Shown: one piece after another, positions 1 to 34,252 of the stretch
Numbering within the stretch: position 1 is the first letter of the stretch
Layout of the letters: each line of letters starts with the position of its first letter
Assembly: GCA_025361065.1 (NCBI GenBank)
Contig: JANYAY010000110.1
Span: 1-34,252 of the forward strand
Direction of reading: 5' to 3'
Length of the DNA: 34,252 bases
Source: Deltaproteobacteria bacterium
Lineage (GTDB): Bacteria > Desulfobacterota > Syntrophia > Syntrophales > Smithellaceae
Translations under genes and position numbers: made by a program
The notes under the pieces: model-generated
What the model was told of the DNA's origin: nothing
What the model saw: the letters and a program-made list of their open reading frames with translations, nothing else
Database searches by the model: none

Positions 1-71
1 CCTCCCTCGGTCACAAGTTTTACTGCATCAATTTTAAATTGCTTTGAATAACTCTTTCTCTTTGTTGTCAT
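1..71 (-). CDS. Transposase OrfA, N-terminal fragment (IS3 family, HTH_Tnp_1 type)
   Basis: From ATG at 71-69 the minus strand encodes MTTKRKSYSKQFKIDAVKLV followed by TEG, then leaves the window. The pattern of a basic start, then Y-S-x-x-F-K, then A-V-K-L-V is the classic first helix of IS3-family OrfA proteins, which bind the element ends. A good ribosome binding site (GAGGTGAG) lies just upstream of the ATG. Only 23 codons are visible, so the IS subgroup and whether the transposase is intact cannot be judged. Confidence 0.75.
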   Translation of the reverse strand, partial: MTTKRKSYSKQFKIDAVKLVTEG

Positions 72-121
72 ATCTCACCTCTAATAGATTTTTCTTTATA
101 TCACTCTTTTCGAGGTGTCCA
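1..121 (-). mobile_element. End of an IS3-family-like insertion sequence, cut by the left window edge
   Basis: The minus strand reads from a probable element tip at 121 (TGGACACCTCG, resembling IS3-family inverted-repeat ends) through about 45 untranslated bases into the start of a transposase OrfA. Only one end lies in the window, so the partner repeat and target duplication cannot be seen. The exact tip is inferred and could lie a few bases either side. The element stops just before the regulator fragment that begins near 128-143. Confidence 0.6.
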
Positions 122-142
122 CTATGACTATACCATTTCAAG

Positions 143-484
143 GTGACATCAAATGTGAAGGAACTACTTCTCCCTTATATCGAAGAGATGAAAAATAGGA
201 AGATCGATTCCAAGAGCAAGTTCGCCCTGAGCATTTTAGAGACAAACCTGCAAAACATCATTTCACCTTTCACCCAAAGGCTATCCTCGAAATACCTCGG
301 TCTCACTCCCCGGGAGGTGCAAGTGGCCGATCTTATCCGTCAAGGAAAATCCACCAAAGAGATCGCCAGATTCATCGGCATATCGGCAAGTGCCATAAGT
401 ATTTACCGTTATCACATACGGGAGAAACTGGGACTCATCGAACAAAAAATCAATCTGAAAACTTACCTGCAAAACCTCTCCTAA
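143..484 (+). CDS. LuxR-type helix-turn-helix regulator, probably the C-terminal piece of a PAS-LuxR protein
   Basis: The 113-residue product ends in a clear LuxR/GerE DNA-binding domain at about residues 50-98 (LTPREVQVADLIRQGKSTKE, then a recognition helix and REKLGL). The preceding segment (NVKELLLPYIEEMK...ISPF) resembles the linker that follows a PAS sensor domain in longer regulators of deltaproteobacteria; no sensor domain is present here. The frame starts at GTG 143 without a convincing ribosome binding site, and an in-frame stop lies at 125-127, next to the insertion-sequence end. The likeliest reading is a gene whose 5' half was removed or displaced by the IS. The DNA-binding domain itself is undamaged, so a short active product cannot be excluded. 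Confidence 0.65.
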   Translation: MTSNVKELLLPYIEEMKNRKIDSKSKFALSILETNLQNIISPFTQRLSSKYLGLTPREVQVADLIRQGKSTKEIARFIGISASAISIYRYHIREKLGLIEQKINLKTYLQNLS

Positions 485-519
485 TAGTAATTTCCTGTTA
501 CTGATTGCTTATCGATAAT

Positions 520-549
520 TTAACAACTTATTTTGCTTTTCCGTATAGC
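520..549 (+). promoter_or_regulatory. Weak candidate promoter for the small ORF and SRPBCC gene
   Basis: TTAACA (520-525), an 18-base spacer and TATAGC (544-549) form a modest sigma70-like match in an AT-rich gap. It is the best placed candidate upstream of the small ORF at 652. Confidence 0.25.
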
Positions 550-651
550 ATTAAATGTAAAAGCTGTTAAAATAAAAATCAATTTTTCGGTTTTCCTAAT
601 GTCTATTTCAATAAACCCATTAACCTAACCCTTAACCTTTAGGAGTTCACC

Positions 652-726
652 ATGAAAAGGTATTATCGGAAAGTGCCGATATTTAGCCTCTATGAGGACT
701 TTTCCCTCCTCATAGAGGCGGAGTAG
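652..726 (+). CDS. Small ORF, 24 residues, possible leader peptide
   Basis: An ATG at 652 is preceded by a near-ideal Shine-Dalgarno sequence (AGGAG, six bases away) and opens a 24-codon frame beginning MKRYYRKVPIFSLYEDFSLL and ending at TAG 724-726. It ends 61 bases before the SRPBCC start. The frame contains two hairpins (664-681 and 687-718), so ribosome movement across it would disturb their folding. I do not recognise the peptide. It may be a true small protein, a translated leader that tunes the downstream gene, or a gene remnant. The strong ribosome binding site is the main reason to list it. Confidence 0.4.
   Translation: MKRYYRKVPIFSLYEDFSLLIEAE
664..718 (+). repeat. Two adjacent hairpins inside the small ORF
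   Basis: Hairpin 1 pairs TATCGG (664-669) with CCGATA (676-681) around a 6-base loop. Hairpin 2 is a perfect 11-base stem, CCTCTATGAGG (687-697) with CCTCATAGAGG (708-718), around a 10-base loop. No T-run follows, so this is not a standard terminator. The position just before the SRPBCC gene suggests a 5' leader structure. Confidence 0.6.
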
Positions 727-787
727 TGAAATATTAATTGTGGCACAGACATTAAACCAACCACCATCTATTATGGAGGATAGAATC

Positions 788-1228
788 ATGGTAAAGGCAG
801 AAGGAAATATTATTATCAATGCGCCAGTTGAGAAAGTGTTTGACCTTGTAGCCGAAACTGAAAATTTACCTTCTTGGTTGACACTTATGATGGAGGTACA
901 TGATATCCAAGGAAAAGGCGTCGGCAAAAAATTCAAATGGACCTACAAGTTTATAGGCATCAAGTTTGAGGGCATGAGCGAAATTGCTGAAGAAGTACCC
1001 AACAAGAAAATCGTTACCAAGAGTAAGGCTGGAATCGAGTCTGTTTGGACATTTAACTTTAACCAAAAGGAAAAAAGCACACAAGTCGATCTATTGGTGG
1101 AATATACGATACCTGTTCCAGTGATTGGTAAATTCGCAGAAGGTTTCGTAGTTAAACAAGGCACACTCGATATGAAACATGCCTTGGAAACTTTGAAACA
1201 CGTGATTGAAGTTGGGATGAATAAATGA
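788..1228 (+). CDS. SRPBCC-fold protein (polyketide cyclase/START-like, CoxG-like)
   Basis: The start at ATG 788 is chosen because GGAGGA sits seven bases upstream; an earlier GTG at 740 lacks one. The 146-residue product begins with the usual SRPBCC pattern: a beta strand, then NAPVEKVFDLVAETENLPSW, in which the invasin-like P-x-E-x-V-F/W segment leads into the first helices. A central G-V-G-K-K-F-K-W-x-Y strand and a long C-terminal helix (residues about 120-143) complete the helix-grip fold. Members bind hydrophobic ligands or act as small cyclases, or assist membrane recruitment as in CoxG; the ligand here cannot be told from sequence. No signal peptide is seen. A terminator follows directly. 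Confidence 0.8.
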   Translation: MVKAEGNIIINAPVEKVFDLVAETENLPSWLTLMMEVHDIQGKGVGKKFKWTYKFIGIKFEGMSEIAEEVPNKKIVTKSKAGIESVWTFNFNQKEKSTQVDLLVEYTIPVPVIGKFAEGFVVKQGTLDMKHALETLKHVIEVGMNK

Positions 1229-1240
1229 ACAAGCATAAAG

Positions 1241-1270
1241 GCAGTGTCAGAAAATGGCTCTGCTTTTTTT
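1241..1270 (+). terminator. Rho-independent terminator after the SRPBCC gene
   Basis: GCAG-T-GTCA pairs with TGGC-T-CTGC (one T-T mismatch, one G-U pair) around loop GAAAA, followed by seven Ts at 1264-1270. It lies 13 bases after the stop codon. Confidence 0.7.
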
Positions 1271-1492
1271 GTGACTTTCAAGCCGTAATTAGCTGACATC
1301 AATGGTATTACAGAACGTTTGTTAGCAGGTGTAACAAATGTATCAAGCCTGAAGCTGCATTACCTTTTCAAATCAGAAAATACGCAAAACTCAAAGAACT
1401 TCAATTTATCTTTCACTCCTAATCGAGGTCTCTCTTAACGATTTAAAAGCCTCTTTGCATTGCTCAGAATAACTATTTTATATAAACCACCC
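1271..1492. other. Gene-free AT-rich gap
   Basis: No ORF with a plausible start, no strong promoter and no clear repeat is seen between the terminator and the convergent 3' end of nnr. Short reading frames here are unconvincing. Confidence 0.5.
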
Positions 1493-3058
1493 TCAGATGA
1501 CAGGCGGGTCAAAATAGTCGGCGGCAATTGCTCCGGCCCGGTCATTTTTCATGGCCTGCGGCAGAAAATCCATAATGTCTCTGGCCGTAATACCGTCAAT
1601 GCCTTTTTCCGCGGCGGCCAGATCACCTGCGTAGCCATGCAGAAACACTCCCTTGCGCGTGGCCGGCTCCGGCGCAAGCCCCAGGCCGAACATCGCCGCA
1701 ATGCAGCCGGTCAAAACATCACCCGAACCGGCGGTCGCCATCCCGGAATTACCGCTCAAGTTGACATAGACCTCGCCATTGGCAAAACCGATCAAAGAAT
1801 GAGCGCCTTTCAAAACAATGGTTGCCTGAAGTTTTTTTGCCGTTTCCTGCAAAATGGAAATTTTATGGGCTCTGATCTCGGAGACTGGCTTTGCCGTGAG
1901 ACTCGCCATTTCACCTAAATGTGGCGTCAGGATAGTTGGAGCTTTGCGCTTCCGGAGAATTGAAGGATCAGCCGCAACAGCGGTGAGGCCGTCACCATCA
2001 ATCAAAAGAGGAACTTTGATCCCGGCAACAAGATCTTGCACCAGTCGCGCTGTTTCCTTGTGCAAGGAAAGGCCCGGTCCGATAACCGCCATATCAACGC
2101 CTGCGGCCGCAGCCAGCAATTGCTTTTTGTTTTTCAGAGCAATACTTCCGGCAGCCGTCTGCGCCTGCGGCAGATAGACAATTTCCCGGCCGCCCCCGGC
2201 GATAAATGGCGTAATTGTTTCCGGTGCGGCCAGCCGCGCATAACCGCCGCCGGCTTTCAAAAACGACATGGCTGAAAAATACGGGGCGCCAAAGTAATTG
2301 GCTGCACCGGCAATGAAGAGCACATCGCCCATTGATCCCTTATAAGCTTCCGCCGGACGCCGCGGCAGTGTCACCTGACTGTTCGTTGCCACCTGCAGCT
2401 CATTGCGGTTATAAAGTGACGGAGGAAAGGAAATATGCGTAGTAAAAAGTTTTCCGCCCAGTTCATACCCGGGATAAAACATATTGCCGGTTTTCGGCAG
2501 GCCAAATGTTACCGTGTAATCGGCCTTGACTGCCACACCCATAATTTCGCCGGTATTGCCGTTAACACCGGAAGGAATATCCAGCGATAAAACCTTCCTC
2601 CCGCAATTGTTGATGAGTTCAATAACATCAGCAGCCAAACCTTTTATCTCGCGATCAAGACCGGTGCCGAATAGCGCATCGATGACGGCGTCGCAATGCA
2701 GCACTTCCCGGCGCGCATCGGAAGCCGCACTGATTTTAATTACATCAACAGGCAATTCCGCGATAATATCCAAATTCGTTTTCGCCGCACCACGGTACTT
2801 TTTCCTGTCACCGGTCAGGAATACTATGGCTTTGCCGCCCTTGGAATGGATCAGACGGGCCACGACCAAACCATCACCCCCGTTGTTGCCGGAACCGCAA
2901 AAGATGACAAATTTTTTATCGCGGATACCGATTTCTTTTTGCAGCAAATTAACCGCAGCAAGACCGGCATTTTCCATGAGAATTTCTTCGCTGATCCCCA
3001 GTTTATCCATGGCGAAACGATCCATAAAACGCATTTCATCGACAGAGGCTAGCTTCAT
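1493..3058 (-). CDS. nnr: Bifunctional NAD(P)H-hydrate repair enzyme Nnr (epimerase plus ADP-dependent dehydratase)
   Basis: The 521-residue product has two domains. Residues 1 to about 215 are the YjeF_N epimerase, with the hallmark NNGGDG at 58-63 and DALFGTG near 130. The C-terminal half is the ribokinase-like dehydratase, with KAGGGYARLA, VIGPGLS, LLIDGDGL, LTPHLGEM and the active-site loop SGMATAGSGDVLTG, whose Asp is the catalytic base in this family. Together they interconvert the R and S forms of hydrated NAD(P)H and dehydrate the S form back to NAD(P)H using ADP. ATG 3058 is chosen because AAGGAG (3065-3070) lies six bases upstream. The gene is divergent from the nitroreductase-like gene and its length is normal. 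Confidence 0.95.
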   Translation of the reverse strand: MKLASVDEMRFMDRFAMDKLGISEEILMENAGLAAVNLLQKEIGIRDKKFVIFCGSGNNGGDGLVVARLIHSKGGKAIVFLTGDRKKYRGAAKTNLDIIAELPVDVIKISAASDARREVLHCDAVIDALFGTGLDREIKGLAADVIELINNCGRKVLSLDIPSGVNGNTGEIMGVAVKADYTVTFGLPKTGNMFYPGYELGGKLFTTHISFPPSLYNRNELQVATNSQVTLPRRPAEAYKGSMGDVLFIAGAANYFGAPYFSAMSFLKAGGGYARLAAPETITPFIAGGGREIVYLPQAQTAAGSIALKNKKQLLAAAAGVDMAVIGPGLSLHKETARLVQDLVAGIKVPLLIDGDGLTAVAADPSILRKRKAPTILTPHLGEMASLTAKPVSEIRAHKISILQETAKKLQATIVLKGAHSLIGFANGEVYVNLSGNSGMATAGSGDVLTGCIAAMFGLGLAPEPATRKGVFLHGYAGDLAAAEKGIDGITARDIMDFLPQAMKNDRAGAIAADYFDPPVI

Positions 3059-3288
3059 ACACAACTCCTTATTGACGACATTGTAAAAGCCCGGATGTTA
3101 CTTTGCACTGCATCTTCCAACAGGTAGAGATACTGCCTGCAATGTCTCTGCGGAGCATCGCGTTATCCATGGAACTGGAAAAGGCAGCATCAATTATAGA
3201 TAACCCTGGTAAAAATGTTTTTCTTTTCAGGCTACTTATAGTACATTTACTCAGCATTTTGCCAACGATATTTTTTTCGGGAGAGTCC

Positions 3289-4134
3289 ATGCCGGAGATA
3301 ACCTCTTTAATCAAAAAACGCGTTTCCTGCCGTACTTATGCGGATAAGCCGGTGGAAGAAAAAATCCTCCAGGAATTCAACTGTCTGGTTGCGGCCCAAC
3401 ATGCGGGGCCATTCGGCAATAAACCAAAATATCAGTTAATTAATTTAGATATGACCGAGCCCGGTGAATGGAAAAAATTGGGCACTTACGGCGTGATCAA
3501 AAATGCCCGGCTTTTTCTGGCCGGAACAATTAAAAAAGGCAATAAAGCAGTGGTAGATTACGGTTACTGCATGGAAAGTTTAATATTGCAGGCAACAGCA
3601 TTCGGACTGGGGACTTGCTGGATGGCGGGCACTTTCAGCGCCAGTGGTTTTGCCCGAGCAATCCAATTGCAGGAAGATGAACTCCTCCCGGCGATCAGCC
3701 CTGTCGGTTATCGGGCCGATCGCCAATCGTTTGCCGAAAAAATATTTCGTCTGTCGGCGGGGTCTGATCACAGAAAGCCCTGGCCGGATCTTTTCTTCGC
3801 AGGAAATTTTTCCACACCTTTAACCCAGGCGCAGGCCGGAAAATATTCTGAGGCTCTGGAAAATATCCGCCTTGCTCCGTCGGCCTCCAATAAACAACCG
3901 TGGCGCATTCTGCGGGAAACAACCACTAATGCTTTTCATTTTTATCTGGAACGGGCATTTGGATACAAATTACGGGAAGTACACATTCAGGATATTGATA
4001 TGGGCATTGCCATGAATCATTTTGCACTGACGGCACAAGAAATGGGCATCAGGGGTAAATGGAAGATTAATGAAAATGCCCCCCCAAAGAGCTCTCTGGA
4101 TTATATTATCAGTTGGCAGGAAGTCGGAGGATGA
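3289..4134 (+). CDS. Nitroreductase-like flavoprotein (TM1586-type)
   Basis: The start at ATG 3289 follows GGGAGAG closely. The frame stays open back to 3103, but the extra 62 residues look non-coding. The 281-residue product starts with a typical nitroreductase opening, LIKKRVSCRTYADKPVEEKI, where the R-x-S/T-x-R-x-Y/F segment binds FMN phosphate in the family. A central QATAFGLGTCWMAGTF matches the helix-loop that caps the flavin. A second half (APSASNKQPWRI) repeats the S-x-x-N-x-Q-P-W element seen in TM1586-like proteins, which carry two nitroreductase-like halves in one chain. The substrate is unknown. The next gene begins nine bases after the stop, so the two are probably cotranscribed. 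Confidence 0.8.
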   Translation: MPEITSLIKKRVSCRTYADKPVEEKILQEFNCLVAAQHAGPFGNKPKYQLINLDMTEPGEWKKLGTYGVIKNARLFLAGTIKKGNKAVVDYGYCMESLILQATAFGLGTCWMAGTFSASGFARAIQLQEDELLPAISPVGYRADRQSFAEKIFRLSAGSDHRKPWPDLFFAGNFSTPLTQAQAGKYSEALENIRLAPSASNKQPWRILRETTTNAFHFYLERAFGYKLREVHIQDIDMGIAMNHFALTAQEMGIRGKWKINENAPPKSSLDYIISWQEVGG

Positions 4135-4143
4135 TAAATCATT

Positions 4144-5748
4144 ATGCAAACAAATGAACGCTTATTTTACGGTGGGACTATACACACTCTGGATGCTGCC
4201 CGGCCTGCCGCTGAGGCAGTAGCAGTCCGCAACGGTGTCATCACCGCGGTGGGCAATGCAGCAGAATGCCGCGCGGCACTCGGGCCGGGCTTCGAACCTT
4301 TCAATCTCCAAGGGGCGACATTGCTGCCCGGCTTTTGCGACTGCCATGTCCATCCCCTCTCGACAGTCTTCTATACTATGAACACCAACCTCCATGGCGT
4401 CCGGGATATGGAGGAGCTTATCCGCCGCCTGACTGCTTCCGAGCAAGAAAAAAGCGGCGCCGGCTGGATTATCGGCTGTAACTTCGACGAACAGAGCCTT
4501 GGCGAGCCACGGACACCAACCCGTCATGATCTCGACCGCGTCAGCCCCCATCGTCCGGTGATCGTCATGTGGCATGACGGACATTCGATACTCGCCAATT
4601 CGCCCGCTCTCGCGGTCGCGGGTATCACGGCATCAACACCGGAACCAACCGGCGGCATTATCGATCGCGACGAACATGGCATGCCCCTGGGCATTTTCCG
4701 CGAGAACGCCGTGCCGCTCATCCTGAACCATATGCCCATGCCGGAAATGGACGAGCTTGTTGCCGGAGTGCAAAAGACCTTCGGGATCATGCTGAGCTAC
4801 GGAATTACATCACTTGGCGCCATACTGCAGACTGGCCCGGACGGCCCCGGCGGACAGATAGGGGCATTCGATCTGCCGCTCATAGAAATGCTGCGGGAAC
4901 ATATCCCCCAATCACTTTACCTGCTGCTCCTGGCCAAGGACGCCGCAACAATCACTAATATCAAGAATTCCGGCCTTCATGAAGCGGCTCCTTCCGGCCG
5001 CACCCGCATCGGAGGGATGAAGATCATCGCCGACGGCACCTTCGGCTCTTCTACCGCCGCCATGCAGCAGCCTTTCTCCGACCAACCGGATAATGCCGGC
5101 TTCCTGCTGCATGAGGAAAGTGCACTCTTCGATCTCATGAGCCAGACGCACCGGGCAGGACATCAGATCGCGATTCATGCCATTGGCGATCGGGCCAATC
5201 GCCTCTGTATCAACCTGTATGCCCGTCTGCTTGGCGATTATCCTCGCCCGGACCACCGTCATCGTATTGAACATGCATCTATGCTGGATGCCGGGATGCT
5301 GCGCCAGGCCAAAGCACTTGGTCTGGTGTTCTCCATGCAACCCATGTTCATCCATTCGGACATGCCGTTTTTAAAAAAGCTGATCGGGACGGCACGGATG
5401 GAGGATACCTACCCTTTGCGCGCTGTACTGGAAGCAGGAATCCCGCTTGCCGGTTCATCGGATTCACCGGTGGAAACCCAGCGGGTGATGGCCGCTGTGG
5501 AATGCGCTGTTACGCGCGAGGGATATGTTCCCGGACAGGCGATATCCGTATCTCAGGCGCTGGCGATGTACACCCGGGAGGCGGCCTATGCCCAGTTTGA
5601 GGAGGATCGCCGGGGAACAATAACGCCCGGCAAACGCGCCGATTTCGTATCTCTGGCTGCGGATCCTCTGCGTGTCCAACCCGAGGAAATCCACGCCATC
5701 GAGGTTTGCGCCACCTGCATCGACGGTGAAGTTTTGTACTCGCGGTAA
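4144..5748 (+). CDS. Metal-dependent amidohydrolase, YtcJ-like (Amidohydro_3)
   Basis: The 534-residue product shows the whole signature of the exoenzyme-regulatory/YtcJ group. An N-terminal beta domain (GGTIHTLDAARP...VAVRNGVITAVG) is followed by GATLLPGFCDCHVHP with metal ligands H68 and H70, then HAIGDRANR (H345), HRIEHASM (about H377) and GSSDSPVE (D440). It ends with GTITPGKRADFVSLAADPL, the strand closing the small domain. The family hydrolyses amide or related C-N bonds in small molecules; the substrate cannot be predicted. GGAGG at 4126-4130 lies 13 bases before the ATG, a long spacing. GC content by eye is higher than in the accessory blocks. It converges on the permease gene with only 18 bases between them. 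Confidence 0.9.
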   Translation: MQTNERLFYGGTIHTLDAARPAAEAVAVRNGVITAVGNAAECRAALGPGFEPFNLQGATLLPGFCDCHVHPLSTVFYTMNTNLHGVRDMEELIRRLTASEQEKSGAGWIIGCNFDEQSLGEPRTPTRHDLDRVSPHRPVIVMWHDGHSILANSPALAVAGITASTPEPTGGIIDRDEHGMPLGIFRENAVPLILNHMPMPEMDELVAGVQKTFGIMLSYGITSLGAILQTGPDGPGGQIGAFDLPLIEMLREHIPQSLYLLLLAKDAATITNIKNSGLHEAAPSGRTRIGGMKIIADGTFGSSTAAMQQPFSDQPDNAGFLLHEESALFDLMSQTHRAGHQIAIHAIGDRANRLCINLYARLLGDYPRPDHRHRIEHASMLDAGMLRQAKALGLVFSMQPMFIHSDMPFLKKLIGTARMEDTYPLRAVLEAGIPLAGSSDSPVETQRVMAAVECAVTREGYVPGQAISVSQALAMYTREAAYAQFEEDRRGTITPGKRADFVSLAADPLRVQPEEIHAIEVCATCIDGEVLYSR

Positions 5749-5766
5749 CGGCTGGCTTGCTCCGGC

Positions 5767-6927
5767 CTAGGAAATAGTTATAAGCGATCCTACAGCCATA
5801 AGGAGAAAGGCGAGAACGACAAGGACCTGAAAGATCGGAGCGCCCCAGATTCCCATAGTCCACGCGGGGTCCGAAACAGGCCCGTGGCGGCGGGTGGCGT
5901 TGAGAAGCGGCACGATCATTATAGCTACGAGCACTGCGATGGCTCCCCCGGCCATTCGCATAAAGCCGAGAAAATCGCTCACCCGGACGATGACGATGAG
6001 AAAGGACGGCAGAGTTGCCACCAACCAGGAAAGGCGCTGTCCCCATCCGAGACGCTCCTGCACCACAACGGCAAGGGCGAAAGATACAGACCAGTATGTT
6101 GTGAGCATTGCCAGCAGGATGAAGAGCGAGCCAATGCCGTTGGCCCAGCTGCCCAGGGCCTGCCCCAGGCCGATGATGGCAATCCTGGTCACCTCTCTGC
6201 TTACACCGAGGCTGATAAGAACGAGAATTAAGGTCACCACACCGTTGATGGCCATGCCCATGGCTATGGCGCGCGGAATAAGCCTCTTATTCCAGGAAAG
6301 TCCCTGCACAACCTGGGGTACGGAGAAGAGGGCGAAGAAACTGAACATGCTCATGCCGAAGAGGGCCAGGGAGGCGTTGGAATGGCCTTTAGCAAATAGC
6401 GGCAGGGCATAGGGCAGCCGCAGGGAAGCCAGTGCCAGACTCAGAATCAGAAGGATAATGGCCATAACGGCATATTTCTCACTGATCCCCAGCACTTTGA
6501 GCCCAAAGAAGACAACCCCGGCCGCAATTGCGTAGGTAATGCAATGCCCGGCCCATACCGGGATTTTTATGAGCTCCATGAGGATCTCTCCCCCACCGGC
6601 GATGTAGGCCGAAAGGCTGGCGATAAACGCGGCTACGATCATGCCGAAGACAAGCCACGTTATGAACCCTGCCAGGCGGCCCTTGAAGAGATACTTGCCG
6701 AAGAGTTCCACCATTTGTCCATTCTCGCCGTCGCGCAGCATGATCTCCACCGCCATGAGGTGCAGCAGGAGGCTGAGGCAGTAAGCGGTAAGGAGGATAA
6801 GCACCAGCGGAACGATACCCGTGAGGGATGCCAGATAGGGCACGGCCATGATTCCCCCGCCGATGCCATAGCCGGCAACAATGGATGCCGCCTCGAAAAA
6901 TGTGAGTTTCTTTTGAGATTCCGCCAT
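5767..6927 (-). CDS. Amino-acid permease, tryptophan/tyrosine (HAAAP) type
   Basis: The 386-residue integral membrane protein has about eleven hydrophobic segments. The first, FFEAASIVAGYGIGGGIMAVPYL, has the broken glycine-rich helix that opens APC-superfamily transporters, where substrate and cation bind. MAESQKK at ATG 6927 is preferred over the upstream ATG at 6939, because GGAGG (6933-6937) is five bases from the former and overlaps the codons following the latter. Transporters of this group import aromatic or related amino acids with protons or sodium. The convergent amidohydrolase may act on a related compound, but that is a guess from position. A paired transporter and hydrolase would fit uptake and breakdown of an N-acyl or cyclic amide. 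Confidence 0.8.
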   Translation of the reverse strand: MAESQKKLTFFEAASIVAGYGIGGGIMAVPYLASLTGIVPLVLILLTAYCLSLLLHLMAVEIMLRDGENGQMVELFGKYLFKGRLAGFITWLVFGMIVAAFIASLSAYIAGGGEILMELIKIPVWAGHCITYAIAAGVVFFGLKVLGISEKYAVMAIILLILSLALASLRLPYALPLFAKGHSNASLALFGMSMFSFFALFSVPQVVQGLSWNKRLIPRAIAMGMAINGVVTLILVLISLGVSREVTRIAIIGLGQALGSWANGIGSLFILLAMLTTYWSVSFALAVVVQERLGWGQRLSWLVATLPSFLIVIVRVSDFLGFMRMAGGAIAVLVAIMIVPLLNATRRHGPVSDPAWTMGIWGAPIFQVLVVLAFLLMAVGSLITIS

Positions 6928-7111
6928 GTCTGCCTCCATTCTGGAGAATATATTTATTGCACTGCTGTCCCGGTTGTTTAAGTTAGATGATGATGTAAGG
7001 TATAGAAAACAATCACAATAAGCAATAAGAAATTATTTATTGATGGGAACTTTCACAATATCACCGGCATCTTCCAGCACCCACCGGCACAACATCTTGC
7101 CGAAAAAATAA

Positions 7112-7140
7112 TTGACATAAAAGCGGAACTTCCCTATATT
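7112..7140 (+). promoter_or_regulatory. Near-consensus sigma70 promoter for the fadJ-like gene
   Basis: TTGACA (7112-7117), a 17-base spacer and TATATT (7135-7140) make one of the best promoters in the window. Transcription would start near 7147, leaving a leader of about 168 bases that contains the 20-base-spaced direct repeats. Confidence 0.7.
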
Positions 7141-7204
7141 TCGCTTGACAGAAAGCAATCTCTTATCAAATATACAATATCAAAAAAATCAAATCACGGG
7201 CCGT

Positions 7205-7233
7205 CATGACCTTATTATCGGCAGCATGACCTT
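7205..7233 (+). repeat. Paired direct repeats, candidate operator of the fadJ-like gene
   Basis: CATGACCTT occurs at 7205-7213 and again at 7225-7233, exactly 20 bases (about two helical turns) apart, downstream of the promoter. Same-face spacing is typical of cooperative repressor binding. The binding protein is unknown. Confidence 0.4.
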
Positions 7234-7314
7234 TCATAATATCAAAAATAATGCAGGCAATCACAGGAAGTTCCGTTATCTCAGTGGAATCCTGAAAAAC
7301 TAAGGAGGTACTTC

Positions 7315-9312
7315 ATGAGTCAAATTTTCAATTTGCGGGTTGAAGAGGGGATCGGCGTTATCACCTTTGATGTGGTTGGTGACGCGATGAACACGTGGAC
7401 CGATGCGGCCTTTGAAGATTTCGCCCGACTGATGGGCGACGTGGAGAAGGAAAGGGGTCTCCAGGGGATCATTTTCATTTCCGGGAAGCCGGACAATTTT
7501 CTGTCCGGGGCGAATCTGAAGACCATGTCCCAGGTTGATTCCGCCGATCTGGCCCGGAAGATCCTGGATGTCTTCCACGGTTGCTTTGCCCGGATGAGCA
7601 AACTGGGATATCCGAGCATTGCGGCGATTCACGGCCATTGCCTGGGCGGCGGGCTGGAATTCGCTTTGGCCTGTACGGCGCGGATTGCCAGGGAAGGAAA
7701 AACCACAATCATCGGCCTGCCCGAATGCAACGTCGGTCTCTTTCCCGGCGGCGGCGGAACCCAGCGGCTTCCCAGACTGATCGGTTATCCCGCTTTTGAG
7801 CTGATCCTCAGGGGAAAGATGCTGCCGGCAGCGAAGGCTTTGGAGTTGGGGATCATCGACCGGCTCATTCCCGCCGATGCAGACCTCCTCGCGGCGGCCA
7901 AGATCTTCCTCGGCGAGATCAGCGCCGGGAAGGCGGATCTGAAGCGTCCTGTCCAGGACTTCTCCCAGGTCGATGCCGTAGCGGATATGGCTAAACAGGG
8001 CATCCTCAAAGCCACGAAGGGACGTGAGATCCCGGGACCTATCTATGCCCTCGATTCCATGCACCGGGGTGTCAAGCTATCCCTGGAAGAGGGGCTGGAG
8101 CTGGAAAAGGAAAACTTCGTCAAAGTAATTCTGAGCAACCAGGCGAAGGGCAGCATCAACACCTTTTTCATCAAGGGAATGACGGACAAACCCAAGGGCA
8201 TGATGACGAAGGGCTTCGTTCCCAAGGTGATAAATAAGGCCGCGGTCCTCGGGTTCGGCACAATGGGCCGGGGGATCATCATTGACATCCTGCGCAACAC
8301 GAAGATTCCTGTCCTGGTGAAGGATATCCCGGAAGCCCTGGAACCGGGCAAGGCCTTCCTCCGGAAGATCCTGGGCGGGATGGCCGAGAAAAAGCGCCTT
8401 AAAGAGCCCGTAGAAGATCTCATGGCCCGCCTCACCGCCACGTCGGATTACACCGACGCTTTTAAAGAAGTGGACATTGTCATTGAAGCCGTCTTCGAAG
8501 AGATCGGCGTCAAAAAGCAGGTTTACGGGGAGCTGAGCAAGGTGATCCGGGAGGACTGCATCGTGGCCAGCAATACCTCCTCGATTCCCATTACCTCGAT
8601 GGCGCCCTTTGTCGCAAATCCGGCGCGGTTCGGGGGCATCCACTTCTTCTCCCCCGTCTGGATGATGGAACTCGTAGAGGTGATTCGCGGCGAACAGACC
8701 GCTCAGGAAACCATCGACAATCTCCTGAACTTCACGGGGCTCATTCGGAAGCGTCCCATTGTCTGCCTCGACAATCCGGGCTTTGTCGTCAATGCCATCC
8801 TGTTCCCTTACCTCAAGCTGGCCCTGGAATACGTGGAAACAGGCAACTCCATCGAGAAGGTGGACGGCGCCGTGACCGCCTTCGGCATGCCGGTGGGACC
8901 GATTCGCCTGGTCGATGAAGTCGGCATCGATGTTCCTTACAAAGCGATGAAAGGGATGGGATTCGTGGAGCCTACCCTGAAGAACGTCGTGGAAGCGGGA
9001 AGATGCGGCCTGAAGAAGTCGGGTAAAGGCTTCTTCCTCAAGGATGGCACCGTCGATCCCGAAGTCCTGCCCCTGATTGCGAAGGGGACACCGAAAGAGG
9101 TCTCCGTCGAGGAAATGCAGAACGGTTTCAACGAATCCATGCTGAAAGTCGGCAAGGACCTTCTGGACCGGAAGATCGTCACTTCGCCCGCCATGATTGA
9201 TGTCGGGATGATCTGGGGCACCGGATTCCCGGCGGATAAGGGCGGCCCCATGAAATGGGGCGACCTGACAGGGTTGAGCGAAAAGCTCTTCGGTAAAAAG
9301 TTCTACAAGTAG
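7315..9312 (+). CDS. fadJ: Fused enoyl-CoA hydratase / 3-hydroxyacyl-CoA dehydrogenase (FadJ/FadB-like)
   Basis: The 665-residue protein joins a crotonase domain (about residues 1-200) to a 3-hydroxyacyl-CoA dehydrogenase (about 305-600). Both hydratase glutamates are present: E115 in GGGLEFALAC and E137 in PECNVGLFPGGGGTQ. They are 22 residues apart rather than the usual 20, a small loop insertion. The oxyanion loop is SGANL. The dehydrogenase has the NAD motif GFGTMG (313-318), SNTSS, and the catalytic H443 in HFFSP with the partner Glu in ELVEV. It would carry out steps two and three of beta-oxidation in the cytoplasm. It is somewhat shorter than the E. coli alpha subunits (about 715-730). 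The ribosome binding site is AAGGAGG. The gene stands alone; thiolase and acyl-CoA dehydrogenase must lie elsewhere. Confidence 0.93.
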   Translation: MSQIFNLRVEEGIGVITFDVVGDAMNTWTDAAFEDFARLMGDVEKERGLQGIIFISGKPDNFLSGANLKTMSQVDSADLARKILDVFHGCFARMSKLGYPSIAAIHGHCLGGGLEFALACTARIAREGKTTIIGLPECNVGLFPGGGGTQRLPRLIGYPAFELILRGKMLPAAKALELGIIDRLIPADADLLAAAKIFLGEISAGKADLKRPVQDFSQVDAVADMAKQGILKATKGREIPGPIYALDSMHRGVKLSLEEGLELEKENFVKVILSNQAKGSINTFFIKGMTDKPKGMMTKGFVPKVINKAAVLGFGTMGRGIIIDILRNTKIPVLVKDIPEALEPGKAFLRKILGGMAEKKRLKEPVEDLMARLTATSDYTDAFKEVDIVIEAVFEEIGVKKQVYGELSKVIREDCIVASNTSSIPITSMAPFVANPARFGGIHFFSPVWMMELVEVIRGEQTAQETIDNLLNFTGLIRKRPIVCLDNPGFVVNAILFPYLKLALEYVETGNSIEKVDGAVTAFGMPVGPIRLVDEVGIDVPYKAMKGMGFVEPTLKNVVEAGRCGLKKSGKGFFLKDGTVDPEVLPLIAKGTPKEVSVEEMQNGFNESMLKVGKDLLDRKIVTSPAMIDVGMIWGTGFPADKGGPMKWGDLTGLSEKLFGKKFYK

Positions 9313-9387
9313 AAGGGTCCGGCAGGGCTGTGGGCCTTTACTTTCAATCAACCACCTCGCGAGCTCGCTGCGGAAAATTAACGCTCG

Positions 9388-9403
9388 TCCCGCGTGAGCG
9401 GGA
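9388..9403 (+). repeat. Short GC-rich hairpin, REP-like
   Basis: TCCCGC and GCGGGA form a 6-base stem around GTGA. It resembles the arms of the interspersed repeats elsewhere in the window, and lies between the convergent fadJ-like and polymerase IV genes. Confidence 0.4.
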
Positions 9404-9412
9404 TTTAAGCCG

Positions 9413-9438
9413 GGGGGAGAGAAACTTCTCTCCCCCTT
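9413..9438. terminator. Strong hairpin between convergent genes, probable terminator
   Basis: GGGGGAGAGA (9413-9422) and TCTCTCCCCC (9427-9436) form a perfect 10-base stem with loop AACT. Only two Ts follow on the plus strand, with a longer T-run about 20 bases on, so it may act by structure more than by a U-tract. It lies between the 3' ends of the fadJ-like gene and dinB and could serve either strand. Confidence 0.55.
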
Positions 9439-9462
9439 CGATCCTCCATTGCTTTTTTCTGG

Positions 9463-10773
9463 TTATCCGGTCTTTACGTGAATTAAAGGCAGCCCCAAAT
9501 GCCGGCGGCGGGTTTCGCCCGGGAGAAGGGTTTGTTCGCGCACAGTGGGAGCGCCCCGGCGTCCTTTACCCAGTTTCTCAATAGGATGGGAACTGCCCAG
9601 ATACAAAGTGTGTTTGCCGAATTTTTTCCCCAGTTCGTCGGCAACATCGTAGAGCTCCTTTATTTTTTCCGCCTGTGGTGGGTCGTCAAAAAGAGAATAT
9701 TGAGTGTTGTTATCCGCTTGCAGATCAAGAAGAATGACTCCCGTGGCGCGATAAATTTCCTCCGGCCGGAAGCAGGCGGTAAAAAGATCGCGGATAATCC
9801 CGGAAAATTCCAGCGGGCAGGCGCAGGGACGGGTGAGCTTTGCTTCGCTGCCTTGCGTAGCAAAATTATTTTTCTTCAGGAACACGGCGATTTTCTGCGG
9901 AGCAAGGCGGTAGCGCCTCGCTTTGATGCAGGCCGATTCCATATTGCGCATCAGGTTGGCGAAGAGATATTCGGCGTTCGATGTGGCTGGAGCAAAAGTT
10001 TTTGTTTTGCTGATCGAGGCATAGGAGCTCTTCTCTTCGGCTGTTACCGGATAAACTGATTTGCCGCGCAGCTCCTGCCAGATTTCCACGCCGGGTTTGG
10101 TAAATTTATCCAGCACCGTTTTTTCGGGCAACCGGGCAAAATCCAGCGCAGAGGAAATATGCATCTTGGCCAGGTAGCTGGTTGTGGCCGGGCCGATACC
10201 CCAGACTTTTTCCACAGGCAGATTATGCAGGAATTGGGCAATATCCCTCCCTTTAATTACCGTCATGCCGGCCGGTTTTTGGTGCTTGGAGGCAACCTTT
10301 GCCAATACCTTGGTTATGCTCAGGCCCACGGAAACGGTAATGCCTAACTCTCTTTCAATTTCCTTTTTCATCCGGAGGGCGATTTCTTCGTATGATGAGT
10401 GCAGGGCACGGCGCATACCGGTGATATCGGTAAAAGCTTCGTCAATGGAATATTCTTCCACGTCGGGTGTGAAGCGCCGCATGATGCCGAACATCCGCCG
10501 GGAAAATAAGCTGTAAGTTTCGTAATCGGAAGGCAGGATGATTAAGCCCGGACAGATTTGCCGTGCCTCGTGCAACGGAACGCCGCGCTTGATTCCCATG
10601 CTTTTGGCGGCATAACTGGCGCAGGCGACAATGCCGCGCTCACCGCCGGTGATCAGCGGCTTTCCTCTTAGTTCCGGATGAATGGCCTCTTCGCAGGAAG
10701 TGAAGAAGGCATCGCCGTCAATATGGGCAATAGCCCGCGGCCAGGATTGGAGACTGAAAATAATATCGTTCAT
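9463..10773 (-). CDS. dinB: DNA polymerase IV (Y family, DinB)
   Basis: The 436-residue product has the Y-family palm: AHIDGDAFFTSCE with D19 and D21, and YSIDEAF with the catalytic D111 and E112. It continues with the VSVGLSITKVLAKVASKHQKP region, a helix-hairpin-helix (VWGIGPATTSYLAKM), and the little-finger domain. QYSLF at 358-362 fits a beta-clamp binding motif, placed well before the C-terminus. The enzyme copies past DNA damage with low fidelity. ATG 10773 is used; four earlier in-frame codons from a TTG at 10785 lack support, and no strong ribosome binding site is seen for either. No recognisable SOS box was found in its short upstream region, whose -35 area overlaps the repeat element at 10812. 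Confidence 0.93.
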   Translation of the reverse strand: MNDIIFSLQSWPRAIAHIDGDAFFTSCEEAIHPELRGKPLITGGERGIVACASYAAKSMGIKRGVPLHEARQICPGLIILPSDYETYSLFSRRMFGIMRRFTPDVEEYSIDEAFTDITGMRRALHSSYEEIALRMKKEIERELGITVSVGLSITKVLAKVASKHQKPAGMTVIKGRDIAQFLHNLPVEKVWGIGPATTSYLAKMHISSALDFARLPEKTVLDKFTKPGVEIWQELRGKSVYPVTAEEKSSYASISKTKTFAPATSNAEYLFANLMRNMESACIKARRYRLAPQKIAVFLKKNNFATQGSEAKLTRPCACPLEFSGIIRDLFTACFRPEEIYRATGVILLDLQADNNTQYSLFDDPPQAEKIKELYDVADELGKKFGKHTLYLGSSHPIEKLGKGRRGAPTVREQTLLPGETRRRHLGLPLIHVKTG

Positions 10774-10811
10774 AAAAATACACAAGGCTGATGGGTCATA
10801 TTACTTCTCTT

Positions 10812-10993
10812 CTAGTGTAGTGCGTCACAAATCCCTTTGAATTGGATTCATGTTATCATTCCCGCGCAGGCGGGAATCCAGTTTCTCAACGTTCTGGATT
10901 CCGGATCAAGTCCGGAATGACGGAAGGGAACTTTTGTATGAGGCGCTCCGCACTTAATCCTTATGTAAAGAAGCGTTAAAGGCACTACACTAG
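10812..10993. repeat. MITE-like element with 12-base terminal inverted repeats
   Basis: CTAGTGTAGTGC (10812-10823) and GCACTACACTAG (10982-10993) are perfect 12-base inverted repeats bounding 182 bases without a gene. The core holds the arms ATTCCCGC/GCGGGAAT, AATCCAG, CTGGATTCCGG and CCGGAATGAC, a shuffled version of the core in the elements at 16080 and 23283. The TA next to each tip could be a target duplication of the IS630/mariner kind, but this is inferred. The element separates dinB from the antitoxin gene and lies close to where that gene's toxin partner would be expected. Confidence 0.65.
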
Positions 10994-11085
10994 TGGCTCA
11001 GCGAAAAAATTAGTGGTGAGCGTAGCGATTCCATTGGATTGACCGGTTACGCAATAATTTCATTCAGCCCATCGTATTTCGCCTC

Positions 11086-11328
11086 TCAATATTCCGGCCA
11101 TTGGCTCACATCCTCAGCTAATCCTTCCTCTGCGATAGCTTTTTCCAATACCGGATCGAGTTTTGCGCATTCCACAGATAGCCGGCTACGCTTCATTCGG
11201 GCAAGCTTTTCGCTCACAGCATCCCGGATTGCCTGGCTGCGATTGGGAAAATAATGTTCCTCGACGAGTCGATCTAATTCGCCGATAAATTCGGCGTCCA
11301 ATGTAATTGCAATCTTTGCTTTCGCCAT
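11086..11328 (-). CDS. Ribbon-helix-helix antitoxin (CopG-type), orphan
   Basis: The 80-residue protein opens with a ribbon-helix-helix: the strand KIAITLDAEFI, a helix ELDRLVEEHYF, then NRSQAIRDAVSEKLARMKR. Its C-terminus (ECAKLDPVLEKAIAEEGLAE and a final WPEY) is the acidic tail that in related antitoxins wraps a MazF/PemK-type toxin. The ATG at 11328 is preceded by GGGG at a suitable distance. On the minus strand the toxin gene would follow the stop; only about 90 bases of unrelated sequence and then a repeat element are found, with no toxin frame. It may still bind DNA as a lone regulator. Confidence 0.8.
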   Translation of the reverse strand: MAKAKIAITLDAEFIGELDRLVEEHYFPNRSQAIRDAVSEKLARMKRSRLSVECAKLDPVLEKAIAEEGLAEDVSQWPEY

Positions 11329-11450
11329 AATAATCCCCTTTTTTAAGGTATTCCATTATATCATACCAACGGAAAAGTAATCAATTTTAATTTCTATTCT
11401 TTTACTTATATTCAAATTGTAAAACGTCTTTGCCGCCATCAAACTTCTTG

Positions 11451-11755
11451 TCAAATCTCGTTACTCAAAATTTCATCTATCGGCAATATCTGCTTACCGT
11501 GTCGAATTGTAAGAATAGATATTTGTTGTTTTTCAATGCGATATATAATGCGGAGTTACCATAGATAAGCTCTCTGAATTGGTCATTTCTAATTTCAGTC
11601 ACAACCCTCCCGATTCCCGGCGAAGATTCCAGTTGCTCGATTTTTGAGAATACCGCGTTGATCCATTTTTCCGCAGCAGATGGTTTGTCTTGTGCAATAT
11701 ATGCGGCGATTTCCGCAGTTCTATCAATAGCCAATGGCGACCAAATAATGTTCAT
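11451..11755 (-). pseudogene. parE: ParE/RelE-type toxin, frameshifted near its C-terminus
   Basis: From ATG 11755 the frame gives a ParE-like protein (MNIIWSPLAIDRTAEIAAYI, SPGIGRVV, FRELIYGN) but then runs into SALYIALKNNKYLFLQFDTV and stops at 11477. A neighbouring frame over the same bases reads RIIYRIEKQQISILTIRHGK followed by QILPIDEIL and ends at 11451. That is the normal ParE tail (Y-R-I, then I-L-T-I-R-H). Loss of one base near 11553-11556 (a TACCGC reduced to TCCGC) explains both. The toxin is therefore probably inactive, unless this is an assembly error. Its start overlaps the antitoxin stop by four bases. Confidence 0.8.
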
Positions 11756-12033
11756 TGCTGGATTCTCTTGAGAACTTTTTCTTTTGCATCTTCCTGCGCA
11801 ACCCCTTGACCATTTTCGAGTTGACTAAGAGAAGTCTGAACATCCGTTAAAAGTTCCAGTTTCTCCTGCATTGCTTCGTATTCAGAGACGTCCAATAAAA
11901 CGGCAACTCCTTTTCCATGTTGTGTAATAATCAAAGGTCTTTTTGTATTACGAACTTGCTTGATAAAGCTCGCAATACCTATCCTTACGTCGGATAATGG
12001 CTTAATATCTTCATCAATTTTTAATCTTGGCAT
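11752..12033 (-). CDS. Phd/YefM-type antitoxin
   Basis: The 93-residue product shows the Phd/YefM fold: an N-terminal DNA-binding half with IKPLSDVRIGIASFIKQVRN, then the central strand-turn RPLIITQHGKGVAVLLDVSEYEAM, where P-x-x-I-T-x-x-G and V-L-L-D-x-x-E-Y are the family marks. The tail (LTDVQTSLSQLENGQ) would bind the toxin. A GAGGTG ribosome binding site lies five bases before ATG 12033. It overlaps parE, forming one operon under the promoter/operator at 12062-12095. With its toxin broken, it may persist as an autoregulator or immunity gene. Confidence 0.88.
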   Translation of the reverse strand: MPRLKIDEDIKPLSDVRIGIASFIKQVRNTKRPLIITQHGKGVAVLLDVSEYEAMQEKLELLTDVQTSLSQLENGQGVAQEDAKEKVLKRIQQ

Positions 12034-12061
12034 TTCACACCTCGCAATGTTTACAAATTTA

Positions 12062-12095
12062 GTACATTATAACGTACAATATTTGGTTTGCGCAA
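12062..12095 (-). promoter_or_regulatory. Promoter and palindromic operator of the phd-parE operon
   Basis: On the minus strand, TTGCGC (12095-12090), 18 bases and TATAAT (12071-12066) form a promoter. The -10 box sits inside a 16-base palindrome, GTACATTATAACGTAC (12062-12077), broken at one symmetric pair. Autorepression by the Phd-type antitoxin is the expected role. Confidence 0.6.
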
Positions 12096-12129
12096 GGCCT
12101 TTCTTCAGATATAATTACTATAAAGTTTA

Positions 12130-12178
12130 CTTGACTTCCGTGGAGAACATGGTATAGAACAATTGTTCTATTGTCAAG
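12130..12178. promoter_or_regulatory. Two-way promoter region around a perfect 16-base palindrome
   Basis: TAGAACAATTGTTCTA (12155-12170) is a perfect palindrome inside a wider inverted repeat CTTGAC (12130-12135)/GTCAAG (12173-12178). On the plus strand TTGACT (12131-12136), 16 bases and TATAGA (12153-12158) point to pgpA-cinA. On the minus strand TTGACA (12177-12172), 17 bases and TACCAT (12154-12149) point to phd-parE, and the palindrome fills that spacer. GAAC-N4-GTTC matches the Gram-positive type of LexA box, but the regulator here is not known. Confidence 0.5.
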
Positions 12179-12323
12179 ATTTAATTATCGTGAAACATGA
12201 ATTCAATAAAAGCGCGATATGTGGAAAAAGTTTGACACAAAGGCAAAAAGAAGATAGCTTACGCAAACTTAACTGATTGAAAAAAGGCAATATTTGTTGT
12301 TTTGATAAAATGAGGGATTGGGT

Positions 12324-12779
12324 TTGCAAGAAAAAATAATCAAGTTTCTGGCCTGCGGTTTTGGCTCCGGTTTAGCGCCGATCGCTCCCGGAACATTCGG
12401 CACTTTAGCCGGTGTTCCGATTTGCCTGCTTTGCCTTCCTCTGCCCTGGTTTTTGCGTCTGCTGGTTGTCCTGGTTTTAATGGCTTTATCCATTTATGTT
12501 GCCGGACGCGCCGAAGAAATTTATCAGAAAAAAGATGACCAGCGTATTGTAATTGACGAAATCATTGGCTTTCAGGTAACTATGCTGCCGGTGATGATTA
12601 CAACTGCGCATCTTTGCGCCGGATTTGTTTTATTCCGGATATTCGATATTTTGAAGCCTTTTCCCATCGATAATTTGCAGAGGCTGCCGGGTGGATGGGG
12701 TGTTGTGCTCGACGATGTCGGAGCCGGTATTTATGCCGGATTAGTTTTGTTCATTTTTACAGTTTTCTTGAAGTTTTAA
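12324..12779 (+). CDS. pgpA: Phosphatidylglycerophosphatase A
   Basis: The 151-residue membrane protein has the PgpA signature GSGLAPIAPGTFGTLAGVP near its start, followed by DEIIGFQ, FRIFDILKPFPI and GWGVVLDDVGAGIYAG. Conserved Asp and Glu residues lie on membrane-edge loops. It removes phosphate from phosphatidylglycerophosphate to give phosphatidylglycerol. About four hydrophobic segments are present. A TTG start at 12324 is preferred because GAGGGA (12312-12317) lies six bases before it; the in-frame TTG at 12318 touches the ribosome binding site. Its place ahead of cinA, thpR and recA is usual in deltaproteobacteria. A weak extra promoter (TTGACA near 12233) may also serve it. Confidence 0.9.
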   Translation: MQEKIIKFLACGFGSGLAPIAPGTFGTLAGVPICLLCLPLPWFLRLLVVLVLMALSIYVAGRAEEIYQKKDDQRIVIDEIIGFQVTMLPVMITTAHLCAGFVLFRIFDILKPFPIDNLQRLPGGWGVVLDDVGAGIYAGLVLFIFTVFLKF

Positions 12780-12795
12780 TTAATCAAAGAGTGCG

Positions 12796-12953
12796 CCTTT
12801 GTAAAAGGCTTCAGATGCAAGGCGCGCAAAGCAAGAGGAATGAGTCGTATATTAACATACGTCGCAATAAGTCCGCCCCGGCGGAGGCCGGGGAAGGCTG
12901 CAGCGTAACGTAACCTAAATGTCATAAACAGCAGATGAACTTTTTACGAGGGT
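12796..12953. repeat. Interspersed inverted-repeat element between pgpA and cinA
   Basis: Outer arms CCTTTGTAAAAGGCTTCAGA and (reverse strand) CCCTCGTAAAAAGTTCATCT are imperfect terminal inverted repeats sharing GTAAAA and TTCA blocks. The centre holds the palindrome-like CGTATATTAACATACG, and GCCTTT/AAAGGC (12795-12809) forms a small hairpin at the left end. The right tip TTTTTACGAGGGTGC supplies the GAGGG ribosome binding site of cinA. Similar elements ending in CTTTTTACGAGG are, to my recollection, repeated in related genomes; no second copy exists in this window. Confidence 0.5.
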
Positions 12954-12960
12954 GCATGTT

Positions 12961-14208
12961 ATGAAAATAGCAATTTTAACCATCGGCAATGAACTGATGA
13001 GCGGGCGGACTGCCGACACCAATTCTTCTTTTATTGCGCAGGAAGCTAATCTGCAAGGTTGGAGCGTGGAGGCAATGCTGTCGGTGGAAGATAATTTTGC
13101 TTCCATCAAGAGCCGTTTAAATTATCTACTGCCGCTGGCAGATGCTGTCATCTGCACCGGCGGTTTGGGTCCGACTGCCGACGACATCACTACGGAAGCT
13201 GTTGCCCGCGCCTTTGACCTGCCTCTCTATACCGACGAAAAAGTTTTAAACCACATCAAAGAGATATTTACTCAATTCAATCTGGTCTGGGTAGAAAACA
13301 ATACGAAGCAGGCCATGTTTCCCAGGGGGGCGGAAGTTATTGCCAATCCTGTGGGTACGGCGGCAGGCTTTGCGCTTCAGTCTGCGGGAAAATGGATTTT
13401 TGTCATTCCCGGAGTTCCCCGGGAGACGCGAAAAATGTTTCCGGAAGGTGTTGTCCCGATTCTGCGCCGCGAATTTCCGCAAAATGAGCAGTATATTGCC
13501 CGGCAAACCATCAAGACTTTTGGGATCTCTGAAGCCGCAGTTGATAAGAGCCTGGCAAATATTGATTTTGCCGCTCTTGGAGTAAATATCGGCTTTTACC
13601 CTGTCTTCCCGGAAAACCATCTTGTTCTGGTCTCGCGTCAGACAACGTTTAAGGCCGCCGAGGAAAAATTAAAACTGGCGCAGGATGAAGTTGCCGCCCG
13701 CCTGAATAAATACATTTTTTCCTATGGTGAAGAAACCCTGGAAGAAATTGTGGCAAACCTGTTGAAAGAAAAAAAATTGACAATAGCTGTGGCGGAATCA
13801 TGTACCGGGGGATTGATCACCAATCGATTGACCGATGTTGCCGGCAGTTCAGAATATCTGGAACGCGCTGTAGTCACTTACAGCAACGCGGCCAAAGTCA
13901 GCCTGCTTGGCGTCCCTGCGGCGATTATTGAAAAACATGGCGCCGTAAGCGAAGAAACAGCGCGGCTCATGGCCGAAGGCGTGCGCAAAATGGCCGGCAC
14001 CGATCTCGGATTGTCCTCCACAGGCATTGCCGGGCCCGGCGGCGGCAGTGTTGATAAACCTGTCGGCACTGTTTATCTGGCACTGAGCGATGCTCTTCAA
14101 ACTATCTGCTGCCATTATGCTTACCGGTGGGACAGGAAAAGCAACAAACTGATCTTTTCCCAAGCGGCCTTATTAATGCTGAAGAGATATTTGCAGAGCG
14201 AAGAGTAA
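12961..14208 (+). CDS. cinA: CinA: ADP-ribose pyrophosphatase-like domain plus NMN deamidase domain
   Basis: The 415-residue product has the molybdopterin-binding-like (COG1058) domain at about 1-165 (ILTIGNELMSGRTADTNSSF, TGGLGPTADDITTEA, VIPGVPRE). It ends in a PncC/CinA-C domain (VAESCTGGLITNRLTDVAGS, AVVTYSNAAK, STGIAGPGGG) that deamidates nicotinamide mononucleotide in the pyridine nucleotide cycle. ATG 12961 is used; GAGGG lies eight bases upstream and belongs to the repeat element tip. An in-frame GTG at 12952 is an alternative start. The neighbours pgpA and thpR are in the same direction, and one base separates the cinA stop from thpR, so an operon is likely. cinA often lies near recA and can be coregulated with it. 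Confidence 0.94.
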   Translation: MKIAILTIGNELMSGRTADTNSSFIAQEANLQGWSVEAMLSVEDNFASIKSRLNYLLPLADAVICTGGLGPTADDITTEAVARAFDLPLYTDEKVLNHIKEIFTQFNLVWVENNTKQAMFPRGAEVIANPVGTAAGFALQSAGKWIFVIPGVPRETRKMFPEGVVPILRREFPQNEQYIARQTIKTFGISEAAVDKSLANIDFAALGVNIGFYPVFPENHLVLVSRQTTFKAAEEKLKLAQDEVAARLNKYIFSYGEETLEEIVANLLKEKKLTIAVAESCTGGLITNRLTDVAGSSEYLERAVVTYSNAAKVSLLGVPAAIIEKHGAVSEETARLMAEGVRKMAGTDLGLSSTGIAGPGGGSVDKPVGTVYLALSDALQTICCHYAYRWDRKSNKLIFSQAALLMLKRYLQSEE

Positions 14209-14209
14209 G

Positions 14210-14797
14210 ATGCCGGACACGGAAAAGAACATACGGGCTTTTTTAGCAATCGAACCATCCGCAGAAGCATTGTCAGCCATTGCCCGCTTGCAAGAAAAGC
14301 TCAAAAAGGAAATCAGCGGCGCAATCAGTTGGACGCGTCCCCAGGGCAATCACCTGACTTTGAAATTCTTTGGCAACATCGATCGCAACACTGTCGAAAA
14401 TATTTGCGCCGCCATAAAAAAGCAGGCAGCGGCAATGCCGCCCCTGTTCCTGAAAGTTGAAAAAATGGGAGTTTTCCCCGATTTAAGAAAGCCGCGCGTC
14501 CTGTGGGTAGGTACAGCCGGTGATAGCGGGAGATTAGCACTGCTGCAAAACAAGCTGGAAGCCGATTTCGAAGTGCTGGGTTTCCCGCGGGAAAACCGGC
14601 CGTTTCGCGCTCATCTGACCCTGGGACGCATCAAAGATGCTAGGGCAGCAGCGGGAATTGAGGCAGCAATAAAAAAGCACAGCACTTTTGCGGCGGGAGA
14701 ATTTAGGGCCGCGGAATTGATTTTATTCCAAAGCAATCTGACACCTCAGGGGGCGATTTATACAAGGTTGGCGACAATTCCACTGGGTGAGTTATAA
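14210..14797 (+). CDS. thpR: RNA 2',3'-cyclic phosphodiesterase (2H superfamily)
   Basis: The 195-residue product carries the two H-x-T motifs of the 2H family, NHLTLKFFG at about residues 46-54 and AHLTLGR near 137, symmetrically placed in a bilobed fold. RAFLAIEP near the start and the ETLILFQS-like AELILFQSNLTPQG near the end are further marks of ThpR/LigT. The family opens 2',3'-cyclic phosphates on RNA to 2'-phosphates. It starts one base after the cinA stop, indicating translational coupling. In related genomes recA usually comes next; here about 1.5 kb of accessory DNA intervenes. Confidence 0.92.
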   Translation: MPDTEKNIRAFLAIEPSAEALSAIARLQEKLKKEISGAISWTRPQGNHLTLKFFGNIDRNTVENICAAIKKQAAAMPPLFLKVEKMGVFPDLRKPRVLWVGTAGDSGRLALLQNKLEADFEVLGFPRENRPFRAHLTLGRIKDARAAAGIEAAIKKHSTFAAGEFRAAELILFQSNLTPQGAIYTRLATIPLGEL

Positions 14798-14814
14798 GAA
14801 AAGTTGTTCAGTTT

Positions 14815-14939
14815 CATGGCCAGCCAAGTTGGCAGTAATAGTATCTCATTGTCATTCCCTTGCGAATGACAATGAGACAAGGGAATCCAGGGATAGATCA
14901 TTCTGGATTCCCCAATCACCCGGCATTCGCCAGGCCATG
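14815..14939. repeat. Interspersed inverted-repeat element after thpR
   Basis: Terminal arms CATGGCCAGCC (14815-14825) and GCCAGGCCATG (14929-14939) pair with two mismatches. Inside is a perfect 14-base inverted repeat, TCTCATTGTCATTC (14844-14857) with GAATGACAATGAGA (14864-14877), and an overlapping alternative stem ATTCCCTTG with CAAGGGAAT. The right end (14904-14940) matches the sequence split by the element at 16080. Confidence 0.55.
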
Positions 14940-14976
14940 AGTTAAATAGCTGGCGGAATATTGGGAATGGAAAATA

Positions 14977-15276
14977 ATGCTGTATAAAATTACTCATATA
15001 ATATTTACCATTGCTGTGTTGATTATTGGCATACCCTTATGTCTATACTTGCTGAAGAAAAGCATAGAAGGTTTCGTAAATTATGGATTTGGTAAATTGC
15101 CAAAGAACTATCTTTGGATAGATGCTTCCCTAGGAACTTATGCACTAAAAATATTGTTAGTTGCAATATTTCAATTATGTCTTACTGTTTGGTATCTCTT
15201 TATTGAGAGAGGGGGACATTTATTTTTATTAATAGGGGGACCGGAAAATAATGGGATCAAATCTTTAGTTGAATAA
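14977..15276 (+). CDS. Hypothetical small membrane protein
   Basis: The frame encodes 99 residues with two clear membrane spans, about 5-26 (THIIFTIAVLIIGIPLCLYL) and 55-80 (ALKILLVAIFQLCLTVWYLF), joined by a loop that is basic and aromatic. I do not recognise a family. The ATG follows a weak GGGAATGGAAAA region. The gene is AT-rich against the neighbouring pgpA-cinA-thpR genes, consistent with acquired DNA. It stands between a repeat element and mazEF with no shared operon structure. A real but orphan product is more likely than chance, since hydrophobic spans are well formed. Confidence 0.45.
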   Translation: MLYKITHIIFTIAVLIIGIPLCLYLLKKSIEGFVNYGFGKLPKNYLWIDASLGTYALKILLVAIFQLCLTVWYLFIERGGHLFLLIGGPENNGIKSLVE

Positions 15277-15379
15277 AGGGGTCGCCCATTAACATTTCGC
15301 AGGCGGGCAAGGAGTAAAAGTTGTAGTGAGAAAGAAACTGAAAACTGACAAGATCATGCAAGCTGAGATGTTTATATAA

Positions 15380-15408
15380 TTGACATTATGTATATACATG
15401 TATATACT
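15380..15408 (+). promoter_or_regulatory. mazEF promoter overlapping a perfect 18-base palindrome
   Basis: TTGACA (15380-15385), a 17-base spacer and TATACT (15403-15408) form a strong promoter. GTATATACATGTATATAC (15390-15407) is a perfect palindrome covering most of the spacer and the -10 box, an ideal autorepression site for the MazE-type antitoxin. The leader to the ATG is only about a dozen bases. Confidence 0.7.
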
Positions 15409-15425
15409 GCTTTCGGAGGTGTGAT

Positions 15426-15656
15426 ATGTATACAAAAGTTCAAAGCTGGGGCGGAAGCCAGGGAATAAGACTGCCGAAAAAAATGATCGACATGTTGGAA
15501 ATTCAGGTGAATGATTCGGTGGAAATAATTGCTGAGAAAAATCGAATAATCATCCAGAAACCTAAAAAATATGATCTGAAGACTTTATTTGACGGTTATA
15601 AAGGCGGCAAACCGGAAGAGTTTTGGGACGAACCGCAGGGCCGGGAGGAACTTTAA
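15426..15656 (+). CDS. mazE: MazE/AbrB-type antitoxin
   Basis: The 76-residue product is a swapped-hairpin AbrB/MazE protein: VQSWGGSQGIRLPKKMIDML, then VNDSVEIIAEKNRIIIQKPK, which form the DNA-binding barrel. A loose acidic tail (LFDGYKGGKPEEFWDEPQGR) should wrap the toxin. GGAGGTG lies just upstream of ATG 15426. Its stop is immediately followed by the toxin ATG. It is expected to repress its own promoter through the palindrome at 15390-15407. Confidence 0.9.
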   Translation: MYTKVQSWGGSQGIRLPKKMIDMLEIQVNDSVEIIAEKNRIIIQKPKKYDLKTLFDGYKGGKPEEFWDEPQGREEL

Positions 15657-15983
15657 ATGTATATTCCCAAACAAGGGGATATTATCTGGATTGATTTTAA
15701 TCCCCAAGCAGGACACGAGCAAGCCGGGCATCGGCCTGCATTGGTAATTAGTAATGCAGACTTTAACAAACTTACCGGTTTTGCAATAGTGTGTCCGATT
15801 ACTTCCAAAAGAAAAAGCTACCCTCTGCATATTGAGCTCCAAGGATGTAAAACCGTTTCCGGTGAAGTAATGTTGGAGCAGATTAAATCTTTGGATTATT
15901 CTTTTCGCAACGCAAAATTTGCCGAGCATGTTTCGGATGATTTTTTGAAAGATATTTTAGAACGCATCGATTTGTTTTTTTGA
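15657..15983 (+). CDS. mazF: MazF/PemK-type mRNA interferase toxin
   Basis: The 108-residue protein has the full MazF fold and marks: GDIIWIDFNPQAGHEQAGHR followed by PALVIS (strand S1-S2 loop with the catalytic Arg), VCPITSK (Thr after Pro-Ile), and a C-terminal helix EHVSDDFLKDILERID. Members cut single-stranded RNA at short motifs; the motif cannot be read from sequence. GGGAGGAAC precedes the start, and the ATG directly follows the mazE stop. Length is normal and no disruption is seen, so this pair looks functional. Confidence 0.92.
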   Translation: MYIPKQGDIIWIDFNPQAGHEQAGHRPALVISNADFNKLTGFAIVCPITSKRKSYPLHIELQGCKTVSGEVMLEQIKSLDYSFRNAKFAEHVSDDFLKDILERIDLFF

Positions 15984-16079
15984 AAATAAAGGAAAATGAA
16001 AGGAAAACTAAAGGGAGAAACATAATATTTGGGACGTTTCTATTTAATTGATGTTGGATTGCCCAATCACCTGGCATTC

Positions 16080-16221
16080 GAGACTGTGTAGTAATTACCG
16101 TTTCGTCATTCCGGACAAGTGAAACGCGATCCGGAATCCAGTATTATCAGTAAGTTCTGGATGCCGGTTTTCACCAGCATGACGATGTTGATGGCTTTAT
16201 CTGATATTACGACACAGTCTC
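16080..16221. repeat. MITE-like element with 4-base target duplication
   Basis: GAGACTGTGTAGTAAT (16080-16095) and ATTACGACACAGTCTC (16206-16221) are 16-base terminal inverted repeats with one mismatch. ATTC flanks the element on both sides (16076-16079 and 16222-16225). Removing the element with one ATTC rebuilds a sequence closely related to 14904-14940. The core (CGTCATTCCGG, GGAATCCAGTATTATCAGT, CTGGATGCCGG, GCATGACGAT) is nearly the same as in the element at 23283, which has different ends. Confidence 0.75.
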
Positions 16222-16296
16222 ATTCGCCAAGCTATAAGTCGGGCAATGACATAGTTTGAGAAAATATAGAATAAAGTTTTTGCATCAAATATAAAG

Positions 16297-16326
16297 TTGC
16301 AAAAAAATTACCTGGTATTTTATAAA
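16297..16326 (+). promoter_or_regulatory. Candidate recA promoter with inverted repeat
   Basis: TTGCAA (16297-16302), 18 bases and TATAAA (16321-16326) fit a promoter just upstream of recA. TTTTTGCA (16277-16284) and TGCAAAAA (16298-16305) are inverted around 13 bases and overlap the -35 box, so they could be an operator. No GAAC-N4-GTTC box is present here. Confidence 0.45.
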
Positions 16327-16346
16327 TAATTTAATGGAGGTTTCAT

Positions 16347-17369
16347 ATGTGCGCAGATTTAGATAGATCGAAAGCGGTCGAGTTGGCCATAACCCAAATT
16401 GAAAGGCAGTTCGGCAAGGGATCAATAATGAGATTGGGTGGCAAAGAGCGTGTTGCCGATGTCCCGGCGATATCCACAGGATCTCTGAGCTTGGATATAG
16501 CCTTGGGCACTATGGGTGTGCCGCGCGGCAGAATTGTCGAAATCTACGGGCCGGAATCCGGCGGCAAAACAACGCTCGCTCTGCATATTGTTGCCGAAGC
16601 ACAAAAAGCCAATGGCCTGGCGGCTTTTATTGATGCCGAACATGCCCTCGATGTGACCTATGCCAAGAAAATCGGCGTCAACACGGATGACCTCCTCATT
16701 TCACAACCGGATACGGGCGAACAGGCCCTGGAAATTGCTGAAACGCTGGTGCGCAGCGGCGCGCTGGATGTTCTGGTCATTGACTCCGTTGCGGCTCTGG
16801 TTCCCAAGGCGGAGCTGGAAGGCGAAATGGGCGACGCCCAGATGGGCCTGCAGGCCAGACTCATGTCGCAGGCACTGCGCAAGCTTACCGGCAGCATCAG
16901 CAAATCCAGAACAACCGTAATCTTTATCAATCAACTGCGCATGAAGATCGGTGTCTTTTTCGGCAATCCCGAAACGACGACAGGCGGTAACGCCTTGAAA
17001 TTCTATGCATCCCAGCGCCTGGACATTCGCAAGATGACATCTCTGAAAACCGGACAGGATGTAACGGGCTTCCGGACAAAAGTTAAAGTAGTTAAAAATA
17101 AACTGGCGCCTCCGTTTAGGGAAGCGGAATTCGATATTATTTTTGGCGAGGGCATATCCCGCGAAGGTGATGTTCTGGATTTAGCCGCCGAACAGGGCGT
17201 TATTGAAAAAAGCGGTGCCTGGTATTCTTACAAGGGCGATAGAATGGGACAAGGCCGTGACAATTCCCGTACCTTCCTGAAAGAAAATCCTGACATTATG
17301 AAACAAGTGGAAAGTGAAGTGAAGGATAAACTGGGTATAAAAATTGTCGAGCAGGAAGAGGCTAAGTGA
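16347..17369 (+). CDS. recA: Recombinase RecA
   Basis: The 340-residue product matches RecA over its whole length: Walker A GPESGGKT at 68-75, [28 protein letters not shown], the loop L1/L2 region with [13 protein letters not shown] and [18 protein letters not shown], and the Walker B segment. It forms nucleoprotein filaments for strand exchange and stimulates LexA self-cleavage. GGAGG lies eight bases before the ATG. The stop overlaps the recX GTG by four bases. The C-terminus is short and less acidic than in E. coli. In many relatives thpR directly precedes it, but here repeats and mazEF intervene. Confidence 0.97.
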
Positions 17370-17959
17370 TTCGCTATTCCCAGTCGCGTTATAAAAACTA
17401 CCGCGGCAGCAATAAATCTTTGAATAAGGCAACGTTGCCGGATGATCCTGTGCCGGATAATGCAGATAATCCAACTAAAACTGCTGATTATCTGGATTTG
17501 CATCATGCTTTGCAAAAAGCATATCGACTTTTGTCGTTGCGGCCGCACAGCGCCCGCGAAATAGAAAAAAAGCTGCGGGAAAAAGGATTTTCCGCAACCG
17601 TTATTAAAGAAGCACTGGAAAAACTCCGCGATTTGCAGTATCTGGATGACACTTCTTTTGCTTCTCAATGGGCGCGTAATCTGGCAGTGAATAAACTCTG
17701 GGGCAACAGAAAAATTATCGCGAGCCTGAAGGAAAAAGGTATCGCCGCATATTTAATCGACGCGGCGATAGAAGAAGTACGGCAGGAATTTCCGGAAGGA
17801 GAAGCCTTGGCTCGTTTAATTAAGAAAAACACGGCCGGGGAAAAAGGCGGCCGGCAGGATATTAAAGAAAAAAAACGTATATTTCAGAGACTGCTGGGCA
17901 GAGGATTCCCGGCGGGCTTGATATTCAGCCGTTTAGAAAAAAATAACTTGGTCGAATAA
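17366..17959 (+). CDS. recX: Regulatory protein RecX
   Basis: The 197-residue protein begins at GTG 17366, overlapping the recA stop (GTGA). The N-terminal 45 residues are polar and poorly conserved. From about residue 50 the RecX three-helix repeats follow: [60 protein letters not shown], and a final repeat with [20 protein letters not shown]. RecX binds in the groove of the RecA filament and limits its activity. Translational coupling to recA is clear. Confidence 0.92.
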
Positions 17960-17976
17960 ATGCTGAAAGCGGCATA

Positions 17977-18024
17977 AGGAGCCCAAACGAAATACGAAAA
18001 AACAATTATTTCGTAACGGCTCCT
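17977..18024 (+). repeat. Two-part hairpin in the recX-alaS gap
   Basis: AGGAGCC (17977-17983) pairs with GGCTCCT (18018-18024), and CGAAATA (17988-17994) pairs with TATTTCG (18007-18013), separated by symmetric 4-base internal loops. No T-run follows. It lies 35 bases before alaS and could be an mRNA-level control or processing site. Confidence 0.55.
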
Positions 18025-18059
18025 CAATAAATTAGCAAAGATACCGGAGGAAAATTTTC

Positions 18060-20702
18060 ATGGTGAAGACGGGCAGTGAAATTCGGGAAAGTTTTTTAAA
18101 ATATTTCACAGGGAAAGGGCATACCATAGTGGCGAGCTCATCGCTCATTCCCAAAGACGATCCGACGTTAATGTTTACCAATGCGGGGATGGTACAATTT
18201 AAAAACGCCTTTTTAGGTTTGGAAAACAGAGGCTACACAAGGGCGGCGTCATCCCAGAAATGCGTCCGCGCCGGTGGCAAACATAACGACCTGGAAAATG
18301 TCGGTGTTACCGCCCGCCATCATACTTTTTTCGAAATGCTCGGTAATTTTTCCTTCGGCGATTATTTTAAGGAAGAAGCAATTGCCTGGGGCTGGGAATA
18401 TTTAACGGAAGTTGTGAAGCTCCCGAAAGATAAGCTCTGGGTAACGGTTTTTCAGGATGACGATGAAGCTTACGACATCTGGCATAAAAAAATGAACGTA
18501 CCCGCCGACCGCATTGTGCGGATGGGAGAAAAAAGCAATTTCTGGATGATGGGAGATACCGGTCCCTGCGGACCCTGTTCCGAAATAATTTACGATCAGG
18601 GCGCAGACGTCGGCTGCGGAAGGCCCGAATGTGACCTCGATTGCGGTTGTGACCGCTATCTGGAAATATGGAATCTGGTTTTTACTCAGTTTGACCGAGA
18701 CGAGAAGGGAAATTTGAATCCCCTGCCCAAACCAAACATTGATACGGGAATGGGATTAGAGCGGCTCACAGCGGTTATCCAGGGAGCGAAAAGCAATTAT
18801 GACACCGATTTATTCGGCGGTATCATTGCATTTGTCGAAAAAATCAGCGAAAAAAAATATGGCATAAATGCCGACGACGACACCTCCATCCGGGTTATTG
18901 CCGATCACAGCCGGGCCGTGACATTTTTAATCGGTGACGGCATCCTGCCTTCCAATGAAGGCCGGGGTTATGTCCTGCGGCGCATTTTACGCCGGGCGGC
19001 ACGCCATGGCAAGATGCTGGGAATTAATAAACCTTTTCTTTATCAGTGCGCCGAAGTTGTCATCGGCATGATGAAAGATGTCTATCCCGATCTGGAATCC
19101 AAGTCATCCTTCATCACCAAGGTTATTATCAATGAAGAGCAGCGTTTTATGGAAACACTCGACGCCGGGTTGCGTATTTTGCAGGAAGAAACAGCCGCAC
19201 TAAAGAAAGCAAACAAGAATGTTCTTCCCGGAACGCTGGTGTTTAAACTCTACGACACTTTCGGGTTCCCCACAGATTTGACGGCGGATATTGTAAAGCG
19301 CGACGGATTCACCCTGGATACGGCAGGATTTGCAACCGAGATGGAACAGCAGCGCGAACGTGCCCGCGGGGCATGGAAAGGCAGTGGGGAGGAAGCCATT
19401 GGAGAGTGCTATTTAAAATTGTCCAGCTCAGGAATTGCCACTGACTTCTGCGGTTATGAAGGAGTCACTAAGGCCGACTCGCAAATTATCACCATCATTG
19501 TTGACGGTAAAACAGTCGAATCCCTGTTCGAGGGTCAGGAAGCGGAAATTGTTTTGGAGACAACGGCATTTTATGGCGAATCCGGCGGTCAGGTAGGCGA
19601 TACCGGCTATCTGGAAGGCAACGGTTTTGTCTTTGCCGTGCAGGATACAAAAAAACCTGTTGAAAAACTCTTCGTGCATAAAGGCATTGTCCAAAAAGGA
19701 AATATTAAAACCGGCGATAAAGTTCATTTGATTGTGGACCTGGAAAAACGAAAAGCAATTCAGGCCAACCATTCCGGCACACATATTTTGCAGGCGGCGC
19801 TCAAAGCCGTGTTGGGCGATCATATCAAACAATCCGGTTCGCTCGTTAATACCGAAAGGCTGCGCTTCGACTTTTCTCATTTTTCCAAAATCAGCGACGA
19901 AGAGCTCCAGAGAATTGAAGAAATTGCCAACGACATAATTCGAAAAAATATAGAAGTGGTGACCGAGGTCTGCGCTCTGGAAGACGCCCTCAAAACCGGC
20001 GCGACGGCGGTATTCGATGAGAAGTACGGCGCAACGGTGCGGATTGTGAAAATGGGTGAGATGAGCATGGAGCTCTGCGGCGGCACGCATGTTACCCGCA
20101 CCGGGGATATCGGTTTATTGAAGGTGCTGCATGAATCAGCAATCGCTGCGGGCGTCCGCAGAATCGAGGCCGTCACCGGCAAGCAGGCGCTCGTTCATGT
20201 ACAACAGGCGGAAGAAGAATTGAAAAAGGCGGCAGGTTTATTTAAGGCCAGTCCCCTGGAACTGGCGGACCGCGCCGAAAAACTGCTCAAACACACCAAA
20301 GATCTGGAAAAGGAAATTGACGCACTTAAAGGGAAACTGGCCGCCAAAGACTCCGGAGATTTATTGGGTCAGGTGAAGGAAATCGGCGGCATAAAAGTAC
20401 TGGCAACGGAAGTAAATGTCAGCGATGCCAAAACGCTGCGTGATTTCGGCGACAAGCTGCGCGACAAGATGCAATCCGGAATTATTCTTCTGGCAGCCAA
20501 AGCAGAGGGGAAGGCCCTGCTGCTTTGCATGGTTACCAAAGACCTGGACGGGAAATTTCATGCCGGAAACATTATTAAGGAACTGGCTCCGCTGGTTGGC
20601 GGGAAGGGTGGCGGTCGCCCCGACATGGCCCAAGCCGGCGGCACCCAGCCGGAGAATTTGGGGAAAGTATTTCCGGCTTTAGAAAAATTGATTGCGAAGT
20701 AG
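18060..20702 (+). CDS. alaS: Alanine--tRNA ligase
   Basis: The 880-residue product contains the class II core (FTNAGMVQFKNAFLG, RAASSQKCVRAGGKHNDLEN, HHTFFEMLGNFSFGDYFKEE, GMGLERLTAV), the editing domain with zinc ligands H571 and H575 (HSGTH) and C673/H677 (CGGTH), and a C-terminal DHHA1 domain ending GGKGGGRPDMAQAGG. It charges tRNA-Ala and hydrolyses mischarged Ser- or Gly-tRNA. CGGAGG precedes the ATG at suitable spacing. The family length is about 875, so the gene is complete. It follows recA-recX as in many deltaproteobacteria. Confidence 0.97.
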   Translation: MVKTGSEIRESFLKYFTGKGHTIVASSSLIPKDDPTLMFTNAGMVQFKNAFLGLENRGYTRAASSQKCVRAGGKHNDLENVGVTARHHTFFEMLGNFSFGDYFKEEAIAWGWEYLTEVVKLPKDKLWVTVFQDDDEAYDIWHKKMNVPADRIVRMGEKSNFWMMGDTGPCGPCSEIIYDQGADVGCGRPECDLDCGCDRYLEIWNLVFTQFDRDEKGNLNPLPKPNIDTGMGLERLTAVIQGAKSNYDTDLFGGIIAFVEKISEKKYGINADDDTSIRVIADHSRAVTFLIGDGILPSNEGRGYVLRRILRRAARHGKMLGINKPFLYQCAEVVIGMMKDVYPDLESKSSFITKVIINEEQRFMETLDAGLRILQEETAALKKANKNVLPGTLVFKLYDTFGFPTDLTADIVKRDGFTLDTAGFATEMEQQRERARGAWKGSGEEAIGECYLKLSSSGIATDFCGYEGVTKADSQIITIIVDGKTVESLFEGQEAEIVLETTAFYGESGGQVGDTGYLEGNGFVFAVQDTKKPVEKLFVHKGIVQKGNIKTGDKVHLIVDLEKRKAIQANHSGTHILQAALKAVLGDHIKQSGSLVNTERLRFDFSHFSKISDEELQRIEEIANDIIRKNIEVVTEVCALEDALKTGATAVFDEKYGATVRIVKMGEMSMELCGGTHVTRTGDIGLLKVLHESAIAAGVRRIEAVTGKQALVHVQQAEEELKKAAGLFKASPLELADRAEKLLKHTKDLEKEIDALKGKLAAKDSGDLLGQVKEIGGIKVLATEVNVSDAKTLRDFGDKLRDKMQSGIILLAAKAEGKALLLCMVTKDLDGKFHAGNIIKELAPLVGGKGGGRPDMAQAGGTQPENLGKVFPALEKLIAK

Positions 20703-20714
20703 AGTGAAATTAGG

Positions 20715-20858
20715 ATGAAGACAAAGGCGCAACATGTAGTTAAAGTCAAAAGAGATGCCATCGCAAAGCGTGCAAGCAAAGCCTTGTCCAATTATAAAAA
20801 GGGTCCCATTAAGAAAGGTGATATTAATGATTTATATAAGGACTTGGAAAATGGTTAA
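20715..20858 (+). CDS. Small basic protein of unknown function, 47 residues
   Basis: Twelve bases after alaS, ATG 20715 opens a frame encoding a lysine-rich peptide (KAQHVVKVKRDAIAKRASKA, then LSNYKKGPIKKGDINDLYKD). The codon pattern is coherent and the AIAKRASKAL segment is amphipathic. An AGG touches the ATG and a better ribosome binding site is lacking. The sequence recalls small antitoxins or fragments of them, but I cannot assign a family. It may be cotranscribed with alaS. Confidence 0.4.
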   Translation: MKTKAQHVVKVKRDAIAKRASKALSNYKKGPIKKGDINDLYKDLENG

Positions 20859-20924
20859 CTCTGCTGGGAAACAAAGATTCAAGAGTCACGACCATTAACA
20901 CATAGCACTGCGGTCAATCTTTCG

Positions 20925-20953
20925 TTGACATGCAACGGCTGGTTCCCTATACT
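20925..20953 (+). promoter_or_regulatory. Strong promoter upstream of the TPR gene
   Basis: TTGACA (20925-20930), 17 bases and TATACT (20948-20953) form a near-consensus promoter. CTTTCC-G-GGAAAG lies right at the predicted start of transcription and could be an operator. The leader to the TPR start is about 100 bases. Confidence 0.65.
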
Positions 20954-21064
20954 TCCTTTCCGGGAAAGAAAGTTCTTGTAAATTAAAAACATGCAAAAAG
21001 TAAGGTATTTCTCACTCTATAACCGGTTTTGATTCTGAAGGATATTTTTTAGACTTAATGTTTA

Positions 21065-22057
21065 TTGCAATATATTGAGATTCACAGAGAGGACATATTC
21101 CCTTTTCATGATTACCATCTTAATTCCCTAAAACACATAATCCTTGATCCGGCAAAACATGTTGATCTTTCCACTCTGTCAGAACAGGATGCCATCGAAT
21201 TGATCAAGCAATCCTATGGCTTTTTATCCCCGGCCATTGATGTTTCCATTCAGGACGGGATTGCCACAATCACCCTTCAGGAACAGCGTGCCGAAAAAAT
21301 CAACGAGGCCCTGAAGCTTTTCCAGAAGGGCGTAAGAGAGGCGCAACAAGGCTCTTACCAGAAGGCGATTAAATATTTCATCAAGGTTATCGAAACCGTT
21401 CCCCAACATGTCGATGCCCGCCGCAATCTGGCGATGGCCCACCTTGAGAACGGCAACATTCCACTGGCCAAGGAGCTACTGCTGCAATGCCTCAAGATTG
21501 ATCCAACCAATGTCTGGACCTTCGTGCTTCTTGGCAATATTGCGACGAAGCATGAACGGGCGTTTGATGTAGCGGCTTTTTATTATGAAAAGGGATTGAC
21601 CATTAATCCTGATGACAACCTGTTGCTCAATAACTTTGCCGCTTTGTGTATGGAGATGGGCAGTATTGACCAAGCGCGGGAACTTTTCGAGAAAGCTTTG
21701 AAGATTGATCCCAGCTATCCCAATACATATTTTGGATTGGCACTCCTGCACCGTGTTACAAATTCTCCTGAAAAGGCACTGAAAATTCTGGATCAGCTTT
21801 TTATGCAGCCACCATTGACGGATATCCGCAGTGCGCCGGTTTACGGAAATGCGCGTGACCTCTATCTGGAGATAAGCACAGAGCTTGCTAACAAGGAGAG
21901 CGGGACGCTGATGAATGGAATCATGGCGCGAAAAATGGCACTGGAAGCAACTACGGGATATTCGATTAGCATCGAAATGGACAATTCCCTTGAATATATT
22001 TCCGCCGTATCCCAGATGGCCTGGAAGCATAACCGCGATGAACATCGGATTCGCTAA
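21065..22057 (+). CDS. Tetratricopeptide-repeat protein, possibly 3'-truncated
   Basis: The 330-residue product has a unique N-terminal region of about 75 residues and then tandem TPR units from about 80 to 245 (for example QKAIKYFIKVIETVPQHVDA, LAKELLLQCLKIDPTNVWTF, QARELFEKALKIDPSYPNTY). TPRs mediate protein binding. A non-repeat C-terminal part (GNARDLYLEISTELANKESG, SLEYISAVSQMAWKHNRDEH) looks like the start of another domain and ends abruptly. The frame can only begin at TTG 21065, because TAA lies just upstream, and there is no good ribosome binding site, so the start is uncertain. No signal peptide is seen. Confidence 0.65.
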   Translation: MQYIEIHREDIFPFHDYHLNSLKHIILDPAKHVDLSTLSEQDAIELIKQSYGFLSPAIDVSIQDGIATITLQEQRAEKINEALKLFQKGVREAQQGSYQKAIKYFIKVIETVPQHVDARRNLAMAHLENGNIPLAKELLLQCLKIDPTNVWTFVLLGNIATKHERAFDVAAFYYEKGLTINPDDNLLLNNFAALCMEMGSIDQARELFEKALKIDPSYPNTYFGLALLHRVTNSPEKALKILDQLFMQPPLTDIRSAPVYGNARDLYLEISTELANKESGTLMNGIMARKMALEATTGYSISIEMDNSLEYISAVSQMAWKHNRDEHRIR

Positions 22058-22226
22058 ACTAGGTGATCCCAAGCTGACGTTGAATGCCTTTATCGTTTCA
22101 GCAACACAATTTGCCAGCCTACTAAATGTTTCCTGTGAACAAGCAGACTTGGAAGAGCGGAATGTATTGTTTATGCCCGATGGCGGCCAGGTCTATCTGA
22201 AGAAAATGTTCGAACGGATTACGTAG
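22038..22226 (+). CDS. Small ORF, probable out-of-frame continuation of the TPR gene
   Basis: ATG 22038 lies inside the 3' end of the TPR gene and opens a 62-residue frame (MNIGFAKLGDPKLTLNAFIV, LLNVSCEQADLEERNVLFMP, then DGGQVYLKKMFERIT). It looks like real protein sequence, and there is no ribosome binding site of its own. A shift near 22050-22060 would join it to the TPR product. It may be the last part of a longer protein that has lost its middle, or a separate translationally coupled gene. A hairpin terminator follows at 22279. Confidence 0.45.
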   Translation: MNIGFAKLGDPKLTLNAFIVSATQFASLLNVSCEQADLEERNVLFMPDGGQVYLKKMFERIT

Positions 22227-22278
22227 TGTTAATGGTTCAGGCCTTGCAATTTTTGCAATATGGTTTGCCGGTACGCCA

Positions 22279-22306
22279 ATCGCCGTTAAGAACGGGCGAT
22301 CTTTTT
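22279..22306 (+). terminator. Terminator after the TPR gene, shared with the vapC end
   Basis: ATCGCCGTT pairs with AACGGGCGAT (one bulged G) around AAG, followed by CTTTTT. It sits between the convergent TPR and vapC genes. Confidence 0.65.
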
Positions 22307-22715
22307 AAGGTTCTATCCTTTTCAATCCGCTAATCCGTGCTAGATGTTTCCGGTCAAACGAATAGATATCATTGATGTTGAGTTTCTCCATTAACGCGAC
22401 GATATAGCCATCAATAAAATCAATATTCTTTTCCTCATAATGATCTAATGCCCTGGCAACAATTGAGCCGTTAATTACTTCCAAGCCCGGCGTAGCCAGA
22501 ATGGATCTGATCATTGGTGCGATATCTTTTGCCTTCAAATCGTAGGCGGACTCCAAAACCCAGATTAATTCCGTCAGCACCAAGTCGGCTGTTACCAGTT
22601 TGACTGTGCCTGAAGCTGCCTTATTCAAAAGCGCGTCCACGCGGTCAGCCTTAGCGGGATCGTCAGCCGTGAGATAACGAACAAAGAGGTTGGTATCAAT
22701 GAAACAGCGCTTCAT
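22305..22715 (-). CDS. vapC: VapC-type PIN-domain ribonuclease toxin
   Basis: The 136-residue protein has the PIN active-site acids in order: D7 in CFIDTNLFVRYL, the Glu of ADLVLTELIWVLE, the Asp of NIDFIDGYIVALM, and the final Asp of IYSFDRKHLARI. These bind the metals used to cut RNA, usually tRNA or rRNA in this family. Its ATG overlaps the antitoxin stop by four bases (ATGA), giving translational coupling. No disruption is seen. Confidence 0.92.
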   Translation of the reverse strand: MKRCFIDTNLFVRYLTADDPAKADRVDALLNKAASGTVKLVTADLVLTELIWVLESAYDLKAKDIAPMIRSILATPGLEVINGSIVARALDHYEEKNIDFIDGYIVALMEKLNINDIYSFDRKHLARISGLKRIEP

Positions 22716-22957
22716 ATATTTTCCTTCCTAACCCTTTGGGCAACAGCGGCCTTAGCTTGCGCTCGTTCCGCTTCAAATGAGGTTGACGCCTTTTTCTTCA
22801 CTGCGCCGCGGAATGCTTTTATCGTTTTGAGAGGCTGGATGTAAACCAGCTCTCCCTTAAGTATAAAATCTACCCTGTCGTTAGGAATTATCCCTATGGC
22901 ATCTCGTATAGACTTTGGAATAGTAACTTGACCTTTTGCGGTAACTGTTGATTGCAT
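22712..22957 (-). CDS. vapB: VapB-type AbrB-like antitoxin
   Basis: The 81-residue product starts with a SpoVT/AbrB DNA-binding hairpin, STVTAKGQVTIPKSIRDAIG followed by IIPNDRVDFILKGELVYIQP. A positively charged tail (AVKKKASTSFEAERAQAKAA) should contact the toxin. The start at 22957 is chosen over an upstream in-frame start at 23008 because GGAGG lies eight bases before it. It is expected to repress the operon through the inverted repeat at 22977-23004. Confidence 0.9.
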   Translation of the reverse strand: MQSTVTAKGQVTIPKSIRDAIGIIPNDRVDFILKGELVYIQPLKTIKAFRGAVKKKASTSFEAERAQAKAAVAQRVRKENI

Positions 22958-22976
22958 AATCATTACCTCCATTAAA

Positions 22977-23018
22977 ATTCTTACTTGTAAACATAGGTAA
23001 GAATTCATCGTCTGTCAA
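22977..23018 (-). promoter_or_regulatory. vapBC promoter and operator
   Basis: On the minus strand TTGACA (23018-23013), 17 bases and TATGTT (22995-22990) form the promoter. ATTCTTAC (22977-22984) and GTAAGAAT (22997-23004) are perfect 8-base inverted half-sites 20 bases apart that flank the -10 box. Confidence 0.65.
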
Positions 23019-23231
23019 CTACAATTGTGCTGAACGAGGAACGAGTGACAGCGCCCCGTTTATTTCGGTCAAAACCGGCATCAATTATTCTTGACAATTG
23101 CAATCGGCAAACCACGCAAACCATTGCCAGTTCCTACTTCCACACGGCTTATTGCAATTCATTAGTATATTAAATACCTTATGTCCACTATCGCCTTCTC
23201 CGGGCTACCTATATAATAATTTATTATCTAA
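23019..23231. other. Gene-free gap between vapBC and the XRE/ImmA gene
   Basis: No credible frame is seen. The self-complementary ATTGCAAT occurs twice, near 23097 and 23153; its meaning is unclear. Confidence 0.4.
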
Positions 23232-23260
23232 TTGACATTACAGAATAAGTATTTTATATA
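23232..23260 (+). promoter_or_regulatory. Promoter of the XRE/ImmA gene
   Basis: TTGACA (23232-23237), 17 bases and TATATA (23255-23260). A ribosome-binding-like AAAGGGAGGG follows at 23271-23280, then the repeat element, so the element sits between promoter and gene. Confidence 0.6.
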
Positions 23261-23282
23261 CAGGCAACTAAAAGGGAGGGAC

Positions 23283-23422
23283 CTTTGCATAACTATGTAA
23301 AACCACCAATTTCGTCATTCCGGTGAATACCCTGCAGGGCACACGAACCGGAATCCAGTATTATCAGTGGTTTCCTGGATACCGGCCTTCGCCGGCATGA
23401 CGATTAGAGGGGTTGTGCAAAG
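23283..23422. repeat. MITE-like element inserted between promoter and XRE/ImmA gene
   Basis: CTTTGCATAAC (23283-23293) and GTTGTGCAAAG (23412-23422) are inverted repeats with one mismatch. The core contains CGTCATTCCGG, CCGGAATCCAGTATTATCAG, CTGGATACCGG and GCATGACGAT, nearly identical to the element at 16080 but with different hairpin loops and different ends. AGGGAGG occurs on both sides (23273-23279 and 23428-23434) but not directly at the tips, so a target duplication is doubtful. Confidence 0.65.
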
Positions 23423-23441
23423 CTCTCAGGGAGGAATTGAA

Positions 23442-24581
23442 ATGCCGACTAACAATTTGGCAGATCGTTTAAAGAAAGCCCGCGAGTCCGCAGGATTGAC
23501 TATCGGCGATGCCGCATCAAGACTTGGCTTTGCCAATTATCAAACTTTGAGCAATATTGAAAAGGGCGAGCGCGAAGTTAAAGCAAGTGAATTAGCTCTT
23601 TTTGCCAAAACGTATTTCTGCAATCTCAGCACCCTTCTCATGGATGATGATCAGCCGCTTGCCGCGATAAATCTTCTTTGGCGGAAGGCCCCGTCTGGTG
23701 AAAGAAAAAAGGAAATTGAAGCTTATATAAAGAATCGTTTTGAGCAGTATCATTTTCTGGAGAGGTTGCTGGAAATAGACAAAGAGAGCAATGCCCGATT
23801 GATTACAGTTACACCATCAGACATCAGGACGAACAATCAAATTGACGGTCTTGCTTCAAAAATAGGCAATCTGCTGAATTTGGGCAGCAGGCCGGCGCTT
23901 TCACTCCAAAAAGTAATGGAGCAAATTCTTCAAATAAAGATCCTTTTTATTGAACTATCCGACTTTGGCTCGGCTGCAGCAACAGTCCACCCCGAATTAG
24001 GCGCCGCCATAGTAGTCAACAATGAAGAAGCGCCGTGGCGGATTAATTTTACTCTTGCGCATGAATTATTCCATATTATAACGTGGGATACTTTCAGCCC
24101 CGCAGAAATGGAAGCCGACGAACAACTTTTTACAGATATTGAAAAAAAAGCAGATCGATTTGCATCCGCCCTCCTTTTGACGGAAGCCGAAGTTCGACAA
24201 GAATTAACCAAAAAGATAATGGACCAGCAACTTCCACTTTCCGATATTGTTGATGTGGCACGTGAGTTCGGTGTTTCCACATCAGCCATACTTTACCGCA
24301 TGGCAAATTTGCGGCTAATACCGTGGGACAAAGCGAATGAGTTATCGAAAAACGATGAATTAACAATGATTGACCGTCGCCTGAAAAAAGATTCTGCGAT
24401 TGACGTGCCTGTTTCGGAGCGTTTTATATCCCTCTCGGCTAAGTGTCTCCGAAAAGGGTTGATTTCCCGTGGTAAGTTTGCGGAGATTTTCAGTATAGAC
24501 CGTGCAGATATTGACGAGTTTTTGGAGTATCGAGGGTTGTCCGAAAAGGAGGATGTATCGGTTGAAATTGTGGCTGCTTGA
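23442..24581 (+). CDS. XRE-type HTH plus ImmA/IrrE-type metallopeptidase
   Basis: The start at ATG 23442 follows GGGAGGAATTGAA. An upstream in-frame stretch containing WIPAFAGMT is translated repeat DNA, not protein. The 379-residue product has an N-terminal XRE helix-turn-helix (about 7-65: LADRLKKARESAGLTIGDAA, NIEKGEREV). It then has a COG2856 peptidase domain with zinc motif HELFH at 207-211 and the downstream EKKADRFASALLL supplying a further ligand, and a C-terminal region to 379. In phage and mobile-element systems such proteins sense DNA damage and cleave a repressor; XRE/ImmA fusions paired with a PIN gene resemble toxin-antitoxin loci. The PIN-like gene downstream overlaps this one by about 20 bases. 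Confidence 0.9.
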   Translation: MPTNNLADRLKKARESAGLTIGDAASRLGFANYQTLSNIEKGEREVKASELALFAKTYFCNLSTLLMDDDQPLAAINLLWRKAPSGERKKEIEAYIKNRFEQYHFLERLLEIDKESNARLITVTPSDIRTNNQIDGLASKIGNLLNLGSRPALSLQKVMEQILQIKILFIELSDFGSAAATVHPELGAAIVVNNEEAPWRINFTLAHELFHIITWDTFSPAEMEADEQLFTDIEKKADRFASALLLTEAEVRQELTKKIMDQQLPLSDIVDVAREFGVSTSAILYRMANLRLIPWDKANELSKNDELTMIDRRLKKDSAIDVPVSERFISLSAKCLRKGLISRGKFAEIFSIDRADIDEFLEYRGLSEKEDVSVEIVAA

Positions 24582-25086
24582 TGCGGATGTTGTCATTAAA
24601 TTTCTTGAGATTGATGTTTTCGATAAGCTGGCGGGGTTGCATGAGTTGCATGCTTCCTCATCCGTAATTGATGAGGTTAAATATTATCACTAGGACGGCA
24701 AAAAGATACCTGTAAACTTTAGAAAACAGTATATAGGCACAGGGCTTATCATTGAATCTTCTGCATCTGTTGATGAAATTAAAGATATTCTGCAACTGCT
24801 GCCATCATTGAAACGAGAAGCAATTCACGCTGGCGAAATTGAATCCCTTGCCATTCTTTTAAGGGAGAAGACTTTGACATTTTGTACTTTTGATGCTGCG
24901 GCAATTAGGACATTGCCATTTCTTAGCGTATCAGCCCGAGCCATATCAGCCGAACGTCTGCTCAATGTATCCGGGTTAACTTTGTCTTCCGGGAATAAGC
25001 TCGATGTCAGATTGTCGGAAGCTTATTTCAGGAGTAATGTAGATGAAGGGAAAAAGAACTTCATCTATTCGCTTGGAAAAAAATGA
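24562..25086 (+). pseudogene. PIN-domain-like partner gene with an in-frame amber codon
   Basis: The frame begins inside the 3' end of the XRE/ImmA gene, at TTG 24562 (nine bases after AAGGAGG) or ATG 24553. It encodes KLWLLDADVVIKFLEIDVFD, typical of a PIN first strand with its metal-binding Asp, and continues to VIDEVKYYH, where TAG (24691-24693) interrupts. The same frame then stays open to 25086 (GKKIPVNFRKQYIGTGLIIE, HAGEIESLAILLREKTLTFC, FDAAAIRTLPFLSV), including the E-I-E-S-L and C-T-F-D-A-A segments expected of PIN proteins. The likeliest cause is a nonsense mutation that silences a toxin-like gene. Readthrough is possible but unsupported here. Confidence 0.75.
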
Positions 25087-25134
25087 TGCCCAAAATCAAA
25101 TTAATTCAGGATAATATTAGCTATGATATTCTTA

Positions 25135-25435
25135 CTCACCCAGATCTATGCAACTTCAATTGTTGACACGGGCGCGAAGCATTATTTGAGGAAAAGAAGA
25201 TGATCATCAGTTGCAGCCGCCGCACGGATATTCCCGCTTTTTTCAGTGACTGGTTTTTTAACCGGATTCGCGAAGGCTATGTTCTTGTGCGCAATCCGCT
25301 GAATGCCCATCAGGTTCACCGGATTTCGCTTACGCCATCTGATGTTGACTGCATTGTATTCTGGACAAAGAACCCCGGGCCAATGCTGGACAGGCTTCAG
25401 CTCCGGCAAAACTATTCCTACTATTTTCAATTCAC
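25135..25435 (+). repeat. 301-base duplication of the DUF1848 gene start and upstream region
   Basis: This stretch aligns without gaps with 26741-27041, offset by exactly 1606 bases, and includes 65 bases upstream of each ATG. The copies have drifted by scattered substitutions. Similarity ends abruptly at 25435/27041. Confidence 0.85.
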
Positions 25436-25448
25436 GCAGGGAAGGTAA
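25200..25448 (+). pseudogene. Truncated DUF1848 copy
   Basis: The 82 codons correspond to the first 78 residues of the full DUF1848 protein at 26806 (MIISCSRRTDIPAF, then NRIREGYVLVRNPLNA, QNYSYYFQFT). The copy then ends in a foreign TQGR and stop. The whole cysteine-rich C-terminal part is missing. GAGGAAAAGAAG precedes the ATG, so a short product might be made, but it lacks the metal-binding region. The break at 25435 is where unrelated coding sequence in another frame begins. Confidence 0.8.
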
Positions 25449-25612
25449 AAGGCACTGATCCTCGTGATCCGTCGGGAAGAGCATGGTTCATAATCAACGA
25501 TGAGAGGGTGCAGTACAGGGGAAGCAGCGGGTTCATTATCCAATGGTTAGACAACTCCCATAAATACCTATCTTTGCCCCACCAGGTTATTGAGGAGTTG
25601 ACGAAAACCTGA
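25436..25612 (+). pseudogene. 3' fragment of an unrelated gene joined to the truncated DUF1848 copy
   Basis: Starting exactly at the duplication break, a different frame is open for 58 codons to TGA 25610-25612 (AGKVKGTDPRDPSGRAWFII, NDERVQYRGSSGFIIQWLDN, then SHKYLSLPHQVIEEL). The composition looks like true protein, but there is no start codon at its beginning. I do not recognise the parent protein. It is most likely the tail of a gene whose front was lost in the rearrangement that placed the DUF1848 copy here. Confidence 0.55.
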
Positions 25613-25654
25613 CTCATTGTATGCAGCATTAGGATACCAGCTTTTTTCTTGATC

Positions 25655-25933
25655 CTATACCGCCCCTGCTTTTATTGCCGGCTTGAGCTCATAATTTGGG
25701 CATAGCCTCTTGTAGAGAAACTCCGGTGCAAAGTCCGCCCCGTTTGGCCAGACAATCGTGCCAAGATCTTTTTGAAGAAAAACCTTTGCGAAAAACACCT
25801 TTTCCTTCAAAGGTTCGAACATATTACCCCACAGTTCGTCTTGAAGATCTATTTCACCCTCTATGCCATCGGCAAACTTAATCCAGATACGACAATCACC
25901 CTTATGTTTTGCTTCCTGTAATGACGGCAGCAT
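25655..25933 (-). CDS. DUF2442 protein
   Basis: The 92-residue product has the DUF2442 pattern: a short strand, IWIKFADGIEGEIDLQDELW, then MFEPLKEKVFFAKVFLQKDL and GTIVWPNGADFAPEFLY, where the W-P-N-G-A-D-x-x-P-E-x-L-Y box is the family hallmark. The function is unknown; such genes are commonly found beside DUF4160 genes, as here, and are suspected to belong to toxin-antitoxin-like pairs. GGAG lies seven bases before the ATG, inside the end of the DUF4160 gene. The frame is intact. Confidence 0.85.
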   Translation of the reverse strand: MLPSLQEAKHKGDCRIWIKFADGIEGEIDLQDELWGNMFEPLKEKVFFAKVFLQKDLGTIVWPNGADFAPEFLYKRLCPNYELKPAIKAGAV

Positions 25934-25937
25934 GATT

Positions 25938-26196
25938 TTACTCCAAAGGTTTGATTGGTTTTAATTCTTTTCTTTCTCGAGCCAATACCCAGTCTTCTTT
26001 CAGGTCAGCTTTATGATACTCTCGCCATTCCTGTACCAGTCCCAAAACGCGCGGGTAAACGTCCTTCAACAACTTCGCCCGTATCAATTGCAATAACTGT
26101 TTCATAATCGCCATATCTCGCATGAAAGTGCGCAGGTTCATGATCATTATAATACATCGCAATAATTATTCCAAGAAATCGGCTGATTTCGGGCAA
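25938..26196 (-). pseudogene. DUF4160 gene with a one-base frameshift
   Basis: Starting at TTG 26196, six bases after GGAGG, the frame encodes PEISRFLGIIIAMYYNDHEP followed by AHFHARYGDYETVIAIDTGE, the DUF4160 core with its H-x-P-x-H-F-H box. It then reads off into FGTGTGMARVS and stops. The neighbouring frame continues the family pattern (VLGLVQEWREYHKADLKEDW, then VLARERKELKPIKPLE) to 25938. One extra base near 26045 (or loss of two) explains the switch. The total length of 259 bases is one more than 86 codons, consistent with an insertion. The intact DUF2442 gene follows four bases later. Confidence 0.75.
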
Positions 26197-26805
26197 ATGC
26201 TTCCTCCGTTTGGTTATAGTTATTTTCGCCTTCCTGATGTAAAATATAACATATCCATGTTGTTTGTAAAGCATAAAAATCTTATGATAATAATGATATG
26301 CATTGCTTTTGCTGGTAATTATTTGCAGTCCAGTGGTCACCCATTGTTTACTTGCTACATAATTACGCCCACTTTCAACATTGTTCGCGTACTCTTACCG
26401 ATGGCACTTTATTTCCCTCTGCTTTTAATGTTATGATTCAATCTCCAAGAATGAACCAGCGGGAATCTGACGCCTCGTAACCCGCAGCTGTTAGATTTTA
26501 AGCGAGATTAAGACAAAGGAAGCCCAAGGAAGTAATTGCCTGCACCGGAATGATTTGCTGGGAAATAGAGCAAATGCATTTACGTAAGAAAAGGTGGATG
26601 ATTTAAATGTGATTGCGGAATTGGTTGCTGTGTTGGGTTAATAAGAGGTGATTCCTTGCCAGCTAACCTTCAATGTATAAGCCATTCTTCCTGGTAGTCT
26701 TGAGTAGTGATAGCAAAAATGCTAATATCACTTATCCTTGCTCACCCAGATCTATGCAGCTTCAATTGTTGACAAGGGTGAGAAGCATGATTTGAGGAAA
26801 ATAAA
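26197..26805. other. Gene-poor region between DUF4160 and DUF1848
   Basis: About 600 bases without a convincing gene. Short frames on either strand lack ribosome binding sites and family patterns. The interval 26450-26530 has GC-rich complementary bits (CAGCGGG and CCCGC-AGCTG), not enough to name an RNA. The right end (26741-26805) is the upstream part of the DUF1848 duplication and contains TTGACA at 26768-26773, without a good -10. Confidence 0.5.
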
Positions 26806-27690
26806 ATGATTATCAGTTGCAGCCGCCGGACAGACATTCCCGCTTTTTACAGCGACTGGTTTTTTAACCGGATTCGCGAAGGCTATGTTCTTGTGCGAAA
26901 TCCGCTGAATGCCAATCAGGTCAGGAATGTATCGCTCGCCCCTCCGGATGTTGACTGCATTGTCTTCTGGACAAAAGATCCGGCGCCCATGCTCGATCGG
27001 CTTCAGCTCCTGCAAAACTATTCCTACTATTTTCAATTCACATTGACACCCTATGACAACGACATTGAACCGAATCTGCCGCCCAAAACGAAAATTATTG
27101 ATACGTTTCGGAGGCTTTCCGATAAAACAGGGGTCAATAGAATCATCTGGCGGTATGACCCGATTTTGCTCTCGAAGAGAATCAGCCCCGCCTATCATGT
27201 TGATCATTTCGGTGATATGTCCCAACGGCTTACCGGTTATACTGAAAAATGCGTAGTCAGTTTCCTGGATATGTATCGCCACCTGCAGGGCAAAAGTGCA
27301 GGCCTTTCCATTCGACCGCCCGACGAATCGGAAATGTACACCATTGCCAAAGAAATTGCCTACATCGCCGGCAACCATAATATTAAAGTAGAAACATGCG
27401 CCGAGAAGATCGATCTTGCTGATCTTGGTATCGATCATGGCAAATGTATTGATGATCGCCTGATTGCGGAATTGACCGGAACGAATCTGAAAATTGCCAA
27501 GGATAAAAATCAGCGGGAACTTTGCGGCTGTGTCGTAAGTTGCGATATCGGCGAATACAATACTTGCCGGCATGGCTGCCACTACTGCTATGCCAATGTA
27601 AATCAAAAGAAAATTGATCAGAACCGATTATTGCATAACGCTCAATCGCCATTGCTCATTGGAGACAATTCCTCATGCAAATCTCAGTAA
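26806..27690 (+). CDS. DUF1848 protein with C-terminal CxxxCxxC cysteine cluster
   Basis: The 294-residue protein begins with the DUF1848 signature MIISCSRRTDIPAFYSDWFF followed by NRIREGYVLVRNP, then VDCIVFWTKDPAPM, NRIIWRYDPILLS and IKVETCAEKIDL. Near the C-terminus are C240, C242, C246 and then C254, C258, C261 as CRHGCHYC, the spacing used by radical SAM enzymes to hold a [4Fe-4S] cluster, followed by YANVN. The role is unknown; DNA-repair or modification functions have been suggested for similar cysteine arrangements, but nothing here proves one. Its 3' end overlaps the next gene by 16 bases, so the two are coupled. GAGGAAAATAAA precedes the ATG. Confidence 0.85.
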   Translation: MIISCSRRTDIPAFYSDWFFNRIREGYVLVRNPLNANQVRNVSLAPPDVDCIVFWTKDPAPMLDRLQLLQNYSYYFQFTLTPYDNDIEPNLPPKTKIIDTFRRLSDKTGVNRIIWRYDPILLSKRISPAYHVDHFGDMSQRLTGYTEKCVVSFLDMYRHLQGKSAGLSIRPPDESEMYTIAKEIAYIAGNHNIKVETCAEKIDLADLGIDHGKCIDDRLIAELTGTNLKIAKDKNQRELCGCVVSCDIGEYNTCRHGCHYCYANVNQKKIDQNRLLHNAQSPLLIGDNSSCKSQ

Positions 27691-28283
27691 TTCTTGCTCA
27701 TCCCGATCCTGCAAGTTTCAACCATGCCATTGCTCAAGCAGCAATCGATGCGCTAAAAGCAAATGGGCACACCGTCTTTTTTCACGATCTCTACCAGGAG
27801 AAATTCAATCCGCTGCTGAGCGGTAAAGAAATAGCCAAAGGCGCAACCCTACCGGTAGCAATAAAAAACCATTGTAAAGAAATTGCGGCGGCGGATGGAA
27901 TTGTGATTGTGCATCCCAACTGGTGGGGACAGCCTCCGGCGATTTTGAAAGGTTGGGTTGATCGGGTGATTCGACCGGGTGTTGCCTATGAGTTTCGAGA
28001 AGGCGACAACGGCGAAGGCGTCCCCAAAGGATTGCTCAAAGCGCGGGCAGCGCTGGTGTTCAATACCTCCAATACCGCAACGCAAAGAGAAAAATATTTT
28101 TTCGGCGATCCGCTGGGAACAATCTGGAAAAACTGTATCTTTGGACTCTGTGGTGTTGCTGGTTTTCATCGCCGGATGTTTAACGTCATCGTAACCAGTT
28201 CGGATATCGAACGCAAGAACTGGCTTCACACTGTTCGGCAGGACATTGATATCTTGTTTTCTAAAGATGATACTGTAAGATAA
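27675..28283 (+). CDS. NAD(P)H:quinone oxidoreductase, flavodoxin-2 fold
   Basis: The 202-residue product has the flavodoxin-like fold of the NQO1/KefF/MdaB group: ISVILAHPDPASFNHAIAQA, the H-D-L-Y-x-E-x-F-N-P segment, VIVHPNWWGQPPAILKGWVD with the flavin-binding W-W-G-x-P-A-x-L-K-G-W, and FGLCGVAGFHRRMF near the end. It would reduce quinones or similar compounds with two electrons from NAD(P)H, using FAD or FMN. GGAG lies about nine bases before the ATG, which is within the DUF1848 gene. Confidence 0.9.
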   Translation: MQISVILAHPDPASFNHAIAQAAIDALKANGHTVFFHDLYQEKFNPLLSGKEIAKGATLPVAIKNHCKEIAAADGIVIVHPNWWGQPPAILKGWVDRVIRPGVAYEFREGDNGEGVPKGLLKARAALVFNTSNTATQREKYFFGDPLGTIWKNCIFGLCGVAGFHRRMFNVIVTSSDIERKNWLHTVRQDIDILFSKDDTVR

Positions 28284-28326
28284 ATGTTAGGCACGTTTTT
28301 AATTTTATAAGAAAGGAGACGCTTTT

Positions 28327-29112
28327 ATGACGAAGCATAAAGCAGTTGAAGGGAAGACAAATAAACTTCTTTGGGGCAAAACGGCGATTGTTACCGGCGC
28401 CAGTTCGGGTATCGGGCGGGCTACGGCTTTTAAGCTGGCGCAGGCGGGCGCGGCGGTGGTGCTGCATGCCCGGCGTAAAGACAGGCTCACGAAAGTGGCC
28501 GAAGATATTCAGTCCCAAGGCGGCAAAGCTTATGCAGTCGGCGGTGACGCCAGTCTTCTATCTGACCTTGATATATTGCTGGAGCGGACGCTGAGTTGGA
28601 AAGAAAGCGGCGGCAAATACGACATCGTCGTGGTCAACGCCGGACGGGGACTCGCGGGCAGCACTCTGGCCAGCGATGACAAACAATGGCAGGAGCTCTA
28701 CCAGCTCAATGTTATCGGTGCCGCGCATCTGATGCGCCACACAGCACAGTATATGGTGACAAAAAAAAGTGGCGATATCGTGGTGATCGGTTCTGTCGTA
28801 GGGCGAAACATCTCGCCGTTCAGCGCATTTTATGGTTCCAGCAAGTTCGCTATCAGCGCTATTGCGGAAGGGCTGCGGCAGGAGGTTTGCGCGCACGGCG
28901 TGCGTGTATCCCTTGTTATGCCGGGCATCGTCATCAGTGAATTTCAGAAAGTGGCGGGTTACACCGAAGATTTCGGCAAAGGGATTGCTTATATGGGTAA
29001 ATTGCTGGAGCCTCAGGTGATAGCTGACGGCATATGCTGGCTGCTTTCGCAGCCGCCGCATGTCAATGTCAGCGAAATAATGATCCGCCCGACTGGGCAG
29101 AACATTCCTTAG
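28327..29112 (+). CDS. Short-chain dehydrogenase/reductase
   Basis: The 261-residue protein shows the classical SDR marks: TGASSGIG (residues about 23-30) for the nucleotide, the arginine-bearing loop HARRKDR that suggests NADP preference, VNAGRG, an active-site Ser in VIGSVVG, and the catalytic YGSSK. MPGIV follows as the usual P-G loop. GGAGACGC lies upstream of the ATG. The substrate cannot be predicted. Direction and spacing suggest cotranscription with the quinone reductase upstream and the AlkD-like gene downstream. Confidence 0.92.
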   Translation: MTKHKAVEGKTNKLLWGKTAIVTGASSGIGRATAFKLAQAGAAVVLHARRKDRLTKVAEDIQSQGGKAYAVGGDASLLSDLDILLERTLSWKESGGKYDIVVVNAGRGLAGSTLASDDKQWQELYQLNVIGAAHLMRHTAQYMVTKKSGDIVVIGSVVGRNISPFSAFYGSSKFAISAIAEGLRQEVCAHGVRVSLVMPGIVISEFQKVAGYTEDFGKGIAYMGKLLEPQVIADGICWLLSQPPHVNVSEIMIRPTGQNIP

Positions 29113-29144
29113 GAAGACTGTCTGCCGGGGAAAGTCAAATAAAA

Positions 29145-29843
29145 ATGATGACAAAGGAAATCCGCAAGCGGCTCAAGGAAGAAGCCAACGAAAAAGACGC
29201 CCTTTTCCTGCAAAGATTTTTCAAAACCGGCGCCGGTCAGTACGGCGAAGGTGATGTTTTTCTCGGGATTCGCGTTCCGGTGTTGCGGAAACTGGCCAAA
29301 GAATACAAGACGCTGCCACCTGCTGAACTATTGCCGGTATTGCGTTCTATCTATCATGAAGAAAGACTGTTTGCGCTCATTGTACTGGTGAATGCCTTTA
29401 CTAAAGGCGACGAAACTCTCCGGCGGCAAATCTACGATCTCTATCTGGCCAACAGCCGATACATCAACAACTGGGATCTGGTGGATATTTCCGCACCGAA
29501 TATTGTCGGCGCTTTCCTGATGGATAAGAACAAAGCGCATCTCTATGATTGGGCGCAATCAAATAACCTCTGGGAGCGCCGCATGGCCATGCTGGCCACC
29601 TTTTATTTTGTCAGGCAAAATCAATTTACCGATACAATGCGGATTGCCGAATTGCTGGTGCGGGACACGGAGGATTTAATCCACAAAGCTTCAGGCTGGA
29701 TGCTGCGCGAAGTTGGTAAGCGCGATATGCACTGTGCGGAATTATTTTTGCAGAAACATTGTAAAATAATGCCCCGAACAATGCTGCGATATGCGATAGA
29801 GAAATTTCCCGAGGCAAAAAGACAGATGTATTTGACGAGATAA
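29145..29843 (+). CDS. AlkD-like DNA alkylation repair protein (HEAT-like)
   Basis: The 232-residue product is made of paired helices like AlkD (about 237 residues in Bacillus). It carries VFLGIRVPVLRKLAKEY, INNWDLVDISAPNIVG (with the key Trp-Asp), NLWERRMAMLATFYFVR (Trp and Arg that contact the DNA backbone) and DLIHKASGWMLREVGK. The family removes bulky or positively charged alkyl bases without base flipping. The start is set at ATG 29145 (a second ATG follows at 29148); GGGGAAAG is about ten bases upstream. An open frame back to 29034 overlaps the SDR and is not used. Confidence 0.9.
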   Translation: MMTKEIRKRLKEEANEKDALFLQRFFKTGAGQYGEGDVFLGIRVPVLRKLAKEYKTLPPAELLPVLRSIYHEERLFALIVLVNAFTKGDETLRRQIYDLYLANSRYINNWDLVDISAPNIVGAFLMDKNKAHLYDWAQSNNLWERRMAMLATFYFVRQNQFTDTMRIAELLVRDTEDLIHKASGWMLREVGKRDMHCAELFLQKHCKIMPRTMLRYAIEKFPEAKRQMYLTR

Positions 29844-29937
29844 TTCCAATAGACAATTAAAAAAATGATATCATGACGGCAAGTAGCAGGCGCCTCATCA
29901 TTCTTTGAAGTCGCCACGGAATAAAAGGCAGGATTAA

Positions 29938-30333
29938 ATGGAAGAAGACATCAAACATCTTAATCTCAGCGATGAGTTCTACACGCAGGAAGGCTGCTAC
30001 ATTACGGAGTTGTCTAACACCCCCGACGATCCCGGTCTGTCCATCGCCCGGGCACGAGTAGAACCCGGCAAGAAAACCAGATGGCATAGGCTTCGCGGCA
30101 CAGCGGAGCGCTACTATATCATCCAGGGCCGGGGGATTGTGGAAGTGGGAGAGCTGCCGCCCCGGGAAGTAACCGCCGGTGACGTGGTGCTTATCCCGCC
30201 TTTATATCGTCAACGAATCACCAATACCGGCTTAAGTGACTTGATCTTTCTTGCCATCTGCACACCGCGGTTTTGCAACGATGCCTATGAAGATATTGGT
30301 GACCCGGCAACGGCAAAATATGCGGGTGTCTAG
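29938..30333 (+). CDS. Small cupin-domain protein
   Basis: The 131-residue protein has one cupin barrel: ARVEPGKKTRWHRLRGTAER, YYIIQGRGIVEVGELPP, and GDVVLIPPLYRQRITNTGLS followed by DLIFLAICTPRF. Only one His is in the first metal motif (W-H-R-L, then E), and the second motif has Gln where His is usual, so metal binding may be weak or unusual. The function is unknown; likely candidates are sugar- or small-molecule binding. AGG in GGCAGGATTAA precedes the ATG. It follows the AlkD-like gene after about 95 bases. Confidence 0.85.
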   Translation: MEEDIKHLNLSDEFYTQEGCYITELSNTPDDPGLSIARARVEPGKKTRWHRLRGTAERYYIIQGRGIVEVGELPPREVTAGDVVLIPPLYRQRITNTGLSDLIFLAICTPRFCNDAYEDIGDPATAKYAGV

Positions 30334-30379
30334 TTTCTAAAAAAACTTCCTTGCCGATCATATTTATCGCAACTTGGCA

Positions 30380-30583
30380 TTATTCTCTTTGCTTTCTTTC
30401 TTTTTGAGCAAAAAGTCCGCATTCCATATCCGAATTAATATAAACATCAACGGAAGGCATACGGGCGGATTTAAAACCGATACTGCGGCAGCCGTAAGGA
30501 TATCGCTGTTCATAGGTGATGTAAAAATGCTCGCAGGCAAAACAATTGATGTGCCGTGTTGCCTCATTGTTTTTATCAGTCAT
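30380..30583 (-). CDS. Small Cys-rich protein, zinc-ribbon-like
   Basis: The 67-residue frame (NEATRHINCFACEHFYITYE, QRYPYGCRSIGFKSARMPSV, then DVYINSDMECGLF) has four cysteines in the pattern C-x2-C...C...C around H-F-Y-I-T and Y-G-C-R-S-I-G-F-K-S. I recall similar short proteins in deltaproteobacteria that databases label, doubtfully, as uracil-DNA glycosylase. A metal-binding role is likely, and a glycosylase active site is not visible. It lies 18 bases after the M16 protease stop on the same strand, and AGGG precedes the ATG. An overlapping frame at 30364-30567 has no such pattern and is ignored. Confidence 0.65.
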   Translation of the reverse strand: MTDKNNEATRHINCFACEHFYITYEQRYPYGCRSIGFKSARMPSVDVYINSDMECGLFAQKERKQRE

Positions 30584-30601
30584 GTAACTTGCCCTAAAAA
30601 T

Positions 30602-33583
30602 CTAGTCCTCAAAAATATGTTCCATAACGAGCTTCTCTTCCAGGCTCATATTGGCTTCGTTGATCTTTTCCTGTGCCGAAAATACCGCCACGGCTGCCGA
30701 TTTTGATGCGTGGGGAAAATATTTGTTTAATGCTTCCTTCAGTTTTTGCGGTGTTGCCGATAATATTTCCTCCCGGAATTTCTGACGCATCTCATCGGTA
30801 ATCCCCGCAATGCTGCGCATCAACGATACATGGCCGCGACTTCCCGGATCCATCGGACGATCGAGCATACCGATCGTACTGATGATGGCCTTGTCCATAT
30901 CATCAGCAGAGATCTCATTTTGGGCAAAGAAGACTTCTGCCTCCCGGAATACTTTCAGCGTCTCTGCAAGGTGCGGATCACGATAAGAAAGAAAAGAGAA
31001 GAGGCCGAGAGATGGGTCATAGGAAGACATCCCTCCGTACGCCCCACCCTGCACCCGGATATGCTTATAGAGATAACTATTGGATAATTCCCGGGCCGCA
31101 ACCATCAGCATCGCCGCCGCAGGATCTACATATGCCGGTGCAGTAAGCACCCGGGCAACATAAGATACTTGCGATGGCACGGCTATTCCCGCCCACACCG
31201 CCGCAAGCGGCAGTGGCGCCGACTTTTGTTTGTTTGCCGTTGCAGGTAGTTTATTGACTAGCCCGGCCATATTATCCGCGACCAGCTTCAAACCTTCTGT
31301 TTCAGCTGTGATGTTAATCATCAGGTTGTCGGCACTGAAAATCATTGCTTTTAACTGCCTGAGCTTTTCCACAAGCTCCTGCTTAGCCGCGGGAAAGTTA
31401 CGGGCTGCGGCTTGGACAAAACGCAATTGCGTGCGTCCGTTCCATTGCTCGTCACGATAAGCCGGCAGGGTGAGGGCCGCCCCCGCCGCCCTTCTTGCAA
31501 AAACATGTCCCGAAGGAACAATTGCCGATTGCAGATTATTCTTTCGCTCCGCAATCAAATCATACATTCTCTCTTCATTGCCCAGATCACCGGCACAAAG
31601 AATATCGCTGATAATATCCAGCGCCTCCGGCAAATTACGATAAAGGGCAGCACCGGAAACAATCATTTTTTGCCATGAACTATTGGCATCAGCGGAGAAT
31701 CCGGCACCGGTATCCAGACCTAAGCCTCCCATTTTCAGGGCAATACGCTTGGCCATTTCATCATAAGACAATCCGGCTGCACCCATACCGGAAGTTATCT
31801 TGCCCAAAAGCGGCAGATACTGCTGGAGTTCCTCAGGCACATGGGAAATATCAAAAACCAGATCGAAATAAGCGATGCCGTTGGTAAAAATATCATGAAC
31901 GAGCGCCGGAACTCCGCCGATGGAAACATTTTGCAGTGGAATTGTTTCCACTGCCCGGGGAATATCGGAGATATTTAATTTGGGGATAGTGGCCGCCGCA
32001 TCCTCGGAATCCGGTTCCGACTGAAATTTCTTTAATTCCTTCGCCTGCCCATTGATTTCCGCCAGTTGGGCATCATTAAACGATGCTCGAAGTTTGACCA
32101 TCTTTTCCCGAAACTCGTTTTCTTTCTTGGCACTAAAGTCAGGGTCGGGCTCCATAATCGCCAGGATTCGATGCTGATTATCCAATAGCCAATGCTTGGT
32201 CATTTTCTGAAATAATTGCGGATCTGCCGCCCAGAGCCCGCGAATTTTTTCAATAACTACCGGGAAATCCAGACCGACTAAGGGATCGCCGTCGTAAAGC
32301 CAGGATTGAAATACATTCCCCATTAAGGCAATTCCGTAAGGATATGAACCCCGGACAATTTCTTTGCCGTGGAATTCGATTTGATGCAGGATTCCTTCGA
32401 TCAGGTCGGTGTCATATCCGGTGGATACTATGTCGCGCAGGGTTGCGAAAACAAGTTTTTCAATGTTCACAGCATCGGCGCTGTCCGTATTTCTCAAACC
32501 GACGGCAAACAGCAACTGCTTCAGATCGCCCTCAATTCCACTGACCGGCGTCAGGTCTTCGCCAAGCCCGGAATCGATCAGGGCTTTGCGCAAAGGACTG
32601 GCCGAACTGCCGGTAAGCAGCCCCGCAATAATTTCCAGGATAAGAGAATTTTCGTAATCTGTGTTTTCGGACATCATCCAGGCCAGATTAACCGACGCTT
32701 TCCTGGCCAGAGATTCATTTTTATCTACCGGATAGGTGCTGTGAATAATCCGGGGCTTGGTCAGGCGTTTCTGACTTTTTATTGCCGAATTAACTTTCAC
32801 GCGGCGAAATCCTGCCAGCATTTCGGCCAGAAAAGCCAGATGCTCGGCAGTCGGTATATCTCCATAAATAAAAAAACGGGCATTAGAAGGCGAATAATAA
32901 GTCCGATGGAACCGGCAAAATTGATCATAAGTAAGAGTCGGAATAACATCGGGATCACCGCCGGAATCAAAGGAATAAACGCTGTTGGGATAAATGCCCT
33001 CCTGTATCGCCTTATACATCAGTGAATCCGGAGAAGAGTACGCCCCTTTCATTTCATTATACACAATGCCGGAGATTGTAAGATCGCTTCTTAAATCATC
33101 CGGCACGGAAAATTCCAAATGATGACCTTCCTGCAGGAATGTCTCTGGCAGCAGACGCGGATGCAGCACCAGATCGGTATAAACACGGGCCAGATTGAAA
33201 AAATCACCCTTTATCTGGCTCGCTACGGGATAGATGGTTTTATCCGGATACGTAAAGGCATTGATGAATGTTTGCAGTGTGGACCGCATCAATTCTTTAA
33301 AAACATCCTTGAGCGGATATTTTTCGGAGCCGGCCAGCACGGAGTGCTCTAAAATATGAGGTAGCCCCGTAGAATCGGCGGGCGGAGTGCGAAAACCAAT
33401 CGCATACAAATTTTCGCGATCATCGCTGTGCAGATGCAAAACTTTGGCGCCGGTTTTTTTATGTTCGATTTCATAGGCGGTTATTCTTACGCCCGGTAAT
33501 GTTTCTACCCGCAACACTTTAAATCCGTGTAACAATGTACCTACTTCCAGAGTTGGCTGGGGGCATTTCAATTGATCAGACAT
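30602..33583 (-). CDS. M16C-family zinc metalloprotease, presequence-protease (PreP)-like
   Basis: The 993-residue product carries the inverted zinc motif HILEH (H76, E79, H80) in GLPHILEHSVLAGSEKYPLK, and the third ligand Glu in GIVYNEMKGAYSSPDSLMY. The remaining length gives four homologous domains forming the closed chamber of PreP/Cym1/falcilysin enzymes, including the M16C-associated region in the middle. Such enzymes degrade unfolded peptides up to about 65 residues long. No signal peptide is present, so it should be cytoplasmic. GAGGAG precedes the ATG. A 17-base inverted repeat lies just upstream. Confidence 0.95.
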   Translation of the reverse strand: MSDQLKCPQPTLEVGTLLHGFKVLRVETLPGVRITAYEIEHKKTGAKVLHLHSDDRENLYAIGFRTPPADSTGLPHILEHSVLAGSEKYPLKDVFKELMRSTLQTFINAFTYPDKTIYPVASQIKGDFFNLARVYTDLVLHPRLLPETFLQEGHHLEFSVPDDLRSDLTISGIVYNEMKGAYSSPDSLMYKAIQEGIYPNSVYSFDSGGDPDVIPTLTYDQFCRFHRTYYSPSNARFFIYGDIPTAEHLAFLAEMLAGFRRVKVNSAIKSQKRLTKPRIIHSTYPVDKNESLARKASVNLAWMMSENTDYENSLILEIIAGLLTGSSASPLRKALIDSGLGEDLTPVSGIEGDLKQLLFAVGLRNTDSADAVNIEKLVFATLRDIVSTGYDTDLIEGILHQIEFHGKEIVRGSYPYGIALMGNVFQSWLYDGDPLVGLDFPVVIEKIRGLWAADPQLFQKMTKHWLLDNQHRILAIMEPDPDFSAKKENEFREKMVKLRASFNDAQLAEINGQAKELKKFQSEPDSEDAAATIPKLNISDIPRAVETIPLQNVSIGGVPALVHDIFTNGIAYFDLVFDISHVPEELQQYLPLLGKITSGMGAAGLSYDEMAKRIALKMGGLGLDTGAGFSADANSSWQKMIVSGAALYRNLPEALDIISDILCAGDLGNEERMYDLIAERKNNLQSAIVPSGHVFARRAAGAALTLPAYRDEQWNGRTQLRFVQAAARNFPAAKQELVEKLRQLKAMIFSADNLMINITAETEGLKLVADNMAGLVNKLPATANKQKSAPLPLAAVWAGIAVPSQVSYVARVLTAPAYVDPAAAMLMVAARELSNSYLYKHIRVQGGAYGGMSSYDPSLGLFSFLSYRDPHLAETLKVFREAEVFFAQNEISADDMDKAIISTIGMLDRPMDPGSRGHVSLMRSIAGITDEMRQKFREEILSATPQKLKEALNKYFPHASKSAAVAVFSAQEKINEANMSLEEKLVMEHIFED

Positions 33584-33607
33584 CTATTAATTCTCCTCAT
33601 GCTGTTA

Positions 33608-33687
33608 ATTCCGTTTCCAAATCAAGCGCTACCTTTGTTGGCCTCCTCCCGGCCGCCGCAGTATCATCTCTGATTTGGAAACGGAAT
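33608..33687. repeat. Perfect 17-base inverted repeat upstream of the M16C gene
   Basis: ATTCCGTTTCCAAATCA (33608-33624) and TGATTTGGAAACGGAAT (33671-33687) are perfectly complementary around a 46-base loop, which itself contains GGCC-N7-GGCC. No T-run follows on either strand. It could be a small mobile repeat or an mRNA structure between two minus-strand genes. Confidence 0.7.
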
Positions 33688-33738
33688 ATCAAGATTATTA
33701 TTCCTATATTTCCCGATCCGGCGAAAGCAATATTCCTG

Positions 33739-34252
33739 TCAAATATTTTTGAAGCGCGAGACTTGCTCCTGATAGAGCTTCATTTCTTCAGGGGTGACTT
33801 TTTCCATAATGCACTCTTCAACCAGATAACTTGTTATCTTATCATCAAATTGAATTCTGGCACTGGCCTTCCCCGTCAGTTCCTTTCCTATTTCATCTTT
33901 CACATATAAAAGAGTCCGTCCTCCCTCTTCCAGTTTTTGGGTGACGGCACCCTTTTTCGGGAGTGGGAGCCCCATCTTTGTAACACGTTCTTCAAATTCC
34001 TGCCGGTCAATTTCCGTTTTAACCCCATCTACCAGAAATAAAATAACATTCAAGGGTATTAGCGTCACAATGCCTGCTATCGTTCCTGCCGTACCTACGA
34101 CGATACCGGAATAATGAGCGAATTTTTCGTAACGCATCTCCTGAGGTGTTAATTTCCGGAATTTCAAAATGATGCGGCAGCCATAGAAATCCTTAAAACT
34201 CTCCTGCAACTGATAGTGTTTTAAAGACCGCAAGATAAATTCTGCGATATGA
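33739..34252 (-). CDS. Hypothetical membrane-associated protein, cut by the right window edge
   Basis: The minus-strand frame is open from the window edge to the stop at 33739 (at least 170 residues). A TTG at 34233 is a possible start, but sequence before it (HIAEFILRSLKHYQLQ) looks coding, so the true start is probably outside. One hydrophobic stretch (SGIVVGTAGTIAGIVTLIPL followed by NVILFLVDGV) is long enough for one or two membrane passes. The rest is charged and helical, with EEGGRTLLYVKDEIGKEL and a terminal helix EEMKLYQEQVSRF. I do not recognise a family. It is upstream of the M16C gene on the same strand. Confidence 0.6.
   Translation of the reverse strand, partial: HIAEFILRSLKHYQLQESFKDFYGCRIILKFRKLTPQEMRYEKFAHYSGIVVGTAGTIAGIVTLIPLNVILFLVDGVKTEIDRQEFEERVTKMGLPLPKKGAVTQKLEEGGRTLLYVKDEIGKELTGKASARIQFDDKITSYLVEECIMEKVTPEEMKLYQEQVSRFKNI

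Follow-up and report, generated by a model that had tools for sequence, protein, structure and literature searches.

The start of a DUF1848 gene is fused, in a 34,252-nt stretch of DNA from a bacterium of the family Smithellaceae (the whole stretch is called the window here), to the orphan tail of an McrC-type nuclease gene. With about an even chance of being right, the joint is read as the mark left by one homologous crossover of the Campbell type, through which an incoming molecule entered a resident DUF1848 gene in its 5' part, within a defence hotspot. The kind of event is already known; this case is unusually legible, with diverged alleles that allow the crossover to be placed within about a dozen bases. 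It is a natural, readable record of how defence genes may swap beside core genes without a detected mobile element, and it leaves general views unchanged, the event type being ordinary and well recorded.

A divergent repeat ending at a sharp joint

Bases 25127-25435 and 26733-27041 are identical at 266 of 309 positions in a gap-free alignment (direct count), and the repeat search finds two gap-free repeat families at a single offset of 1606 nt. The first-pass annotation had described bases 25135-25435 as a gap-free duplicate of 26741-27041; the absence of gaps, the offset and the break hold, but only 260 of these 301 positions are identical by direct count (86%), hence the copies are divergent. 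The shared upstream stretch, given there as 65 bases, extends over 73 nt, of which 64 are identical. The repeat is far beyond chance, since a 494-nt query of the host genome matches copy 2 at E 8.1e-103 and finds no third copy at E <= 0.001.

The upstream copy (copy 1, 25200..25435, + strand) comprises the first 236 nt of the gene only and covers positions 1-80 of the 262-position PF08902 profile, a truncation already proposed from the sequence. The downstream copy (copy 2, 26806..27690, + strand) is full length at 294 aa and spans profile positions 1-262 (E 2.3e-109). The likeness of the copies ends abruptly after 25435, directly behind 30 identical bases. At 25436 the window switches to a startless frame of 58 codons (25436-25609, with its TGA stop at 25610-25612), which lies in a different reading frame from copy 1, while the frame of copy 1 runs 3 codons beyond the joint and then stops. 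The exact switch and the clean recombination joint of the earlier reading are thereby borne out.

A natural family uniting DUF1848 with an McrC tail, which the first-pass annotation had named as contrary evidence, is rejected: DUF1848 relatives, compared over their first 100 codons, continue as DUF1848, and both full-length DUF2357 relatives lack DUF1848. The exact joint sequence has 0 matches in viral contigs, and a 25400-27045 query reaches 1 plasmid and 2 phage records, all within its DUF1848 part. The region 24500-28000 has no Rfam match at E <= 1. No literature was found under the name DUF1848.

The orphan tail and its full-length parents

The 25436..25612 segment (+ strand) encodes the last 58 codons and stop of an McrC-type DUF2357/PDDEXK_7 nuclease, with 45% identity to the C-terminus of the protein at locus L029, 34% to that at L060 and 28% to that at L067. 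The suspicion that it is the tail of another gene is thus confirmed, and a full-length parent, when searched for, is found. Among 69 pattern-matched stretches of genome contigs, one (L029) encodes a relative of the tail, at a tblastn E of 3e-16 that is relative to the candidate stretches only; there the tail forms the end of an 843-aa protein with DUF2357 and PDDEXK_7, and the upstream neighbour is an AAA_5 domain gene. The L060 locus (genome G256) holds an 838-aa frame with 50% identity to L029, likewise with DUF2357 and PDDEXK_7 and next to an AAA_5 gene, and its matched stretch contains one TAG. Full-length McrC parents therefore exist elsewhere in the phylum. Matches to the L029 protein occur in 9 of 395 genomes of the phylum: the host tail, L029's own genome G168, a strong match in G256, one in G238 (residues 83-596, 29%) and five weak ones. 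Against the host genome this query matches the tail only (E 2.5e-11), and further McrC gene sequence is not detected.

A four-row alignment of the tail has 7 invariant columns, among them W17, Q26, R28 and G29. Searches with the 57-aa tail peptide give no match at E <= 1 in Pfam or NCBIfam and none in plasmids; it occurs in 1 of 59 genomes of relatives and in 1 of 155 by profile search, each time the host itself. Its homology to the C-termini of full-length proteins identifies the tail as an McrC remnant and not a family member, the DUF2357 and PD-(D/E)xK domains residing in the parents. PMC11090510, in the portion consulted, describes McrC as DUF2357 plus a PD-(D/E)xK nuclease in one operon with McrB. 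The tail's parent shares this type IV restriction architecture and lies beside an AAA_5 gene, whereas the window keeps 58 codons only, so no function can remain. An apparent second orphan McrC tail is present in G168 (contig C105, L067 1465-1866), with 49% identity to L029 over residues 742-840; it adjoins a PIN gene on the opposite strand, in a genome that also holds a full-length parent.

Descent of the two DUF1848 copies

Copy 1 is identical over 237 nt at 0.895 to G001, 0.869 to G003 and 0.852 to copy 2, where G001 and G003 are sister species and the usable genus mates. The two copies differ at 34 sites in 236 nt, and at 27 of these the state of copy 1 recurs in G001 or G003; therefore most of the divergence seems older than the meeting of the copies. 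Over 30602-34233 of the window, the DNA of G000 diverges by ~15% from G003 and by 17% from G001, and divergence between the copies is thus similar to that between species of the genus in this region. From these comparisons the two copies look like alleles of different descent.

Such descent bears on the idea, put forward by the first-pass annotation, of a duplication in place. If the DUF1848 region had been duplicated in tandem and a later deletion had fused copy 1 to the McrC tail, this would account for the 73-nt flank that both copies have and that is not found in the other family genomes searched. Trees in which the copies are sisters are nevertheless rejected with 9 rows (cost 18.5 log-likelihood units, p-AU 0.008) and are borderline with 8 rows, where G031a is absent (16.4 units, p-AU 0.055); together with the 27 of 34 shared states and the swap of affinity at nt 159-171 described below, this makes a simple duplication in place very unlikely. 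Both trees include G011, which did not serve as a MaxChi outgroup; G031a belongs to the composite and control MaxChi set as well as to the 9-row tree, and G031b, whose contig ends at nt 179, was left out of trees and MaxChi. The recombination tests exclude five sequences of at most 56% amino acid identity (G021, G002, G022, G006 and G040).

Among the changes private to one sequence, those that replace an amino acid number 3 of 4 in copy 1, 0 of 5 in copy 2, 2 of 4 for G001 and 3 of 7 for G003. By these counts copy 1 has no clear decay, as would be expected if the joint were an assembly chimera of two coexisting haplotypes. The genome, in 186 contigs with 3.94% contamination, would allow for this, and the 30 nt identical in both copies end exactly at the joint. 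Those 30 bases, however, should take an assembler onward from copy 1 to copy 2; a path into the McrC tail would require the same 30-nt stretch in the tail's own 5' neighbour; the G+C content of the tail (0.486) is also close to that of positions 1-20700 of the contig (0.487). A chimera is improbable.

A reciprocal switch of affinity to G003 within the gene

With G003 as the other parent, MaxChi places a shift of copy 2 from G034/G014/G028/G031a-like to G003-like sequence within nt 156-178 of the gene for all four outgroups (permutation p 0.0005-0.006). Left of nt 159-171, G003 agrees with copy 1 (17 of 22 sites), whereas to the right it agrees with copy 2 (9 of 10; p 0.0015), a reciprocal exchange of affinity as a Campbell insertion predicts; the interval corresponds to an inferred crossover at 25358-25370 in copy 1 and 26964-26976 in copy 2. 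With a cut at nt 165, picked from the same data and resting on few informative sites that cluster at nt 117-139, identity to G003 is 0.897 (nt 1-165) and 0.817 (166-236) for copy 1, and 0.824 (1-165), 0.930 (166-236) and 0.867 (237-885) for copy 2. When copy 1 (1-165) and copy 2 (166-885) are combined into a composite, none of 4 tests against G003 gives a break (p 0.43-0.87). The swap and the break-free composite together represent the pattern that one reciprocal crossover at this point would be expected to leave, and copy 2 would then be a hybrid, donor-like from nt 1 to ~165 and resident-like in the remainder.

The genus mate G001 behaves differently from G003. It stays closer to copy 1 both left and right of the crossover, without a switch (p 0.58; 0.887 identity to copy 1 in nt 166-236), and when it replaces G003 the best break in copy 2 falls at nt ~738, not ~165, with each of the 3 outgroups (p 0.0005-0.0095). 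A comparison of G003 with G001 likewise has its break at nt ~738 in 2 of 3 tests, the third break lying at nt 763, and for this reason G001 itself looks recombinant. Copy 1 alone has further breaks, both weak, at nt 85-100 and at nt 139-147 (p 0.016-0.044), and copy 2, when tested against copy 1 with either G034 or G014, has one at nt 193-198 (p 0.005 and 0.029). Three tests of the predicted donor allele (p 0.049, 0.058 and 0.30) show it to be uniform only in part. The additional breaks in G001, copy 1 and the donor stretch indicate that more than one recombination touched the DUF1848 gene. The tests comprise 18 + 13 + 14 triples and 60 controls, with uncorrected p values. One of the 60 control triples, which lack the window copies, reaches p <= 0.01, and since its break lies at nt 156-162, this stretch may be recombination-prone in general.

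The constancy of G001 fits a linear fragment captured by homology-facilitated illegitimate recombination. On the right, the homologous crossover would lie within DUF1848 or past it; on the left, the incoming McrC tail would have been joined illegitimately to the resident DUF1848 at nt 236; and the mosaic in copy 2 would be older and unrelated. One event of this kind would yield the identical layout, and in PMC5361080, as far as the text was available, it is suggested as a putative mechanism for displaced type VI secretion (T6SS) modules of Vibrio cholerae. Were the crossover at nt ~165, however, nt 166-236 should be equal in both copies, yet 10 of 71 sites differ; were it further right, the reciprocal switch with G003 would go unexplained. 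Capture of a linear fragment is thus rather unlikely, though it deserves consideration.

Proposed insertion by a single crossover

In the preferred reading, single-crossover insertion, the incoming molecule would most simply have been a circle or an end-joined fragment of ~1606 bp. Its cargo would have consisted of the 58-codon McrC tail, the DUF2442/DUF4160 pair, the 14-codon helicase tail, and a foreign DUF1848 flank with the first 236 nt of the gene. Before entry, an illegitimate end-to-end closure would have linked its DUF1848 fragment, at nt 236, with the McrC tail. A single crossover at gene nt ~159-171 would then have placed the molecule in the chromosome, leaving copy 1 resident up to the crossover, donor from there to the joint, and truncated, and leaving copy 2 with a donor 5' end and a resident 3' end in a whole frame. 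The cell presumably kept a working DUF1848 gene, because copy 2 is a whole frame. The repeat, the joint, the origin of the tail, the swap of affinity to G003 and the hotspot are direct observations, whereas we infer the circular intermediate, the direction of transfer and the illegitimate closure from the sequence. The direct duplication of a homologous segment flanking an insert, characteristic of Campbell insertion, is present; the failure to find a circle, an integrase or a donor genome counts against the single-crossover reading. The earlier proposal that the intervening block moved along agrees with this reading, by which the block probably came with the donor segment.

Comparable products are reported for Escherichia coli (PMC3240628, in the part consulted), where 56 of 60 Lac- clones gave a duplication-diagnostic PCR product and 14 sequenced clones carried partial duplications, 109-950 bp long, which were attributed to one crossover with a circular molecule. 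In both cases part of the homologous segment is duplicated around the insert (309 bp here); in E. coli the molecule was an experimental plasmid, whereas here a natural event between diverged alleles is deduced from sequence.

Upstream flanks of DUF1848

The flank of copy 1 (25127..25199, + strand) is common to that of copy 2 (26733..26805, + strand), but not to G003 and not clearly to G001. Four flank types are distinguished: G001/G003/G014, G034/G031a, G028/G031b (the second and third grouped by eye) and the window pair. Shuffle tests give p 0.002 for G003-G001 and G003-G014, and only 0.116 for G001-G014. The window flank resembles sequence that follows the restriction enzyme gene, clearly in G071 (p 0.002 and 0.004) and less so in G028 (0.014 and 0.076), and the copy 2 flank has an unexpected match to G001 (p 0.004). 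DNA matches to the window copy begin 0-17 nt before the start codon in 10 genomes, the host and G031 excepted; G031 has matches at 3 places, one being a 32-nt contig end. The record of G031 contains two versions of the alaS-DUF1848 region (L035 on contig C16 and L036 on C94) and may be a mixture.

The change of flank type at or within ~17 nt of the start codon and the swap at nt 159-171 would suit a broader idea, namely that the DUF1848 5' end serves as a recurrent docking port, at which small transposase-free molecules with toxin-antitoxin or restriction genes and a DUF1848 5' end of their own enter through single crossovers, and each leaves a working hybrid gene and a truncated predecessor. 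Such integrase-free turnover of cassettes is a doubtful generalization at this stage.

Genes between and around the copies

The block between the copies was described from the sequence as a DUF2442/DUF4160 pair with gene-poor DNA. The pair is there, both members passing their Pfam cut-offs: the antitoxin-like DUF2442 gene has an intact frame (25655..25933, - strand; PF10387, E 1.4e-11), and the toxin-like DUF4160 gene (25938..26340, - strand; PF13711) proves to be split over two frames. Both genes are whole in G024. Scores against the NCBIfam models fall below the cut-offs, with 63.3 bits for DhiT (cut-off 100) and 15 bits for DhiA (cut-off 200). The DNA behind the pair is also not merely gene-poor, as it holds, before copy 2, the last 14 codons (26597-26638) and stop of a Schlafen-group-3 helicase gene with an S24-like end (26597..26641, + strand). 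This tail agrees with the C-terminus of the G074 helicase at 12 of 14 residues; the 14 codons alone give E 0.24, and DNA matches extend over 31-65 nt in G071, G008, G024 and G074 (83% over 65 nt in G071).

Apart from DUF2442 and DUF4160, open frames of at least 50 aa between the copies have no Pfam match at cut-off, so that no integrase was found, and a site-specific element was dropped as an explanation on that account. A group II intron remnant near 26424-26462 was likewise dropped, the match being a short dispersed repeat, which has further matches in G000 (contig C127), G004, G031, G457 and G520.

Upstream of copy 1, the window contains recA (16347-17369, PF00154) and recX (17366-17959, PF02631), followed by the 880-aa alaS (18060..20702, + strand; PF01411), whose relatives share 78-89% amino acid identity over full-length matches and the same gene order. 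Next comes the 5' half of a TPR gene (21065..22057, + strand), which covers residues 22-330 of a 663-aa protein with 84% identity to G074 and lacks the remainder; DNA homology to G074 ends at 22056. On the L029 contig, the C-terminal part of a similar TPR protein precedes the McrB-like and McrC-like genes. A PIN toxin and MazE-like antitoxin pair (22305..23008, - strand; PF01850, PF04014) is followed by a gene for an HTH and M78 (ImmA/IrrE) protein (23367..24581, + strand; PF06114, PF01381) that resembles the RosmerTA antitoxin RmrA (PADLOC, E 7.2e-28). RmrA is reported to pair with varied toxins (PMC10440598, as far as consulted). The partner-like gene behind it (24502..25086, + strand) has an in-frame stop at 24691-24693, and neither of its pieces matches a PADLOC or Pfam family. 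A 28-nt direct repeat (16124-16151 and 23341-23368, 93%, 7.2 kb apart) has its second member at the start of the HTH-M78 frame. To the right of copy 2 lies a Flavodoxin_2 gene (27675..28283, + strand; PF02525).

A family-wide hotspot downstream of alaS

Comparison of synteny in relatives, as the first-pass annotation had recommended, places the joint in a setting that the sequence alone could not reveal. The site downstream of alaS is a family-wide hotspot of varying restriction-modification genes, toxin-antitoxin genes and gene stubs, with alaS as its conserved left border and the flavodoxin gene as a frequent right border. The survey covers 51 genomes, 45 of them with an alaS match; leaving out G072 (partial alaS), it yields 46 alaS-downstream regions from 44 genomes, several of which end early at contig ends. 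A methylase with a BsuBI/PstI enzyme occurs in 8 of the 46, enzyme fragments without methylase in 4, DUF1848 in 9 and a flavodoxin match in 17; in 7 the flavodoxin gene stands 57-220 nt behind alaS with no surveyed marker between. Eight of the 15 loci compared (L031-L038) show alaS, a variable stretch and then DUF1848, with flavodoxin after DUF1848 in two of these eight (L032 and L038) and also in L030, which lacks alaS.

The TPR gene lies near a Schlafen-group-3 helicase gene in both G074 and G008, with a MazG-like gene between them in G008. G024 is layered much as the window is, with alaS, a TPR stub, a HipA gene, a helicase tail and enzyme fragments, and from the layering of the two the joint appears as one layer in a site of repeated replacement. 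Orphan tails in such hotspots can be named, and former occupants (McrBC-like, helicase and TPR protein) thereby deduced.

Among the matches listed in the literature search, nothing looks relevant by title to defence hotspots at alaS. Hotspots of horizontal transfer between core genes, many without mobile elements, are described for 80 species (PMC5635113, in the part available). They share with this locus the conserved flanks, the variable content and recombination in flanking genes; the present survey differs in covering 46 regions at one locus in one family, and the recombining gene here, DUF1848, is itself not core. In Vibrio cholerae, sequential displacement of T6SS effector modules leaves orphan immunity genes (PMC5361080). 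There, as here, arriving modules orphan genes or gene ends at a fixed locus, whereas the orphans there are intact immunity genes attributed to homology-facilitated illegitimate recombination, and here they are nuclease and helicase tails, to which the linear mechanism fits less well. At four surveyed loci (L109, L115, L116 and L128), the flavodoxin gene after alaS matches in two separated pieces only, which suggests internal loss.
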